This document shows positions 1 to 64,000 of a stretch of 64,000 bases of DNA, piece by piece; the stretch's first letter is position 1; each line of letters opens with the position of its first letter. The notes beneath the pieces are model-generated. The model worked only from the letters and a program-made list of their open reading frames with translations. It was not told where the DNA came from and ran no database searches. Made by a program: the position numbers and the translations under genes. The stretch covers positions 1 to 64,000 of the forward strand of contig NZ_BCWW01000016.1 of the NCBI RefSeq assembly GCF_001894785.1. Reading direction: 5' to 3'. The DNA is from Rhodococcoides fascians NBRC 12155 = LMG 3623. Its GTDB lineage: Bacteria; Actinomycetota; Actinomycetes; Mycobacteriales; Mycobacteriaceae.

Positions 1-1
1 A

Positions 2-598
2 ACCGACGCAGCAGATCCGGTCGACATCAACACTGGCAATCCCATCGACACCGACGCAGCAACCGAACCGGACCACGAAAACGGCAGCGGCAGTGGTGAT
101 CGCGGTGGAGGTGATGCTGCAGCGGATCGCGGCGCGTATCGCGACTTGTTCGGTGACGGCACGTCGGTCGGGTGGCTGCCCTGGATGGGCCCCCTCTCCC
201 GCAACACCTCTCGCCAACTCGCCTGCGATTGCCTTCTCACCGCCATCGTCATGGACGAGAACGGCAACCCACTCAACCTCGCCCGCACCGCCCGTACCGT
301 CACCGCGAAACAGAAACGCGCCTTGACGGCCCGCGATCACGGCTGTGCGTTCCCCGGCTGCGGAAAACCCGCCGCCTGGACCGAAGGTCACCACATCTGG
401 CACTGGGCCGATGGTGGCCCCACCGACATGAACAACCTCGTCCTCCTGTGCGGATTTCATCACCGACTCATCCACCACTCCGATTGGGAAGTGTTCATCG
501 GCAGCGATCAACACCCCTGGTTCGTACCCCCGGCATCCGTCGACCCGTACCGAGAACCCCGGCAATCTCACGCCCGAGCCGGCCCCCACATCGCATAG
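2..598 (+). CDS. DUF222/13E12-type HNH endonuclease domain protein (5' end outside window)
   Basis: The reading frame is open from the window edge to the TAG stop, so only the C-terminal part (about 198 residues) is visible. The tail carries a CAFPGC zinc-type pair followed by an HNH core (GHHIWHWADGGPTDMNNL, then CGFHHRLIHH), the signature of the 13E12-repeat/DUF222 proteins found in many copies in Rhodococcus and Mycobacterium. The HNH residues look intact, so nuclease activity is possible, but the biological role of the family is not established. The segment before the domain is low complexity (Asp/Gly/Ala-rich). A strong hairpin follows the stop codon. Family assignment is confident; function is not. 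Confidence 0.88.
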   Translation, partial: TDAADPVDINTGNPIDTDAATEPDHENGSGSGDRGGGDAAADRGAYRDLFGDGTSVGWLPWMGPLSRNTSRQLACDCLLTAIVMDENGNPLNLARTARTVTAKQKRALTARDHGCAFPGCGKPAAWTEGHHIWHWADGGPTDMNNLVLLCGFHHRLIHHSDWEVFIGSDQHPWFVPPASVDPYREPRQSHARAGPHIA

Positions 599-634
599 GT
601 CCGCGCAAACACGCACCAGCCCCACACAAATACA

Positions 635-668
635 CCAGCCCCGCACCGAAAACACGGTGCGGGGCTGG
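635..668. terminator. Hairpin between convergent HNH gene and dapD
   Basis: A perfect 14-bp stem (CCAGCCCCGCACCG and its complement) closes a 6-nt loop. It sits between the HNH gene stop (598) and the dapD stop (709). Read on the minus strand it is followed by a T-rich stretch, so it best fits the dapD terminator, possibly bidirectional. Confidence 0.75.
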
Positions 669-708
669 AAGAGATTGTCCGACTAATCGATTGGAGTCGA
701 TCAGGCTC

Positions 709-1662
709 TCAGTCGTTGGCGTGCAACGCTGCGTTCAGCTCGACGCCGGTGCCCTTCCACGGCACAACCTCGACCGCACCCGAGAGCGAGTTACGACGGA
801 ACAGGAGGTTGGACTTGCCGCTCAGCGTCGCCGCCTTCACCACGGTTCCATCCGGTCCACTGACCTTCGTTCCGGCGGTGATGTACAGCCCCGCCTCGAC
901 GACGCAGTCGTCACCGAGTGAAATGCCGAGTCCGGAGTTGGCACCGAGCAGGCAGCTCTTGCCGACGGAGATGACGTTCTTGCCGCCACCGGACAGCGTG
1001 CCCATGATCGACGCACCGCCGCCCACGTCGGAACCGTCACCCACCACGACGCCCGCGGAGATGCGTCCCTCGACCATCGAGTTACCGAGCGTGCCTGCAT
1101 TGAAGTTGACGAAGCCCTCGTGCATGACCGTCGTTCCACTGGCCAGATGAGCACCGAGGCGCACACGGTCGGCGTCGGCGATGCGGACGCCGGTGGGAAC
1201 GACGTAATCGACCAGGCGCGGGAACTTGTCCACGCCGTAGACGGTTACCTGGCCGCGGGCACGTAGCTTCGCACGCACAGTCTCGAAGCCCTCGACCGCT
1301 GCGGGTCCGAAGTTGGTCCAGACGACGTTGGCGAGCAGTCCGAACAGTCCGTCGAGATTCTGACCGTGCGGCTCGACCAGGCGATGCGACAGCAGATGCA
1401 GTCGTAGGTACGCGTCGTGGGCGTCGATCGGAGCATCGTCCAGAGATGCGATGTTGGTGCGCACTGCGACGACCTCGACGCCGCGCGCCTCGTCCGCACC
1501 GACCAGCGCGGCCAGCTCCGCGGGGATGTCGGATCCTTCGAGCCGAGTCGTGCCGGCCTCGAGATCGGACCCGAGCTCCGGGCTCGGAAACCAGGTGTCG
1601 AGAACTACGCCCGATGTCGTGATGTTGGCAATACCTACTGCTGTTGCTCCCTGTGCACTCAC
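709..1662 (-). CDS. dapD: 2,3,4,5-tetrahydropyridine-2,6-dicarboxylate N-succinyltransferase
   Basis: Cytoplasmic enzyme of the succinylase branch of lysine/meso-diaminopimelate synthesis; it transfers succinyl from succinyl-CoA to tetrahydrodipicolinate. The protein has the actinobacterial DapD layout: an N-terminal domain, then left-handed beta-helix hexapeptide repeats ([34 protein letters not shown]) and a C-terminal SNLLFRRNS segment. I chose the GTG at 1660-1662 because it gives 317 residues, the length of the M. tuberculosis enzyme, and begins just before conserved sequence. A longer frame to 1815 adds 51 residues of unconserved Arg-rich sequence. Convergent with the HNH gene. dapE, the next-but-one step, lies nearby on the other strand. 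Confidence 0.95.
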
Positions 1663-1902
1663 GGCTCGAAGAATACGCGGTGGTGCGTCGTGCGTGGTTC
1701 GGTGACTGGGCGCCGCAGGTTCCCAGGTGATTTCCGGGCACACCGACCGGCGGTAGTCGCCGGTTCGGTCACGACGGCGGTTCGTTATCCGTTCGGCTGA
1801 CGAGCGTGACCACATCGGGATTCGCGGAGACCGGCCCGGGGCCCGTGGGCTGACAGAGTGACGACAATGACCACCCGCAGGATTTCGCTCGGAAGAGGAG
1901 CA

Positions 1903-2010
1903 GTGTCGATGATGGCCGACGGGATGTCGTTCACCGGGTTGGTGGCAACCTTCGCTTCGACCATCATTCTCGGAGTCGCTTTCGGCTTGGTTGTCGCCGA
2001 GGCGTGGTAG
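1903..2010 (+). CDS. Putative small single-span membrane protein (35 aa)
   Basis: A short frame with GTG at 1903 (or ATG at 1909 or 1912), preceded by the purine-rich GGAAGAGGAG at 1891-1900, a good ribosome-binding site about 8 nt before the ATG at 1909. The product has one hydrophobic stretch ([20 protein letters not shown]) and ends EAW. It resembles the many unannotated single-span microproteins of actinobacteria. I do not recognise a family. It lies alone between divergent dapD and the beta-propeller gene. Without it, 1663-2055 would be a 393-bp gap. Confidence 0.5.
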
Positions 2011-2055
2011 AAATGCCCATCGGCTGACAGGGGGTCGCCGTAGGCGGGGGATTCC

Positions 2056-3000
2056 ATGAGATCGAGCAGGTCAATAGCTATGCGTTCGATAATCTCGGTG
2101 GTCGCTGCATCACTCCTCGCGGTGACCGGCGTGGTAGCCGGTTCCGGTACCGCAGCCGCCGCACCCAACTGCGCCGGCGTCGGCGGGAAGTCGGCAGAGG
2201 TCGCGAAAATTCCTGGGGCTGCGCTGGAGGGCCTTGCCGTCGATGGGTCGGGCCGCGCGTATGTCACCGATATCGTCTCGGGCCGGGTGTACCGCATCGA
2301 CGCACCTGGACAGCCCGCGTATCCCATTGCGAAGGTTCCCAGCGGCGGCGGCGGAGCTCTGGCGTGGATGCCCGACGGGACGCTCCTGGTCGGCTACGGT
2401 GCCGATCCCCGTGTATTCGTCGGAGACGTCGTCAAGGCCGCCGGCATCGTTCGACTCGACATCGACACCCTTGCCGCCACTCCCTTTGCGAAGGGACTCA
2501 GTGCTGCCAATGGACTCGCCGTTGCTGCGGACGGAACCGTCTACGCCACCAACGACTTCGGTTCGCTCATCGGCCGAATCAGCCCCGACGGTTCTGTCGA
2601 CCCGAGCTGGGCGCGCTTGCTGAGCGCCAACGGCGCGGTGCTCGATGCCGCTGGGAAATATCTCTACGTCTCTCGGACTTTCGTGAACGCGGGCGTCAGT
2701 CGAATTCCGATTGCAAATCCGTCGGCACCGGAAGACCTGCTCGATCTGAAGGGGCTCGACTCGTTGGCTGCCCCGGACGGTCTCACTCTCGACGCCGCCG
2801 GCCGTCCGGTGGTACCGCTCAATGCAGGCGGTTCCGTCGTCCGCATCGATGCTCCGGGGGTCACCTGCGTGATCGGTACCGGCACTCGGTTGACCAGTGT
2901 CGTCTCCTACGGTCGCTCCGAGCAGGGGTTTTCGAGCGGAAGATTGTTCGGCGCAGGCTTCGACGGCGTGGTCCGCGAGATTCCGGGGCCCAAAGCCTAG
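2056..3000 (+). CDS. Secreted SMP-30/gluconolactonase-like beta-propeller protein
   Basis: A 314-residue protein with a classic Sec signal peptide: [11 protein letters not shown], then a hydrophobic core, then an Ala-rich cleavage site near residue 36 (TAAAAPN). The mature part has repeated blades of the type [27 protein letters not shown] and [13 protein letters not shown], typical of SMP-30/NHL six-bladed propellers. It is presumably exported to the envelope. The substrate is unknown and no catalytic metal site could be assigned by eye. An in-frame ATG at 2080 would shorten the signal peptide. The stop lies only 10 nt before the dapE start, so the two may be co-transcribed. Confidence 0.75.
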
Positions 3001-3010
3001 GGTTGTCGCC

Positions 3011-4096
3011 GTGACGCTCGATTTGCATGCCGACCCGATAGACCTCACCGCAGCGCTGGTGGACATCCCCAGTGTCAGTGAGGACGAGGCGCGTATCGCC
3101 GACGAGGTGGAGCAGGCACTTCGCGAGCAGACCACGGGCTTCGAGATAATTCGGAGCGGCAACGCCGTCCTGGCCAGAACCAACCGCGGGCTGGGTTCAC
3201 GGGTGATGCTCGCCGGTCATCTCGACACCGTGCCGATAGCCGACAACGTCCCGTCGAGGCGCGAGCACGAGAGCGCCGAGGGGGACATCCTGCACGGCTG
3301 CGGGACCGTCGACATGAAGTCGGGCGATGCGGTGTTTCTTCACCTCGCCGCAACGATCGACAACCCGGCACACGACCTGACTCTGGTGTTCTACGACTGC
3401 GAGGAGATTGCTGCCTCACGCAACGGTCTCGGTCGCATCGAACGTGAGCTACCCGAATGGCTGAACGCCGACGTCGCGATTCTGGGCGAACCGTCCGGCG
3501 GGTTCATCGAAGCCGGTTGCCAAGGCACACTGCGTGTTCGGCTGACGGCGTCGGGAACCCGAGCGCACAGTGCCCGATCCTGGCTGGGCGACAACGCCAT
3601 TCACAAGTTCGGTGCGGTGCTCAATCGGCTGGCGGCCTACCACGCTCGCAGCGTCGATATCGATGGATGTGTATATCGCGAAGGGCTGCAAGCAGTTCGG
3701 ATCGCAGGCGGGGTGGCGGGCAATGTGGTCCCCGATGCCGCCGAGCTCGACGTCAATTTCCGTTTCGCACCGGACCGCAGTGTCGACGAGGCCGTCGAGC
3801 ATGTTCGTGAGGTGGTCGACGGACTCGATCTCGGGTTCGAGGTGACCGACTCGTCACCGGGTGCGCTGCCCGGTCTGAACCAGCCTGCTGCCGCTGCGCT
3901 CATCGAGGCAGCGGGAGGGCAGTTCCGGGCCAAGTACGGCTGGACCGACGTCTCCCGGTTCTCGGCCCTCGGCATACCCGCGGTCAACTACGGACCGGGC
4001 GATCCCAACCTCGCCCACAAGCGCGACGAGCGCGTCCCGGTCGAACAGATCACCCACGTCACACAGGTTCTACGGAGCTACCTCTCCGCCGGATAG
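3011..4096 (+). CDS. dapE: Succinyl-diaminopimelate desuccinylase
   Basis: M20-family zinc peptidase that removes succinate from N-succinyl-LL-diaminopimelate in lysine/peptidoglycan precursor synthesis. Metal ligands are visible: AGHLDTVP (His70), [13 protein letters not shown] (Asp101), the DCEE pair near residue 131 with its catalytic Glu, and a C-terminal NLAHKRDE His. The GTG at 3011 gives 361 residues and matches the start of the M. tuberculosis protein. The longer frame from 2897 would overlap the upstream gene by about 100 bp. Together with dapD it supplies two of the four succinylase-branch steps. Confidence 0.95.
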
Positions 4097-4106
4097 CCTG
4101 AACGCC

Positions 4107-4877
4107 ATGAACAGCGTCGAGGGTCCCAGTGGTTTCGAACAGATCGGCAGCGAAAAGCCTGCCAAACACAAGGGATCCGTCGTACTTCGCCGCGGTCGAA
4201 ACACCGAGACGTCCACGTCGGACCAACGATTGCTCGACGAACGCGGATCCGGCAATTGGATCCACTCGGACACCTGGCGCGTGCTGCGCATTCAGAGCGA
4301 ATTCGTCGAAGGTTTCGGTGCTCTGGCCGAGGTGCCGCGAGCGGTGACGGTGTTCGGTTCGGCGCGCACACCCGTCGACCATCCCGAATACGAGCGGGCG
4401 CGTGAACTCGGAGCTGCCCTGGCGCGTGAAGGCTTCGCCGTGATCACCGGCGGCGGTCCCGGTGTGATGGAGGGCGCGAACCGCGGCGCGAGCGAGGCCG
4501 ACGGGTACTCCATCGGACTGGGCATCGAGCTGCCGTTCGAGCAGGGCCTCAACGACTGGGTCGATCTCGGTGTCAACTTTCGATACTTCTTCGTACGCAA
4601 GACCATGTTCGTCAAGTACTCCCAAGCGTTCGTGTGCCTGCCCGGAGGCTTCGGTACTCTCGACGAACTCTTCGAGGCGCTCACACTCGTGCAGACCGCG
4701 AAGGTCACACGATTCCCGATCGTGTTGCTGGGCAAGGACTTCTGGTCGGGATTGCTCGACTGGATCAAGACCACTCTCGTGAAAGAAGGCAAGGTGTCCG
4801 AGAAGGACCTCGACCTCATCCATTGCACCGACAGCGTCGACGAGGCCGTCCGCATCGTCCGGGAGGCCCAGCAGTGA
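4107..4877 (+). CDS. LOG-family (TIGR00730) protein, longer paralogue
   Basis: A 256-residue Rossmann-fold protein with the two lysine decarboxylase-like LOG motifs GGGPGVMEGANRG and PGGFGTLDE. LOG enzymes hydrolyse cytokinin riboside 5'-monophosphates (or other nucleoside monophosphates) to the free base. The longer form has an N-terminal extension of about 75 residues with no recognisable motif. It overlaps the second LOG gene by 4 nt (GTGA), so the two paralogues are probably translated together. Which nucleotides they use is not visible here. Confidence 0.87.
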   Translation: MNSVEGPSGFEQIGSEKPAKHKGSVVLRRGRNTETSTSDQRLLDERGSGNWIHSDTWRVLRIQSEFVEGFGALAEVPRAVTVFGSARTPVDHPEYERARELGAALAREGFAVITGGGPGVMEGANRGASEADGYSIGLGIELPFEQGLNDWVDLGVNFRYFFVRKTMFVKYSQAFVCLPGGFGTLDELFEALTLVQTAKVTRFPIVLLGKDFWSGLLDWIKTTLVKEGKVSEKDLDLIHCTDSVDEAVRIVREAQQ

Positions 4878-5437
4878 GCGTGCAGCCGGTCGGCGTTTCG
4901 GGGATCAGCGTGTGTGTCTACTGCGCATCGGGACCGGTCGACGCGTCGTTCATCGATCTGGCGCGTGAGGTCGGTACCGAGATCGGTCGACGTGGTTGGC
5001 AGCTGGTGTCGGGCGGCGGCAACGTCTCGATGATGGGCGCGGTGGCCGCGGCGACACGCGCAGCCGGAGGCAACACCGTCGGTGTCATCCCGAAAGCGCT
5101 CGTGCACCGCGAGGTCGCCGACGTCGATGCCGACGAGTTGATCGTCACCGACACGATGCGTGAGCGGAAGAAGATCATGGAGGACCGAGCCGACGCGTTC
5201 ATCACGTTGCCCGGCGGCATCGGAACGCTCGAAGAACTCTTCGAGACGTGGACGGCCGGCTATCTGGGCATGCACAGCAAGCCGATGGTGATGCTCGATC
5301 CGTTCGGGCACTTCGACGGCCTGATGCAGTGGATCGACGGTCTGAGCTCCACCGGGTTCGTGCAGCAACGAGCGCTCGACGCGCTCGTGCGCACCACTTC
5401 TGTCGACGAGGCCCTGGACGTGTGCGGCGCGTTGTGA
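4874..5437 (+). CDS. LOG-family phosphoribohydrolase, short paralogue (Rv1205-like)
   Basis: This 187-residue protein is the same length as the M. tuberculosis LOG protein Rv1205, which sits at the same place next to fadD6. Motifs: VCVYCASGP at the N-terminus, SGGGNVSMMGAVA and PGGIGTLEE, with the Arg/Lys-rich MRERKK segment that shapes the nucleotide pocket in this family. The expected activity is release of free cytokinin base from its riboside monophosphate. The GTG start at 4874 overlaps the upstream stop. In Rv1205 cytokinin levels are controlled by proteasomal turnover; nothing in this sequence tests that. Confidence 0.9.
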   Translation: MSVQPVGVSGISVCVYCASGPVDASFIDLAREVGTEIGRRGWQLVSGGGNVSMMGAVAAATRAAGGNTVGVIPKALVHREVADVDADELIVTDTMRERKKIMEDRADAFITLPGGIGTLEELFETWTAGYLGMHSKPMVMLDPFGHFDGLMQWIDGLSSTGFVQQRALDALVRTTSVDEALDVCGAL

Positions 5438-5528
5438 AAGTTCACCAACCGAGCCCGCCTGACGAAGTGCTGGAAGTTGTTACTCTCTAGTAGGGTTAGT
5501 TATCTCACATCGTCTCAAAGGGGAGCTC

Positions 5529-7304
5529 ATGGCTGTCGATGCCCGTCAGAAAATCGGAGTGACCGACCTCGCGGTCGCGTTGCCGAAAATGGTGACGGAG
5601 GTGCCGAGCCTGCTCAAGGGGCTGGCGGGCTTCACCCGCAAGCCCGACCACAAGGTCTCCATCGGACTGATTTTCCAGGACGCGGCAGCCAAGAACAGCA
5701 CTCGACCGTTCGTCCGTTTCGAGGGTGAGTCGATCTCCTACAAGGACGCGAACGCGCTGGTCAATCAGTACGCCGCAGTGTTCACCGACCGGGGTGTCGT
5801 ACGCGGCGACGTCGTCGGTGTGCTGAGCAAGAACCGCCCCGAGGCGCTGTTCGCGGCGCTGGCTGCCGTGAAGCTCGGTGCCACCGCAGGCATGCTCAAC
5901 TACAACCAGCGCGGCGACGTGCTCGAGCACAGCCTCGGAATCCTCGAAGCGAAGGTGCTGGTCCTCGACGAGAACGCGCAGGAAGCGCTGGATTCTCTGG
6001 ACAACGAGCCCAAGGTCGGGTCGGTGTTGCCGCTGAAGGAGCTCGGCGAGCTGGCCGCGAAGGCGTCGACGGCCAACCCGTCGGTCACCGCGGAGATCCA
6101 GGCCAAGGAGAAGGCGTTCTACATCTTCACCTCGGGAACGACGGGCATGCCCAAGGCCAGCCTGATGAGCCACTTCCGTTGGCTCAAGTCGATGTCGGGC
6201 CTGGGCAACATGGGCGTGCGACTGCGCGGCGACGACGTCATCTACTGCTGCCTTCCGCTCTATCACAACAACGCGCTGACGGTGACGCTGTCCTCGGTGC
6301 TCGCCGGCGGCGCGACGATGGCCATCGGTAAGCAGTTCTCGGTGAGCAACTTCTGGGAAGACATTCGCGTCAACAAGGCCACGGCGTTCACCTACATCGG
6401 CGAGCTCTGCCGGTACCTCCTCACGCAGCCGAAGAAGGATTCCGACCGGGACAACTCGGTCAAGCTGATCGTCGGCAACGGACTGCGACCGGAGATCTGG
6501 GAGGAGTTCACCGAGCGATTCGGTATCTCCCGCGTCGCGGAGTTCTACGGCGCCAGCGAATGCAACATCGCCTTCATCAACGCACTGAACATGAAGAAGA
6601 CTGCCGGAATCTGCCCGTTGCCGTATGCCGTGGTGCAGTACGACGAAGAATCGGGCAAGGCCAAGCGCGGCCACGACGGCAAGCTCCGCAAGGTCGGCAA
6701 CGGTGAAGTGGGCCTGCTGCTGTCCAAGATCACCGACCGGGCTCCGTTCGACGGGTATTCCGACGACAAGGCCACCGAGAAGAAGATGGTGCGCGACGGA
6801 TTCAAGGACGGTGACGCGTGGTTCGACACCGGCGACCTCGTTCGCAAGCAGGGCTGGATGCACGTCGCATTCGTCGACCGGCTGGGAGACACTTTCCGCT
6901 GGAAGGGCGAGAACGTCGCCACGACCCAGGTCGAGGGTGCACTCGGTAGCCACCCGGCAGTGGACGGTGCCGTCGTCTACGGCGTCGATATCGAGGGTGC
7001 CGACGGCAAGGCCGGTATGGCTGCGGTGACCTTGCGCGACGGTGAGTCCTTCGACGGCAAGTCGTTCGCCGAGCACCTCTACGACAAGCTGCCGACGTAT
7101 GCGGTGCCGCTGTTCGTTCGCGTCGTCGACAGCCTCGAGCAGACCTCGACGTTCAAGAGCCAGAAGGTCGCTCTACGCAAGCTGGGGTTCCAGGAAGACG
7201 GTGACAGCGAACTCCACGTGCTGCGCGGCAAGTCCGGTGGCTACGAGAAGTTCTACGACGGCTACGTCGACGAGGTTGCCGCCGGCAAGGCCCCTAAGGG
7301 GTAA
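5529..7304 (+). CDS. fadD6: Long-chain acyl-CoA synthetase FadD6
   Basis: ANL-superfamily enzyme of 591 residues that activates fatty acids through an acyl-adenylate and loads them onto CoA. The AMP-binding loop FTSGTTGMPK is near residue 200; further motifs are EFYGASE, the hinge region DTGDLVRKQGW and the C-terminal TFKSQKVALRK lysine segment. The ATG start has a strong ribosome-binding site (AGGGGAG, 6-7 nt upstream). It holds the same place between LOG and folP2 as fadD6 (Rv1206). Its 3' end overlaps the convergent tetR gene by 11 nt, leaving no room for a separate terminator. Confidence 0.92.
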   Translation: MAVDARQKIGVTDLAVALPKMVTEVPSLLKGLAGFTRKPDHKVSIGLIFQDAAAKNSTRPFVRFEGESISYKDANALVNQYAAVFTDRGVVRGDVVGVLSKNRPEALFAALAAVKLGATAGMLNYNQRGDVLEHSLGILEAKVLVLDENAQEALDSLDNEPKVGSVLPLKELGELAAKASTANPSVTAEIQAKEKAFYIFTSGTTGMPKASLMSHFRWLKSMSGLGNMGVRLRGDDVIYCCLPLYHNNALTVTLSSVLAGGATMAIGKQFSVSNFWEDIRVNKATAFTYIGELCRYLLTQPKKDSDRDNSVKLIVGNGLRPEIWEEFTERFGISRVAEFYGASECNIAFINALNMKKTAGICPLPYAVVQYDEESGKAKRGHDGKLRKVGNGEVGLLLSKITDRAPFDGYSDDKATEKKMVRDGFKDGDAWFDTGDLVRKQGWMHVAFVDRLGDTFRWKGENVATTQVEGALGSHPAVDGAVVYGVDIEGADGKAGMAAVTLRDGESFDGKSFAEHLYDKLPTYAVPLFVRVVDSLEQTSTFKSQKVALRKLGFQEDGDSELHVLRGKSGGYEKFYDGYVDEVAAGKAPKG

Positions 7305-7938
7305 CCAGCAAGCTCGAGGCGAGGGTGGCCACGAGCCATCGTGCGTAGCGGTCGGTCGTCCAGCCCGACCGCTCGCACAACATTCGGTGCATTTCGGGGC
7401 TGGTCAGGGCCCAGATGGTGGTTCCTGCCGTTTCGAGGTCAACGGCCAGATCTCCACGTGCCCCGATCCACTCGGCGATCTGCATCATCGCCGATCTGCG
7501 TTGTCGGTCCTGGATATCGCGTCGTAGTGCTGCGATGTCCTCGTCGACGGCAGCCGCGCTGAGCAAGATGTCGTCGACCGCTCTGATTCGCGCGACCTGT
7601 TCGGCGATTCCTGACGCGAACATGCGGAGCTGCGTGCGTTGATCGAGTTCGTCGCGCACGGCCGATGCTGATGAGCGCTGCATGATCGGCGTCGGGTCGG
7701 TGTCTCCGCCGATGTCCAGATCCACCATTTCTCTGAGCAGCGTGCGCTTGTTCTTGAAGACGTGGAAGACGGTGTCCGCCGAGACACCTGCCGCGGCGGC
7801 GATCGACGGCACCGAGGTTGTGCCGTATCCGTGGGCGAGGAAGAGTCCGCGCGCGGCCTCGATGATGCGGAGTCGGGTGCCTTCGGCCTGCTGTTGCCGC
7901 ACGGCGGAGTTGTAGGTCCTCTTGACGTTTTCGGTCAT
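7294..7938 (-). CDS. TetR-family transcriptional regulator
   Basis: A 214-residue regulator. Its N-terminus is a TetR helix-turn-helix: GTRLRIIEAARGLFLAHGYG, then IAAAAGVSADTVFHVFKNK. The C-terminal ligand domain is not diagnostic. I used ATG 7938; an ATG at 7956 would add six residues and would overlap the palindrome at 7949-7958. Divergent from a SnoaL-like gene with a 54-bp gap, so it is likely to control that gene and itself. This regulator/enzyme pair breaks the fadD6-folP2 synteny seen in mycobacteria. Confidence 0.85.
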   Translation of the reverse strand: MTENVKRTYNSAVRQQQAEGTRLRIIEAARGLFLAHGYGTTSVPSIAAAAGVSADTVFHVFKNKRTLLREMVDLDIGGDTDPTPIMQRSSASAVRDELDQRTQLRMFASGIAEQVARIRAVDDILLSAAAVDEDIAALRRDIQDRQRRSAMMQIAEWIGARGDLAVDLETAGTTIWALTSPEMHRMLCERSGWTTDRYARWLVATLASSLLVTP

Positions 7939-7948
7939 CGGGTCGAGT

Positions 7949-7958
7949 ATATGCATAT
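7949..7958. promoter_or_regulatory. Candidate TetR operator in the tetR/SnoaL divergent gap
   Basis: The 10-bp perfect palindrome ATATGCATAT is the only AT-rich symmetrical sequence in the 54-bp gap between the divergent starts. It is a plausible operator or overlapping -10 region; no consensus is available to confirm it. Confidence 0.35.
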
Positions 7959-7992
7959 TGATCCGAGTGCCACTTGAACGAATCGGGGCGTC

Positions 7993-8430
7993 ATGGATAT
8001 CCAACAGGCGAAAGATCGAGTGGGACGGGTCTTCGAGGACGGATTCGGGCGGGGTGATCTCTCGACGGTGGATGCAGCACTCGCGCCGAGCGCTGTCGAC
8101 CGGCACGCTTTCGGACAGGACGAGCCGGATATGGCGGCACACCTCAAAGGCGCGATCGCGATGTTCCGTTCTGCGATGCCCGACCTGCGCGTGACGATCG
8201 GTGATCTCTTCGGGGAAGGAGACCGCATCGCCGCGCGGGTCGAGATGGAGGGAACCCATACGGGCTCGCCTCTGTTCGGCGTGCCATCCTCGGGGCTGTC
8301 CGTTGCGCTCGAACAGTTCCACGTCATCGAGCTCGACGCCGACGGACGTGGTGCCCGGCACTGGGCGAATGTGGGTGCCGACACCATCGCGCTCGGGCAC
8401 CTCCGCCGAAATGCCACTATGGATGAATGA
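7993..8430 (+). CDS. SnoaL-like (NTF2-fold) protein
   Basis: A 145-residue protein of the SnoaL/ester cyclase type: an N-terminal helix, then FGRGDLSTVDAALAPS, AMPDLRVTIGDLFGEGDRIA and VEMEGTHTGSPLFGVPSSG, the usual order of this NTF2-like fold. Family members include polyketide cyclases, limonene-epoxide-hydrolase-like enzymes and many of unknown role, so no substrate is proposed. It overlaps folP2 by 4 nt (ATGA), which suggests co-transcription from the tetR-facing promoter. Confidence 0.75.
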   Translation: MDIQQAKDRVGRVFEDGFGRGDLSTVDAALAPSAVDRHAFGQDEPDMAAHLKGAIAMFRSAMPDLRVTIGDLFGEGDRIAARVEMEGTHTGSPLFGVPSSGLSVALEQFHVIELDADGRGARHWANVGADTIALGHLRRNATMDE

Positions 8431-9287
8431 GCACTCTGTGCGGTAAGCCGGTCGCCGACGATCGAGCTCTGGTCATGGCGATCGTCAATCGCACCCCGGA
8501 CTCGTTCTACGACGGGGGCGCGAATTTCTCCGACGATGCAGCGATGGCGTCCGTGCACAGGGCTGTCGCCGAGGGTGCCGACATGGTCGATATCGGCGGC
8601 GTCAAAGCAGGCCCCGGTGATCTCGTCGACGCGGCGGAGGAGATCCGCCGCGTCGTGCCGTTCGTCGAGGCCATCCGGGATGCGTATCCGGATCTGTTGA
8701 TCAGTGTCGACACCTGGCGTAGCGAGGTTGCTCGCCTGGCCTGCGGGGTGGGAGCCGATCTGATCAACGACACCTGGGCCGGAGCCGATCCCGAGTTGGT
8801 GCGCGTCGCCGCTGCCGAAGGAGTCGGGATCGTCTGCTCGCACACCGGCGGTGCCGTTCCGCGGACCCGCCCGCACCGGGTTCGGTACACCGACGTCGTG
8901 GCCGATGTGGTCGCGGAAGTCACCGCAGCTGCCGATAACGCGGTCGCGGAGGGGGTGAAGAAAGATTCGATTCTGATCGATCCGACCCACGATTTCGGGA
9001 AAAACACCTATCACGGACTCGAGTTGTTGCGTCGCGTGGACGTTCTTGTAAACACCGGGTGGCCTGTGCTCATGGCGCTGAGCAACAAGGACTTCGTAGG
9101 CGAGACTCTAGGGGTAGAGCTCGCCGACCGGTTGGAGGGAACATTGGCAGCGACAGCATTGGCCGCAGCAGGCGGAGCCCGGATGTTCCGGGTGCACGAG
9201 GTTGCGTCGACCAGAAGAGTCGTCGACATGGTGGCAGCGATCCAGGGACGACGAACCCCGGCGCGGACGGTCAGGGGGCTGGCATGA
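8427..9287 (+). CDS. folP2: Dihydropteroate synthase homologue FolP2 (probably not a folate enzyme)
   Basis: A 286-residue TIM-barrel protein of the pterin-binding family. The first loop reads VNRTPDSFYDGG (residues 20-31) instead of the usual NVTPDSFSDGG. The loop that is normally GGESTRPG is GGVKAGPGD (57-65), so the conserved Ser-Thr-Arg that binds pABA/pyrophosphate is missing. This agrees with M. tuberculosis FolP2 (Rv1207), which is reported to lack dihydropteroate synthase activity. It lies directly before gpgS with a 4-nt overlap, as in mycobacteria, hinting at a role tied to that pathway. The actual reaction is unknown. Confidence 0.9.
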   Translation: MSTLCGKPVADDRALVMAIVNRTPDSFYDGGANFSDDAAMASVHRAVAEGADMVDIGGVKAGPGDLVDAAEEIRRVVPFVEAIRDAYPDLLISVDTWRSEVARLACGVGADLINDTWAGADPELVRVAAAEGVGIVCSHTGGAVPRTRPHRVRYTDVVADVVAEVTAAADNAVAEGVKKDSILIDPTHDFGKNTYHGLELLRRVDVLVNTGWPVLMALSNKDFVGETLGVELADRLEGTLAATALAAAGGARMFRVHEVASTRRVVDMVAAIQGRRTPARTVRGLA

Positions 9288-10213
9288 CACTGGCCGATCG
9301 AACGGACGTGACCCGAATGTGGTCCGAGACCAACAGCTGGGACACCCCCGAATGGACCATCGCCGAGCTCGAGGCCGCCAAGGCGGGCCGCACGGTGTCC
9401 GTGGTGCTTCCGGCGCTGAACGAGGAACAGACGGTGGCTGCCGTCATCGACACCATCCACCCGTTGCTCGGTGGCCTCGTCGACGAACTGATCGTGCTCG
9501 ACTCGGGCTCGACCGACGAGACGGCAGTGCGCGCGAAAGCGGCCGGTGCCCGTGTCATCAGTCGAGAGGAGGCAGTACCGGGGCTCGATCCGGTACCGGG
9601 CAAGGGCGAGGTGCTGTGGCGATCGGTCGCGGCGTCGACGGGTGACCTCATCGCCTTCGTCGATTCCGATCTGATCAATCCCGACCCCGCGTTCGTGCCG
9701 AAACTGCTCGGACCTCTGCTGATGGGCGACGGCATTCATCTCGTCAAGGGCTACTACCGACGTCCACTTCGCGTCAGTGGCACCGAGGACGCCAACGGCG
9801 GTGGACGCGTCACCGAGTTGGTGGCTCGACCCTTGCTCGCGGCGCTGCGCCCGGAGTTGACCGGCGTGATCCAGCCGCTGGGCGGGGAGTACGCGGGCAC
9901 TCGCGAGTTGTTGTCGGCGGTGCCGTTCGCGCCCGGTTACGGGGTGGAGATCGGCCTGCTTCTCGACACGTACGACCGGCTCGGTCTGCAGGCCATCGGA
10001 CAGGTGAACCTGGGAGTGCGAAAGCATCGCAATCGGCCGCTTGTCGAACTCGGGGCGATGAGTCGGCAGATCGTCGGAACGATGCTCAATCGGTGCGGCA
10101 TGGTCGATTCCGGTGCCGGACTGATGCAGTTCCGCGTGGCAGGGGATTCGTTCGAGCCGTTCTCGACCGAAGTGTCGTTGGCCGATCGACCGGCGATGAA
10201 CTCGCTGATCTGA
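9284..10213 (+). CDS. gpgS: Glucosyl-3-phosphoglycerate synthase
   Basis: GT81-family glycosyltransferase of 309 residues. It uses (preferably) UDP-glucose and 3-phosphoglycerate to make glucosyl-3-phosphoglycerate, the first step to methylglucose lipopolysaccharides, which modulate fatty-acid synthesis. GT-A fold motifs are clear: VSVVLPALNEEQTV at the donor site, LDSGSTDET, and FVDSDLIN with its metal-binding DSD. The C-terminal YGVEIGLLLD and GVRKHRNRPL segments match mycobacterial GpgS. ATG 9284 lies behind GGGGG and overlaps the folP2 stop by 4 nt. Confidence 0.94.
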   Translation: MTLADRTDVTRMWSETNSWDTPEWTIAELEAAKAGRTVSVVLPALNEEQTVAAVIDTIHPLLGGLVDELIVLDSGSTDETAVRAKAAGARVISREEAVPGLDPVPGKGEVLWRSVAASTGDLIAFVDSDLINPDPAFVPKLLGPLLMGDGIHLVKGYYRRPLRVSGTEDANGGGRVTELVARPLLAALRPELTGVIQPLGGEYAGTRELLSAVPFAPGYGVEIGLLLDTYDRLGLQAIGQVNLGVRKHRNRPLVELGAMSRQIVGTMLNRCGMVDSGAGLMQFRVAGDSFEPFSTEVSLADRPAMNSLI

Positions 10214-10268
10214 CCGACCACCAGGTGCGTCCGGCCGACGTGTCGGACAGCCGTGACAAGATCGTGGC

Positions 10269-10682
10269 ATGTTGACGCTGTTGATCTACATCATCGTCAT
10301 TGCAGTCGTCGCTGCGGCGTTGTTCTTCATCGCCGCAGCGGTGTTCGGTCGCGGTGAAGAGCTGGGGCCGTTGCCCGAGGGAACCACCGCAACAGTGCTG
10401 CCGGCCGAAGGAGTCACTGATGCCGATGTGCGCGCGTTGAAGTTCCAGCAGACGTTGCGGGGTTACAAGCCCAGCGAAGTCGACTGGGCTCTCGAGCGCC
10501 TGGGCGGCGAGATAGAGATGCTGCGGTCACGGCTGTCCGCGGCGCAGGAGTCAGGTTCTCGATCCCCGCTGTCGGGGCAGCCCGGCAGTGCGGGCTTCAC
10601 GGATAGTTCTGGCCTCACCGACAGTGCCGGCCTCACGGATAGTTCGGGCGTCACAGGCACGGTCGAGTCGGACGAACGGTGA
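10269..10682 (+). CDS. Membrane-anchored DivIVA-domain protein (Rv1209-like)
   Basis: A 137-residue protein. An N-terminal transmembrane helix (residues 4-28) is followed by a short DivIVA motif (VRALKFQQTLRGYKPSEVD, then WALERLGGEIEMLRSRL), the polar-growth scaffold motif of actinobacteria. The C-terminal tail is a low-complexity hexapeptide repeat (GFTDSS, GLTDSA, GLTDSS, then GVTGT), encoded by three 18-bp tandem units. It holds the position of Rv1209 between gpgS and tag. The likely place of action is the cytoplasmic face of the membrane, perhaps at poles or septa. Its stop overlaps the tag start. Confidence 0.8.
   Translation: MLTLLIYIIVIAVVAAALFFIAAAVFGRGEELGPLPEGTTATVLPAEGVTDADVRALKFQQTLRGYKPSEVDWALERLGGEIEMLRSRLSAAQESGSRSPLSGQPGSAGFTDSSGLTDSAGLTDSSGVTGTVESDER
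10593..10646 (+). repeat. Three in-frame 18-bp tandem repeats
   Basis: Three 18-bp units (10593-10610, 10611-10628, 10629-10646) encode Gly-x-Thr-Asp-Ser-x hexapeptides at the C-terminus of the DivIVA-like protein, with a decayed fourth unit after them. Units one and three share the same ACGGATAGT codons, suggesting recent unit duplication. Confidence 0.8.
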
Positions 10683-11287
10683 GCGCAGTCGCGGGGCCGG
10701 ACGGCAAGCTGCGCTGCCCGTGGGGTGCCACCGACGACGAGCTGTATCGCACCTATCACGACACGGAGTGGGGGCAGCCGCTGCACGGCCGCAATGAGCT
10801 CTACGAGCGCCTGTGTCTGGAAGCGTTTCAGTCGGGCCTGGCGTGGATCACGATCCTGCGCAAGCGGGAAAGCTTCCGCACTGCTTTCGCCGGATTCGAT
10901 CCCGACGCAGTGGCCCGCTTCGACGACGCCGATGTGGAGCGATTGATGAGCGACGCGTCGATCGTGCGGAATCGGCTCAAGATCGAGGCGGCGGTGAGCA
11001 ACGCTCGCGCGATCGTCGACCTCGACGACACCGATCTCGACACTCTGCTGTGGTCTTTCGCGCCGGAGCCCAGGTCACAGCGGCTCACGGAGTTCACCGA
11101 CGTGCCCGCGTCGACACCCGAATCGACGGCGTTGGCCAAAGAGCTCAAACGCCGCGGGCTACGGTTCGTCGGTCCGACTACCGCCTACGCATTGATGCAG
11201 GCCACCGGAATGGTCGACGATCACCTGTCGAGGTGTTGGGTGCAGGTCACGAATACCGACTCAGGTTCCCCCCATCGACGGCGATAG
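10679..11287 (+). CDS. tag: DNA-3-methyladenine glycosylase I
   Basis: Base-excision repair glycosylase of 202 residues that removes 3-methyladenine from alkylated DNA. Family hallmarks: the N-terminal LRCPWGATDDELYRTYHDTEW with its zinc cysteine, GLAWITILRKRESFR, and the C-terminal GLRFVGPTTAYALMQATGMVDDH with the second zinc His. The final Cys (SRCW) fits the zinc snap of Tag enzymes. The GTG start overlaps the upstream stop. In M. tuberculosis tagA (Rv1210) has the same neighbours. Confidence 0.93.
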   Translation: MSAVAGPDGKLRCPWGATDDELYRTYHDTEWGQPLHGRNELYERLCLEAFQSGLAWITILRKRESFRTAFAGFDPDAVARFDDADVERLMSDASIVRNRLKIEAAVSNARAIVDLDDTDLDTLLWSFAPEPRSQRLTEFTDVPASTPESTALAKELKRRGLRFVGPTTAYALMQATGMVDDHLSRCWVQVTNTDSGSPHRRR

Positions 11288-11383
11288 GGAAGAATGGCAC
11301 AGGACACTCCGTCGCCCCGCGACGAATTTATCTTTTAGGCCGAGGCGCCGAGCAGGTGGGCGCAGATCTGGAGGGAGCAGAGG

Positions 11384-11551
11384 ATGGCGGCGATGAAGCC
11401 CCGGACCGGGGACGGTCCCCTCGAAGCAACCAAAGAGGGACGAGGAATCGTCATGCGTGTCCCGCTCGAGGGGGGCGGCCGTTTGGTCGTCGAATTGACC
11501 CCCGACGAGGCCGCGGCACTCGGTGACGAACTGAAGGGCGTCACCGGCTGA
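11384..11551 (+). CDS. DUF3117 protein (Rv1211-like, 55 aa)
   Basis: A very short gene starting at ATG 11384 behind GGGAGCAGAGG. The product (MAAMKPRTGDGPLEATKEGR, ending DELKGVTG) is almost identical along its length to the 55-residue Rv1211 family protein that follows tag in mycobacteria. The high conservation of so short a protein implies a real function, but none is known. It is predicted soluble, with an acidic C-terminal helix. A strong terminator hairpin follows 25 bp after the stop, so the tag-side transcript probably ends here. Confidence 0.93.
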   Translation: MAAMKPRTGDGPLEATKEGRGIVMRVPLEGGGRLVVELTPDEAAALGDELKGVTG

Positions 11552-11576
11552 TCGCCACGTCGATCGATCATCGCTC

Positions 11577-11607
11577 AGCCCCGCTCGCCGCACCGGCCAG
11601 CGGGGCT
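11577..11607 (+). terminator. Rho-independent-type terminator after DUF3117 gene
   Basis: Perfect 9-bp inverted repeat AGCCCCGCT/AGCGGGGCT with a 13-nt loop, followed by TTGTGTTGT. It closes the gene string that starts at the SnoaL/folP2 promoter. Confidence 0.75.
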
Positions 11608-11708
11608 TTGTGTTGTCATCAGCAGGGTTGTCATCAGCGGTGTTGTGATCATCAGGTCGTTTCCGGGGGAGTGCCGAAGAATCTGTCTCGATACGAAAGA
11701 GGTGCTCG

Positions 11709-12587
11709 ATGCTGACCGACGTCGTCGAATTGCTGGTCTGCCCACAGTGCCGCGTCCGTGAGGTCGAGTCGGGCCTGGGTCTCGGTGAGACCGATCGAAG
11801 TCTGTGGTGCGATCGTGGTCATTCGTTCGACGTGGCCCGGCAGGGGTACGTCAGCCTGTTGACAGGCGACGGCGGCAAGTTCACCGGTGATTCGGCCGAG
11901 ATGGTCACAGCCCGTGAGAAGTTCCTCGGTGGCGGTCATTTCGAGCCCATCGCGGCGGCGGTGTCGGCCGCTGTTCCGCCCGAGTCGGACGTGGTCCTCG
12001 ATGTCGGGGTCGGCACCGGGTATTACCTCGCAGGTGTCCTGGACGCGCGTCCGGCCGCGCTGGGGGTCGGGGTGGACGTGTCCAAGTTCGCGGCGCGCCG
12101 AGCCGCGCGGTCGCATCCGCGGCTCGGGTGCGTCGTCGCGGACATCTGGAGCGGGCTACCGATTCGGGCGGGTGCCGTGTCTGCGGTGACGTGTGTGTTC
12201 TCGCCGCGCAATGCCGGTGAACTGCATCGAGTTCTCGGCGACGACGGCACGTTGGTGGTCGTCACGCCGACGTCTCGGCATCAGCGTGAGCTGCGCGGGC
12301 CGCTGGGACTGATCGGCGTCGAAGAGGACAAGACCCGTCGGCTCGGTGAGTCGCTGTCGGGTCTGTTCGAGTCGGTGGCCGAGACCCCGCTCGAGTACTC
12401 GATGATGCTCTCGCACAACGACATCGAGGAACTCATCGGTATGGGGCCGTCGATTCGGCACGGTGACCCCGACGCGCGGTCCGCGGCGTTGAAGGATTTG
12501 CCCGACACCGTCCCGGTCACCGCGTCGGTGACGGTGTCGACCTACCGAAAGATCTCTCAGCCCCGACGCGCCAGCGCGTCGTTGTAG
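11709..12587 (+). CDS. RlmA-like 23S rRNA (guanine-N1)-methyltransferase
   Basis: A 292-residue SAM-dependent methyltransferase with the N-terminal zinc site of RlmA proteins: Cys11-x2-Cys14 and Cys34-x3-His38 (VCPQC, LWCDRGHSFD), then QGYVSLLTGD. The SAM motif VLDVGVGTGYYLAG is near residue 97. RlmA(I) methylates G745 and RlmA(II) methylates G748 of 23S rRNA; the latter (TlrB) gives resistance to some macrolides. I cannot tell the two apart from this sequence. The 3' end overlaps convergent glgA by 31 nt. Confidence 0.85.
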   Translation: MLTDVVELLVCPQCRVREVESGLGLGETDRSLWCDRGHSFDVARQGYVSLLTGDGGKFTGDSAEMVTAREKFLGGGHFEPIAAAVSAAVPPESDVVLDVGVGTGYYLAGVLDARPAALGVGVDVSKFAARRAARSHPRLGCVVADIWSGLPIRAGAVSAVTCVFSPRNAGELHRVLGDDGTLVVVTPTSRHQRELRGPLGLIGVEEDKTRRLGESLSGLFESVAETPLEYSMMLSHNDIEELIGMGPSIRHGDPDARSAALKDLPDTVPVTASVTVSTYRKISQPRRASASL

Positions 12588-13720
12588 ACGGCGAGGGTCT
12601 GCTTCGCGATCGACGCCCACGAGAATTCCGCAACGGCCCGCTCGCGGCCGGCCTTGCCCATCGCCGTCGCCAGTGCGGGGTCGAGAGCGACCTCGTTGAC
12701 TGTGTCGGCGAGGGTTCGCTCGAAGACGTCGGGCTCATACGAGTTGTAGTGCACCAGCCGTCCGGTGCGGCCGTCGTCGACGACCTCGGGGATGCCGCCG
12801 ACGTCCGACGCCACGACCGCGGTTTCGCAGGCCATTGCCTCCAGGTTGACGATGCCGAGTGGCTCGTACACCGATGGGCAGACGAATACCGCTGCGGCAG
12901 AGAGGATCTGGCGAATCTTGTCGGTGGGGAGCATGTCCTTGACCCAGAAGACCCCGCTGCGTTGCTCGGCCAATAACGCCACTGCGCGTTCGGTTTCTGC
13001 GGCGATCTCCGGAGTGTCGGGCGCGCCTGCGCACAGGACGAGCTGAATCGACGGATCGAAGTGGTGCGCCGCAGCGATGAGGTGACCCACGCCCTTCTGC
13101 CGGGTGATGCGGCCGACGAACGCGACGATCGGCTTGCTGGGATCCACCCCGATCTCGTCGAGAGTCGACGTGCCATGATCTGCGTACCACCGCTCGGTGT
13201 CGATCCCGTTGCGCACCACGTGGACTCGACTCGGGTCGAGGCGCGGATAAGCGTCGAGCACGTCCTTGGCCATGCCCTCGCTGACGGCGATGACGGCGTC
13301 GGCGTATTCCACCGCGTTCTTTTCCGACCACGACGAGATGCGGTAACCGCCGCCCAGCTGCTCGGCCTTCCACGGCCGACGCGGCTCGAGCGAGTGCGCG
13401 GTGAGAATATGCGGAACTCCGTACAGCTCGGCCGCGAGGTGGCCGGCGAGCCCGGTGTACCAGGTGTGCGAATGCACCACGTCCGCTCCCGCTGCCGCGT
13501 TGGCCATCCGCAGCTCCGCCGACAATGTCGTCAGTGCTGCGTTGGCTCCGGCGAGTGCAGGATCGGGATCGTGCACCTGTGCGGTGTCGCGCGGAGCTCC
13601 CATGCAGTGGATGTCCACCTCGCACAGCGACTTCAGCTGCGCGGTCAACTCCGTGACATGAACTCCTGCGCCACCGTAGATCTCCGGCGGGTATTCCTTG
13701 GTCATCATCGCTACTCGCAC
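12557..13720 (-). CDS. glgA: GT4 glycogen synthase / maltose-1-phosphate synthase (GlgA/GlgM type)
   Basis: A 387-residue GT-B glycosyltransferase of the short actinobacterial type. Motifs: YPPEIYGGAGVHVTEL at the donor loop, HSHTWYTGLAGHLA, FVGRITRQKGV and the GT4 nucleotide-sugar motif PSVYEPLGIVNLEAMA. The M. tuberculosis counterpart Rv1212c (GlgM) makes maltose-1-phosphate from ADP-glucose and glucose-1-phosphate for the GlgE pathway, so this may be its main reaction rather than direct chain extension. Divergent from glgC, which supplies ADP-glucose; the 76-bp gap would hold both promoters. Confidence 0.93.
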   Translation of the reverse strand: MRVAMMTKEYPPEIYGGAGVHVTELTAQLKSLCEVDIHCMGAPRDTAQVHDPDPALAGANAALTTLSAELRMANAAAGADVVHSHTWYTGLAGHLAAELYGVPHILTAHSLEPRRPWKAEQLGGGYRISSWSEKNAVEYADAVIAVSEGMAKDVLDAYPRLDPSRVHVVRNGIDTERWYADHGTSTLDEIGVDPSKPIVAFVGRITRQKGVGHLIAAAHHFDPSIQLVLCAGAPDTPEIAAETERAVALLAEQRSGVFWVKDMLPTDKIRQILSAAAVFVCPSVYEPLGIVNLEAMACETAVVASDVGGIPEVVDDGRTGRLVHYNSYEPDVFERTLADTVNEVALDPALATAMGKAGRERAVAEFSWASIAKQTLAVYNDALARRG

Positions 13721-13796
13721 GTGAACGAACCTACATTCCCCGGCAGTTGTGCGTGTACTGGTAGCAAGGTTCTCTCGGTGCGGATAGGTTGGGAGG

Positions 13797-15011
13797 GTGA
13801 GGACACAACCGCACGTACTAGGGATTGTGCTTGCCGGCGGAGAGGGTAAGCGCCTTTACCCGATGACCGCGGACCGAGCCAAGCCAGCCGTTCCCTTCGG
13901 GGGCGCCTACCGACTCATCGACTTCGTGTTGAGCAATCTCGTGAATGCCGGTTACCTCCGGCTCTGCGTGCTGACTCAGTACAAGTCCCATTCCCTGGAC
14001 CGCCACATCTCGCAGACGTGGCGACTGTCCGGTTTCGCCGGGGAGTACATCACTCCGGTCCCGGCACAGCAGCGTCTCGGCCCCCGGTGGTACACCGGCA
14101 GCGCCGACGCCATCTTCCAGTCGCTGAACCTGGTGTACGACGAGGACCCCGAGTACATCGTCGTCTTCGGTGCCGACCACGTGTACCGAATGGATCCGGA
14201 GCAGATGGTGCAGCAGCACATCGACTCCGGAGCGGGCGTCACCGTCGCGGGTATCCGGGTTCCACGTAGCGAGGCATTCGCGTTCGGCTGCATCGACTCG
14301 GACGAGAACGGCAAGATCACCCAGTTCCTGGAGAAGCCGGCGCAGCCGCCCGGTACCCCCGACGACCCGGACGTCACATACGCCTCGATGGGCAACTACG
14401 TGTTCACCACCAAGGTGCTCGTCGATGCCATCAAGGCGGACTCCGAGAACTCCGACTCCGACCACGACATGGGCGGCGACATCATCCCGGCGCTCGTCGA
14501 AGCAGGCGTGGCCTCGGTCTACGACTTCAACGACAACGTCGTTCCCGGTGCCACCGAACGCGATCGCGGCTACTGGCGAGACGTCGGCACCATCGACGCC
14601 TTCTACGACGCCCACATGGACCTCGTGTCGGTGCATCCCATCTTCAATCTCTACAACCGCCGCTGGCCCATCCGCGGATCGGCCGAGAATCTGCCGCCCG
14701 CCAAGTTCGTCCAGGGCGGCCTCGCTCAGGAATCCGTCGTCGGTGCCGGCTGCATTCTCAGCGCCGCCACCGTCCGAAACTCGGTACTGAGCTCGAACGT
14801 CATGATCGACAGCGGCGCGACCGTCGAAGGCAGCGTCCTGATGCCCGGAGTCCGGATCGGCAAGGGTGCCGTCGTTCGGCACGCGATCCTGGACAAGAAC
14901 GTCGTCGTCGGTGACGGCGAAATCGTCGGAGTCGATCTCGAACGCGACCGGGAACGCTTCAACGTCAGTGCCGGGGGAGTCGTCTCCGTCGGCAAGGGCG
15001 TCTGGATCTAG
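13797..15011 (+). CDS. glgC: Glucose-1-phosphate adenylyltransferase
   Basis: ADP-glucose pyrophosphorylase of 404 residues. It converts glucose-1-phosphate and ATP to ADP-glucose, the committed step of alpha-glucan synthesis and the donor for the divergent glgA. The N-terminal [20 protein letters not shown] nucleotide loop is intact; further motifs are [14 protein letters not shown] [10 protein letters not shown] and [11 protein letters not shown]. The C-terminal part is a beta-helix domain with hexapeptide character, typical of allosteric GlgC. Starts with GTG close behind GGGAGG. A 46-bp palindromic repeat follows the stop by 15 bp. Confidence 0.95.
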
Positions 15012-15014
15012 AGC

Positions 15015-15071
15015 AGAGCCTGCGGCATGTGAGTGGAAGTTCGTAGCCTGCTACGAGTTTCCACTCACATG
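15015..15071. repeat. Dispersed palindromic element, family 1, copy 1
   Basis: A 46-bp palindrome at 15026-15071 with 21-bp arms (CATGTGAGTGGAA + GTTCGTAG) and a 4-nt loop CCTG. Its two mismatches are G-T pairs that stay paired in RNA. The preceding AGAGCCTGCGG is shared with the second copy at 31561-31617, which lies in the opposite orientation. It fills the gap between convergent glgC and the O-methyltransferase gene, where it may also act as a transcript end. Confidence 0.85.
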
Positions 15072-15072
15072 G

Positions 15073-15705
15073 TCACGCCCGCGACGCGCAGATCAACCCG
15101 TCGCCCAGAGGAAGCAGCACCGTCGTCAGGCGTTCGTCCTCGGCGATGGCGCGCGCGGCCGATCGAACGGCCACCGCAGTCGCGTCTCGTTGAGTCGGGT
15201 CGGCCACCCGTCCACCCAGCAATGCGTTGTGCAGCACCAGAACTCCGCCGGGGCGTAGCAACCGCACGCTCTCGGCCACGAAGTGTGGATGGTCCGCAGG
15301 GCTGGCGTCGATGAACACCAGATCGTAGGTGTCATCGGCCAATCGGGGGAGCACGTCCAACGCCCAGCCGTTGATCAGCCGAGTGCGGGACGGCGCAATT
15401 CCCCCTGCCCGGAATGCTTCTCGCGCTGCCCGCTGGTGCTCGGGCTCGGTGTCGATGGTGGTGAGAACCCCGTCCGCACGCATCCCGTCGAGCAACCACA
15501 GACCGCTGATTCCCGCGCCTGTTCCGATTTCGACGACCGTCTTCGCGCCGAGCATCTGAGTGAAGATGCTCAGGATGGCACCGACGGACGGCGGCACCGG
15601 AGCGGCACCGAGGTCGACGGCTCGCTCTCTGGCTGCGATCAGAACCTCGTCCTCCTGAGCGGAGTCTTCGGCATAAGCGAGCATCTTCTCGGCGTTGGTC
15701 GGCAC
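15073..15705 (-). CDS. Class I SAM-dependent O-methyltransferase (Rv1220c-like)
   Basis: A 210-residue protein of the catechol/caffeoyl-CoA O-methyltransferase fold. The SAM site is [18 protein letters not shown] near residue 57, followed by [13 protein letters not shown], the metal-binding-type acidic residue in [15 protein letters not shown], and [19 protein letters not shown]. In this family the last motif normally carries a metal-ligand Asp-Asn; here it reads HNALLGGRV. It occupies the place of Rv1220c immediately upstream of and divergent from sigE. The substrate is unknown. The GTG start at 15705 follows a weak purine stretch. Confidence 0.87.
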
Positions 15706-15845
15706 GTCCCGAGGTTATCGTGCCCGGGGCTCGATCTCACGCACACATTCTCAGGTGGGCCTCAGGTGATTCATACCGGACCCACACGCGGGTCGGTCAG
15801 GCTATGGAGGAATCGCAGGTCCGTCTCGATTGCGAAGTGTGAGCT

Positions 15846-15872
15846 GGAACATCCGAGGGTAGTCGTCGGTTG
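15846..15872 (+). promoter_or_regulatory. SigE-type (ECF) promoter upstream of sigE
   Basis: GGAACA at 15846-15851 and GGTTG at 15868-15872 are separated by 16 nt. This fits the mycobacterial SigE promoter pattern (GGAAC-type -35, 15-16 nt, SGTTG -10) and suggests autoregulation. The transcript would start near 15879, before an AGGAGG at 15901. Confidence 0.6.
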
Positions 15873-15914
15873 CATCAGAAGGACGTACGCAGTCCTGAGC
15901 AGGAGGATCCAACT

Positions 15915-16550
15915 ATTTACAAGATCAACGGCGATCGCGACATCGCTCGTCTACCCGAGTCCGTGCCCACCCCCGACGACCTCAGCGGCACCGCAGTGTT
16001 CGATGCGACCGGCGAGAACTCCACCATGCCGTCTTGGGACGAGCTCGTTCGCGAACACGGCGACCGCGTCTACCGACTCGCGTACCGCCTCTCCGGCAAT
16101 GCCCAGGACGCCGAGGACCTGACTCAGGACACCTTCATCCGCGTGTTCCGCTCCCTGTCGAACTACCAGCCGGGAACGTTCGAGGGTTGGCTGCACCGCA
16201 TCACGACCAACCTGTTCCTCGACATGGTTCGTCGCCGCAGCCGTATCCGCATGGAAGCACTGCCCGAGGACTACGACCGCGTTCCGTCGGACCGGCCCAA
16301 CCCCGAGCAGATCTACCACGACGCTCGCCTCGACCCGGATCTGCAGTCTGCGCTCGATTCGCTGGCACCCGAGTTTCGCGCCGCAATCGTGTTGTGCGAC
16401 ATCGAAGGACTGTCGTACGAAGAGATCGGTGCGACACTGGGCGTCAAGCTCGGAACGGTTCGTAGTCGCATTCACCGTGGCCGTCACGCGCTACGGGAGT
16501 ACCTTCGAGTGCACGGGAAGGTCGACTCGGGTCACGCAAGTGTCCACTAG
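15915..16550 (+). CDS. sigE: ECF RNA polymerase sigma factor SigE, probable ATT start
   Basis: Envelope-stress sigma factor. Region 2 ([38 protein letters not shown]) and region 4 ([35 protein letters not shown]) are complete and almost identical to mycobacterial SigE, including the GTAVFDATG...[10 protein letters not shown]-terminus. A TTG at 15870 is the only conventional start upstream of conserved sequence, but it lies inside the likely SigE promoter and has no close Shine-Dalgarno. The ATT at 15915 sits 8 nt after a perfect AGGAGG (15901-15906) and gives 211 residues. An internal ATG at 16026 could give a shorter form. Followed by its anti-sigma gene. Product certain, start inferred. Confidence 0.93.
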
Positions 16551-16566
16551 CTACGAGGAGGGTTGG

Positions 16567-16893
16567 ATGACGCAGGCACGCAAGCCTCGGCAATTCAGCT
16601 CCACCGAACATCTGGCCAGTGAAGCCGTCGCAGCCTACGTCGATGGTGAACTACGAATGCCCGCTCACCTCCGCGCCGCTCACCACCTCTCCGAATGCCC
16701 GGAATGCTCGGCCGAGGTCGAGGCGCAGCAGCAGGCGCGTCGAGCGCTCCGCGGAGCAGGCGAGATGTCGATGCCACATTCGCTCCTCGGTTTGCTGAGC
16801 CAGATTCCGTCCTGTGCAGGCGAAGACGGGCCCGCTCGATCCAAGCGGTCGTTCATGGCGTCCGTCGAGGCCGTGCGCCGTCGTCGACGCTGA
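16567..16893 (+). CDS. rseA: Anti-sigma-E factor RseA (ZAS family)
   Basis: A 108-residue soluble zinc-binding anti-sigma factor that holds SigE inactive. The ZAS motif His40-x3-Cys44-x2-Cys47 (HHLSECPEC) is intact, preceded by EAVAAYVDGELRMPAHLRAA. There is no transmembrane helix. Starts at ATG 16567 behind GAGGAGG (5-nt spacing), 16 nt after the sigE stop; a GTG at 16540 would overlap sigE. In M. tuberculosis release of SigE involves cysteine oxidation or phosphorylation and ClpC1P2 degradation of RseA. The basic tail ends VEAVRRRRR. Confidence 0.9.
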   Translation: MTQARKPRQFSSTEHLASEAVAAYVDGELRMPAHLRAAHHLSECPECSAEVEAQQQARRALRGAGEMSMPHSLLGLLSQIPSCAGEDGPARSKRSFMASVEAVRRRRR

Positions 16894-16998
16894 CCGCCGC
16901 GTTTTCTGCCCGACGAGTCCTCACCTGCATCGAGCTGCCCCGACCGCTCGAGTGATACTGAACTCTCACACCGACGTATGCGAGGGGTAACCGGACGC

Positions 16999-18483
16999 GT
17001 GACATCGAATTCGACCAGCACCGAGACCACAGGCACAGCAGACGAAGGTCCACGGTTGCCGCCGCGTCCGGTCCATCGACCCACCGTCGATCCGGTGTCG
17101 GCCTCGGTATTCGGACGTCCCGATGACGTCGGCGGTTCGTTCTCCCCACGTCGCCCCGACGAACAACTGCCTTCCCGGCTGTCGGTCCGGCCGCCGGACC
17201 CCGTCCTGGCCGAGGCCTTCGGACGTCCCGACGACGCCACCGAGTCACTGCAGCGCGACCCCGACGCCGCCGACGAGTCCGACGCCGGCCCCCAGGTTCC
17301 GGCCGATCCGTGGCGTGATCCCGCGTCCCGAGTGTCGCTGGGCGGCGCGGCCCTCGACTCCCCACCACCTCCTGTACTCCCTCCTGGAACCAAGCTCGGC
17401 GTGCGCGACGTCTTGTTCGGGCGATCGGTATCCGTGCGGGCGCTCGTCGTACTCGGTGTCCTTGCCCTCGTCATCGGGTTGGTCGGTGGACTGTTCGGCC
17501 GCCTGACCGCCGAAGTGACCGGCGCACTGACCAGCCAGAAAGTGACACTGACCCAGTCCAGTGGCGACGACGTCCCACGCGGCCAGATCAGCAAGGTGGC
17601 CGACGCGGTCCTGCCGTCGGTCGTCTCCATTCAGGTGACCCTCGGCGAGACCGGAGGCACCGGCTCGGGCGTCGTGATCGACGCCGACGAGGGCTACATC
17701 GTCACGAACAACCACGTGATCTCGCTCGCCGCATCCGACGAGGACAAGTCGACCCTCGAAGTCACCTTCTCCGACGGCACCAAAGTGCCAGGACGCATCG
17801 TCGGCCGCGACACCAAGACCGACCTCGCCGTGCTCAAGACCGACGTCGGCAACCTCACCGAGGCTCAGCTCGGACGCTCCGACGACGTCCGCGTCGGCCA
17901 GGACGTCATCGCCGTCGGGTCGCCGCTCGGCCTGAACAAGACGGTTACCTCGGGCATCGTCAGTGCTCTCGACCGCCCCGTCGCGCTGTCGGGGGAGGGC
18001 ACCGACACCAACGCCGTCATCGACGCGGTTCAGACCGACGCAGCCATCAACCCGGGTAACTCCGGTGGCCCCCTCATCGACTTCGAAGGTCGCGTCATCG
18101 GCATCAACTCCGCCATCCGAAGCGAGAGCGGGGGATCGGTGGGACTGGGCTTCGCGATACCCGTCGACGAGGTCACCGAGGTGGCGCAGGCCCTGATTCG
18201 GGACGGCGTCATGCGGCACCCGGATTTCGGGATCAACGCGCGTTCGGTGATCAACGAAACCTCGGCCGGCGCAGAAGTCGCCAACGTCCGGGCCGGTGGG
18301 CCGGCCCAGCAAGCCGGAATCGTCGAAGGGGACGTCATCACCAAGGTCGGCGACCGCTCGGTGGGGGACGCGGACGAGCTCGTCGTCGCGGTGCAGGAAA
18401 CCACGATCGGCCAGGCGGTGCCGGTGCAACTCGTCCGCTCCGGACGGCTGGTGGACCTGTCCGTCACGCCGGTTTCCGACTGA
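16999..18483 (+). CDS. htrA: HtrA/DegP-type membrane serine protease with PDZ domain
   Basis: A 494-residue protease: a Pro/Asp-rich cytoplasmic N-terminus, one transmembrane helix (LVVLGVLALVIGLVGGLFG, around residue 145), a trypsin-fold domain with the triad His239 (NNHV), Asp275 (KTDLAVLK) and Ser355 (NPGNSGGP), and a C-terminal PDZ domain (RAGGPAQQAGIVEGDVITKV). It would act on misfolded exported proteins outside the membrane. The GTG start has GAGGGG 11 nt upstream; an ATG at 16978 would add seven residues but has no ribosome-binding site. It follows rseA as in mycobacteria, consistent with SigE control. Confidence 0.92.
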   Translation: MTSNSTSTETTGTADEGPRLPPRPVHRPTVDPVSASVFGRPDDVGGSFSPRRPDEQLPSRLSVRPPDPVLAEAFGRPDDATESLQRDPDAADESDAGPQVPADPWRDPASRVSLGGAALDSPPPPVLPPGTKLGVRDVLFGRSVSVRALVVLGVLALVIGLVGGLFGRLTAEVTGALTSQKVTLTQSSGDDVPRGQISKVADAVLPSVVSIQVTLGETGGTGSGVVIDADEGYIVTNNHVISLAASDEDKSTLEVTFSDGTKVPGRIVGRDTKTDLAVLKTDVGNLTEAQLGRSDDVRVGQDVIAVGSPLGLNKTVTSGIVSALDRPVALSGEGTDTNAVIDAVQTDAAINPGNSGGPLIDFEGRVIGINSAIRSESGGSVGLGFAIPVDEVTEVAQALIRDGVMRHPDFGINARSVINETSAGAEVANVRAGGPAQQAGIVEGDVITKVGDRSVGDADELVVAVQETTIGQAVPVQLVRSGRLVDLSVTPVSD

Positions 18484-18501
18484 CGACGTAGGCTGGCACC
18501 C

Positions 18502-18966
18502 GTGTTCGGCAACATCGGTTGGGGAGAGCTCGTCATTCTCCTCGTAGCAGCTCTGGTCATCCTCGGCCCGGATCGTCTCCCCGGTGCCATCAGCTGGGTG
18601 TCGAAGTCCCTCCGCCAGGTCAAGGACTACGCCAACGGCGCGAGCCAACAACTCAAGGACGAGCTCGGCACCGACTTCGAGGACCTGCGTAAGCCCCTCG
18701 CCGACCTCAACCAACTCCGCGGCATGACACCCCGAGCCGTGATCACCAAACACCTGCTCGACGGCGACGACTCGATCTTCAAAAATCCGCTGGACGACAC
18801 CTTCAAAGGCAAGCCCTTCGACACCAAGCCCAAGAACATGGGCGGACCGACGCCGCAGAACGGCGTGTCCTCGGGCAGTACATCCGGGGGAGCCGTGTCG
18901 ATGAGCAAGAACGAACCGAAACTCGCGGCGGGCGATACCCCGCCCATCGACGCGGACGCCACGTAG
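18502..18966 (+). CDS. tatB: Sec-independent translocase protein TatB
   Basis: A 154-residue twin-arginine translocation subunit. The N-terminus [20 protein letters not shown] is the TatB membrane helix, followed by the FGP-like hinge LGPDRLP, an amphipathic helix ([20 protein letters not shown]) and a polar Pro/Ser-rich tail. TatB receives folded Tat substrates with TatC. Starts with GTG 18 bp after htrA. The sigE-rseA-htrA-tatB order matches M. tuberculosis Rv1221-Rv1224. Confidence 0.93.
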
Positions 18967-19037
18967 GCATAGCCCCAACCGGCCCGACGAACCACCCAGT
19001 CTGCAGGCTGCGCCCGCCCGACCGCTGCGCCCCCGTC

Positions 19038-19088
19038 GGATGAATGTGGGATTCAGTCGCTCTGAGTGCAACAAAGGCGCATTGATCC
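19038..19088. repeat. Dispersed palindromic element, family 2, copy A
   Basis: A 51-bp element (GGATGAATGTGGGATTCAGTC ... CATTGATCC broken here) with outer inverted ends GGATGAATG/CATTGATCC. It is a diverged reverse-orientation relative of the two copies at 48611-48661 and 48685-48735. It lies between convergent tatB and the ABC ATPase gene. Confidence 0.8.
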
Positions 19089-19125
19089 GCGGCGGGGCGG
19101 GCGGCGGGAGTGGGCGGGCCAGTGG

Positions 19126-19899
19126 CTAGAGCACCTTGTTCAGGAAGTCCTGGCTGCGTGGGTTCTGCGGGTTCCCGAACAGCTCGTCGGGTGTTCCCTC
19201 TTCGACGATGACGCCCTCGGCCATGAAGATCACTCGATCCGCGACTTCACGCGCGAAGCCCATTTCGTGGGTGACGACCACCATCGTCATGCCGCCCTTG
19301 GCGAGGTCGCGCAGTACCTGCAGAACTTCGCCGACCATTTCGGGGTCCAGGGCGCTGGTGGCTTCGTCGAACAGCATGATCGACGGGTTCATGGCCAGTG
19401 CCCGCGCGATGGCCACGCGTTGCTTTTGCCCACCGGAGAGGTTGGCGGGCTTGTAGTCGGCCCGCTCCGACAGGCCTACCTGTTCGAGCAGCTGCAGGGC
19501 CGCGTCCTTGGCCTGCGACTTCGTCATCTTCTTGGTTTCGACGGGTGCGAGCATGACGTTCTCGAGGGCTGTCATGTGCGGAAAGAGGTTGAAGTGCTGG
19601 AACACCATGCCGATGTTCTGGCGCACCTTGTCCAGGTCCACGTTCTTCGCCGTCAGGTCGGTTCCGTCGACGACGACCGATCCGGCGGTGATGTCTTCCA
19701 GCTTGTTCAGGCAGCGTAGGAACGTGCTCTTGCCGGAGCCGGACGGTCCGATCACGCAGACCACTTCACCGTTGGCGATCTCGGCGTCGATGCCCTTGAG
19801 AACCGTGTTGTCGCCGAACGCCTTCTGCAGGGCCTTGATCGAGATCTTCGTTCCCGGACCTTTGTCGACCGGCAGGTCCTTGGTCAGTTCGGTGCTCAT
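19126..19899 (-). CDS. Amino-acid (glutamine-type) ABC transporter ATP-binding protein
   Basis: A 257-residue ATPase of the GlnQ/polar amino acid class. Walker A is GPSGSGKST (51-59), then the Q-loop [16 protein letters not shown], signature LSGGQKQR, Walker [13 protein letters not shown] and the H-loop [16 protein letters not shown] 19899 overlaps the stop of the binding protein-permease gene by 4 nt, so the two proteins form one importer. Substrate is inferred as glutamine or a related amino acid only from family resemblance. Confidence 0.9.
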
Positions 19900-21353
19900 T
19901 TGTTGATCCTCTTCTCGAGCCGGTTCGACAGCTTGGTGAGAGCCATGATGATGATGAAGTACAGGACGCCGACGATGAGCCACATGTTGAACGACTCGAA
20001 GTTGCGAGCGATGATCAGACGACCGGTCTGCGTCAGCTCGGCGAGGCCGATGACCGAGAGTAGCGACGTGTCCTTGAGTGTGATGACGAACTGATTGATG
20101 TACGACGGGATCATCGTGCGAATTGCCTGTGGCATCACCACTTTTCGCATCGACTTGAGGTAGCTGATGCCGAGGCTGCGCGACGCCTCCATCTGGCCCT
20201 TGTCGACGGCGAGGATGCCGCCGCGGACGATCTCGGCCATGTAAGCACCGGCGTTGAGCGAGAGTGTGATGATGCCTGCGGTGAACGCCGACATCTGAAA
20301 GTTCAGTGCCGCGGGTACGCCGAAGTAGATGAAGAATGCCTGCACCAGAAGTGGTGTGCCACGGAAGATGTCGACGTAGGTGGTTCCGATGCCGCGGAGC
20401 ACGATGTTGGTCGAGACGCGGAACAGGCCGAAAATTCCGCCGAGTACCAACGCGATGGCGATGGAGATGACGGTCAGCACGATCGTGAGCCACAGACCCT
20501 TGAGCAGCAACTGCCAGCTGCTGGCGATCAGGCCGGGGATGGAGGTGTCGGCGGTGGACGCGTCGGCGTTGAGGTAGGTGTCGAGAATTTCGTCGTACTG
20601 GCCGTTGGCGCGCAGGTTTTCGAGGCCGGTGTTGAACTGGTCGAGCAACTGGGCGTTGGTGCCCTTGGCGACGGCGAATCCGTAACTGGCACCGGCTTCC
20701 TTCTCGGTGACCGTCTTGAAGCCGTTGCCCTGGGTGATGCCGTAGGCGAGCACCGGGTAGTCCTCGAAGGCCGCTGCGGAGTTTCCGGTGCGCACTTCCT
20801 CGAACATGGTCGCGGAGTCGTCGAAGCTGCGGATGGTGAAGCCGTACTGATCGGCGATCGACGTCGCGAACGTCGCACCCTCGGTGCCGTTCTTGACCGC
20901 GACCGACTTACCGCGCAGGTCTTCGTAGCCCTTGATCTCGTCGTTCGAATCCAGAATCGCCATCTGGACACCGGAATCGAAGTACGGATCGGAGAAGTCG
21001 AAGGTGGCCTTGCGCTCGTCGGTGATCGACATGCCGGCGATCATTCCGTTGAACTGGCCGCTGGTGACGCCCTGAAGTGCGGTGTCGAAACCGACCTGTT
21101 CGACGGTGTAGTCGAAGCCCTGGTCGACGGCGATGGCCGCGAGCAGGTCCATGTCGATTCCGACGAGTTTGCCTGTCTCGTCCTGGAATTCGAAGGGCGC
21201 GAACGTGGTGTCTGTCGCGATCGAGTAATTCTGGGCAGGCGGGGCAGGTTGTGCCGACGCCAGCCCGGGACCGAGTACGGATCCCAGCAGGGTCATCAGC
21301 AGTGCGATCAGTACCGGAACGACGACCGGCCTGACCCGATGCGGCTTCTTCAT
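19896..21353 (-). CDS. Fused amino-acid-binding protein and ABC permease
   Basis: A 485-residue protein joining two transporter parts. A signal peptide ([20 protein letters not shown]) leads into a type-3 solute-binding domain ([28 protein letters not shown], about residues 40-270). It is followed by a His/Glu/Gln/Arg/opine-type permease domain (from about 280) with its EAA-like loop [22 protein letters not shown]. The binding domain would be tethered outside the membrane, so no separate binding protein is needed. ATG 21353 fits the signal peptide; a GTG three codons upstream is possible. Such fusions are known in actinobacteria and Gram-positives. Confidence 0.9.
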
Positions 21354-21445
21354 GAAGGCCACTCTCTATCGACAGTAGGATTGAAGGCAAATCATAAGGC
21401 TCCAACCCTGTCTCCCGCGTCGTTTGTCGGGTATAAGCGCCTGCC

Positions 21446-22582
21446 TTACAGTTTCCGGGTCGTGTCGATTCCCAGCGACATTCCCACCAGTCCGCGCTCG
21501 CGTACCGCAAGCTTTGCGGCGACCGACTCGAGTGCTTGTGCTGCAGGCGAATTCGGGTCGTTCAGTACAATCGGCGTGCCGGCGTCGCCGCCCTCGCGGA
21601 CGGCGGTGTCGAGCGGAATCTGGCCCAGCAGAGGCACCTTTGCACCCACGGCCTTGGTGAGGCGATCCGATACGTCCTGTCCGCCACCGGATCCGAAAAT
21701 ATCCATGCGGGTACCGTCGGGCAGCTCGAGCCAAGACATGTTCTCCACGACGCCCGCGACGCGCTGACGCGTCTGCAGTGCGATCGCTCCGGCGCGCTCG
21801 GCGACCTCGGCAGCGGCTTGCTGAGGGGTGGTGACCACGAGGATCTCTGCGTTCGGAATCAGTTGTGCGACAGAGATTGCCACGTCGCCGGTGCCGGGCG
21901 GAAGATCGAGGAGGAGCACGTCCAGGTCGCCCCAGAACACGTCGGCGAGGAATTGCTGCAAGGCCCGGTGCAGCATGGGTCCGCGCCAGACGACCGGGGT
22001 GTTGCCCTCGGTGAACTGAGCGATCGAGATGAACTTCACGCCGTGCGCCTGCGGCGGCATGATCATCTTCTCCACCTGCGTGGGTCGCGCGTCGTTGCCG
22101 AGCATGCGGGGAACGGAATGGCCGTAGATGTCGGCGTCGAGCACACCCACCGACAGGCCGCGGGCGGAAAGGGACGCGGCAAGGTTGACCGTCACGCTGG
22201 ACTTGCCCACGCCGCCCTTGCCCGACGCCACCGCGTACACGCGCGTCAGCGATCCGGGTTGCGCAAAGGGAATGACCGGCTCGGCGGAATCGCCGCGCAG
22301 GGACTTGCGCAGTGCGGTGCGTTGCTCGTCGTTCATCACGTCGAGTTCGACCGTCACGGTGCCGACTCCGGCGACGTCGGCGACGGCGTTCTTCACGCGA
22401 TCGCTGATCTCGGTCTTCATCGGGCAACCGGAGGTCGTCAAGTAGATGCCGACGCCGACGGCTCCGTCGGGGGCGATGTCGATGCTCTTGACCATGCCGA
22501 GGTCGGTGATGGGTTTACGGATCTCGGGGTCGATGACCTTCGTCAGCGCGGTCCGAACGTCGGATTCGGTCAGTACAGCCAT
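21446..22582 (-). CDS. mrp: Mrp/ApbC-family Fe-S cluster carrier ATPase
   Basis: A 378-residue protein: an N-terminal MIP18/DUF59 domain (LTKVIDPEIRKPITDLGMV, TTSGCPMK), then a P-loop ATPase with the deviant Walker A GKGGVGKSS near residue 121, DADIYGHSVPRMLG and DLPPGTGDVAISVAQ. Family members carry and deliver iron-sulfur clusters. The C-terminal CxxC pair seen in many Mrp proteins was not found, so cluster binding may differ here. The gene has the position of Rv1229c next to the lytic transglycosylase. Confidence 0.9.
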   Translation of the reverse strand: MAVLTESDVRTALTKVIDPEIRKPITDLGMVKSIDIAPDGAVGVGIYLTTSGCPMKTEISDRVKNAVADVAGVGTVTVELDVMNDEQRTALRKSLRGDSAEPVIPFAQPGSLTRVYAVASGKGGVGKSSVTVNLAASLSARGLSVGVLDADIYGHSVPRMLGNDARPTQVEKMIMPPQAHGVKFISIAQFTEGNTPVVWRGPMLHRALQQFLADVFWGDLDVLLLDLPPGTGDVAISVAQLIPNAEILVVTTPQQAAAEVAERAGAIALQTRQRVAGVVENMSWLELPDGTRMDIFGSGGGQDVSDRLTKAVGAKVPLLGQIPLDTAVREGGDAGTPIVLNDPNSPAAQALESVAAKLAVRERGLVGMSLGIDTTRKL

Positions 22583-22652
22583 TGCTTCATGCTATGCGGT
22601 GCACCGAGTCCCGATGAACAGCAGGGCAGCTCGATCTAGTGCTGCGTTGAAT

Positions 22653-23525
22653 TCAGTGAATCCGCGGCAGCTGGTCCGAGGAGGGCACGATGCCGGTGGC
22701 GTAACCGGCCGACCATGCGAGCACGTTCGCCACGTAGGCCATCGAATTGTTGTAGCGCAGGATTGCCCGGGTGGTCGAGGCCAGGTCGCGGGCGTTGGTG
22801 CCGTCGTCGCACAGGTACATGCCGGTGGCCAGGGCCGCGTCGTACAGGTTCTGTGGGTCGGAGACTCCGTCGCCGTTGCCGTCGGCGTGGTAGAGGTTCC
22901 ACGTAGAGGGCAGGAACTGCATCGGGCCGACTGCGCGGTCGTACTGGGTGTCGCCGTCGAGCGCGCCGCCGTCGGTGTCGCGAATCACCTGATTGCCGGC
23001 GAGGGTGCCGTTGAGAACCGGTCCGAGAATGGGCTCGTGCAGTTCGCCCGAGTCGTCGACCTTGCCGTTGTTGGCGTGGGTGGATTCGACGCGGCCGATG
23101 CCGGCGATGACGGTCCAGCTGATGCCGCAGCCGGGCTGCTGCTGGGCCAGGATGCGTTCGGCGTTCTTGTATGCAGAGACGTTGACGACCGGGATCGCGA
23201 TCGGGCTGACCGCAAGGTTGGTGGGCAGCTCGGGTGTGGGCGGGATCTCGGGAGCCGGGGCGGGCGCGGGGACCGGGGCGGGTGTCGGCAGCTCGGCCTG
23301 AGCCACCGGCTGCGCCTGCTGGTCCTGGGCGATCGCCTGCGGGGTCTCGACCACGGAGTTCGATTCCTGTGCGGCCGGGGCCGTCTTGGCGGTGACGAAC
23401 GGGATGTATTCGGTGGCTCCGGCGCTGGTCGCGGCCGTGACGAGTCCTGCGGGGACGAGGCCTGCCAGAGCAATCACCGAGTTCCGTCGAACCTTGGAAT
23501 TCGATGCTTTTCTGTGACGACCCAC
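22653..23525 (-). CDS. Secreted lytic transglycosylase (Rv1230c-like)
   Basis: A 290-residue exported protein: MGRHRKASNSKVRRNSVIAL signal/anchor region, then a Pro/Ala-rich linker (APVPAPAPAPEIPPTPELP), then a MltB/SLT-type domain with the catalytic Glu in IAGIGRVESTHANNG and the downstream GPMQFLPSTWNLYHADGNGD, DPQNLYDAALATGMYLC. It would cleave peptidoglycan glycan strands in the cell wall. The GTG start has a perfect AGGAGG 10 nt upstream. It lies between mrp and the DUF1003 gene as in mycobacteria. Confidence 0.9.
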   Translation of the reverse strand: MGRHRKASNSKVRRNSVIALAGLVPAGLVTAATSAGATEYIPFVTAKTAPAAQESNSVVETPQAIAQDQQAQPVAQAELPTPAPVPAPAPAPEIPPTPELPTNLAVSPIAIPVVNVSAYKNAERILAQQQPGCGISWTVIAGIGRVESTHANNGKVDDSGELHEPILGPVLNGTLAGNQVIRDTDGGALDGDTQYDRAVGPMQFLPSTWNLYHADGNGDGVSDPQNLYDAALATGMYLCDDGTNARDLASTTRAILRYNNSMAYVANVLAWSAGYATGIVPSSDQLPRIH

Positions 23526-23650
23526 GCGCGCTGTACCTCCTGATTTCCCCGGATGATCTCCGGGGCCCGACCTGATGACCGGGATCGAGGGTACCTGATT
23601 CGAGACTGTTCCGTTATCGGGCCGTTACCAGGCGCGGAGCGGTGCGCGGT

Positions 23651-24205
23651 CTATTGCGGGTCGGTCTCGCCCGACGCGTCGTCGGCCAGGCGCGCGGCCG
23701 CTTTCTTGCGCGCCTTCTTCGGTGCGTTGGCGGGTTGACCCGTCGCTTGTTCCAGCAACGCCCTGATGTCGTCGAGTTCGCGGCGCAGATAGTCACGGGT
23801 GGCGACTTCACCGACGGCGATACGCAGAGCTGCGAGCTCCCGCGCGAGGAACTCGGTGTCGGCCTTGGTCTGCTGAGCCCGCGACCGATCCTCTTCGAGA
23901 GAGACGCGGTCGCGGTCGTCCTGCCGATTCTGGGCGAGCAGGATCAACGGCGCGGCGTACGCGGCCTGCGTCGAGAAGGCGAGGTTGAGCAGGATGAAGG
24001 GATACGGGTCCCACTGCAGATTGACGGCCACGACGTTGAGGAAGATCCAGACGATGACGATGCCGGTCTGAATCGCCAGATAGCGTCCGGTACCCAGGAA
24101 CCTGGCGGCTTTCTCACCCGACTTACCGAGATCGAAGTCGAAGTTGACGTTGAACAGCCGCGAACCGCGCGGCGTGTCCATTCTCTGGCGTGCTGTTTCT
24201 TTCAC
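23651..24205 (-). CDS. DUF1003 membrane protein (Rv1231c-like)
   Basis: A 184-residue protein with two adjacent transmembrane helices (YLAIQTGIVIVWIFLNVVAV; PFILLNLAFSTQAAYAAPLI) followed by QNRQDDRDR, the DUF1003 signature. A C-terminal cytoplasmic coiled-coil (RAQQTKADTEFLARELAALR) ends in a Lys/Ala-rich tail. Its function is unknown. The GTG start overlaps the stop of the MgtE-like gene by 4 nt, so the two are probably co-expressed and may work together at the membrane. Confidence 0.87.
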   Translation of the reverse strand: MKETARQRMDTPRGSRLFNVNFDFDLGKSGEKAARFLGTGRYLAIQTGIVIVWIFLNVVAVNLQWDPYPFILLNLAFSTQAAYAAPLILLAQNRQDDRDRVSLEEDRSRAQQTKADTEFLARELAALRIAVGEVATRDYLRRELDDIRALLEQATGQPANAPKKARKKAAARLADDASGETDPQ

Positions 24206-25476
24206 TGTCCGGCCACTTCCTGATCTCGCCAGTCCTCGGGCAGCAGGTGATCGAGGACGTCGTCCACGGTCACGGCCCCGACCAGGTGGTCCTCGTCGTC
24301 GACCACCGGGCCGCAGACGAGGTTGTACGTCGCGAAGTACCGCGTCACCGCGGTCAGGCTGTCCTCGGGGGACAGCCGCGGGAGTGCGCTGTCCACGACT
24401 CCGCCCACCAGACTCGCCGGGGGTTCTCGCAACAGTTGCTGCAGGTGAACACAGCCCAGATATGGGCCGGTCGGTGTTGCGGTCGGCGGCCGCACCACGA
24501 ACACGAGTGAGGCCAGCGCAGGCGTCAGGTCGGGGTTGCGTACCCGAGCGAGGGCCTCGGCCACCGTCGTCGACGCGGTGAGGATCACGGGCTCGGGCGT
24601 CATCAGACCGCCGGCGGTGTCGGGGGAGTGTTCGAGCAGGCGGCGGACCGGCGCGGAGTCCTCTGGATCCATCAGTCGCAGAAGCGATTCCGCTTCGGTC
24701 TCGGGTAGCTCGCCGAGGAGGTCGGCGGCGTCGTCGGGGTCCATGGCCTCGAGCACGTCGGCACCGCGGTCGACTCCGAGGTAGTGCATCAGCTCCACCT
24801 GATCGTCGTCGGGCAATTCCTGGACGACGTCGGCGAGGCGCTCGTCGTCCAACGCCCGCGCAACTTCCATGCGGCGCTTGACGGGCAGCTCGCGCATCGC
24901 ATTCGCCACGTCGGCGGCGCGCAGGTCCTCGAACTGCATCAACAGCTGCGCCACACCCTGGTCGGGCATCGACAGTTCGTTCTGCGTGAGCCCCTGCACG
25001 TGCTGCCAGTCGACGACGTGGATGGCACCGCGTCGCGCAAGGCGTTGGCGCTGCTTACGCACCGCCACGCGTGCGACCTTCCAGTCTCGAGTTCGGGTGA
25101 GCTCGATGCCGAGATCGACGACGACGGAATCGGTGTCGTGCAACTCGTCGAGCTCGGGATCGTCGACGCGCACCTTGGAGTCGAGTATCTGCGCGAACAC
25201 CAGAATCTCGTTCGCGCGCTGAGTGAATCGGCGCAGACTGACGTTTCCGGTGGTGAGCTGAACGGAGTTGGGCTCGATGCTGGTCACTCGCAGCATTGGG
25301 ACGAAAATTCTTCGGCGCGTTGCCAATTCGACCACGAGTCCGAGGACTCGCGGCTGTGCCCTGCCCACGCGCATGGAGACCACCACGTCGCGCACTCGCC
25401 CGATCGATTCGCCGTCGGGGCCCAGGACGCCGAGGCCGGCGAGCCTGGCCGCGAATACCTTGCTCAGTGCTGCCAT
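24202..25476 (-). CDS. MgtE-N/CBS-domain protein without transporter domain (Rv1232c-like)
   Basis: A 424-residue soluble protein: a PRC-barrel-like N-terminus (LGPDGESIGRVRDVVVSMRV), then an MgtE N-terminal helical domain (MRELPVKRRMEVARALDDER, EAMDPDDAADLLGELPETEA), then two CBS motifs (MTPEPVILTASTTVAEAL; GAVTVDDVLDHLLPEDW). In MgtE channels these parts sense Mg2+, but the transmembrane channel domain is absent here. The protein probably senses Mg2+ or nucleotide for a partner, perhaps the DUF1003 membrane protein that overlaps it. ATG 25476 matches the mycobacterial length. Confidence 0.87.
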   Translation of the reverse strand: MAALSKVFAARLAGLGVLGPDGESIGRVRDVVVSMRVGRAQPRVLGLVVELATRRRIFVPMLRVTSIEPNSVQLTTGNVSLRRFTQRANEILVFAQILDSKVRVDDPELDELHDTDSVVVDLGIELTRTRDWKVARVAVRKQRQRLARRGAIHVVDWQHVQGLTQNELSMPDQGVAQLLMQFEDLRAADVANAMRELPVKRRMEVARALDDERLADVVQELPDDDQVELMHYLGVDRGADVLEAMDPDDAADLLGELPETEAESLLRLMDPEDSAPVRRLLEHSPDTAGGLMTPEPVILTASTTVAEALARVRNPDLTPALASLVFVVRPPTATPTGPYLGCVHLQQLLREPPASLVGGVVDSALPRLSPEDSLTAVTRYFATYNLVCGPVVDDEDHLVGAVTVDDVLDHLLPEDWRDQEVAGQ

Positions 25477-25536
25477 GATGGCAAGGTTAGAGGCAGGGCA
25501 ATACAGCGGGTGAATCAGACAGGGGTAGTGCTTTCG

Positions 25537-26493
25537 ATGGGTGCTTCGGGATTGCGTCGATCGGTACTGGCCGTTCCGGGCAGTTCGGACAAGATGATCG
25601 CCAAGGCCAAGGGCTTGCCTGCCGACGCGATCTTCCTCGATCTCGAGGACGCCGTCGCGCCGATCGCCAAGGTCGAGGCCCGCGCACGCATCGTCGACGC
25701 GTTGAACTCCGACGGTTGGGGCGATCAGCTCAAGGTCGTGCGCGTGAACGACTGGACGACGCAGTGGACGTACGGAGACGTCATCGACGTCGTCTCCGGG
25801 GCGGGTGGAAATCTCGACGCCATCCTGTTGCCGAAGGTCGAGTGCGCGGCGCACGTGCAGGCATTGGATCTTCTTCTCACGCAACTCGAGAAGAAGCACG
25901 GTCTCGACGTCGGGGCCATCGGCATCGAACCGCAGATCGAGAGCGCGCGCAGCCTGCGCAACATCGACGAGATCGCAACCGCGAGCCCCCGGGTGCAGAC
26001 GTTGGTGTTCGGGCCGGCCGACCTGATGGCGAGCGTCAACATGCGCACCCTCGTCGTCGGGGAACAGCCGGTGGGATACGACACCGGCGACGCCTATCAC
26101 CACATTCTGATGACGATCCTGCTGGCGGCTCGGACGCACGGATTGCAGGCAATCGACGGACCGTACCTGCAGATACGCGATCTCGATGCGTTTCGCCGGG
26201 CCGCGGGACGGACGGCCGGCCTCGGGTTCGACGGCAAGTGGGTGCTGCATCCGACGCAGATCGAGGCGGCCAACGAGATCTTCGCGCCACGACAGGACGA
26301 TTACGACAAGGCCGAGCTGATTCTCGACGCGTACGAGTTCCACACCTCGGCGGCGGGCGGCGCTCGCGGTGCGGTGATGCTCGGCGACGAGATGATCGAC
26401 GAGGCGAGCCGCAAGATGGCGCTGGTCGTCTCGGCGAAGGGCCGCGCGGCCGGTCTGACACGCACGACGACGTTCGAGCCGCCCACCTCCTGA
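25537..26493 (+). CDS. CitE-like HpcH/HpaI aldolase/lyase family protein
   Basis: A 318-residue TIM-barrel enzyme related to the citrate lyase beta subunit and L-malyl-CoA/beta-methylmalyl-CoA lyases. Motifs: RRSVLAVPGSSDKM at the N-terminus, FLDLEDAVAP (Mg2+-ligand region), ILLPKVE, IGIEPQIESARSL with the catalytic-site Glu, and GFDGKWVLHPTQIEAAN. No citrate lyase alpha or gamma genes are nearby, so it is a stand-alone CoA-ester lyase or thioesterase rather than part of citrate lyase. The substrate is not determined. ATG 25537 follows AGGGG. Confidence 0.87.
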   Translation: MGASGLRRSVLAVPGSSDKMIAKAKGLPADAIFLDLEDAVAPIAKVEARARIVDALNSDGWGDQLKVVRVNDWTTQWTYGDVIDVVSGAGGNLDAILLPKVECAAHVQALDLLLTQLEKKHGLDVGAIGIEPQIESARSLRNIDEIATASPRVQTLVFGPADLMASVNMRTLVVGEQPVGYDTGDAYHHILMTILLAARTHGLQAIDGPYLQIRDLDAFRRAAGRTAGLGFDGKWVLHPTQIEAANEIFAPRQDDYDKAELILDAYEFHTSAAGGARGAVMLGDEMIDEASRKMALVVSAKGRAAGLTRTTTFEPPTS

Positions 26494-26591
26494 TCCACGC
26501 AGTGTTCGCGGACAGAACAATGGGTGTGACGGTGCCGGAGCGGAGCCTGCAGAAGCGACCGGAAAAGTCCGTTTCGGGGCACAATGGAGTC

Positions 26592-27080
26592 ATGACCAAT
26601 CCCCTCTCACAGCCGGGCCGCCCAGGGCAAGGACTGCCGACGCCGCCGTCCGGTTGGCCCATCGGTTCCTACCCCACCTACGCCGAGGCGCAGCGCGCCG
26701 TCGATTTCCTCTCCGACGAGGAATTCTCGGTACAGGACGTCACCATCGTCGGCGTCGATCTGATGCAGGTCGAACGCGTCCTCGGCCGCCTCACCTGGCC
26801 CAAAGTTATTGGTGGAGGCATTGTTTCGGGAGCGTGGCTCGGGGTTTTCCTCGGCCTGGTCCTCGGCATCTTCAGCGAGAACATCTTCGGAGCTCTGCTC
26901 ATCGGCGTCGGCGGCGGCATCATCTTCGGTTTGATCTCGGCGTCCATTCCGTACGCGGCCACCAAGGGGCAGCGCGATTTCGCGTCGAGCATGCAGTTGG
27001 TCGCCGGACGTTACGACGTCATCTGCGAGCCTCGGACGGCGGAGAAAGCACGGGACCTGCTCGCCAAACTGTCGATTTGA
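26592..27080 (+). CDS. General stress protein 17M-like membrane protein (Rv1234-like)
   Basis: A 162-residue protein. An N-terminal soluble domain of the GSP17M type (GSYPTYAEAQRAVDFLSDEE, VQDVTIVGVDLMQVERV) is followed by a glycine-rich two-helix membrane hairpin (ILGIFSENIFGALLIG-like region) and a short C-terminal segment. It matches the position of Rv1234, just upstream of the lpqY-sugABC operon. The function is not established; family members are stress induced in Bacillus. Confidence 0.83.
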   Translation: MTNPLSQPGRPGQGLPTPPSGWPIGSYPTYAEAQRAVDFLSDEEFSVQDVTIVGVDLMQVERVLGRLTWPKVIGGGIVSGAWLGVFLGLVLGIFSENIFGALLIGVGGGIIFGLISASIPYAATKGQRDFASSMQLVAGRYDVICEPRTAEKARDLLAKLSI

Positions 27081-27228
27081 TCACAACGGTTGGACGACCA
27101 GGCAACCGACAGGTAACGGAATAGCCCCAAATCGCCCTCGAGGCCAGTGAGTTCGGTTACGTTTCTCTCGTGCACGGCAGTGCCGACACAAGGGCTGCGC
27201 GAGTAACCGAACGTACGGAGGCGGGACA

Positions 27229-28599
27229 GTGCCGAGACATCGTGGTCGTAGGCGTGGAAAAGCAACGAGGATAGGGGTGTTGGCGGCAGCGGCTCTGGTG
27301 ACGAGTCCGTTGCTCGCAGCGTGTGGTTCGTCGGACAGTTCGGTTCCGGTTCTGAGTTTCTACACTGCCGCAGACGGCGCAGAGCAGTACGCCGCTGCGG
27401 CACAGGTGTGTTCGGACGCCTCCAACGGCCGGTATCGGGTGGAGCAGCGAACACTGCCCAAGAGTGCCAACGATCAGCGCCTGCAGCTCGCGAGGCGTCT
27501 CGCCGGAAACGACAAGACGTTGGATCTGATGACGCTCGACGTCGTCTGGACCGCCGAATTCGCCGAGGCCGGATGGGCATTGCCCGTCCCGGACGACCTC
27601 TCGGCGAAGCTGCGCGACGGGTCCACCCTGGAAGGCCCGCTCGCCACCGCGGAATGGCAGGACCAGCTCTACGCCGTTCCGCTCAACTCCAACACCCAGT
27701 TGCTCTGGTACCGGCCCGACGAGGTGCCGGGCGGCACCCCGCCGCAGACGTGGGATCAGCTGATCGACGTGGCCGAGGCCAACGCGGCCGCCGGTAAGCC
27801 CGCTCAGATCGGTGTGCAGGCCAAGCAGTACGAGGGCTTCATGGTCTGGTTCAATTCGCTGCTCGAGAGCGCGGGTGGGTCGGTGGTCGCCGAAGACGGA
27901 ACGACGGTGACCCTCAACGACACTCCCGAGCACCGCGCCGCCACCGAGAAGGCCCTCGAGATCATCAAGCGGGTGGCCACGGCCGACGGCCGCGATCCAT
28001 CGGTCTCGCAGAGCGACGAGGCGACAGCTCGACTAGGCATGGAGTCGGGACGGATGGCCTTCCAGGTCAACTACCCGTTCGTGCTACCCGGCCTGAAGGA
28101 GAACGCCGTCGCCGGGGCAGTGTCGTTCCTCGATCTGGCGAATGTGCCTGCCGATCAGCAGGATGCACGCATCGCCGAGGTCTTCCGCAGTGCTCCGTAC
28201 CCCGAGGTGAACGCGGGGGAGCCCGCCAAGGTCACCATCGGCGGCTTCAACATCGGCGTCGCGAAGACCACTCAGCACGAGGACCTCGCCTGGGAAGCCG
28301 TCGAGTGCCTCACCAACCAGGAGAATCAGCGCAACAACGCCGTCAACGGCGGCGTGCCCCCGGTGCTGAAGTCGCTGTACTCCGATCCGGAGTTCCAGGC
28401 CGTCTATCCCGCATGGGAAGGGGTGCTCGGTTCCATCGAGTCCGCGGCAGTGCGGCCCGTTTCGCCTGCCTACCAGAGCATTTCGATTCTGTTGACCGAT
28501 GCCCTCAACCCGCCGCAGAACATCGATCCGGTTGCCGACGTGGACAAGCTCGCAGAACTGGTCAGCAAGGCCGTCAATTCCGAAGGGTTGATTCCATGA
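27229..28599 (+). CDS. lpqY: Trehalose-binding lipoprotein LpqY
   Basis: A 456-residue substrate-binding lipoprotein. The signal peptide ends in the lipobox LLAAC near residue 31, followed by GSSDSSVPVLSFYTAADGAE and a type-1 periplasmic-binding fold (YAVPLNSNTQLLWYRPDEVP, WNSLLES-like FNSLLESAGG). The mycobacterial LpqY captures trehalose released during mycolate transfer and passes it to SugA-SugB-SugC for recycling. The GTG start has GGAGGCGGG upstream. It overlaps sugA by 4 nt and heads a four-gene operon. Confidence 0.94.
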   Translation: MPRHRGRRRGKATRIGVLAAAALVTSPLLAACGSSDSSVPVLSFYTAADGAEQYAAAAQVCSDASNGRYRVEQRTLPKSANDQRLQLARRLAGNDKTLDLMTLDVVWTAEFAEAGWALPVPDDLSAKLRDGSTLEGPLATAEWQDQLYAVPLNSNTQLLWYRPDEVPGGTPPQTWDQLIDVAEANAAAGKPAQIGVQAKQYEGFMVWFNSLLESAGGSVVAEDGTTVTLNDTPEHRAATEKALEIIKRVATADGRDPSVSQSDEATARLGMESGRMAFQVNYPFVLPGLKENAVAGAVSFLDLANVPADQQDARIAEVFRSAPYPEVNAGEPAKVTIGGFNIGVAKTTQHEDLAWEAVECLTNQENQRNNAVNGGVPPVLKSLYSDPEFQAVYPAWEGVLGSIESAAVRPVSPAYQSISILLTDALNPPQNIDPVADVDKLAELVSKAVNSEGLIP

Positions 28600-29540
28600 G
28601 CGATCCCACCCAATCGCAGCCGCAGCCCGCCGATCGGCAGGCGGCTCTGAAGAACATCTCCGACGGTAAGAAAGCCGAACGACGCCTGGGATTGCTCCTC
28701 GTCGCACCCGCGGCGATCCTGATGCTCGCGGTCACCGGCTACCCGATCGTCTACGCCTTCTGGCTCAGTCTGCAGAAGTACAACCTCGCGTTCCCCGAGG
28801 ATCGCCAATTCGTCGGCATCTCCAACTACGTGACCGTGCTGTCCGACGGCTACTGGTGGACGGCATTCGGCGTCACCGCCGGCATCACGATCATCTCGGT
28901 GATCATCGAGTTCATCCTCGGTCTGGCAGTGGCTCTGGTCATGCACCGCACCATCTTCGGCCGCGGACTCGTCCGCACCGTGGTGCTCATTCCGTACGGC
29001 ATCGTGACCGTCGCCGCCGCGTACAGCTGGTACTACGCCTGGACCCCGGGCACCGGTTATCTCGCCAACCTGTTGCCCGACGGCAGCGCGCCACTCACCG
29101 AGCAGTTCCCGTCGCTCGCGATCGTGGTTCTGGCCGAGGTGTGGAAGACGACCCCGTTCATGGCTCTGCTGCTGCTGGCAGGCCTGGCTCTGGTGCCCGA
29201 CGATCTGCTCAAGGCCGCCGAGGTGGACGGAGCGGGTGGTTGGACGCGGCTGATGCGGATCACCATTCCGTTGATGAAGCCGGCAATTCTCGTCGCGGTG
29301 CTCTTCCGCACGCTCGACGCGTTCCGCATCTTCGACAACATCTACGTCCTTACCCGAGGGAGCAACGAGACAGGATCGGTGTCGATTCTCGGTTACAACA
29401 ACCTGTTCGGCGCGTTCAACCTCGGACTCGGGTCGGCGATCAGCATCCTGATCTTCTTCTGCGTCGCGATCATCGCGTTCGTGTTCATCAAGCTGTTCGG
29501 TGCCTCGGCACCGGGATCCGACGACGGAGGCCGCAAGTAA
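28596..29540 (+). CDS. sugA: Trehalose ABC transporter permease SugA
   Basis: A 314-residue MalF-type inner-membrane permease with six predicted helices, an N-terminal cytoplasmic stretch (to about residue 28) and the ATPase-coupling EAA loop [20 protein letters not shown]. It pairs with SugB to form the trehalose channel. ATG 28596 overlaps the lpqY stop; its own stop overlaps the sugB start by one base (TAATG), so translation is coupled along the operon. Confidence 0.94.
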
Positions 29541-30373
29541 TGACCACTGTTACGCCTCGCAAGAAGGTCGGTTGGACGGTAGTCAACGTCCTCGTCCTCC
29601 TCTACGCGCTCGTTCCGTTGGCGTGGATCATCAGCCTGTCGTTCAAATCGACGGCCACGATCGCCGACGGAAAGTTCATCCCGCAGTCGTTCACCCTGGA
29701 GAACTACAAGGGCATCTTCTCCACCAACCAGTTCACCTCGGCGCTGGTGAACTCCATCGGAATCGGGTTGATCACCACGGTGATCGCCGTCGTGATCGGC
29801 ACCATGGCCGCGTATGCCGTTGCCCGGCTGGACTTTCCGGGCAAGAAGCTCCTGGTCGGTGCGGCTCTGCTCATCGCGATGTTCCCCCAGATCTCGCTGG
29901 TGACACCGCTGTTCGACATCTCGCGCTCGCTCGGGCTGTTCGACACCTGGCCGGGCCTGATCATTCCGTACATCACCTTCGCGTTGCCGTTGGCGATCTA
30001 CACGCTCTCGGCCTTCTTCCGCGAGATTCCGTGGGAGCTCGAAAAGGCAGCGAAGATGGACGGAGCAACGCCTGCACAGGCTTTCCGCAAGGTCATCGCC
30101 CCGCTGGCAGCACCGGGCATCGTCACCGCGTCGATCCTGGTCTTCATCTTCGCCTGGAACGACCTCCTGCTCGCCATCTCGCTGACGGCGACGGAACGTT
30201 CGGTCACCGTCCCGGCGGCCATCTCGCAGTTCACCGGTAGCTCTCAGTTCGAGGAGCCCACGGGATCGATCGCGGCAGCCGCCGTCGTCATCACGATCCC
30301 GATCATCATTTTCGTGCTCTTCTTCCAACGACGTATCGTGGCGGGCTTGACGTCCGGCGCAGTGAAGGGATAA
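29540..30373 (+). CDS. sugB: Trehalose ABC transporter permease SugB
   Basis: A 277-residue MalG-type permease. The first helix is [20 protein letters not shown], the coupling loop is [20 protein letters not shown], and the C-terminus ends [16 protein letters not shown], typical of MalG-like subunits. It partners SugA in the trehalose importer and lies 5 bp before sugC. Confidence 0.94.
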
Positions 30374-30378
30374 CCGTC

Positions 30379-31548
30379 ATGGCCGAAATCGTTCTCGACA
30401 AAGTCACCAAGCTCTACCCGGACGGCGCCGCTGCCGTCAGCGACGTCGACATCACCATCGCCGACGGCGAATTCATCATCCTCGTCGGACCGTCCGGCTG
30501 CGGAAAGTCCACCACGCTCAACATGATCGCCGGGCTGGAGGACATCTCGTCGGGTGAGCTGCGGATCGCGGGGGAGCGCGTCAACGAGAAGGCACCGAAG
30601 GATCGCGACATCGCGATGGTGTTCCAGTCCTACGCGCTGTACCCGCACATGACGGTCCGGCAGAACATCGCGTTCCCGCTGACGCTCGCCAAGCTCTCCA
30701 AGACCGAGATCAACGACAAGGTCGAAGAGGCTGCCAAGATCCTCGATCTCAGTCAGCACCTCGACCGGAAGCCCGCCAACCTCTCCGGTGGTCAGCGACA
30801 GCGAGTTGCGATGGGACGCGCCATCGTTCGCACCCCCAAGGCCTTCCTGATGGACGAGCCGCTGTCCAACCTCGACGCCAAGCTGCGAGTCCAGACGCGC
30901 GCCGAGATCTCGCGGCTGCAGAAGCGCCTGGGCACCACCACCGTCTACGTCACGCACGATCAGACCGAGGCCATGACCCTCGGCGACCGCGTCGTGGTGT
31001 TGCGCGGCGGGCTCGTGCAGCAGATCGGTTCTCCGCAGGAGCTCTACGACAAGCCGCGAAACCTGTTCGTGGGCGGCTTCATCGGATCGCCCTCGATGAA
31101 TTTCGTTCCGGGACAGCTCACCTCGAACGGAGTGTCCACGGCCCTCGGCGACATCGAGATCCCGCTCGAGCGAATGGACGCGATCAAGGCCAAGAACCCG
31201 GGCCGCGAGGTGGTCGTCGGTATCCGTCCCGAGCACTTCGAGGACGCGGCACTGATCGACGGCTACCAGAAGATGAGCGGTGCCACCTTCACCGCAACCG
31301 TCGACGTGCTCGAGTCCATGGGCAGCGACAAGTACGTCTACTTCACGCTGAAGGGTGCCAAGGTCGAGTCCAGCGAACTCCAGGAGCTGGCCGCCGATGC
31401 CGGTATCGCTGATCTCGGTGGCGCACAGGTGGTTGCGCGTCTGGCAGCCGAATCCAAGGCCGCCGAGGGTGGTCAGGTGGAACTGTGGTTCGACCCGGGC
31501 AAGATCTCGGTGTTCGACCAGGCGTCGGGTGCGAACCTGACAATCTGA
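30379..31548 (+). CDS. sugC: Trehalose ABC transporter ATP-binding protein SugC
   Basis: A 389-residue MalK/UgpC-type ATPase: Walker [10 protein letters not shown] (37-45), signature [14 protein letters not shown], Walker [14 protein letters not shown]-loop [10 protein letters not shown], and a C-terminal regulatory OB-fold ([14 protein letters not shown]). It powers the LpqY-SugA-SugB trehalose uptake system. ATG 30379 has GAAGGGA upstream. The second copy of the family 1 palindrome begins 12 bp after the stop. Confidence 0.94.
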
Positions 31549-31560
31549 GCGGCTGCGCCG

Positions 31561-31617
31561 CATGTGAGCGGAACTTCGTAGCCCACTACGAAGTTCCACT
31601 CACATGCCGCAGGCTCT
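31561..31617. repeat. Dispersed palindromic element, family 1, copy 2
   Basis: A 46-bp palindrome at 31561-31606: 21-bp arms (CATGTGAGCGGAA + CTTCGTAG), loop CCCA, one mismatch. The flank CCGCAGGCTCT (31607-31617) is the reverse complement of the flank of copy 1, so the copies are in opposite orientation. It lies between convergent sugC and the MFS gene, and its last bases overlap the MFS stop codon. Confidence 0.85.
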
Positions 31618-33052
31618 ACAGTGGCACGTTCGACGTGGTGTTCGGTTCGGACTCGGCAACCCGCACCGATTGCCGCGCTGCCGGGGTGCTTCTGATGGCC
31701 AGGGCTGCCGCAGCGACGACGGCGCAGGCCACGGCACCGGCGACGAAGGCTGCGGTGTACGCGCTCTCGCGGGCCACGTTTGTGCCGTCGATGGTGAACA
31801 TCGCAAGCACGGTGGACAATGACGCACTCGCGATCGACGTGCCGACGGTGCGCACGATCGAGTTGACGCTGTTGGCCACGCCGGTGTCCGCCGCGCTGAC
31901 CTCGGCCATGAGCAGGTTGGGCAGGGCCGCGAACGCGAGGCTGACGAACGTGTTGATGACGATGCCCGCGGTGATGAGCTGCCAGGTGTGATCATGGGCC
32001 ACCGCGACGAACGCAAATCCGAGAACGCCGATCACCGCACCGCCGACGAGGACTCGGCGCGGCCCGAACGATCCGATGAGGCGACCGCTGATCACCGCGG
32101 CCACCACTCCTACCGCTGCACCGGGCAGCAGGTACACGACACTCGCTTCGAGAACGTTGGCGGTGAATCCGTAGCCGGCGACGGCACGTGGGGTCTGCAC
32201 GAAGTAGGAGCAGGCCAGGAAGTTGGCGAACATTCCGACGCCGACGAACAGGGTGGCGACGTTGGTGGCCAGCAGGGGCCCGTGAGTGAGCATGCGGGGT
32301 GCGACGAGCGGGGCATCGATGCGTTTCTCGAAGATCCACCAGACTGTTCCCAGCAGCACGCCCGCGACAGCGCATCCGATGGTGGCCACCGAACCCCAGC
32401 CCCACGTGCGGCCCTGGGTGAGGGCCAGGAACAGCAGCAGGAGTGTGCCCGCCAGAAGCACGGCACCCCACCAGTCGACCGACCCGCTGCCGCTACGCGG
32501 TCGGGCCGGGACACCGAACCACGCGATGCCGAGTGCAACCACGACGATGGCGACGGTGAGCCAGAAGACGCGGTGGTAGTCGGCACCGTTGGCCGTGAGC
32601 AGCCCCGTCAGCACCAATCCGAATCCGCCGCCCACGCCGAGAGTGCCGGACAGGATCGACATCGAGCCGACGAGTGCGCGCGGTGGCATCTCGTCGCGCA
32701 ACACCGCCAGGGCGATGGGGAACAGGGCGTACGAGACGCCCTGCAGAATGCGGCCCACCAGCAGCCAGGTCAGTGAATCGGTCAAAGCTGCCAGCATCGA
32801 CCCGGCCAGCACGACGGTCAGGACGCCGATGAGCACGGGGCGTTTGCCGTGCAGGTCGGCGAGTCGGCCGATGACGGGAGTGGCGATGACCGCGGCCAAC
32901 AGATTCGCCGTCAGTACCCACCCGGCAGCGGTGGTGCTGACGCCCAGTTGGGTGCCGATGGTGCCCACGATGGGAACGACCATCGTCTGCAGGACGGCGA
33001 GGGTCATGACGATGAAACAGAGTCCTGGCAGCAGCGTGCGGCGGGTGGACAT
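31616..33052 (-). CDS. MFS drug:H+ antiporter-2 (DHA2/EmrB-QacA type) transporter
   Basis: A 478-residue membrane protein with about 14 hydrophobic helices. Family motifs: motif A-like GRLADLHGKRPVLIG between helices 2 and 3, GRILQGVSYALFPIALAVLRD (motif B) and LSGTLGVGGGFGLVLTG (motif C of antiporters). It probably exports a drug or toxic metabolite. ATG 33052 has a GAGGTAG stretch upstream. The upstream gap 33067-33132 is unusually AT-rich and holds a 10-bp palindrome. No regulator is adjacent. Confidence 0.9.
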   Translation of the reverse strand: MSTRRTLLPGLCFIVMTLAVLQTMVVPIVGTIGTQLGVSTTAAGWVLTANLLAAVIATPVIGRLADLHGKRPVLIGVLTVVLAGSMLAALTDSLTWLLVGRILQGVSYALFPIALAVLRDEMPPRALVGSMSILSGTLGVGGGFGLVLTGLLTANGADYHRVFWLTVAIVVVALGIAWFGVPARPRSGSGSVDWWGAVLLAGTLLLLFLALTQGRTWGWGSVATIGCAVAGVLLGTVWWIFEKRIDAPLVAPRMLTHGPLLATNVATLFVGVGMFANFLACSYFVQTPRAVAGYGFTANVLEASVVYLLPGAAVGVVAAVISGRLIGSFGPRRVLVGGAVIGVLGFAFVAVAHDHTWQLITAGIVINTFVSLAFAALPNLLMAEVSAADTGVANSVNSIVRTVGTSIASASLSTVLAMFTIDGTNVARESAYTAAFVAGAVACAVVAAAALAIRSTPAARQSVRVAESEPNTTSNVPL

Positions 33053-33121
33053 GGAAGAGCTACCTCGTTACCTATGACAACCGAAAATACGAACCGATCG
33101 AACTAAATTGTTGAACGCATC

Positions 33122-33131
33122 TAATTAATTA
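33122..33131. promoter_or_regulatory. AT-rich palindrome upstream of the MFS gene
   Basis: TAATTAATTA, a perfect 10-bp palindrome inside a strikingly AT-rich stretch (33067-33132), 70 bp upstream of the MFS start. A promoter element or regulator site is possible; no family-specific motif was recognised. Confidence 0.3.
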
Positions 33132-33176
33132 TCGGGTACCGGTTTCCCCAGTGTGAGTCGAGGTGCCTCGGACGAG

Positions 33177-34040
33177 CTACTGCGCCCGGTTGGGCTTCCC
33201 CAGGGCCTTCTGCCGGAGTTCACTGACGATCTCGTCGTTCCAGACGTGCTCGCGCACCAACCGATAGCGCTCACGGCTCATCCACAGATAGGCCTCGGCA
33301 TCGGTGCGGTCCTCGAGAATCTCGGCCGCCCGGACCATGCGGACCACCGGCAGGTACTCCTCACCGAACCAGCGTCGTGCGACCGTTCCGCGGTCGACGA
33401 ACTCCCCGAGTTCTTGCATCAGCCGAAATCCCCAGGCCTCCACCGACTCGCTCAGCTGCGCGTAATCGAACGGGTCGGTGACCTGTACCGCCTCGCGTGC
33501 GCGTCCCACCAGGGGCACCCGACTCAGGAAGATGCGGCGATGATCCTTGATCAACAGATCGCCGCGCCGGGTGATGCCCTCGGGGGAGATACGCGTGATG
33601 ATCTCGGTGACGACGGCGTCGATCGTCGTGCGATGCATCGCGAACGCAATCGACACCCGGTGATGCCCGTCGACGACGAAGTGCATGCCGCCGATGCGAT
33701 ACACCTGGATCGGCGGCATCGCTTCACCGCGGCGCTGCGCCGCCGCCAACCGCTGCCAGCGTTCCCTGATCCGCGCCGAGGTCGGCCTGAAGAACCTGTC
33801 GAAGTCGCGGGTGCGGTCGACACTTCCGACGATGGTCTCGACGCGAATGACCTGCAGACCCAGGTGCCGTTCACCGACCTTGCCGAGGGCAGCAACCACT
33901 TCGTCGAACGGCAGGATGGTGTTGACGTCGTCGGGTTGACGCCGCAGCCACCCGACGAGTCTCGCCACGTCGGCGCGTCGACGCTGGCGGGTGAAGTCGT
34001 TCTCCGCGTCGGCGGCCGGAAATCCGGTGTCACGTGCCAT
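33177..34040 (-). CDS. ParB-like-domain protein of unknown function
   Basis: A 287-residue soluble protein. The centre contains a ParB/sulfiredoxin-type motif: PPIQVYRIGGMHFVVDGHHR (residues 109-128) followed by VSIAFAMHRTTIDAVVTEI. This is the nucleotide-binding signature of the ParB N-terminal fold. There is no helix-turn-helix or parS-binding region like that of chromosomal ParB, so it is not the segregation protein. The rest is Arg-rich and charged. ATG 34040 overlaps the upstream metallophosphoesterase gene by 11 nt, which suggests the two products work together. An enzymatic (CTPase or phosphotransfer) role is only a guess. Confidence 0.65.
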   Translation of the reverse strand: MARDTGFPAADAENDFTRQRRRADVARLVGWLRRQPDDVNTILPFDEVVAALGKVGERHLGLQVIRVETIVGSVDRTRDFDRFFRPTSARIRERWQRLAAAQRRGEAMPPIQVYRIGGMHFVVDGHHRVSIAFAMHRTTIDAVVTEIITRISPEGITRRGDLLIKDHRRIFLSRVPLVGRAREAVQVTDPFDYAQLSESVEAWGFRLMQELGEFVDRGTVARRWFGEEYLPVVRMVRAAEILEDRTDAEAYLWMSRERYRLVREHVWNDEIVSELRQKALGKPNRAQ

Positions 34041-34746
34041 GTCTGCGCCTCACGATCCTCGGTGCTTCGACGTGCTGTCGCTGCCCACCCGGTTCGACGT
34101 CGAGCAGGGTGTATCCGACGGTGTTGATCACCGCCGCCCCGTGCAGGGCCAGATCGTCCGGGGTGTGGCCGTGTGGATGAATGTGGCCGTGCAACAACAA
34201 CTGTGGGGAGAGCCGACGCGTCACCTCGTCCAGGCAGTCGAAGCCGACGTGTGCCGGGTCGGTGTCGTCGCCGACTCCGAGGGGTGGGCTGTGAGTGAGC
34301 AGAATGTCCACCGGCCGTACGTCCTTGCGGACGTTGCGATTCCACGCGAATGTTCGAGTGAGGGTGCGTGAGCGTCTGCGCTGCTGACGTTGCGTCCATT
34401 GATTGGGTCCGCCGTTGTAGCGGATCGACCCGCCGAGACCGGCGATACGCAGACCGGCAGCGGACACGATCCGCCGGTCGACGTTGATCGCACCCACCGG
34501 CCCCGGCCAGGTGGCAGGCAGCCCGGCGCGCATCCAGCCGGCCTTCCCGGCCGAATAACCCGTCAGGTCCGCGTCGTGATTGCCGGGCACGAACACGCAC
34601 GGAGCGTTCAACGCATCGGTCAGATACTCGAGGTAATCGAACGGAAGGTCGCCCGCGCCGAGAATCAGATCGACGCCGAGCGACTTCACCTGCGGACTCC
34701 ACAGAGATTCGATCGTTTCGTCGGACACAGCGAGAACGGATACCAC
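34030..34746 (-). CDS. Calcineurin-like metallophosphoesterase with altered first metal motif
   Basis: A 238-residue protein with most of the metallophosphoesterase metal motifs: GAGD (residues 30-33), PGNHD (54-58), LTHSPPLG and HGHIHPHGH. The first motif, usually Asp-x-His, reads SDET (Asp9-Glu10-Thr11), so the usual first His ligand is missing. It could act with a changed metal site or have reduced activity. I chose the GTG at 34746, where the beta-strand VVSVLAVSD begins; a GTG six codons upstream is also possible. Coupled to the ParB-like gene by an 11-nt overlap and divergent from the SUFU-domain gene. Confidence 0.8.
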   Translation of the reverse strand: MVSVLAVSDETIESLWSPQVKSLGVDLILGAGDLPFDYLEYLTDALNAPCVFVPGNHDADLTGYSAGKAGWMRAGLPATWPGPVGAINVDRRIVSAAGLRIAGLGGSIRYNGGPNQWTQRQQRRRSRTLTRTFAWNRNVRKDVRPVDILLTHSPPLGVGDDTDPAHVGFDCLDEVTRRLSPQLLLHGHIHPHGHTPDDLALHGAAVINTVGYTLLDVEPGGQRQHVEAPRIVRRRHGT

Positions 34747-34825
34747 GGGTACGACGGTACCCACCTCGTCCGCGGTGGCACCTCCGAACGGACTTCTCGG
34801 GCACCGGTGGTGTTGGATGGGTCTC

Positions 34826-35410
34826 GTGAGCGAGAGTGTCATTACCGCGGTACGCGCACACCTGGTGACCGAGATCGGCGACGACAACCCGTCGTCCGCG
34901 TCCGTGACGTTCCTCGGCCTGGAGTCACTGGACGTGCTGCGATTCGGAGCGGACTCCGAGGTGGTGCGGTACGTCAGCCTCGGCTGCTCGCGTCATCCCA
35001 TGGCAGACCCGAACGACATGGTCGCCGATCCGTCCCGTGGCCCTCGCGCCGAACTGGTACTGACCCTTCGCGGTGGCGCAGGCGTGGCGTCGGGCGTCCA
35101 CAAGAGCTTGGCCGTGCTCGCGGCCTCGCCTGCGGTGGAGGGCGTCGTGCTGGTGGAGGACGCCCTGCTCGATCTCGGTGAGCCGCTGTGGACCAACGCG
35201 CCGTTCACGGCCGTGCTGCTCGGGCCGAGCGACATTGCGGACCTGCCGCTGCCGGAGCCTTTCGATCCGGTTCATTTCTTCGCCGCGGTGCCGTTGACCG
35301 GAACCGAGGCCGCCTGGGTGCGGTTACGCGGGGCGGATGCGTTGCGCGAGGCCTGGAAGGAAGCGGGGATCGACGTTCGAGACCCCAACCGGTCCGCAGC
35401 CAGCCTCTGA
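34826..35410 (+). CDS. Suppressor-of-fused (SUFU) domain protein
   Basis: A 194-residue soluble protein resembling the bacterial SUFU/YqjF domain: VRYVSLGCSRHPMADP, RAELVLTLRGG, DALLDLGEPLW and HFFAAVPLTGTEAAWVRLRG. In bacteria these proteins often sit in toxin-immunity or unknown settings; none is obvious here. GTG 34826 is preceded by GGATGGG; ATG 34817 is an alternative. The convergent corA gene and a shared hairpin follow. Assignment is by pattern memory, so moderate. Confidence 0.65.
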   Translation: MSESVITAVRAHLVTEIGDDNPSSASVTFLGLESLDVLRFGADSEVVRYVSLGCSRHPMADPNDMVADPSRGPRAELVLTLRGGAGVASGVHKSLAVLAASPAVEGVVLVEDALLDLGEPLWTNAPFTAVLLGPSDIADLPLPEPFDPVHFFAAVPLTGTEAAWVRLRGADALREAWKEAGIDVRDPNRSAASL

Positions 35411-35475
35411 TCGGGCGCTCCTGCGCACAGGGTGTCGACTTCCGGTGGCTACCCGCTTCTGTCGGAGTTCGTCCC

Positions 35476-35509
35476 TGGCTGTAGATCTCCGGCGCAGGAT
35501 CTACAGCCA
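35476..35509. terminator. Bidirectional hairpin between SUFU gene and corA
   Basis: A perfect 12-bp stem (TGGCTGTAGATC and its complement) with a 10-nt loop. It includes the corA stop codon (35501-35503), and is followed on the plus strand by GTTGTTCTTG. It lies between convergent genes. Confidence 0.7.
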
Positions 35510-36589
35510 GTTGTTCTTGTGGAACGTTCGCCACAGACCGACGCACACGCAGGCGACGATCGCGACGATCGTGTGATACCCATAGGTCCAGTGCAGCTCG
35601 GGCATGTTGTCGAAGTTCATGCCGTAGATGCCGGCCACCATGGTCGGCACCGCCGCGATCGCCACCCAGGACGAGATCTTGCGCATGTCGAGGTTCTGCT
35701 GCATCGTCACCCGAGCCAGGGCGGCGTCGACGAGCGAGCTGAGTACCTCGTCGTATTCGGAGATACGTTCGGCGACAGTGGTGTGATGGTCCTGCACGTC
35801 GCGCAGGTACCGCCGGACGGATTTCGGAACACTGGGCTCCTGGACCAGCCGTGCGAGAGGCGTCGACAGTGGGGTCACCGACCGGCGCAGTTCCACGACC
35901 TCCCGCTTGAGCAGATAGATGTTCTCGATCGGCACGTGATGATGCGGAGAGAACACCTCCTCCTCCATGCCGTCGACGTCCCTCTCGATCGAGTCGGTGA
36001 CGGCCAGGTACTCGTCGACGACGTGGTCGGCAACCGCGTGCAGCACCGCCGACGGGCCGAGTGCGAGCTGCTCCGGATTGTCCTCGAGGCGCTGGCGCAC
36101 GCCGGCCAATCCGGAGTGTTCGCCGTGTCGGACGGTGATGACGAAATCTCGACCGACCATCACCATGATCTCGCCGCTCTCGACGATCTCGTTCGCCGTC
36201 GTCACCGACTCGTGTTCGACGTACTTGACTGTGCGCAGGACGAGGAATGCGACGTCGTCGTATCGCTCCAGCTTGGGCCGCTGATGCGCGTGCACGGTGT
36301 CCTCGACCATCAACTCGTGCAGGTCGTAACACTGAGCGATCGCGTTCATCTGACGGTCGTCCGGCGCATGCAGGCCCACCCAGACGAACCCCTCGCCGCG
36401 GGCTCGTACTTCGGCGATCGCGGAAGTGTGAGTGAACCGGCCGGGTAGCCGGGAGCCGTCGACGTAGACAGCGCAGTCGACGATGGCGCGCGCCGTCGGC
36501 ACCGGTATTCGTGGACTCGAATCGGGAACGGCCTTGTTTCCTCGTCGGTGCAGCGAGGGCAGTGAGGGACGCGGTGGAAGGGACGGCAT
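35501..36589 (-). CDS. corA: CorA-type magnesium/cobalt transporter
   Basis: A 362-residue CIM-family channel. A large cytoplasmic domain (residues to about 300) is followed by two C-terminal helices, with the diagnostic selectivity motif YGMNFDNMPEL between them and a short basic KNNWL tail. It imports Mg2+ (or Co2+) as a pentamer. ATG 36589 was chosen because the frame upstream to 36775 is not conserved in character. In M. tuberculosis corA (Rv1239c) also follows lpqY-sugABC. Confidence 0.93.
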   Translation of the reverse strand: MPSLPPRPSLPSLHRRGNKAVPDSSPRIPVPTARAIVDCAVYVDGSRLPGRFTHTSAIAEVRARGEGFVWVGLHAPDDRQMNAIAQCYDLHELMVEDTVHAHQRPKLERYDDVAFLVLRTVKYVEHESVTTANEIVESGEIMVMVGRDFVITVRHGEHSGLAGVRQRLEDNPEQLALGPSAVLHAVADHVVDEYLAVTDSIERDVDGMEEEVFSPHHHVPIENIYLLKREVVELRRSVTPLSTPLARLVQEPSVPKSVRRYLRDVQDHHTTVAERISEYDEVLSSLVDAALARVTMQQNLDMRKISSWVAIAAVPTMVAGIYGMNFDNMPELHWTYGYHTIVAIVACVCVGLWRTFHKNNWL

Positions 36590-36668
36590 GGCGGGCAATC
36601 GTACGCCAGGAAAACGACAGAACAGTGGGCCCGGAACATCACGGCGGTACGCCTGGGACACTGTTCTG

Positions 36669-37505
36669 GTGCTCATCGATCTCCACACCCACTCGACAGC
36701 GTCCGACGGTACCGACAGCCCGGCCGAGCTGGTTCGCGCTGCGTCGGCAGCGGGCCTGTCGGTGGTGGCGCTCACCGATCACGACACCACGGCGGGATGG
36801 GACGAGGCCGCTGCCGCATCGCCCGCCGGCCTGACGCTCGTGCGCGGCATGGAACTGTCGTGCACCGGTCGTGGGGAGGACGGCACGCCCGTCCCGGTGC
36901 ACCTGCTGGCGTACCTGTTCGACCCCGAGAACGAGGCATTCGCCGCCGAGCGTGCACGACTGCGCGGTGAGCGGGTGACCCGGCTGCGGGCCATCGCCGA
37001 GAACATGGCCGCGGACGGCCTACCCATCGATCCCGACGCGGTTCTCGCCTCGGCCGGGGAGGCCGCCGGTCGTCCCCATTTGGGCCAGGCTCTGATCGAG
37101 GCCGGCTACGTCTCGGACATGGACGCGGCGTTCGCCGGTCCGCTGGCAACGGGTGGCAAGTATTACGTGGGCAAGGTCGACACTCCACTCGACGTCGCCG
37201 TCGAGATGATCGCCGCCGCAGGCGGCGTCAGCGTGCTCGCGCATGCCCGGGCCCGCAAGCGCGGACGCATCCTGGATCTGGACCACATCCGAGAACTCAC
37301 CCCGCTCGGGCTCGGCGGTGTGGAAGTCCACCACATGGACCACTCGCCGGAGGACACCGTGGTGATGGCCGAGTTGGCCGCGGAGTTGGACCTCATCGTC
37401 ACCGGGTCCTCGGATTATCACGGCACCAACAAGACCGTGAAGCTGGGCGAGTACACCACCGACCCGGAGCAGTACGACCGACTGATCGCGGCGGCCCGGT
37501 CATGA
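36669..37505 (+). CDS. PHP-domain phosphoesterase
   Basis: A 278-residue PHP (polymerase and histidinol phosphatase) protein of the YciV/RNase AM type. Metal-binding motifs: IDLHTHSTASDG near the N-terminus, LTDHDTTAGW, GMELSC, RPHLGQAL, HARA and the C-terminal TGSSDYHG. Related enzymes hydrolyse 3',5'-bisphosphonucleotides or trim rRNA 5' ends; which applies is not visible. GTG 36669 starts directly before the LIDLHTHS strand. Overlaps marC by 4 nt. Confidence 0.87.
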   Translation: MLIDLHTHSTASDGTDSPAELVRAASAAGLSVVALTDHDTTAGWDEAAAASPAGLTLVRGMELSCTGRGEDGTPVPVHLLAYLFDPENEAFAAERARLRGERVTRLRAIAENMAADGLPIDPDAVLASAGEAAGRPHLGQALIEAGYVSDMDAAFAGPLATGGKYYVGKVDTPLDVAVEMIAAAGGVSVLAHARARKRGRILDLDHIRELTPLGLGGVEVHHMDHSPEDTVVMAELAAELDLIVTGSSDYHGTNKTVKLGEYTTDPEQYDRLIAAARS

Positions 37506-38116
37506 ACTTCGACGTGACGCTGTACCTGACGGTTCTGATCACGCTGTTCGTGATCATGGATCCACCGGGCGCGATTCCGGTGTTCTTGTCCCTGGTGGGA
37601 CGCAAGAGCAAGGAAGTGCGCAACAAGGCCGCATGGCAGGCACCCGCGGTCTCGCTCACCGTCATCTCGGTGTTCGCGATCGGCGGCCAGGCCATTCTGA
37701 GCTACCTGCACATCGGCATTCCGGCACTGCAGGGCGCGGGTGGACTTCTGCTCCTGCTCATCGCGCTGTCGTTGCTCACCGGTAAGGGCGCGGGCGGCGA
37801 CGCGGCGGCCGAGGACGTCAACGTCGCACTCGTGCCGCTGGGAACGCCGTTGATGGCGGGCCCCGGAGCCATCGCCGCGGTGATCGTCTACGTCAGTCAG
37901 GCCGACGGCAACGCGAGCTCGTTGCTCGCAATTGCCTTGGGCATCATCACGATTCACGTCCTGTTCTTCGTGATTCTACGATTCTCCACCGTCCTCATCC
38001 GGCTGCTCGGCGAAGGCGGCATTTCGCTGCTGGCGCGCATCGCAGGCCTGTTGCTCGCCGCCATCGCAGTGCAGTTGATCGCGGACTCCGTCCGCGGATT
38101 CGTGGCCGGAGCATGA
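37502..38116 (+). CDS. MarC-family integral membrane protein
   Basis: A 204-residue protein with six predicted helices. MarC hallmarks: TLFVIMDPPGAIPVFLSLVG at the N-terminus and VPLGTPLMAGPGAIAAVIVY in the middle. The molecular function of the family is unsettled; it is not needed for multiple antibiotic resistance despite the name. ATG 37502 overlaps the PHP gene by 4 nt and its stop overlaps the next gene by 4 nt, so the three form a translationally coupled unit. Confidence 0.9.
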   Translation: MNFDVTLYLTVLITLFVIMDPPGAIPVFLSLVGRKSKEVRNKAAWQAPAVSLTVISVFAIGGQAILSYLHIGIPALQGAGGLLLLLIALSLLTGKGAGGDAAAEDVNVALVPLGTPLMAGPGAIAAVIVYVSQADGNASSLLAIALGIITIHVLFFVILRFSTVLIRLLGEGGISLLARIAGLLLAAIAVQLIADSVRGFVAGA

Positions 38117-38406
38117 GCGGGGCCGGAGCGGGCGCCGGACTGCGCTTCCTGCGCGGGCTCAGCGGCATCGTCACCGCCGGACTGCTGGTGCTGGCGATCG
38201 GCGTCGGCGTCACCCAATATCTCGGTCAGTCCCGCGGCTACCCGGGACCGGGCGCGCTGTCGGTCACCGTGCACATCGTTGCCGCTGTCGTCGCCATCGC
38301 AGCGCAGCGGATCGCCGATCACCGACGCGGATTCACCGCATTCCTCGGAGCGATCGTGGTCTTCGTGGTCACCGGTCTCGTCCTGTGGACCCAATGGTGG
38401 CAGTAG
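38113..38406 (+). CDS. Small three-helix membrane protein of unknown function
   Basis: A 97-residue protein with about three hydrophobic helices (IVTAGLLVLAIGVGVTQYLG; VTVHIVAAVVAIAAQRIA; FLGAIVVFVVTGLVLWTQWW). It starts at ATG 38113 in a 4-nt overlap with marC, which strongly supports it as a real gene. I recognise no named family. Being last in the PHP-marC unit, it may form part of the same membrane assembly. Confidence 0.75.
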   Translation: MSGAGAGAGLRFLRGLSGIVTAGLLVLAIGVGVTQYLGQSRGYPGPGALSVTVHIVAAVVAIAAQRIADHRRGFTAFLGAIVVFVVTGLVLWTQWWQ

Positions 38407-38651
38407 TTCACGCTGGTTTCTGACTCTGTGGTCAGGTCGGTGGGCGGTATGGCACACTTGGGCCGTTACAGCGATGCGGCTACAGCCCATCGTTGACTGT
38501 GCAGGCACACCCGCCGCACGTGCGAGACGCGCTTTTCGGCAGTCGGCAGCCAGTACTGGCGCCCTCCGGTAGTCCGCGACCCTTTCGAGCATCAATCACT
38601 TCGTAGACACGTGTTGCCTCGTCGAGGCCGACAGTGCGAGGAGCTTTCACC

Positions 38652-39851
38652 GTGACGGCAGTCGAAGACACCACAGGAACACCATCGGCAGTTGCGGCCG
38701 CGATCACCGACGACGAGATCTTCGCCGGGCATCTCGGCGGCAAGCTTTCGGTCCAGTTGGCCGCGCCGCTCGAGACCCAGCGCGATCTCTCGATCGCGTA
38801 CACCCCGGGAGTGGCCCAGGTCAGCCGTGCCATCGCCGCCGACCCGGCGCTGGCCAAGCGCTACACCTGGACCGACCGGCTGGTCGCCGTCATCTCCGAC
38901 GGTTCCGCGGTGCTCGGCCTGGGCGATATCGGTCCGCGCGCGTCGTTGCCGGTGATGGAGGGCAAGGCGGCGCTGTTCAAGAAGTTCGCCGGCCTCGATT
39001 CCATCCCGATCGTGCTCGATACCCACGATGTCGACGAGATCGTCGAGACGATCGTGCGGATGCGACACAGTTTCGGAGCCGTCAACCTCGAAGACATCTC
39101 CGCCCCGCGGTGTTTCGAGGTGGAACGACGCGTCGTCGAGGCACTGGACTGCCCCGTGATGCACGACGACCAACACGGCACGGCCATCGTCGTCCTTGCG
39201 GCGCTGACGGGTGCTGCACGGGTACAGGGCCGGGACCTGGCCGGGCTCCGAGTGGTCGTCTCGGGCGCAGGCGCTGCAGGCGTTGCGTGCGCGAACATGC
39301 TGCTCGCCGCCGGCATCTCCGACGTCGTGGTCCTCGACTCCAAGGGCGTCGTCTCGGCCGATCGCGGTGACCTCACCGGCGTCAAGGTCGACCTCGCTGC
39401 GCGAACCAACCCTCGTGGACTGAGCGGGGGACCGGGCGATGCGCTGGCCGGAGCCGACGTGTTCCTCGGACTGTCCGCAGGCAAGGTGGACGAGAACGTC
39501 ATCGCCTCGATGGCCCCCGAGTCCATCGTGTTCGCGCTCTCGAACCCGGATCCGGAGATCCACCCCGAGGTGGCCAGGAAGTACGCGGCCATCGTCGCGA
39601 CCGGACGCAGCGATTTCCCCAATCAGATCAACAACGTTCTGGCCTTCCCCGGTGTGTTCAAGGGCGCGCTCGACGCCGGCGCACGCCGCATCACCGAAGG
39701 CATGAAGCTCGCCGCTGCCGAGGCAATCCTCTCGGTTCTCGGCGACGAGTTGGCCGCGGACAGAATCGTCCCGAGCCCGCTCGATCCTCGCGTCGCCCCG
39801 GCCGTTGCGGACGCAGTTGCGGCAGCAGCGCGAGCCGAGGGCGTCGCGTAG
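38652..39851 (+). CDS. NAD(P)-dependent malic enzyme (oxaloacetate-decarboxylating)
   Basis: A 399-residue short bacterial malic enzyme: decarboxylates L-malate to pyruvate with reduction of NAD(P)+. Motifs: AYTPGVAQVSRAI, GSAVLGLGDIGP, the metal-site VNLEDISAPRCFEVE, DDQHGTAIV, and the dinucleotide fold VVVSGAGAAGVACANMLL. GTG 38652 lies 8 nt behind GAGGAG, which favours it over the GTG at 38634. The 245-bp gap upstream has no recognised feature. A strong bidirectional terminator follows. Confidence 0.92.
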   Translation: MTAVEDTTGTPSAVAAAITDDEIFAGHLGGKLSVQLAAPLETQRDLSIAYTPGVAQVSRAIAADPALAKRYTWTDRLVAVISDGSAVLGLGDIGPRASLPVMEGKAALFKKFAGLDSIPIVLDTHDVDEIVETIVRMRHSFGAVNLEDISAPRCFEVERRVVEALDCPVMHDDQHGTAIVVLAALTGAARVQGRDLAGLRVVVSGAGAAGVACANMLLAAGISDVVVLDSKGVVSADRGDLTGVKVDLAARTNPRGLSGGPGDALAGADVFLGLSAGKVDENVIASMAPESIVFALSNPDPEIHPEVARKYAAIVATGRSDFPNQINNVLAFPGVFKGALDAGARRITEGMKLAAAEAILSVLGDELAADRIVPSPLDPRVAPAVADAVAAAARAEGVA

Positions 39852-39860
39852 GAAAACAGA

Positions 39861-39912
39861 AAAAGCACCCCGAACCCCGCCCTATCCGGGCCGGTGGGTC
39901 GGGGTGCTTTTA
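39861..39912. terminator. Bidirectional terminator between malic enzyme and OpuC operon
   Basis: A long stem (AAAAGCACCCCGA pairing with TCGGGGTGCTTTT) with GC-rich interior. It has A-run on the left and T-run on the right, so it can terminate transcription in both directions between the convergent genes. Confidence 0.88.
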
Positions 39913-39929
39913 GTTTGCGTGAGTCGTCG

Positions 39930-40622
39930 TCAGACTTTTGCCAGTCCGGTCGGCATGCGCCGGAGGCGACCGGTTCCCGGCACCGACGTCCACACCGCTA
40001 GGGCGAGAAGGCCGTCGACGACGAGTGTGAGCAGCGCGACGAGGATCGCCCCCACCAGAACCCGGCCGTAGTCGTAGAGCGCGAGACCGTCGAAGATGTA
40101 GCGACCCAGCCCGCCCAGGTTGACGTACGCCGCAACGGTCGCGGTCGCGATGATCTGCAGGGTGGTGTTCCGTAGTCCGCCGAGGATCAGTGGCAGTGCA
40201 TTGGGGATCTCTACCCGCAGCAGCACCTGTGATTCGGTCATTCCCATTGCCCGGGCGGCGTCGACCACGTGAGCATCGACGTTGGCTATTCCCGAGTAGG
40301 TGCCCGCCAGCAGCGGTGGTATCCCGAGCAGGACCAGCGCGATGATCGGCGGGATCAGACCCAACCCGATCACCAGGACCAGGAACACCAACACACCCAG
40401 AGTCGGCAGTGAGCGCAGAGCGTTGACCAGTCCGACGACCACCGCTTCGCCGCGGCGCAGGTGACCGATGATCAGTCCGATGGGAATCGCGACAGCGGCC
40501 GAAAGCACAACGGCCAACAGCGAATACCACATGTGCTCGAGCAGTCGAGCACCGATTCCCGTCGGCCCGGCCCAGTTGGCACCGTCGAGGATGTACGAGA
40601 ACGCTTCGGAGAACAGATTCAT
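39930..40622 (-). CDS. Osmoprotectant ABC transporter permease (OpuCD/ProW-like)
   Basis: A 230-residue permease of the glycine betaine/carnitine/choline class, with about six helices and the EAA-type coupling loop VVDAARAMGMTESQVLLRVEIP. The segment NTTLQIIATATVAAYVNLGGLG is characteristic of OpuC-type permeases. ATG 40622 overlaps the second permease gene by 4 nt. Last gene of the minus-strand transporter operon, ending at a strong terminator. Confidence 0.9.
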   Translation of the reverse strand: MNLFSEAFSYILDGANWAGPTGIGARLLEHMWYSLLAVVLSAAVAIPIGLIIGHLRRGEAVVVGLVNALRSLPTLGVLVFLVLVIGLGLIPPIIALVLLGIPPLLAGTYSGIANVDAHVVDAARAMGMTESQVLLRVEIPNALPLILGGLRNTTLQIIATATVAAYVNLGGLGRYIFDGLALYDYGRVLVGAILVALLTLVVDGLLALAVWTSVPGTGRLRRMPTGLAKV

Positions 40623-41281
40623 GCGCGCGCCTTCCTCGTCGACGAGCTGCCCTGCCGGGTCCAGGGCGTGAGTCGACGGCCCACCAGGTACAGGGCGGCG
40701 TCGAAGATCAACGCCAAGAACACGATCGAGATGATGCCGGCGAAGATCTGATCGGGATAGTCACGTTGGTAGCCCTGGGTGAACAGCTGGCCGAGACCAC
40801 CGATACCGATCACCGAACCCACCGAGACCAACGAGATGTTGGTGACCGTGACAACTCGAATATTGGCGATGAGCACCGGCAAGGACAGGGGTAGCTCGAC
40901 GGTCACCGCCCGGCGTAACGACGAAAAGCCCATGGCCTGAGCCGAATCGACGACGGCGAACGGAACCGAATCGAGTGCCTCCGGAACCGCGCGAACGAGC
41001 AGGGCCGTGGAGTACACCGTCAGTGCGATCACCACGTTCAGCGGATCGAGCACAGGCAGTCCCACGACCGCAGGAATGGTGACGAACAGTGCCAGGGACG
41101 GCAACGTGAACGCAATGCTGGCCACCGTCAACGTGATTCGGCGGACCCACCGCGTGTTGCGAATCAGAGTGCCGACCGGAACGGCGATGAGCAGGCCGAT
41201 GAGTAGAGGCACGAGCGAAAGATACAGATGTGTCTTCGTGTACCCCAGTACGACGCCGAAGTTGTCGAACAGCCAGGTCAC
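40619..41281 (-). CDS. Osmoprotectant ABC transporter permease (OpuCB/ProW-like)
   Basis: A 220-residue permease homologous to its neighbour. The coupling loop is VVDSAQAMGFSSLRRAVTVELP and the C-terminal helices include GSVIGIGGLGQLFTQGYQRD, the usual OpuCB-type ending. GTG 41281 overlaps the ATPase gene by 4 nt. The two permeases would form the heterodimeric channel of the transporter. Confidence 0.9.
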   Translation of the reverse strand: MTWLFDNFGVVLGYTKTHLYLSLVPLLIGLLIAVPVGTLIRNTRWVRRITLTVASIAFTLPSLALFVTIPAVVGLPVLDPLNVVIALTVYSTALLVRAVPEALDSVPFAVVDSAQAMGFSSLRRAVTVELPLSLPVLIANIRVVTVTNISLVSVGSVIGIGGLGQLFTQGYQRDYPDQIFAGIISIVFLALIFDAALYLVGRRLTPWTRQGSSSTRKARA

Positions 41282-42429
41282 TGTGCGTCGTTCCCGGCCG
41301 CGCCGAAGTGGTGGCGATTGCGCTCCTCGTCCTCCGACTTGCGCTGTACGGCCAGGTTTTCGAGAATCTCCGCACCGTCGACGCTACCCACGGCGGCACC
41401 GGTCGAATCGACGGCGACGCCGATTCCCGACGGAGACGAGATCGCCGAGTCGAGCGCCTGCCGTAGATCGCCGCCCTCGAGGAACAGCGACCCACCGGCC
41501 GCGGTGCTCTCGTCCAGGCTGCCGCCGCCGCGTACTTTCTCGACGCCGGTGGCGTCGATCCAGCCGAGGGGACGACGCTGGGAGTCCACGACCAGAACCC
41601 ACTGCCCTTGGTCGAGTCGCAGGGTGCTCATCTCGTCCTCGGTCGCGGTATGGATCGGATGCATCGTCACCGACTGCGCGGAGCGGAAAGACAGGCCGCG
41701 GTAGCCGCGGTCGCGGCCGACGAACGACGCCACGAACGACGTCGCCGGTGCCGCGAGCACGGTCTCGGGCTTGTCGTATTGCTGCAGACGACCCTGCGGT
41801 CCGAAGACTGCGATGTGGTCGCCCAGCCGCACGGCCTCGTCGATGTCGTGCGTGACGAACACGATCGTCTTCTTCAGATCGGCCTGCAGCCTGAGCATCT
41901 CGGTCTGCAGATCCTCACGCACCACCGGATCGACGGCGCTGAAGGGTTCGTCCATCAACAGAATCGGTGGGTCCGCGGCGAGCGCGCGGGCCACCCCGAC
42001 GCGCTGTTGCTGCCCGCCGGACAGCTGTGCCGGGTAGCGGGACGCGAGAGCCGGATCCAGGCCCACTCGTTCCAGTACCTCGAGCGCCGCCTTGCGGGCC
42101 GCGCGCCGGGACTGACCGTTCAACACCGGAACCGTCGCAACATTGTCGACGACGGAACGGTGGGGCAGCAGCCCGGCACTCTGGATGACGTAACCGATTC
42201 CTCGGCGCAGCTTCACCGCGTCGGTGTCGGCGATGTTGCGGCCGTCGACCGTGATGACACCCGAGGTGGGCGCGATCATCCGGTTGATCATCCGCATCGA
42301 CGTCGTCTTGCCGCAGCCGGACGGCCCCACGAACACGGTGAACGAATGTGGCTGGATCACCAGGTCCAACGAGTCGACTGCCGTGGTGCCGTCCGGGTAC
42401 GTCTTGGTGATGTTCTCGAAGGTGATCAT
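41278..42429 (-). CDS. Osmoprotectant ABC transporter ATPase with CBS domain (OpuCA/ProV-like)
   Basis: A 383-residue ATPase: Walker A GPSGCGKT (35-42), signature LSGGQQQRVGVARAL, Walker B ILLMDEPFSAVDP and H-loop FVTHDIDEAVRLGD. A C-terminal CBS region (VLVVDSQRRPLGWID; GSVDGAEILENLAV) follows from about residue 255, where OpuCA proteins sense ionic strength. ATG 42429 shares one base with the stop of the binding-protein gene. Osmolyte specificity is inferred from the family. Confidence 0.91.
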   Translation of the reverse strand: MITFENITKTYPDGTTAVDSLDLVIQPHSFTVFVGPSGCGKTTSMRMINRMIAPTSGVITVDGRNIADTDAVKLRRGIGYVIQSAGLLPHRSVVDNVATVPVLNGQSRRAARKAALEVLERVGLDPALASRYPAQLSGGQQQRVGVARALAADPPILLMDEPFSAVDPVVREDLQTEMLRLQADLKKTIVFVTHDIDEAVRLGDHIAVFGPQGRLQQYDKPETVLAAPATSFVASFVGRDRGYRGLSFRSAQSVTMHPIHTATEDEMSTLRLDQGQWVLVVDSQRRPLGWIDATGVEKVRGGGSLDESTAAGGSLFLEGGDLRQALDSAISSPSGIGVAVDSTGAAVGSVDGAEILENLAVQRKSEDEERNRHHFGAAGNDAQ

Positions 42430-43403
42430 CAGCTGACCGGCTGGTCCAGACCCTTGTCCTTGACCCACGCCGTTGCCGCCGCAGCCGGTTCGACCTTCTG
42501 GTCGCCGGACACCGACGTGTTCAGTGCTATGAGCTCTTCGGTGGTGATCTGCGCCGAGACGGCGTCGAGAACCTGAGTGAGCTTGTCGGACTGCTTGGAC
42601 GTCCGCAGCACCGGGATGACGTTCTGAGCGGCGAAATTGTTCTCCGGGTCTTCGAGAACCACGAGATCGTTCTGCGCGATGGCAGGCGAGGTGGTGAAGA
42701 TGTCCGCCGCGACGACCTGGCCCGACACGAGTGCCTCGACCGTGGCCGGTCCGCCGCCGTCGGAGATGGGCACGTAGTTTCCGGGGGAGATGTCCAGGCC
42801 GTACTTCGCCTTCAGGCCCGGCAGTCCGCCGACGCGCTCCTGGAATTCCGGCGTGCCTGCGAACGTCACCTCCGAGGAGAACGGTGCGAGATCGCCGACG
42901 GTCTTCAGATTCCGCTCGGTTGCGGTCGCGCGGGTGACGACGACGGCATCCTTGTCCTCGCCGGGTGCCTGGGCCGTCACCGAGAGGTCGTCGCCGAGTG
43001 CAGCGGGCAGTGCCGCCAGCACGTCCTCGGACGAGGTGGCCGTGGCAGATTCGTCCAAGTACTGGAGCAGGTTGCCCGTGTAATCGGGAATCAGGTCGAT
43101 CGAGCCGTCGCGGACGGCGGGAATGTACGCCTCGCGGCTACCGATGTTCAGCTTGGTGCTCACCTCGAAACCGTTGGCGCGCAATGCTTCTGCGTAGATA
43201 TTCGCGACGGTCTCGGACTCCGGGAAGTTGGCCGAGCCGACGATGATCGAGTTCGTATCGTCGTTGCTCTCGCCGCCTCCGCTCGAGAGCGGATCCGAAT
43301 TTCCGCCGCAGGCGGTCAGTGCGGTGACCGACAGGGCGAGCGCGGCAACGGCCGCCACTGCCTTCGGGGCGGAGAACGCGCGCGTGATTCGGGAGGTGGT
43401 CAT
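42429..43403 (-). CDS. Osmoprotectant-binding lipoprotein (OpuCC/ProX-like)
   Basis: A 324-residue lipoprotein. The signal peptide ends in lipobox LTAC (VTALTACGGNSDP), then the glycine betaine-binding fold: VGSANFPESETVANIYAEAL, DGSIDLIPDYTGNLLQYLD and FTTSPAIAQNDLVVLEDPEN. It captures quaternary amines for the downstream ATPase and permeases. ATG 43403 has GGAAGGA 5 nt upstream. First gene of the operon, divergent from a second binding protein of the same family. Confidence 0.91.
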   Translation of the reverse strand: MTTSRITRAFSAPKAVAAVAALALSVTALTACGGNSDPLSSGGGESNDDTNSIIVGSANFPESETVANIYAEALRANGFEVSTKLNIGSREAYIPAVRDGSIDLIPDYTGNLLQYLDESATATSSEDVLAALPAALGDDLSVTAQAPGEDKDAVVVTRATATERNLKTVGDLAPFSSEVTFAGTPEFQERVGGLPGLKAKYGLDISPGNYVPISDGGGPATVEALVSGQVVAADIFTTSPAIAQNDLVVLEDPENNFAAQNVIPVLRTSKQSDKLTQVLDAVSAQITTEELIALNTSVSGDQKVEPAAAATAWVKDKGLDQPVS

Positions 43404-43505
43404 GGTGTCCTTCCATCGGTTCGGGCACAGACGAAGCCCCAACTCCGACGGGTGCCGCCCGATCACCGGGGACACCGCCGAACCAGGACTCGGGCTGCTC
43501 GGGAT

Positions 43506-43547
43506 GGTAGTCGACGTCGCCGTGCCCATAAGGTTGGTTCGACTACC
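43506..43547. promoter_or_regulatory. Inverted repeat in the divergent binding-protein gap
   Basis: GGTAGTCGA (43506-43514) and TCGACTACC (43539-43547) form a perfect 9-bp inverted repeat with a 24-bp spacer. It lies in the 209-bp gap between the two divergent osmoprotectant-binding protein genes and could bind a regulator. Confidence 0.4.
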
Positions 43548-43612
43548 CTCTCGTTCGCATCTGTGCCCCGCGGTCGGGATCGGTAAACCCCACGGGCAGT
43601 GAACAGGAGAAA

Positions 43613-44506
43613 ATGAGAGTGCGTTCGTCGATTCTGGCAGCGGCCCTCGCGGTCACTATTGCAGGTTCCGTCGGTGGGTGCAGTGCGGCCGACCGGGCCG
43701 AACCCGGGCACATGCCCGTCGTCGTCGGAGCCGGGAATTCCGACCTCTCCCGGTTGCTCGCACAGATCTACGCAGGAGGACTCCGGTCGACGGGAGCCGA
43801 GGTCTCCGTCGCCGAGAACCTGGGGGATCGGACGGCGTACCTCGCGGCGCTGGACCGCGGCGAGGTATCGATGATCCCCGACCTGACCGGGGACCTGTTG
43901 CGCACCTTCGACGCCCTGGCCGGGGCAACCGAAGCAGAGGACGTGTTCACCGAACTGAACCGATCGCTGCCCGCCGGACTGTCGGTGGGAGACTACGCAA
44001 CCGCCGAGGATCGATTGGCCCTTGCTCTCGCTCCAGACGCGACCTCGGACGAGGGCACGACAGTCACAGAATTTCTTCGTCGGGACGACGTGACAGTCGG
44101 GACGGTCGAGGGGGAGGTCGATCCGATGGACGTGAGGATGGAGGGTGTGGGCAGTCCCAGTTTCACCGGGGCAAGTGTCACCGATTTCATGGTCTACCCG
44201 GATGCGCAGTTCGCCGTCGACGACCTGAATTCCGGTGCGGTGGATGCTCTCGCGATTCGGACGGCGTCGTTCGGTCCGCTGGCCAAGGATTTGACGACTC
44301 TGCCCGACGACGATCATGTGTATCCAGCGCAGAACGTCGTTCCGCTGTACCGCACCGGTGTGCTGGACGAGAGTGCGGTGAAGTCGTTCTCGGTGGTGGC
44401 GGGGGAGCTGACGACAGCGGACCTCGCCGACATGATCGGCGAGGTCCGCGGCGGTGCTGCGTCAGGCGATGTCGCCGGCCGCTGGCTCGGCGAGCACAGC
44501 CTCTGA
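43613..44506 (+). CDS. Second OpuC-type binding lipoprotein paralogue
   Basis: A 297-residue lipoprotein paralogous to the divergent gene. The signal peptide ends at a lipobox-like VGGC (SVGGCSAADRAEPG). The fold matches glycine betaine-binding proteins: VVGAGNSDLSRLLAQIYAGG, RGEVSMIPDLTGDLLRTFD and HVYPAQNVVPLYRTGVLDE. The start at ATG 43613 has GGAGAAA immediately upstream. No transporter genes follow it, so it may feed the divergent OpuC system or act as a sensor. It overlaps the convergent esterase gene by 45 nt. Confidence 0.85.
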   Translation: MRVRSSILAAALAVTIAGSVGGCSAADRAEPGHMPVVVGAGNSDLSRLLAQIYAGGLRSTGAEVSVAENLGDRTAYLAALDRGEVSMIPDLTGDLLRTFDALAGATEAEDVFTELNRSLPAGLSVGDYATAEDRLALALAPDATSDEGTTVTEFLRRDDVTVGTVEGEVDPMDVRMEGVGSPSFTGASVTDFMVYPDAQFAVDDLNSGAVDALAIRTASFGPLAKDLTTLPDDDHVYPAQNVVPLYRTGVLDESAVKSFSVVAGELTTADLADMIGEVRGGAASGDVAGRWLGEHSL

Positions 44507-45418
44507 CACGTCGGACTTCTGCTCTGCTCTGAGCTTGCGGCCCAGGTACGCACCCATGTGCTGGACGGCTTCGGCTGCTTCCCGCAGGATCGACGCCTGC
44601 AGATGCGCCACGTGCCAGAGCTTCTTGTACTCGATGTACTCGAGTTCGACGCCGGACAGGCGCAGCTTGTCCGCGAACGCGGTGATCTGCGGATAGAGCA
44701 CCTCGTCCGTCCCGACGTGCATGACGACCGGAGGCAGCTCATCGAGGTTGCCCTGGAGCGGCGCGAAGCCTTGATCCAGCGGGTCGCCCGCCCCGAGATA
44801 CGCGTCGGCCGAGGAGTTCGACCACCCGGTGTTGACCACCAGGTCGCGCGGCTTGACCGCGTCGCGTGCGCCCGGATCGACCCACGGTGAGATCAATCCG
44901 AGTGCTGCCGGCCTCGCGCCGTCGTCCACCAGCCGCCTCGCCGTCGCGACGGTCAACCCGCCGCCTGCCGAATCACCGGCGATGGCGATGCGATCCGGGG
45001 TGAAGCCGTGCGAACGCACCAGTTCTCGGAACGCCGCCACGGCGTCGTCGAGCGCGGCCGGGTACGGGTTCTCCGGGGCCAGTCGGTAGTCGAGTACGTA
45101 CACGGCGCTGGCCGACTCTCGGGCCAGATGGGCGGCGAGCGATCGGTGGGTGTTGATCGAACCGATCGTGAACGCGCCCCCGTGGAGGTACAGGATGGCG
45201 GTGTCGCGTTCGGTGGCTCCGACGGTGATGCGCTCGGCTCGCCTGCCCGCGAGCGTCAGCTTCTGCGCGACGGTCCCGTGCGGGAGCGTCTGCACCGGAG
45301 CCGCGGCCTCGAGGACCGCCCGCTGCGCCCGGAAGGACAGACGCGGATTCAGCGCGAGGCGGTAGAAGGGCTTGAGCGCCGCCGCAACGATCGGCAGTGG
45401 AACGTAGAAGGCTTTCAC
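44462..45418 (-). CDS. HSL-family alpha/beta hydrolase (esterase/lipase)
   Basis: A 318-residue esterase. The oxyanion motif HGGAF starts at residue 79; the triad is Ser150 (AGDSAGGG), Asp238 (VGTDEVL) and His269 (LWHVAHL). It hydrolyses carboxyl esters in the cytosol or at the membrane face. It lies 12 bp after the SDR gene and is last in an operon with a Baeyer-Villiger monooxygenase. Such an enzyme would open the ester or lactone formed by the monooxygenase. The trio resembles the core of the mycobacterial mymA operon (monooxygenase, lipR, SDR). Confidence 0.88.
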   Translation of the reverse strand: MKAFYVPLPIVAAALKPFYRLALNPRLSFRAQRAVLEAAAPVQTLPHGTVAQKLTLAGRRAERITVGATERDTAILYLHGGAFTIGSINTHRSLAAHLARESASAVYVLDYRLAPENPYPAALDDAVAAFRELVRSHGFTPDRIAIAGDSAGGGLTVATARRLVDDGARPAALGLISPWVDPGARDAVKPRDLVVNTGWSNSSADAYLGAGDPLDQGFAPLQGNLDELPPVVMHVGTDEVLYPQITAFADKLRLSGVELEYIEYKKLWHVAHLQASILREAAEAVQHMGAYLGRKLRAEQKSDVSEAVLAEPAAGDIA

Positions 45419-45430
45419 GACGCGGCCCGC

Positions 45431-46264
45431 CTACTTCTTCGACCGTGGCATGGCCCGCTTGGACACCGCTGCGATCAGGCCCTGGTACCGCGAGCCGGTG
45501 ATGCGTTGCAGCAGATCGAGCGCGATGGCGTCGGAACCGATGAGCACGCGGCCCCTGCCCTTCTCGACACCCTTGAGAATGGTCTTGGCCGCGTCGATCG
45601 GGGTGGTCTTCGCCAACTTGCTGTCGAAGAATTTCGCCACGTCGGCCTGGTCGAAATTCTCGGCGACGGTGGCGTTGCGGGCGATGGCAGTCTTGATGCC
45701 GCCGGGGTGCACCACGGTCACCTTCACCGGAGCCTTCGCGATCAACATCTCCATGCGCAGCGACTCGCTGAAACCGCGGACGGCGAACTTCGCTGCGTTG
45801 TACGCGGACTGGGACGGCATCGCCAACAGGCCGAACAGGCTGGAGATGTTGACGATGTGGCCGTCGCCGGAGGCCTTGATGTGCGGCAGAAATGCCTTGG
45901 TGCCGTTGACGACGCCCCAGAAATCGACGTCGACGATGCGCTCGATGTCCTTGAACGAGGACTTCTCCACGTCACCGTGGTAGGCGATGCCCGCGTTGTT
46001 GTAGATCTGGTTGACCTTGCCGAAATGCGCGACGACGGCCTCGGCGTAGTCCAGCACGGTCTCGCGCTGCGAGACGTCGAGGAAATCGGACTTCACCTCG
46101 GCTCCGAGTGCTTCGACGCGGCGCACCGTCTCGTCGAGTCCGGCGGTGTCGACGTCGGACAGTGCGAGCTTGGCTCCGTGTCCGGCCAGCTCGAGGGCCA
46201 AGGCCCGGCCGATTCCCGAACCCGCGCCGGTGACGACGGCCACCTTGCCTGTGAATGTGCTCAT
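45431..46264 (-). CDS. Short-chain dehydrogenase/reductase
   Basis: A 277-residue classical SDR. Cofactor motif TGAGSGIG (12-19), NNAG (89-92), catalytic Ser141/142, Tyr155 and Lys159 (YNAAK). The Asp in SDVDT after strand 2 suggests NAD+ preference. It probably oxidises an alcohol to the ketone (or the reverse) that is handled by the adjacent monooxygenase. ATG 46264 overlaps the monooxygenase stop by 4 nt. Confidence 0.9.
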   Translation of the reverse strand: MSTFTGKVAVVTGAGSGIGRALALELAGHGAKLALSDVDTAGLDETVRRVEALGAEVKSDFLDVSQRETVLDYAEAVVAHFGKVNQIYNNAGIAYHGDVEKSSFKDIERIVDVDFWGVVNGTKAFLPHIKASGDGHIVNISSLFGLLAMPSQSAYNAAKFAVRGFSESLRMEMLIAKAPVKVTVVHPGGIKTAIARNATVAENFDQADVAKFFDSKLAKTTPIDAAKTILKGVEKGRGRVLIGSDAIALDLLQRITGSRYQGLIAAVSKRAMPRSKK

Positions 46265-47829
46265 CGTGCGGACACCTTGTCTGTGTTGTTGCCGGCGGCC
46301 GTGCTTGCCGACGCGGAGGTCAGATCTGCGGTTGCGACGCTACGGTACGCATCGAGATCGAAATGCTTGGTCTGACGACGGAACTCGAACGTGAACCCGG
46401 GCCACAGGGTGGTGTTGTTTCCGTGCTTGTCCAGATACCAGCTGGCGCAGCCGCCGTTCATCCAGACGCTCTTGGCGAGCTGGTCCTGCAGAGTCACGTT
46501 GTATTCGTCCTGCACGTCCTTGCGCACTTCGATGGTCCCGATGTCGTGCTTGTCGATGGTGTTCAAGGCGTCGACCAGGTAGTTGATCTGCGACTCGATC
46601 ATGAAGACCATCGAGGTGTGCCCGAGGCCGGTGTTGGGGCCGACGAGGAAGAACATGTTCGGGAAGTTCGCCACCGCGGCGCCCTTGTAGCCCTGCTGTC
46701 CGCCGTCGTCGAACGTCTGCGCCAGCGTCCGGCCGTCCTTGCCGACGATGGCTTGGTATGCAGGTGAATCGGTGACGTGGAAGCCGGTGGCGACGACGAG
46801 TGCGTCGATCGGGCGCTCGGTGCCGTCCTTGGTGACGATCGATCCCGTGCGGATCTCGGCGATGCCGTCGGTCACGAGGTCGACGTTGCTCTGCGCGAGA
46901 GCGGGGTAATACGCGTTGGAGATCAACATGCGCTTGCAGCCGATGCGGAAGTTCGGGGTCACCTTCGCGCGCAGCGCCTTGTCCTTGATCTGCGTGCGCA
47001 GATGATTCTCCGACGCCCACTGCAGCGGCTTCATGAACGCGGGGTTCTTCGCCAGTCCGACGACCTGGGTCTCACGCATCGCGTAGATGCCGGCGCGGGC
47101 GAGGCGCTGGAAGCCGGGCACATGCTTGAAGGCGAAGCGCTCGAGCTTGGTGTACGGGCGATCGGCGCGAGGGAGGATCCACGGGGCGGTGCGCTGGTAG
47201 ACGTCGAGGTGCTCGACCTGGCCTGCGATGGCGGGAACGATCTGGATCGCCGACGCGCCGGTCCCGATGACGGCGACGCGCTTACCGGCGAGCGAGACGT
47301 CGTGGTTCCACTGAGCGGAGTGGAAGACGTCGCCCTCGAAATCGTGAATTCCCTTGATATCGGGCAGGTTCGGCTCACACAGTGCGCCGACGGCCGAGAC
47401 GACGATCTTGGCGGTGTAGTTGCCGGTGGTCGTCTCGACGTCCCAGCGGCTGGTGGAGGCGTTCCATCGCGCCGACGTCACGTCCGTGCCGAAGACGTGC
47501 TTGTCCATGACGCCGTACTTGCGCGCAACTCCGGCGATGTACTTCTGGATCTCGGGCTGGGTGGAGAACGAACGGGTCCACTCCGGGTTCAGCGCGAACG
47601 AGTACGAGTACAGATGCGAGGGCACGTCGCAGGCTGCACCGGGGTAGGTGTTGTCGCGCCAGGTACCGCCCACATCGTGGCCGCGTTCGACGACGACGAA
47701 GTTCTTCTTGCCTGCCTTGGTCAGCTTGATCGCCGCTCCGAGCCCGGCGAAACCACTGCCGATGATCAGCGTATCGACGTGACGCGGCGACGTTGCGCGG
47801 TCCGAAGTATCTGTTACGGGAAGACTCAT
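46261..47829 (-). CDS. FAD-dependent Baeyer-Villiger-type monooxygenase
   Basis: A 522-residue flavoprotein. FAD-binding GSGFAG (24-29), then GGTWRDNTYPGAACDVPSHL, the Baeyer-Villiger fingerprint FEGDVFHSAQW (164-174, FxGxxxHxxxW) and the NADPH-binding GTGASA (189-194). It would insert oxygen next to a ketone to form an ester or lactone. First gene of an operon with the SDR and esterase, together a ketone-degrading set or a cell-wall lipid modifying one like MymA. It is divergent from a TetR gene across two palindromes. No ribosome-binding site precedes ATG 47829. Confidence 0.92.
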   Translation of the reverse strand: MSLPVTDTSDRATSPRHVDTLIIGSGFAGLGAAIKLTKAGKKNFVVVERGHDVGGTWRDNTYPGAACDVPSHLYSYSFALNPEWTRSFSTQPEIQKYIAGVARKYGVMDKHVFGTDVTSARWNASTSRWDVETTTGNYTAKIVVSAVGALCEPNLPDIKGIHDFEGDVFHSAQWNHDVSLAGKRVAVIGTGASAIQIVPAIAGQVEHLDVYQRTAPWILPRADRPYTKLERFAFKHVPGFQRLARAGIYAMRETQVVGLAKNPAFMKPLQWASENHLRTQIKDKALRAKVTPNFRIGCKRMLISNAYYPALAQSNVDLVTDGIAEIRTGSIVTKDGTERPIDALVVATGFHVTDSPAYQAIVGKDGRTLAQTFDDGGQQGYKGAAVANFPNMFFLVGPNTGLGHTSMVFMIESQINYLVDALNTIDKHDIGTIEVRKDVQDEYNVTLQDQLAKSVWMNGGCASWYLDKHGNNTTLWPGFTFEFRRQTKHFDLDAYRSVATADLTSASASTAAGNNTDKVSAR

Positions 47830-47860
47830 GTAGAGCAGACTAGAAGCTTACTGAGTGTGA

Positions 47861-47889
47861 GTCAATAGTTATTGACTACTATTCAATAG
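47861..47889. promoter_or_regulatory. Two adjacent palindromes between monooxygenase operon and tetR
   Basis: GTCAATA-GT-TATTGAC (47861-47876, perfect 7-bp arms) is followed by CTATTCAATAG (47879-47889, 5-bp arms around one base). Both share the TATT...AATA core. They fill the 69-bp gap between divergent starts and are the best operator candidates for the TetR protein. Confidence 0.65.
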
Positions 47890-47898
47890 GATGATTGC

Positions 47899-48546
47899 AT
47901 GGCGGATGTGAACCGCGCTGGAGTATCGACGACGAAAAGGACCAGACTCAGTCCGCAGCAACGACGAGCGCAGCTGATCGAGCTCGGCACCGAGATGCTC
48001 GCCGATCGGCCACTCGAACAGATCTCCGTCGAGGACATCGCCGATCAGGCCGGAGTCTCCCGAGGTCTACTGTTCCACTACTTCGCGTCCAAGCAGGACT
48101 TTCACCTCGAAATAGTCCGCGAGGCGTCGCGGTCGATGATCGAACGGACCGCACCCGACCCCGACCTCGAACCCTTCGAGATTCTGCGCGACTCCATCGC
48201 CAACTACGTCGACTACGTCAGCGAGAAACGCGACACCTTCATCTCCCTGCTCCGCGGCACGGCAAGCGGAGACCCCCAGATGCGCGAGGTGTTCGAGCAG
48301 ACCCGCACCACCATGGCCGATCGCACTCTCGTCCAACTCGCTCAACTCGACGTCGATGTCACCCCCACCATCGACCTCGCCGTCCGCGGTTGGATCGCCT
48401 TCGTCGAAGAAGCCACCATCACCTGGCTCAGAAATCCACAGATCACCCGCGACGAGTTGATCGACCTGAACGTCAACGCCCTACCTGCTGTCGCCCTGGC
48501 TCCGGGCATGATCTCCGCGCTGCTGGGAGCCGACGCCGACGCCTGA
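47899..48546 (+). CDS. TetR-family regulator divergent from the monooxygenase operon
   Basis: A 215-residue regulator: RRAQLIELGTEMLADRPLEQ, then the helix-turn-helix VEDIADQAGVSRGLLFHYFA, then a ligand domain with a C-terminal TetR_C-type helix set. The ATG start lies 10 bp after the second palindrome. It is likely to repress the divergent monooxygenase-SDR-esterase operon and itself, with a substrate or lipid as inducer; this is inferred from arrangement only. Confidence 0.9.
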   Translation: MADVNRAGVSTTKRTRLSPQQRRAQLIELGTEMLADRPLEQISVEDIADQAGVSRGLLFHYFASKQDFHLEIVREASRSMIERTAPDPDLEPFEILRDSIANYVDYVSEKRDTFISLLRGTASGDPQMREVFEQTRTTMADRTLVQLAQLDVDVTPTIDLAVRGWIAFVEEATITWLRNPQITRDELIDLNVNALPAVALAPGMISALLGADADA

Positions 48547-48570
48547 GCCCCGCCCTAGTGTGCGTCCCCC

Positions 48571-48610
48571 CGGTTCGACGTCCTCCCCGGTTGCAGGTCC
48601 TCCCCGGTTG
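48571..48610. repeat. 17-bp tandem repeat
   Basis: Two 17-bp units (48571-48587 and 48588-48604), both CGGTT-6 nt-TCCTCCC type (CGGTTCGACGTCCTCCC and CGGTTGCAGGTCCTCCC), and a partial third unit CGGTTG that runs into the family 2 element at 48611. Confidence 0.7.
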
Positions 48611-48661
48611 GGATCAATGTCCCTTTGTTGCAGTCTGACCGACTGAATCCCGCATTCATCC
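48611..48661. repeat. Dispersed palindromic element, family 2, copy B
   Basis: A 51-bp element with outer ends GGATCAATG/CATTCATCC and an inner CAGTC-TGACC-GACTG stem. It shares a 26-bp identical core (48626-48651) with copy C, 74 bp downstream in the same orientation. Confidence 0.82.
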
Positions 48662-48684
48662 GAAGTGCGGCCGAGGCCACAGCC

Positions 48685-48735
48685 GAATGAATGCGGCTCT
48701 GTTGCAGTCTGACCGACTGAATCCCACATTGATCC
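48685..48735. repeat. Dispersed palindromic element, family 2, copy C
   Basis: A 51-bp element with the same core as copy B (48700-48725). Its right flank CATTGATCCCAACC (48727-48740) is the exact inverted match of the left flank of copy B (48607-48620), so B and C form a 134-bp composite with 14-bp terminal inverted repeats. Confidence 0.82.
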
Positions 48736-48762
48736 CAACCCGGGTGCGCCCAGAAACGGCGA

Positions 48763-48794
48763 AAGCGGCCCACTCCCGAAGGAGTGGGCCGCTT
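48763..48794. terminator. Bidirectional terminator between tetR and kgd
   Basis: A perfect 14-bp stem (AAGCGGCCCACTCC and its complement) with the 4-nt loop CGAA, ending in TT. It lies 15 bp after the kgd stop (minus strand) and downstream of the family 2 composite. Confidence 0.88.
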
Positions 48795-48809
48795 GTCGCT
48801 GTCGGAGAT

Positions 48810-51800
48810 CTAGTCTTCGCCGACCTTGTTGAAGGCCTCGTCGATGATTTCGAGTTGCTCGACGGCGTGCACCTTGCTCGATCCCGAGGACGGTGCGGAC
48901 ATGGCGCGACGGGAAATGCGCTTGATGCCGACCAGCTTCTCGGGCATGAGTTCGGGCAGTGCGAGACCGAAGAACGGCCAGGCACCCTGGTTCGCAGGCT
49001 CTTCCTGAACCCAGCGGAATTCCGTTGCGTTCGGGTAGCTCTCGAGTGCTTCCCGGATTCGACGCGTCGGCACGGGGTAGAGCTGCTCGATTCGGACGAT
49101 GGCGACGTCGTCGCGGTTGTCCTTCTGCTTGCGAGCGAGGAGCTCGTAGTAGAGCTTGCCGCTGACCATCAGCACTCGCTTGACCTTGCTGCGGTCGCCG
49201 GTGCCGGTGTCGTAGGTGGGCTCGTCGAACACCGAGTGGAACTTGCCGTCGGTGAAGTCCTCGATGTTGCTCACTGCTGCCTTGTTGCGCAGCATCGACT
49301 TCGGGGTGAAGACGATCAGCGGGCGACGGATTCCGTCACGCGCATGCCTACGCAGCAGGTGGAAGTAGTTCGCGGGGGTCGAGGGGAGTGCGACGGTCAT
49401 CGATCCTTCGGCGCACAGCGTCAGGAATCGTTCGATGCGTCCGGACGTGTGGTCCGGGCCCTGACCCTCGTGGCCGTGCGGGAGCAGCAGCACGACGTCG
49501 GAGAGCTGTCCCCACTTGGCTTCACCGGACGAGATGAACTCGTCGATGATCGACTGGGCACCGTTGACGAAGTCACCGAACTGCGCTTCCCACATCACCA
49601 GTGCGTCCGGGTTGCCCACGGAGTAGCCGTACTCGAAGCCGACGGCCGCGAACTCGCTCAGTGCGGAGTCGTAGACCATGAACTTGCCGGGGTTGTCGCT
49701 GCCGATGTTCTGCAGCGGCGTGTACTCGGAACCGGTCTTGCGGTCGATGATCACCGAGTGCCGCTGCGTGAAAGTGCCGCGGCGGGTGTCCTGGCCCGAG
49801 AAACGAATGTTGCGTCCCTCGTCCACGAGCGAGCCGAGTGCGAGCAGTTCGCCGAAGGCCCAGTCGACCTTGCCCTCGTACGCCATTTCCCGACGCTTCT
49901 CGAGCACCGGCTTGACGCGGGGGTGCACGTTGAATCCCTCGGGAATGTCGAGGTGCGCATCACCGATGCGGTGCAGGACGGCCTTGTCGACGGCGGTGGT
50001 GAGCTTGGTCGGCAACTGCTGGTCGAGTTCGACCGATTCGCTGGGCTCCGGGGTGTACTTCTCGAGTTCGCGTACCTCGTTGAAGACGCGTTCGAGCTGA
50101 CCCTGGTAGTCGCGGAGCGCGTCCTCGGCTTCCTTGAGCGAGATGTCTCCACGGCCGATGAGCGATTCGGTGTAGCTCTTGCGGACGCTGCGCTTGGTGT
50201 CGATCACGTCGTACATCGCCGGCTGGGTCATCGAGGGGTCGTCGCCCTCGTTGTGTCCGCGACGGCGGTAGCAGATCATGTCGATGACGACGTCCTTGTG
50301 GAACTTCTGACGGAAGTCCACTGCCAGCTGAGCCACCCAGGCACATGCCTCGGGGTCGTCGCCGTTGACGTGGAAGATCGGCGCGGCGATCATCTTGGCC
50401 ACGTCGGTGCAGTACTCGGACGAGCGCGAGAACTCAGGCGAGGTGGTGAAGCCGACCTGGTTGTTGACGACGATGTGCACGGTTCCGCCGGTGCGGTAGC
50501 CACGCAGATCGGACAGGTTCAGCGTTTCCGCGACGACGCCCTGGCCGGCGAAGGCCGCGTCGCCGTGCAGCATCAGCGGCAGCACGGAGTAACCGCCCTG
50601 GCCGGTGCCCTTGTCCAGGAGGTCCTGCTTGGCCCGGACGAGGCCTTCGAGAACGGGGTCGACGGCTTCGAGGTGCGACGGGTTCGCCGTGAGCGAGACC
50701 TTGATGTCGTTGTCGCCGAACATCTGGATGTACGTGCCCTCGGCACCGAGGTGGTACTTCACGTCACCGGAGCCGTGTGCGGCAGCCGGGTTCATGTTGC
50801 CCTCGAACTCGGTGAAGATCTTCGAGTACGGCTTGCCGACGATGTTGGCCAGCACGTTCAGGCGGCCGCGGTGCGGCATGCCGATGACGACCTCGTCGAG
50901 GGCGTACTCGGCGCTCTGGTCGATGACGGAGTCCATCATCGGGATGACCGACTCGGCACCTTCGAGCGAGAAGCGCTTCTGTCCGACGTACTTGGTCTGC
51001 AGGAACGTCTCGAAGGCCTCGGCTGCGTTGAGCTTGCTGAGGATGTACTTCTGTTGCGCCACAGTTGGTTTGACGTGCTTGGCTTCGACGCGTTCCTGCA
51101 GCCACGAGACCTGCTCGGTCTCGAGGATGTGGGTGTACTCGACGCCGACGTGGCGGCAGTACGAGTCGCGCAGGACGCTGAGCACGTCGCGCAGCTTCAT
51201 CTTGTCCTTGCCGTGGAATCCGCCGACCTTGAACTCGCGGTCGAGGTCCCACAGCGTCAGGTCGTGACTGATCACGTCGAGGTCCGGATGCATCCGGAAC
51301 TTGTCCTTGGTGAACTGCAACGGGTCGGTGTCGGCCATCAGGTGACCGCGGTTGCGGTACGCCGCGATGAGCTCGAGCACGCGGGTGTTCTTGTCGACGG
51401 TGCCCTCGGGCAGATCCTTGCGCCAGCGGATCGGCTCGTACGGGATCTTGAGCGAATGGAACAGCTCGTCGTAGAACTCGTCGCTGATCAGCAGATTGTG
51501 GATCGTCTTGAGGAAGTCGCCCGACTCCGCACCCTGAATGATGCGGTGGTCGTACGTCGAGGTCAGCGTCATGAGCTTGCCGACGCCGAACTCGGCGAGA
51601 CGCTCGTCGCTGGCACCCTGGAATTCCGCCGGGTACTCCATGGCACCGGCACCGATGATGGCACCCTGGCCGTTCATCAGGCGCGGGACGGAGTGGACGG
51701 TGCCGATTCCGCCGGGGTTGGTCAGCGAGATCGTGACGCCCTGGAAGTCCTCGCCGGTGAGCTTGCCGTCGCGGGCACGCCGGACGATGTCCTCGTACGC

Positions 51801-52607
51801 GTTGTAGAACTGCGTGAACGTGAAGTCCTGCGTGTTCTTGATGGCCGCGACGACGAGGGAACGGTTGCCGTCCTTGCCGGGAAGGTCGATCGCCAGACCG
51901 AGGTTGATCGACGCCGGAGTGACGGCGTTGGGCTTGCCGTCGACCTCGGCGAAGTGGCGGTTCATGTTCGGGAACGCCTTGACGGCCTGCACGATGGCGT
52001 AGCCGAGCAGGTGCGTGAACGAGATCTTGCCGCCGCGGGTACGCGCGAGGTGGTTGTTGATGACGAGGCGATTGTCGACCATGAGCTTGGCCGGGATGGC
52101 TCGCACGCTGGTAGCTGTCGGAATCTGCAGCGAGGCGGACATGTTCTTGGCAACCGCCGCAGCTGCGCCGCGCAGAATCTTGCTCGACTCTTCACCGAAT
52201 TCGGCAGCGGCGGGCTTGGCCGGGGCTGCCTTCTTCTCGGCCGGCTTGGCCGGGGCCGACTTCGCCGGAGCAGGCTTGGTTTCAGCAGCCTTGGGAGCTG
52301 CGGCCTTCGCGGGGGCTTCGGTCTTCTTGGGAGCTTCGGTCTTCGCGGCCGAGGCGGCGGGCTTCGCAGGAGGCGCGGGTGCTGCGGGAGGAGCGGACTT
52401 GGCCGAGCTGCCGTTCGAGGCCGAGCCGTTGGAACCGGACTTACCGTTGGAGATGGGGTTCTCGTCGATCACGGCTTCGGGGTCGTAATCGGTGAGGAAC
52501 TCGTGCCAGCTCGCGTCGACGGAGGACGGGTCCTGCTTGAACCGCTGGTACATCTCGTCGACCAGCCATTGATTTTGTCCGAATTGGGTAGTAGAGCTGC
52601 TGCTCAC
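48810..52607 (-). CDS. kgd: Multifunctional 2-oxoglutarate metabolism enzyme (alpha-ketoglutarate decarboxylase/E1-E2 fusion)
   Basis: A 1265-residue actinobacterial KGD/SucA: a short N-terminal segment ([18 protein letters not shown]), an Ala/Pro/Lys linker (about 60-135), an E2-like succinyltransferase domain with the catalytic-type [14 protein letters not shown] (His354) and a thiamine diphosphate-dependent E1 domain ([36 protein letters not shown]). It decarboxylates 2-oxoglutarate in the TCA cycle and can also form 2-hydroxy-3-oxoadipate. In mycobacteria it is inhibited by the FHA protein GarA. GTG start. It follows an ABC exporter gene by 111 bp. Confidence 0.95.
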
Positions 52608-52717
52608 GGCAGTAGTTCGCCTCGTTTCTGTCTTCGTTCCCGATCAGCGCGCGTACGACTCCAGGCTAGACCTCCGGTCGAGATCGCGTGCGTCCGGGAC
52701 GTAGCTGTGATATGTAC

Positions 52718-55700
52718 TCACCGGTAACCATCGGCCTCGTTGTCGATGACCCCGTTGACTATCGAATTATTCCCCCGGTTCGTTTCGGCTGCAGCCCACA
52801 ATGTGGCGTAGAAGCCGTCCCGTTTGCGAAGTTCGGAATGTCGTCCGACTTCCACGATACGACCACCGTCGACGACCACGATCAAATCCGCTCGTGCGGC
52901 GGTGGCCAATCGGTGCGCGACGACCACTGCGGTGCGGGTCCGCGCAACGGCGTTGCTGGCTTCGAGGACCTTGCGTTCGGTGGCCGGATCTAGGGTTGCG
53001 GTCGCTTCGTCGAGCAGGAGTAGATCGGGATCCACCAGTTCGGCGCGGGCCAGTGCGATCAGCTGTCGCTGGCCGGCCGACAACCCTTGGCCGCGTTCGC
53101 CGACAGGTTGCTGCATACCGCCGCGAAGTGCAGCGATGGTGTCGAGGGCCCCGACCGAGCGTGCCGCGTTCTCGATGTCGGCCCGGCTGGCGTCGGGCCT
53201 GCCGTACGCGATGTTCGACGCGATGGTTCCGGTGAACAGGTGGGCTTCCTGCGGTACGACGCCCAGCCGGTGGCGGTAGTCGGACAACCGGTAGTCGCGG
53301 AGGTCGTGGCCACCTACGCGTACCGATCCCGAGGTCGGGTCGTAGAACCGAGCGAGCAGCTTCACGACGGTGGATTTGCCTGCTCCGGTGCGGCCGACCA
53401 ATGCGACGGTGGTGCCGGCCGGGATGCTGAGAGATACCTCACTGAGCGCGTCGGAGTGAGCTCCGGCATACCGAAAGCTGACGTCGACGAGGTCGATGTC
53501 GGCGTGCAGGCGATTGCCGACGACTGCACCGGACCCGGTCGCTGTCGCTGTTTCGATCGAACTCGTCGTGCGTAGGAGGTCTCCGATTCGGCCGACGCCG
53601 ACGCGGGCCTGCTGGTAGCCGTCGAATACTTGCGAGAGTTGCTGGATCGGGCCGAAGAGGAGTCCGAGGTACAACACGAACGCCACCAGGGTGCCCGCGG
53701 TGGCGGTGCCCGTGGCGATCTGATGCGCACCGACGAAGACGACGACGGCCAGCGCGGCATCCGAGAGCAGCGTGATGAACGGGAAGAACACCGAGATTGC
53801 GGTCTGCGATCGCATGCGGCTCGCTCGGTAGCGGTTGCTGCGTTCGGCGAAGCGGGAGGCTGCGTACTCCTCACGTCGGTATGCCTGCGCTGCGCGCAGT
53901 CCGGTGACGTTCTCCTGGAAATCGGCGTTGACGATGGAGATGCGTTCGCGCGAGGTCGAGTACGCAGCCGAGGAGATGCGTCGGAAGACGACGGTTGCAA
54001 CGGCGAGTGGCGGCACGACCGCCAGGGCCACCAGCCCGAGTGTCGTATCCGTGACGAGCAGTGCGATCGCGATGCCGACGACGGTCAGCACGCTGACCAC
54101 GGCCGTGGACGCGCCGGTCTGGATGAACGACGACAGCGCATCGACGTCGGTGGTCATTCGCGTCATGATGCGCCCGGACAGCTCGCGCTCGTAGTAGTCC
54201 AGCCCGAGTCTCTGAATGTGCGCGTAGCTGCGTACTCGCAATCCGAACAGCACCCGCTCGCCGGCTCGTGCGGTGAGCACGGTCGTCGCGCAGACCACGA
54301 ACCAGCTGGCAGCAGCCAGGGCGACGCCTATCGATGTTGCGATCCACAGGGTGTCGGAGTCACCGCGGGCCACGCCGCTGTCCACTGCGTACCGGACGAG
54401 TGAGGGAAAGGCGATCGAGGCGATCGAGTCGAGCGCCAGCAGCACCACGACACCTGCCAGCAGCAGCCGGACAGGACTCAGCAGACGTGAGAGCCGGAAT
54501 TCCGGGTCGGGTCGACGCAACTGTTGTCCCGATCCGCCTGGTTCCTCCGTTGCCGGTGGCAGGGCTGCCACCGCGTCGGAGATGGCCTGCGTCGGTGCCA
54601 ACGAGCCGAATGCGCCGGCCATCGCTGCGCCGTGTGTGCCTCCGCCTCCGGCACCTGCGGGCGGCATCGCGGTACCGGGGTTCGATGCGGCTTCCAGAGC
54701 ATCGTCCGGCCAGAGCATCGCCGCCGACGGTTCCGTGCGCGGTTCCGGTGCGGCGTCGCTGTGTTCGTTCTCGTCTCCGCCGGCGAGGAGAGCGCGGAAC
54801 AGTGGGCAGCGCTCGTCGAGTTCGTCGACTGTGCCGGTGTCGATGATGCGTCCACCGTCGAGGACGGCTACTCGGTCGGCCAACGTCAGTGTCGATCGGC
54901 GGTGTGCGAGGACGAGGGTCGCCCGGGTACGCACGCCGCGCAGTGCGTCGAAGATGGCGGCCTCGGTCTCGGCGTCGACGGCGGAGGTGGCGTCGTCGAG
55001 GACGAGAATCCGCGGCTCGACCAACAGGGCGCGAGCCAGGGCGATGCGTTGGCGTTGCCCGCCCGAGAGGGTGAGGCCGCGTTCGCCGACGAGACTGTCG
55101 TAGCCCTCGGGCAGAGCGTCGATGAAGGTCGAGGCCTGAGCCAGCCGAGCCGCGTGTTCGATCTCCTCCGCGCTTGCCTCGGGCCTGCCGAGCGCGATGT
55201 TGGCGGCGATGGTGTCGGAGAACAGAAACGGCTCGTCGAAGACCAACGACACCGCTTCGCGCAGTGACGCGGAATCCAGGTCGTCGATGTCGATGGACGT
55301 GTCCCCGGAGGTCACCGCGATCCGGCCGCGAGTAGGGCGATAGAAGCGGGGGAGCAGCAGGGAGAGCGCGGTCTTTCCCGAGCCCGCGTGTCCCACGACG
55401 GCCACCGTCTCCCCGGGGGCGATGCTCAGGTCGAGGCCGCTGAGAACGTTGCGCTCTGCCTCGAATCCGAACGTGACGCCGGTGAGGTGGACGCCGAGGG
55501 GGCCGTCGGGCAGTGCGATGGGGTGCGCCGGTTCCGGTTCGGTCGGCTCGGTGTCGACCACTTCGTAGACGCGCTCGACGGCCGCGCGGGAGAGCTGCGC
55601 CATGATCACCACCGACGACACGGTTCGGGTGACGGCGGACAGCGTGGCCACGTAGGTGGCGAAGGCGAGAAAGGTGCCGATGGTGATGTGGCCGTGCAGT

Positions 55701-56641
55701 GCCAACCAGCCGCCGAGAGCGATGACGCCGACCAGTCCGAGCTGAGGAATGGTTGCCATGGTCGGTGCGAACCGTGAATTGATGCGGGCCGAGCGCATGC
55801 GTTCGGCGAACAGCCTGCGCCCGAGAGCTTCGATGCGATCCACCGCACGCGCTTCCTGCCCGAAGCCCTTGACCACCCGGACTCCGGTGACGGTCTCCTC
55901 CACGTGCTGGGCCAGATCGGCGGCGCGCTGTTGTGCGGACCAGGTGGCAGCGAAGAGGGTGGGTCGCATCCGGTAGACGACGACGCTGACCGCGGGAACG
56001 ATGACGACCGCGACAAGGGTGAGCAGCGGTGAGAGGTAGGCCATCACGACCAGGGCCAGGACGAACTGCAGAATTGCCCCGGCCGACAGCGGCACCATGG
56101 CGAGCAGACCCTGCACCAACTGCAGGTCGGTGATCGATCTCGACACGACCTGGCCGGTTCGGATTTCGTCCTGCTTGCGACCGTCGAGCCGCTGCAGCGA
56201 TGCCAGCAGGTCCATCCGCAGATCGTGTTGAACATCGATGGACAGGCGACCGGCGAGCATGCGCCGACCGAACTGGCAGGCGAATCGCAGAGCACCCAGC
56301 AGTGCGATGGCTATCGCGACTCCGGCGATCACGTCGTTCTTGCCTGCGCTGGCGTCGTCGATCGCGAGGCGCGTCAGCAGCGGAAACGAGATGTCGATGA
56401 GGGCGGCGATCATCGTCACGCCCAGTGCGCCGAGTGCCGTCCGCCGGTGCAACATGCACTGCGCGAGCAGACGTCTGATCCAGCCACGCCGTGTGATCGA
56501 CGACGCGGTGATCGACGACGCGGTGGTCGGCCGGGAGTCGGTGGGTACGCCGGACGAGCCGGGGTCGGTTTCCAGCAGACGGGTACTGCCCGTATTGCTG
56601 CCCGACCCTGCTCGATCCTTCACGTATTCGCTGTGTGCCAT
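52718..56641 (-). CDS. Fused heterodimer-type ABC exporter (Rv0194-like)
   Basis: A 1307-residue protein with two complete ABC exporter halves. NBD1: Walker A GHAGSGKT (about 417), signature LSGGQRQR, Walker B VLDDATSAVD (about 549). NBD2: GRTGAGKST (about 1085), signature LSAGQRQL, LLLDEATATLD (about 1211). The catalytic Glu is replaced by Asp in NBD1 and the NBD2 signature is LSAGQ, so one of the two ATP sites is degenerate, as in asymmetric exporters. The linker (about 620-710) is polar and Gly-rich. It resembles the mycobacterial multidrug efflux protein Rv0194; actual substrates are unknown. Confidence 0.9.
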   Translation of the reverse strand: MAHSEYVKDRAGSGSNTGSTRLLETDPGSSGVPTDSRPTTASSITASSITRRGWIRRLLAQCMLHRRTALGALGVTMIAALIDISFPLLTRLAIDDASAGKNDVIAGVAIAIALLGALRFACQFGRRMLAGRLSIDVQHDLRMDLLASLQRLDGRKQDEIRTGQVVSRSITDLQLVQGLLAMVPLSAGAILQFVLALVVMAYLSPLLTLVAVVIVPAVSVVVYRMRPTLFAATWSAQQRAADLAQHVEETVTGVRVVKGFGQEARAVDRIEALGRRLFAERMRSARINSRFAPTMATIPQLGLVGVIALGGWLALHGHITIGTFLAFATYVATLSAVTRTVSSVVIMAQLSRAAVERVYEVVDTEPTEPEPAHPIALPDGPLGVHLTGVTFGFEAERNVLSGLDLSIAPGETVAVVGHAGSGKTALSLLLPRFYRPTRGRIAVTSGDTSIDIDDLDSASLREAVSLVFDEPFLFSDTIAANIALGRPEASAEEIEHAARLAQASTFIDALPEGYDSLVGERGLTLSGGQRQRIALARALLVEPRILVLDDATSAVDAETEAAIFDALRGVRTRATLVLAHRRSTLTLADRVAVLDGGRIIDTGTVDELDERCPLFRALLAGGDENEHSDAAPEPRTEPSAAMLWPDDALEAASNPGTAMPPAGAGGGGTHGAAMAGAFGSLAPTQAISDAVAALPPATEEPGGSGQQLRRPDPEFRLSRLLSPVRLLLAGVVVLLALDSIASIAFPSLVRYAVDSGVARGDSDTLWIATSIGVALAAASWFVVCATTVLTARAGERVLFGLRVRSYAHIQRLGLDYYERELSGRIMTRMTTDVDALSSFIQTGASTAVVSVLTVVGIAIALLVTDTTLGLVALAVVPPLAVATVVFRRISSAAYSTSRERISIVNADFQENVTGLRAAQAYRREEYAASRFAERSNRYRASRMRSQTAISVFFPFITLLSDAALAVVVFVGAHQIATGTATAGTLVAFVLYLGLLFGPIQQLSQVFDGYQQARVGVGRIGDLLRTTSSIETATATGSGAVVGNRLHADIDLVDVSFRYAGAHSDALSEVSLSIPAGTTVALVGRTGAGKSTVVKLLARFYDPTSGSVRVGGHDLRDYRLSDYRHRLGVVPQEAHLFTGTIASNIAYGRPDASRADIENAARSVGALDTIAALRGGMQQPVGERGQGLSAGQRQLIALARAELVDPDLLLLDEATATLDPATERKVLEASNAVARTRTAVVVAHRLATAARADLIVVVDGGRIVEVGRHSELRKRDGFYATLWAAAETNRGNNSIVNGVIDNEADGYR
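56495..56524 (-). repeat. Exact 15-bp tandem duplication in the ABC exporter N-terminus
   Basis: GATCGACGACGCGGT occurs twice in direct tandem (56495-56509, 56510-56524), in frame, encoding a Ser-Ile-Thr-Ala-Ser duplication in the disordered N-terminus (ASSITASSIT). Probably a replication-slippage polymorphism. Confidence 0.85.
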
Positions 56642-56706
56642 CGATTCACACGGTAGACCCGGCTACCGACAGCAGGATCGGGCGAACATCCTCACCGATG
56701 CGGTGG

Positions 56707-57477
56707 TCAGTCGATGTCCCGGGTACGGGCGAGGAACCAACCGCCACCAGTGAGGATCACGGCCCACAGGGCAAGTCCGAGCGGAGCCCACGGCCACGAC
56801 GCGAGGTCGCCCGCATCGTCCAATTGTGTCGCGGCCATCGTCGGCAATGTCAGGTTCGACGGCAGCGCGGTTGCCACCGGTCCGAAACCGACTCCGAACA
56901 GAATCAGGGACAGCAGTCCTTCACCGAACGGCAGCCAGGCGACGAGCACGATGGCGGCCCAGGTCGGGGATTTGAGCAGCAACCCCAGCCCGGCTCCGAT
57001 GAGCGACCACAGCACCACGGCGAGCAAGCACGACGCGACGACGCCGATGAAAGCGCCGTCGAGGACGATTGTTCGTTGGCTGAAGATCAGCAGACACACC
57101 AGGCTCGCCAGGAGCACGACGAGGCCGTACCCCAGGCCGAACAGGGCGGTGACGATGAGTTTGGCGGCAATGACGCCGTCCCTGCCGCGGGCCGTCAGGA
57201 AGCTGGTGGTGATGGTCTTGTGTCGAAACTCGGTACCGGCGTTGACCGCGCCGAAGATGCCGGCGAACAGGATGGCGGCACCCGCGGCGACGTACAGGCC
57301 GATGGAGGCGACACCGCCGGCGATCTGAAGATCTTCCTCGAACTCGCCCAGCTGGTTCGCGATCACCGAGGTGATGACGGACGCGAACACGCCGACAACG
57401 ATCGGTGCGATCGCCAGCGCCCACCAGAACTTCAGTGTGGTGACCTTGCGGATCTCTGATGTCAACAGCGCGTTCAT
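56707..57477 (-). CDS. ABC-2-type transporter permease
   Basis: A 256-residue membrane protein with about six helices, beginning MNALLTSEIRKVTTLKFWWA. It contains GAVNAGTEFRHKTITTSFLT, the conserved cytoplasmic element of ABC-2/NatB-like permeases. It overlaps the ATPase gene by 4 nt (ATGA), so the two form one exporter. The substrate is unknown; such pairs often export antibiotics, lipids or peptides. Confidence 0.88.
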   Translation of the reverse strand: MNALLTSEIRKVTTLKFWWALAIAPIVVGVFASVITSVIANQLGEFEEDLQIAGGVASIGLYVAAGAAILFAGIFGAVNAGTEFRHKTITTSFLTARGRDGVIAAKLIVTALFGLGYGLVVLLASLVCLLIFSQRTIVLDGAFIGVVASCLLAVVLWSLIGAGLGLLLKSPTWAAIVLVAWLPFGEGLLSLILFGVGFGPVATALPSNLTLPTMAATQLDDAGDLASWPWAPLGLALWAVILTGGGWFLARTRDID

Positions 57478-58514
57478 CGCGAACCCCCGTTCCAGTTCTG
57501 CGGTGGTCCGTAGTTCTGTGGCGGCGGGGAGTACCCCTGGTTGTAACCAGGCGGCGGCCCGTAACCAGGCGGCGGTCCGTATGCAGTGGGTTCGACGGGT
57601 GCTGCGGTGTACTGACCGGCGGTCATCGACAGGAACACCTGCTCGAGGTCGACGTGTTCGCTGGTGGTGCCGAAGACCGTGACCCCAGCGTCGGCCGCGA
57701 TGCGCGTGACAGTGGCAGCGTCGGCACCCGCGACGCCGATGCGGCCGTCGGGCAGCAGTTGGGTGTCGGTGAGTCCGGTGGACGCCAATGCCAGGGCTAG
57801 TTTCGCCGGGTCGGACGCGGCGACGAGCACGCGGCTCGGGCGGGTGGATCGCAGCTGAGCGATGGATCCCTGGTACATCAGGGTGCCGGCGCTGACGATG
57901 ACGAGAGTGTCGACGGTCTGCTCGATCTCGCGCAGGATGTGGCTCGATACCAGGACGGTTCTCCCCGATGCCGCGAACGCTTTGAGGAAGTCTCGAAGCC
58001 AGGCGATCCCCTCGGGATCGAGGCCGTTCGCGGGTTCGTCGAGTACGAGGATCTCGGGATCGCCGAGTAGAGCTGTTGCCAAGGTCAATCGCTGACGCAT
58101 GCCGAGAGAGAACCCGCCTGCTGCGCGGTGTGCGGCGTCGCCCAGACCGACGAGGTTCAGGACGTCGAGGGCGCGGCTGTCGGGTACCCCGATCGCCGCG
58201 GTGTAGATCTTCAGGTGGTGCTCGGCGCTGCGTTTGGGGTGCAGACTCAGCGAGTCGAGAACGGCCCCGACGGTACGGGCCGGGTGGGTCGCCGTACGAA
58301 ACGGAACGCCGTTGACGAGGCCGACGCCCGAAGTCGGGGCGACGAGGCCGAGCAGCATCCGCAGTGTAGTGGACTTGCCGGAGCCGTTCGGCCCGAGAAA
58401 GCCGGTGACGGTTCCGCGTGGAACAACGAAGCTCAGGTCCGAGACCGCGCGAACGGTACCGAATTGTTTCGTCAGAGCCTGCGCTTCCAGCGCCGGAGCC
58501 GAGTAGCTGGTCAT
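57474..58514 (-). CDS. ABC transporter ATP-binding protein with Pro-rich tail
   Basis: A 346-residue ATPase of the CcmA/DrrA-NatA type: Walker A GPNGSGKST (41-49), signature FSLGMRQRLTLATALL, Walker B ILVLDEPANGLDP, H-loop VSSHILREIEQT. The C-terminal tail (from about residue 308) is rich in Pro, Gly and Tyr (GPPPGYGPPPGYNQGY), like the tails of some actinobacterial membrane partners. ATG 58514 opens the ABC domain. Coupled to the permease gene. Confidence 0.9.
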   Translation of the reverse strand: MTSYSAPALEAQALTKQFGTVRAVSDLSFVVPRGTVTGFLGPNGSGKSTTLRMLLGLVAPTSGVGLVNGVPFRTATHPARTVGAVLDSLSLHPKRSAEHHLKIYTAAIGVPDSRALDVLNLVGLGDAAHRAAGGFSLGMRQRLTLATALLGDPEILVLDEPANGLDPEGIAWLRDFLKAFAASGRTVLVSSHILREIEQTVDTLVIVSAGTLMYQGSIAQLRSTRPSRVLVAASDPAKLALALASTGLTDTQLLPDGRIGVAGADAATVTRIAADAGVTVFGTTSEHVDLEQVFLSMTAGQYTAAPVEPTAYGPPPGYGPPPGYNQGYSPPPQNYGPPQNWNGGSR

Positions 58515-58548
58515 CTGTGCGGTGTCCCCCTGGCCGTCGGTGCACCTC

Positions 58549-58580
58549 GTGTGCCGGTTGCTTGGCGGCAACCGGTACAC
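58549..58580. terminator. Hairpin upstream of the ABC pair, after the LLM gene
   Basis: A 13-bp stem (GTGTGCCGGTTGC with GCAACCGGTACAC, one G-T pair) and 6-nt loop TTGGCG. It lies after the LLM oxidoreductase stop and before the ABC ATPase start on the same strand. No clear T-run, so a terminator role is only likely. Confidence 0.5.
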
Positions 58581-58621
58581 GAGGTTACGGGGTGGGACCG
58601 ACGGGCGGGATGACCCCGGTT

Positions 58622-59461
58622 TCAGCGATGCAACGCCGCAGCGATCTCCCGGTACGTCTCGAGCGGGTCGGCGTCGTCGGGCAGCGAGTGCAGCGTCACG
58701 TGCGACGCGCCGGCGGTGAGGTGCTCGTCGAGTCGCGCCGCGATGGCGTCGGCATCGCCGTGTGCGACGAGCGCGTCGATCAGTCGGTCACTGCCGCCGT
58801 CGCCGATTTCCTCGTCCGAGTAGCCGAGCCGGTTCAGATTGTTGGTGTAGTTGCGCAGATGCAGGTAGGGATTGTTCACCGGTGGCCTACCGATCGCGCG
58901 TGCCTTCTCCGGATCGGTCTCGAGCACCACCTTGTGCTCGGGAGCGAGGATCTTGTTCGGCCCCACTGCTTCTCGGGCTTCACGGGTGTGCTCGGGAGTG
59001 GTCAGATAGGGGTGCGCACCTGCGGTACGGCTCGCGGCCAGCGCGAGCACCTTGGGGCCGAGCGCGGCGAGGACCCGACGCTCCATCGGGACTCCGGCCT
59101 CGTCGAGGTCGTCGAGGTAGCTCACCAATGCGTCGTACGGCTTCTGATACTCCTGGGTGGCCTCGGGGTGACCGGCACCGATGCCCAGGACGAACCGTCC
59201 GGGGTGCTTGCTCTCGATGCGGTGATACGACGCGGCGACGTCGGCGGCTGCATCGGACCAGATGTTGACGATGCCGGTGGCGACGACGATGGTGTCCGTG
59301 GCGTCGAGGATCTCCTCGGTGGTCGTCAGGTCCGCGGGCGGGGATCCGCCGAGCCAGATGGTCCCGTAGCCGAAGGACTCGATGGCGCGGGACAACTCCG
59401 GCGTGAACGCCGAGTGCAGTCGCCAGACGCCGTACTTGCCGAGTTCAGGTGTGGAAGTCAT
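58622..59461 (-). CDS. LLM-class F420-dependent oxidoreductase
   Basis: A 279-residue TIM-barrel flavin/F420 enzyme of the luciferase-like monooxygenase superfamily, of the TIGR03620 type common in Rhodococcus and mycobacteria. Features: GYGTIWLGGSPPADL, a cofactor strand VVATGIVNIWSDAAADVAAS, and FVLGIGAGHPEATQEYQKPY. F420 dependence is inferred from the family. The substrate is unknown. ATG 59461 has no clear ribosome-binding site. Confidence 0.85.
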   Translation of the reverse strand: MTSTPELGKYGVWRLHSAFTPELSRAIESFGYGTIWLGGSPPADLTTTEEILDATDTIVVATGIVNIWSDAAADVAASYHRIESKHPGRFVLGIGAGHPEATQEYQKPYDALVSYLDDLDEAGVPMERRVLAALGPKVLALAASRTAGAHPYLTTPEHTREAREAVGPNKILAPEHKVVLETDPEKARAIGRPPVNNPYLHLRNYTNNLNRLGYSDEEIGDGGSDRLIDALVAHGDADAIAARLDEHLTAGASHVTLHSLPDDADPLETYREIAAALHR

Positions 59462-59504
59462 GTTCGAAGTCAACGCAGCAGCCTCTCGAAGATTCCGGGC
59501 ATTC

Positions 59505-60224
59505 TCATTCGTCCGGTTCGATGATGCGATTTTCCGGGAACCGTGCGGGCGGCGGGCCGAAGGCGTCACGGGCGTTCTTGATGACGCCTTTGCCGACCAC
59601 TCGGTTGCCCGCGCCGCCGATCGCCGCGCCGATTCCGGCGGGAAGCATCTTGCCGACCAGCAGTGCACTGCGCTTGGCCAGGTATTTGGTGACGAACTTC
59701 TTCACCAGCGATTTGTTCATGCTGGCCATCGAGCCGCCCGGGATGCGCGAGGTGATGAGCGGGCCCCAGTTCTTGGCTGTCTTGCCCACTGTTCGTTGAA
59801 CGATCTGCATGCCCGATTCGCCCAGTGCCACCGAGAGCACCAGCGCGCGTCGCTGCTGGTGATTCTCGACGGGAATGCCGTGCACGGACGCGACCGACAG
59901 CGTCAGCAGAGCCGACGACTCGATGAAGAACGCGGTCTCGGCACCGACGGCGGCGAGCGATGCGACCGTACCGATTCCGGGGACCGCCGCTGCGCCTCCC
60001 ACTGCCGATCCGCTGCCGGTGACCGCCAGCAAAAATCGCTTCTCGAGCCGTTCGATGATCTGGGCCGGGGTGTCGTACGGGTGTGCTCGACGCACGTGCG
60101 CGACGTATTTGTCGACGGCGGGCCCCTGTAGGCGGCTGGCGTTGTCCAGGATGTTGACCAGGGCCCGTTCGAGCTTGCCTCCGCTCGAGATCTCGACCTG
60201 AGCGTCGTCCTTCTTGCCTGCCAT
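59505..60224 (-). CDS. EcsC-like membrane-associated protein of unknown function
   Basis: A 239-residue protein starting MAGKKDDAQVEISSGGKLER. A central glycine/alanine-rich hydrophobic region (SAVGGAAAVPGIGTVASLAAV, and GKMLPAGIGAAIGGAG near the C-terminus) suggests membrane insertion. The pattern resembles EcsC-domain proteins, but no catalytic motif is visible. ATG 60224 has AAAGAGGT upstream. It is an isolated gene, and its role is unknown. Confidence 0.65.
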   Translation of the reverse strand: MAGKKDDAQVEISSGGKLERALVNILDNASRLQGPAVDKYVAHVRRAHPYDTPAQIIERLEKRFLLAVTGSGSAVGGAAAVPGIGTVASLAAVGAETAFFIESSALLTLSVASVHGIPVENHQQRRALVLSVALGESGMQIVQRTVGKTAKNWGPLITSRIPGGSMASMNKSLVKKFVTKYLAKRSALLVGKMLPAGIGAAIGGAGNRVVGKGVIKNARDAFGPPPARFPENRIIEPDE

Positions 60225-60452
60225 CGATACCTCTTTCGGTTGCGAGCGTCGGTGACGCTGGTCGGGGGAGTTACCCGCGAATTCTTGAATGCACACGTAC
60301 GGGGCAATTTAGACTCGTGGCGTGCAGATTCCTCCGAGCGAGGTGGTGTCCGGTGGCGCGCGCCGCGTCGGGGTGCAGGCGTGTTCGAGACCCTGGCGAG
60401 CGGCATCGCGGCCGGTGACGATCCGCGCGGCCGACGAGGAAGGTATGGCGTC

Positions 60453-60833
60453 ATGACGACACACGTTTGGCCCACTCTGAAGTACGACAACGCGCGCGAC
60501 GCAATTCGATTCATCGTCGACGTGTTGGGATTCGAGGAGTGCGCGGTTCACGGCGAAGGTGACCGCGTCGATCATGCGGAACTGCGCTGGCCCGACGGCG
60601 GCGGGGTGATGCTGGGCAGTGTTCGCGACGGGAGTGCCATCGGCGAACTGCCGCCGGGTGTCGGGTCGATCTACATCGTCACCGACGACCCCGACGGCAT
60701 CCACGATCGCGTCGTCGCGGCGGGCGGCACCGTCACGCAGGGCCTGCGCGAGGAGGACTACGGCAGCCGCGGCTTCACCTGCCGCGACGCCGAGGGGGTC
60801 TACTGGAGCTTCGGTACCTACGCCGGGGCATAG
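60453..60833 (+). CDS. VOC-family (glyoxalase/bleomycin-resistance-like) protein
   Basis: A 126-residue protein with the two beta-alpha-beta-beta-beta modules of the vicinal oxygen chelate fold: WPTLKYDNARDAIRFIVDVL, then HAELRWPDGGGVMLGS, and EEDYGSRGFTCRDAEGVYWS. Possible roles are antibiotic sequestration, isomerisation or hydroxylation; the substrate is unknown. ATG 60453 follows GAGGAAGG. Convergent with the glutathionyl-hydroquinone-reductase-like gene, with a 9-bp gap. Confidence 0.83.
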   Translation: MTTHVWPTLKYDNARDAIRFIVDVLGFEECAVHGEGDRVDHAELRWPDGGGVMLGSVRDGSAIGELPPGVGSIYIVTDDPDGIHDRVVAAGGTVTQGLREEDYGSRGFTCRDAEGVYWSFGTYAGA

Positions 60834-60842
60834 CCGTCACTG

Positions 60843-61856
60843 TTACACCCAGTGCTCGGGCGGGACCAGTTCGTCCGGCTTCGGCGGCTGCGGCGCGGTG
60901 CCGTCGCCGAAGGGCGATCCGCCGAGTGATTCACGTCCGTGCGGTTCGAGCCAGCCGGCCAGATCGGGCCCCTTCGGCACGATGCCCGACGGATTGATGT
61001 CGGTGTGCACCTCGTAGTAGTGCCGTTTGATGTGATCGAAGTCGACGGTGTCACCGAATCCGGGGGTCTGGAACAGGTCGCGTGCGTAATTCCACAGCAC
61101 CGGCATCTCGGTGAGCTTGCTGCGGTTGCACTTGAAGTGGCCGTGGTAGACGGGATCGAAACGGACGAGGGTGGTGAACAGTCGCACGTCGGCCTCGGTG
61201 ATGTGCTCGCCGACGAGATACCGCCGGGTGGACAGCCGTTCGACGAGCCAATCGAGGCGAGCGAACAGGCGGTCGTACGCCTTCTCGTATGCCTCTTGCG
61301 AGCCGGCGAATCCGCAGCGGTAGACGCCGTTGTTGACGTCCTTGAACACCAGATCGGCCACCTCGTCGATCTCGCCGCGGAGCGCCTCCGGGTACAGATC
61401 GGGCGCGCCCTCGCGGTGGTACTGCGTCCACTCGGTGCTGAGGTCGAGGGTGATCTGTGGGTAGTCGTTGGTGACGACCTGGCCGGTGGGAACGTCGACG
61501 ATCGCCGGCACGGTGATGCCTCGTTCGTAGTCCGGGAACCGTGCGAAGTAGGCGTCCTGCAGCCGAGGGATCTGTAGAACCGAGTCGACGCCGCCCGGCT
61601 CCCCCTGGAAGTTCCAGCTGCGCGGGTCGTGGGTCGGACCCGGAATGCCAAGGGACAGAACATCTTCGAGTCCGAGGAGTCGACGCACGATGATGGATCG
61701 ATGGGCCCACGGGCAGGCCCGCGCCGCGATCAACCGGTAACGCCCGGGCTCCACCGGATACCCGTCCCGGCCGTCGGCGGTGATGCGCGTCGGGATGTAG
61801 TTGGTATCGCGCTTGAATTCCTCGCCCGGCTTCACGTAGGTGGCGTCCTCGGCCAT
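60843..61856 (-). CDS. Glutathionyl-hydroquinone reductase-like (Xi-class GST) protein
   Basis: A 337-residue thioredoxin-fold/GST-fold protein of the ECM4/YqjG type. The catalytic Cys48 lies in ARACPWAHR, followed by GIPGPTHDPRSWNFQ, QVVTNDYPQITLDLS and YRCGFAGSQEAYEKAYDRLF. The family reduces S-conjugated hydroquinones; actinobacteria lack glutathione, so the thiol partner may be mycothiol, which is inference. ATG 61856 lies 7 nt behind GAGGAG. Confidence 0.9.
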   Translation of the reverse strand: MAEDATYVKPGEEFKRDTNYIPTRITADGRDGYPVEPGRYRLIAARACPWAHRSIIVRRLLGLEDVLSLGIPGPTHDPRSWNFQGEPGGVDSVLQIPRLQDAYFARFPDYERGITVPAIVDVPTGQVVTNDYPQITLDLSTEWTQYHREGAPDLYPEALRGEIDEVADLVFKDVNNGVYRCGFAGSQEAYEKAYDRLFARLDWLVERLSTRRYLVGEHITEADVRLFTTLVRFDPVYHGHFKCNRSKLTEMPVLWNYARDLFQTPGFGDTVDFDHIKRHYYEVHTDINPSGIVPKGPDLAGWLEPHGRESLGGSPFGDGTAPQPPKPDELVPPEHWV

Positions 61857-61919
61857 GATCGAACTCCTCACATCGGTCGGTCTCACGAACGCTACCCAGT
61901 CCGGACCGGATTCAAGCGC

Positions 61920-62663
61920 CTAGGTTCGACGCACGGCGGTGTGGCAGGCGCCGATCTCCACGTAGTCGAGCCGGGCGGCAAGGCGTCGAGCGGTCGTGTT
62001 CTCCGGTCGCGCTCGCCACTGCGGTATCAGGCCGTCGTCGATGGCATCGTTGGTCGCGAGCCGCCCGACGACCGCGGCGTATCCGTGTCGTCGGTGTTCC
62101 GGGTCGGTGAGAACGCGCATGTCGGCCAGGATCATATTTTCTTCCGAGTACCCGGCCGAGGCCAGGGATCGCGCCGAATCCGCGGGTCGGTCGTCTCCGA
62201 GCAAAGTGAACCAGTGCCGCGACACCGGCTCGCCGAATGCCTCCGTCACGTCGGCCTCGCTGCAGTGCTCCGCCAGAGCACGGGCGTGCTCGGCGTCGTG
62301 GGAGATCAGCGGATCGTGGACGTCGATGGTGTGGCCGATCTCGGATCCGTAGGCCAGCGTGTGGGAGTCGATCTCGTACTGCTCGACGCGATCGCCCAGC
62401 AGCGTCGCCAACCACGTCCGACCGGTGTCTGCCTGGCCCTCGATTCCGCGTGCGGCGTCCACGGCCCAGGACGGCCCGACGATCAGAGTGGTCTGCGCCA
62501 GTCGGAGTACGACGATGTTCTCGGTGTCGGTCCGATGTTCGACGCGGTCTGCGGTGGTATCGAGGGCACGGTCGTCCAGCGACAGCCGTCGGCACCAGGC
62601 GAGTCGGACGATGTCGAGTCGGTGGGGATCGAATCGGTCGGCTTCGTAGGCAGGCAATTCCAC
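61920..62663 (-). CDS. GNAT-type acetyltransferase-like protein
   Basis: A 247-residue protein. Its C-terminal half has the GNAT acetyl-CoA signature: LADMRVLTDPEHRRHGYAAV (the R-x-x-G-x-A loop), then WRARPENTTARRLAARLDYV, the typical end of the fold. The N-terminal half has no clear motif and may be a second, degenerate GNAT-like domain. The acceptor is unknown. GTG 62663. Divergent from the cold-shock gene. Confidence 0.75.
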   Translation of the reverse strand: MELPAYEADRFDPHRLDIVRLAWCRRLSLDDRALDTTADRVEHRTDTENIVVLRLAQTTLIVGPSWAVDAARGIEGQADTGRTWLATLLGDRVEQYEIDSHTLAYGSEIGHTIDVHDPLISHDAEHARALAEHCSEADVTEAFGEPVSRHWFTLLGDDRPADSARSLASAGYSEENMILADMRVLTDPEHRRHGYAAVVGRLATNDAIDDGLIPQWRARPENTTARRLAARLDYVEIGACHTAVRRT

Positions 62664-62857
62664 GGTTCGACAGTAGCGACGGCACTTGAACCGACGGGCT
62701 GCGGCAGCTGTGGCGGCATTTCTGTTTCACCGTCCCAAAGCAATCTTTCGAACTTTTTCGCCCCCGGTGTTTCGCTCAGCGCCAATAGATGGCAGACTCG
62801 GTTTTGAGATTAGAGCTTCGACGTGAAGATCTAGCTCGCTTACAGAAGGTTTACAGA

Positions 62858-63061
62858 ATGACGCAGGGCAGTGTGAAGTGGTTCAACGGCGAAAAGGGCT
62901 TCGGCTTCATCGAGCAGGATGGTGGCGGACCGGACGTTTTCGTTCATTACTCGGAGATTCAGGGTAGCGGCTTCAAGTCGCTCGACGAGGGCCAGCGCGT
63001 GGAGTTCGAGGTGGGCCAGGGTCAGAAGGGCCCCCAGGCTACCGGCGTCCGCGCCATCTGA
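62858..63061 (+). CDS. Cold-shock domain protein (CspA family)
   Basis: A 67-residue single-stranded nucleic acid-binding protein. RNP1 KGFGFI (13-18) and RNP2 VFVHY (27-31) are intact, and [20 protein letters not shown] is typical of actinobacterial Csp. It acts as an RNA chaperone. The ATG at 62858 has AAGG upstream; an in-frame ATG at 62789 would add 23 unconserved residues. A leader of about 60-70 nt likely precedes it, and a long hairpin follows 74 bp after the stop. Confidence 0.93.
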
Positions 63062-63134
63062 TTCAAGCTTCGTAGCCCGATTTCTCCTGGTGGACTGAAA
63101 CTCTAGACTTTTTCAGCACCAGAAACTCGGTGAC

Positions 63135-63174
63135 AAGGCCGGATACACGGAAGTAATTCCGAGTATCCGGCCTT
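63135..63174 (+). terminator. Long hairpin after the cold-shock gene
   Basis: A 12-bp stem AAGGCCGGATAC with its complement, an A/A mismatch, then a 5-bp CGGAA/TTCCG stem and GTAA loop. It is followed by a short T-containing tail and fits the terminator of the cold-shock gene. Confidence 0.75.
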
Positions 63175-63287
63175 CGTCTGTTCGGTGAGGGCATCGACCG
63201 TGGTCGGTGCCCATTCTGCGTCGAAAGACGCCTTTGTCCCCTGGTGGGCGCATTGTCCGGGTTGCTCCGAGGCTACCGCCGGCCCTA

Positions 63288-63303
63288 TATTCCAGTTGGA
63301 ATA
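63288..63303. promoter_or_regulatory. Candidate PadR operator
   Basis: TATTCCA-GT-TGGAATA, a 16-bp palindrome with perfect 7-bp arms, 30 bp upstream of the PadR start codon. It could be bound by PadR for autoregulation of padR and the downstream gene. Confidence 0.6.
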
Positions 63304-63333
63304 ATTCGTGCGGGATAGGTGACAGGGGGATCG

Positions 63334-63951
63334 ATGCGAGCTGGAACCGTCAATCCGCTGGGCGTCTCGATTCTGGCTCTGCTCTCGGAGGGCCCGATGC
63401 ATCCCTACGAGATGTATCAATTGCTGCTCTCCCGCAAGGAAGATCGAATCGTCAAGATTCGCCCGGGTTCGCTCTATCACGCGGTCGCACGTCTGCACGA
63501 GCAGGAACTGGTCGACGAGGTCGGAACCGACCGGGGTGGCAACCGTCCGGAGCGCACCACCTATCGGATCACCTCGGCCGGACGGCAAGTGCTGACCGAT
63601 CGGCTGACCGAAATTCTGAGAACCCCGGTGCGTGAATACCCGCAGTTCGTCCTCGGCCTGTCCGAAATGCACAACCTACCCGCATCCGACGCGACCGCCC
63701 TGTTGCGGGAGCGAATCGTGGACCTGACCGCGGACATCGACGAACTGTCGGGCTATCAACAGCTCGCAGCAGATCGCCAGATATCCGAAATCTATTGGGC
63801 CGGAATCGATTACATTCACCACATGCTGCGCGCAGAAGTGCAGTGGCTGACGCGCTACCTCGATCGGATCGACAGCGGCGAGCTCGACTGGCCGCATCAC
63901 ATCTCCGCACATCACACGAACCCGACTTCGGGGATAGGGAGCGCTACATGA
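63334..63951 (+). CDS. PadR-family transcriptional regulator
   Basis: A 205-residue regulator: an N-terminal winged helix (GVSILALLSEGPMHPYEMYQ, then GSLYHAVARLHEQELVDEVG, then YRITSAGRQVLTDRL) and a C-terminal helical PadR-2-type dimerisation domain (LRERIVDLTADIDELSGYQQ). Its start ATG has AGGGGG close upstream. It overlaps the next gene by 4 nt and so probably controls it; PadR proteins often repress drug exporters. Confidence 0.92.
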   Translation: MRAGTVNPLGVSILALLSEGPMHPYEMYQLLLSRKEDRIVKIRPGSLYHAVARLHEQELVDEVGTDRGGNRPERTTYRITSAGRQVLTDRLTEILRTPVREYPQFVLGLSEMHNLPASDATALLRERIVDLTADIDELSGYQQLAADRQISEIYWAGIDYIHHMLRAEVQWLTRYLDRIDSGELDWPHHISAHHTNPTSGIGSAT

Positions 63952-64000
63952 ATTCCGTCGAGACTGCCCCGTCGCAGCACGAGATCAGACCGTGGCCGGC
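63948..64000 (+). CDS. Start of a gene co-transcribed with padR (truncated by window edge)
   Basis: ATG 63948 overlaps the padR stop by 4 nt (ATGA). Only about 17 residues are visible (MNSVETAPSQHEIRPWPA), a polar N-terminus that could precede an MFS or other transporter. No function can be assigned from this fragment. Confidence 0.7.
   Translation, partial: MNSVETAPSQHEIRPWP

Follow-up and report, generated by a model that had tools for sequence, protein, structure and literature searches.

Translation of sigE in R. fascians and the clade around it is likely to start at the near-cognate codon AUU or AUC, which is the reading best supported by the sequences compared. In the window, i.e. the whole stretch of 64,000 nt that was analysed, the coding sequence from the proposed start lies at 15915..16550 on the forward strand and comprises 211 codons and a stop. 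We put at roughly 70% the probability that SigE is made from an AUU/AUC codon 7–8 nt after AGGAGG, on an mRNA with a short leader transcribed from a stress promoter, and that the weak codon keeps SigE below its anti-sigma factor RseA.

The sigE locus and its upstream region

The sigE product scored 374.9 bits against the SigE equivalog family NF007229 of NCBIfam (cut-off 265), which makes it a member of that family, and sigma-70 regions 2 and 4 of Pfam were both found in it. The next gene, rseA, which encodes the anti-sigma factor (16567..16893, forward strand), starts at ATG 5 nt after AGGAGG (16556–16561), and the same AGGAGG-N5-ATG start was seen in all 29 loci of the clade. The best NCBIfam match of its product was the anti-sigma E factor RseA, at 132.9 bits, which is under the curated cut-off of 165. 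A gene for a trypsin/PDZ protease follows, and the order of the three genes matches sigE-rseA-htrA of M. tuberculosis as given in the available text of a review (PMC10027907).

Upstream of the promoter and of sigE there is an in-frame stop, TGA at 15840. A 12-codon ORF (15804–15842) ends at this TGA, just 5' of the promoter; it starts with ATG, or with GTG in some relatives, and carries an early stop in one of them (L005). Reading of the window sequence showed no upstream ORF to which sigE would be coupled on the mRNA from the stress promoter.

The promoter (15846..15872, forward strand) is composed of GGAACA (15846–15851), a 16-nt spacer and GGTTG (15868–15872), equivalent to GGAAC-N18-GTT, and is of the ECF (SigE/SigH) stress type. 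The initial annotation had described a stress-type promoter overlapping the TTG codon at 15870, and the TTG is indeed contained in the −10 element; all coordinates given there were found to be exact, and the sigE stop ends at 16550. The pattern GGAAC-N18/19-GTT was present upstream of sigE in all 28 distinct clade sequences. From this pattern we infer both the type of sigma factor that would read the promoter and a transcript start near 15879. Over the whole window, GGAAC-N18-GTT matched six times (1.66 expected), two of the six coming from a single palindrome, matched once on each strand. An inverted repeat at 31570–31597, in which 4 nt are flanked by GGAACTTCGTAG and the complement of it, matches the promoter pattern on both strands.

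About 80–100 bp before the stress promoter lies a direct repeat, CTCAG-N6-CTCAG (15750–15768), which was kept in 17/17 aligned relatives. It may resemble MprA-type sites, by which mycobacterial sigE is controlled.

Conservation of AGGAGG and the AT[TC] codon

Genes for SigE were present in all 37 genomes of the genus, and 36 of them were readable at the 5' end; the remaining one (G017), a fragment without the 5' region, was left uncounted. The window's clade comprises 29 genomes with 28 distinct sequences. In the window, the ATT codon (15915..15917, forward strand) is in frame with sigE and lies 8 nt after the Shine-Dalgarno sequence AGGAGG (15901..15906, forward strand), as had been stated initially. 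An in-frame AGGAGG-N7/8-AT[TC] was found in 28/28 distinct clade sequences, with a gap of 8 nt in 27 and of 7 nt in one, and each sequence has exactly one AGGAGG within 260 nt before the ATG at 16026. The Shine-Dalgarno sequence is part of an 18-nt block, TCCTGAGCAGGAGGATCC (15893..15910, forward strand), that is identical in all 28. The first two bases of AT[TC] have not changed in the clade according to parsimony, while the third has changed three times, only between T and C. Between AT[TC] and the ATG at 16026 there are eight different distances (81–174 nt), all multiples of three; an intact frame was demanded by the search itself here, and every clade sequence passed. Judged by this conservation, the arrangement is more than chance, and the locus belongs with those in which a conserved codon other than ATG, GTG or TTG stands at the inferred initiation site behind a strong Shine-Dalgarno sequence. 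The initial proposal of an ATT start was thus borne out in part: the AGGAGG/AT[TC] pair is kept throughout the clade, but the codon is ATT in only 16 of the 28 sequences and ATC in 12, and some neighbouring lineages are without AT[TC].

Taken from a single sequence, the motif says little. The window has one AGGAGG-N8-ATY (0.57 expected) and the 5.77-Mb genome has 60, so that the motif is not significant alone, and motif significance from one sequence was discarded as evidence. Nor is the 8-nt gap clearly preferred, since AGGAGG-N8-RTG and AGGAGG-N14-RTG are about equally frequent in this genome (73 and 72 sites). The gap is 5 nt at rseA and 4 nt at infC. Among the 34 sites of AAGGAGG-N4-11-ATG, as counted from the listing, 14 have a gap of 7 or 8, which supports the gap weakly. 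The 16S tail carrying the anti-Shine-Dalgarno sequence had no match in the draft genome, and its sequence was taken as known.

The block TCCTGAGCAGGAGGATCC is longer than a Shine-Dalgarno sequence requires, and a common fold was not seen in the leaders. A conserved hairpin masking the Shine-Dalgarno sequence was ruled out, as the folds of the window leader were not clearly better than those of shuffled sequences (z −0.93, 0.06, 0.33); inspection of 23 leaders by eye showed no common structure.

Outside the clade, seven genomes of the genus have ATG two codons after the Shine-Dalgarno site, i.e. at codon 3. Three of them (L030, L148, L149) have ATC at the site itself; the other four are those of the 36 readable genomes in which AT[TC] is missing, with GAT in L150, L151 and L153 and, after a weaker Shine-Dalgarno sequence, ATA in L152. 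In the three with GAT, which are R. corynebacterioides-like, GAT replaces an in-frame ATC and the ATG has an extra AGAGG 5 nt upstream of it, which looks like a shift of the start.

We also compared 127 non-mycobacterial loci, of which 5 were without an anchor and 12 without a start-like site; the 110 kept (92 distinct) were those with AT[TCAG] at the Shine-Dalgarno site or a canonical codon 3, and some rows representing single genomes of other genera may be chance Shine-Dalgarno matches. Where codon 3 is canonical (54 distinct loci), AT[TC] was found at the site in 44, and the two starts are therefore indistinguishable there; in the other 10 a start at the downstream codon is more likely, although some of these may be chance matches as well. 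In the 38 distinct loci with a non-canonical codon 3, the site has AT[TC] in 34 and ATG in 4, three of them from Nocardia and one from a genome of that type. This class, with AT[TC] or ATG in 38/38, is partly a product of the selection, so that the firm counts are those of whole groups: 29/29 in the clade and 3/3 in the Antrihabitans type, whose three distinct loci have ATC and lack a canonical codon 3. The same was seen in L122 and L139, from two other genera. In L122, L139, L063, L090 and L128, ATC stands behind AGGAGG with no canonical codon two codons on, and their sigE starts may be mis-annotated. Other genera were more varied, several being without both the Shine-Dalgarno sequence and AT[TC], and among mycobacterial loci ATC was found at the corresponding place in 9/25 and AT[TC] was missing in 16/25.

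In most Rhodococcus, Prescottella and Nocardia loci examined, codon 3 is ATG and ATC precedes it. Together with the AAG at codon 3 of the window, which is one base from ATG, this leaves some room for a different view of the codon, namely that ATT is the start but has no regulatory role and is a leftover after the loss of the ATG at codon 3. Such a history is possible, if on the doubtful side; it concerns only the regulatory half of our proposal and overlaps with it. ATG is also only one base away from ATT, yet it was seen at codon 1 in 0/28 clade sequences despite the three third-base changes, whereas G was included at 50 of the 56 fourfold sites of the sigma core with at least three changes. 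The absence of ATG may reflect selection that disfavours a stronger start; it is only suggestive, because the coding of isoleucine could exclude G too.

The position of the start codon

Base changes were counted by parsimony over the 28 sequences; upstream columns were counted ungapped from the Shine-Dalgarno sequence, so leaders of differing length are not strictly aligned in these numbers. Before the Shine-Dalgarno sequence, changes at the three codon positions numbered 21/24/25 and 48/40/45, i.e. there was no codon periodicity. The bias towards the third base was weak in codons 1–9 (6/9/13), strong in the block before the ATG at 16026 (17/15/67) and very marked in the sigma core (43/6/624). 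Codon differences among the 14 closest sequences were 17 synonymous and 15 non-synonymous between ATT and the ATG at 16026, and 142 and 3 in the sigma core. Since codon periodicity is absent before the Shine-Dalgarno sequence and strong in the block before ATG 16026, translation should begin after the leader and before that ATG. Codons 1–9 are the weakest link of the argument: within the clade, codon 1 is no better conserved than codons 2 and 5, and by conservation alone a start codon looks the same as an ordinary isoleucine codon, which would also keep AT[TC].

The TTG at 15870 (15870..15872, forward strand) is the only ATG, GTG or TTG in frame between the stop at 15840 and ATT, as the initial annotation had noted. 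It could serve as the start of SigE if a housekeeping or MprA-type promoter further upstream made a longer transcript, with ATT as an internal isoleucine codon. The CTCAG-N6-CTCAG repeat would fit such a promoter, public predictions of 226 aa begin at this TTG, and the main isoform of M. tuberculosis is made from an upstream start (available text of PMC10027907). The initial annotation had proposed comparing how well ATT and AGGAGG are kept in relatives, and here the two candidates part: against the 28/28 for the AGGAGG/AT[TC] pair, the TTG is in frame with AT[TC] in 22/28 clade sequences and out of frame in 6/28, because the spacing between the −10 GTT and AT[TC] covers each of the three remainders modulo 3. 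Over the 15 codons from TTG to ATT, all five codon differences among the 14 closest sequences were non-synonymous, so no protein constraint is seen on the extension that a longer isoform would carry. By eye, no Shine-Dalgarno sequence lies at a good distance before the TTG in the window, and its retention is explained by its being part of the conserved −10 element. In addition, an in-frame stop is present at or after the −10 GTT in four sequences (L023, L025, L026 and L029), in L023 as a TGA two bases before the Shine-Dalgarno sequence, and past the −10 element a canonical in-frame codon before AT[TC] was found in 0/28. We consider a start at the TTG improbable and judge the codon to be promoter sequence. 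With no upstream canonical start in frame throughout the clade, translation there would begin mainly at AT[TC].

A start further downstream, at ATC 15924 (codon 4), GTG 15963, GTG 15996 or ATG 16026, has little to recommend it, even though GTG and ATG are canonical codons and public 208-aa records begin with MNGDRD, i.e. at codon 4: codon 4 lies 17 nt from the Shine-Dalgarno sequence in the window and is ATC in 25/28, but TTC or GTC in L013, L023 and L029; GTG 15963 occurs in 2/28 and GTG 15996 in 17/28; the ATG at 16026 comes after the strongly third-base-biased block; and no Shine-Dalgarno sequence was seen by eye before any of these candidates in the window. That ATG is the only internal canonical codon common to all 28 sequences, and the initial annotation had suggested that it gives a shorter isoform; we found no support for this, because the block preceding it is clearly translated and the in-frame GTG codons at 15963 and 15996, both absent from that annotation, come first in the window. 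L027 and L029 have no canonical in-frame codon at all from the −10 element to ATG 16026. With the TTG, codon 4, both GTG codons and the ATG disfavoured, codon 1, AT[TC], is the remaining candidate.

Known near-cognate starts and a possible role for the weak codon

To our knowledge, starts at codons besides ATG, GTG and TTG have been demonstrated for few bacterial genes and are seldom predicted by gene finders. One such gene in this genus is infC, which has ATC behind AGGAGG in 30/30 loci from 37 genomes, so these cells can be expected to use near-cognate initiation behind a strong Shine-Dalgarno sequence at one gene. It shares with sigE the AT[TC] codon behind AGGAGG, and differs in the autoregulation by IF3, in the gap of 4 nt and in being an unrelated gene. 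Within 500 nt before infC, GGAA[CT]-N17-19-GTT, which might mark the IF3 gene as a target of SigE/SigH, was found in none of three loci and at one site in each of two others, five being searched.

In a screen of start codons at the leadered position with a Shine-Dalgarno sequence in M. smegmatis, ATT made up 9.8% and ATC 0.2% of the selected pool (Shell 2015, PMC4633059), the latter being called low but above background by the authors in the text available. The 9.8% for ATT speaks for an AT[TC] start; the presence of ATC in 12 of the 28 clade sequences, set against that 0.2%, counts against it.

A close parallel from an actinobacterium is sigR of Streptomyces, which starts at GTC and is repressed by IF3, and this control is lost once the codon is made canonical (Feeney et al. 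2017, PMC5472188, in the parts available). Both genes encode ECF sigma factors, with a strong AGGAGG, a near-cognate start codon (a probable one in sigE), a downstream anti-sigma gene with its own ribosome-binding site and a stress-type autoregulatory promoter. SigR, however, belongs to the SigH family, uses GTC and has an experimentally established control by IF3, whereas the present case concerns SigE and ATT/ATC and is known from sequence. As for sigR homologues from other genera of actinobacteria, the discussion of PMC5472188 states that evidence for a codon of this kind is absent, and nothing on sigE of the present group was noticed in the parts available.

For the orthologous sigE of M. 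tuberculosis, the available text of PMC10027907 describes P3 transcripts that give isoforms of 218 and 215 aa from two non-canonical codons; by our own count on the 257-aa chain in 9m9d, these begin at Ile 40 and Leu 43. The likeness extends to the promoter, which is SigH-type and lies close to the coding region or within it, and to the non-canonical short starts, although the short isoforms are alternatives to a main form of 257 aa there. A P3-type feature is also predicted here, with the SigH/SigE-type promoter pattern directly upstream of the non-canonical start in 28/28. The DNA pattern of M. tuberculosis sigE was matched in 0/396 genomes, and the comparison is one of proteins.

In public records, the SigE proteins of R. 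yunnanense and R. kyotonense begin with MYKINGD, which corresponds to the ATC in L039 and L040; for two relatives the start is thus already placed at the ATC. Within the clade, public proteins show three different sigE starts, giving forms of 226, 208 and 209 aa. We recognised no report of an AUU/AUC start for Rhodococcus sigE in a search of the open-access literature; PMC10012870 cites a subscription paper on the sigma factors of R. erythropolis.

A mechanism can be pictured as follows. The promoter at 15846–15872, whose use is suggested by its conservation, would make an mRNA with a short leader of about 36 nt before the AUU. The AUU or AUC would be read by the initiator tRNA, the strong AGGAGG compensating for the weak codon, and IF3 would discriminate against it. 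RseA, from an AUG behind AGGAGG with the shorter gap of 5 nt, would be made in excess over SigE, and under stress autoregulation through the stress promoter would overcome the low translation of SigE. A regulatory role of the codon, as put forward in the initial annotation, and control of SigE by IF3 are suggested by analogy with infC and Streptomyces sigR. More tentatively, AUU/AUC may be an old and selected translational valve across Nocardiaceae-type genera, by which IF3 holds SigE below RseA, and which would have arisen independently on Streptomyces SigR as GUC.

If ATT is used, IF3 could control SigE as it does infC and Streptomyces sigR, which would tie the envelope-stress response to the fidelity of translation initiation. 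A use of ATT would also be relevant to the short isoforms of SigE, with their non-canonical starts, that have been reported for M. tuberculosis. Should the valve exist, weak start codons may be a general actinobacterial way to set the ratios of sigma to anti-sigma factors.
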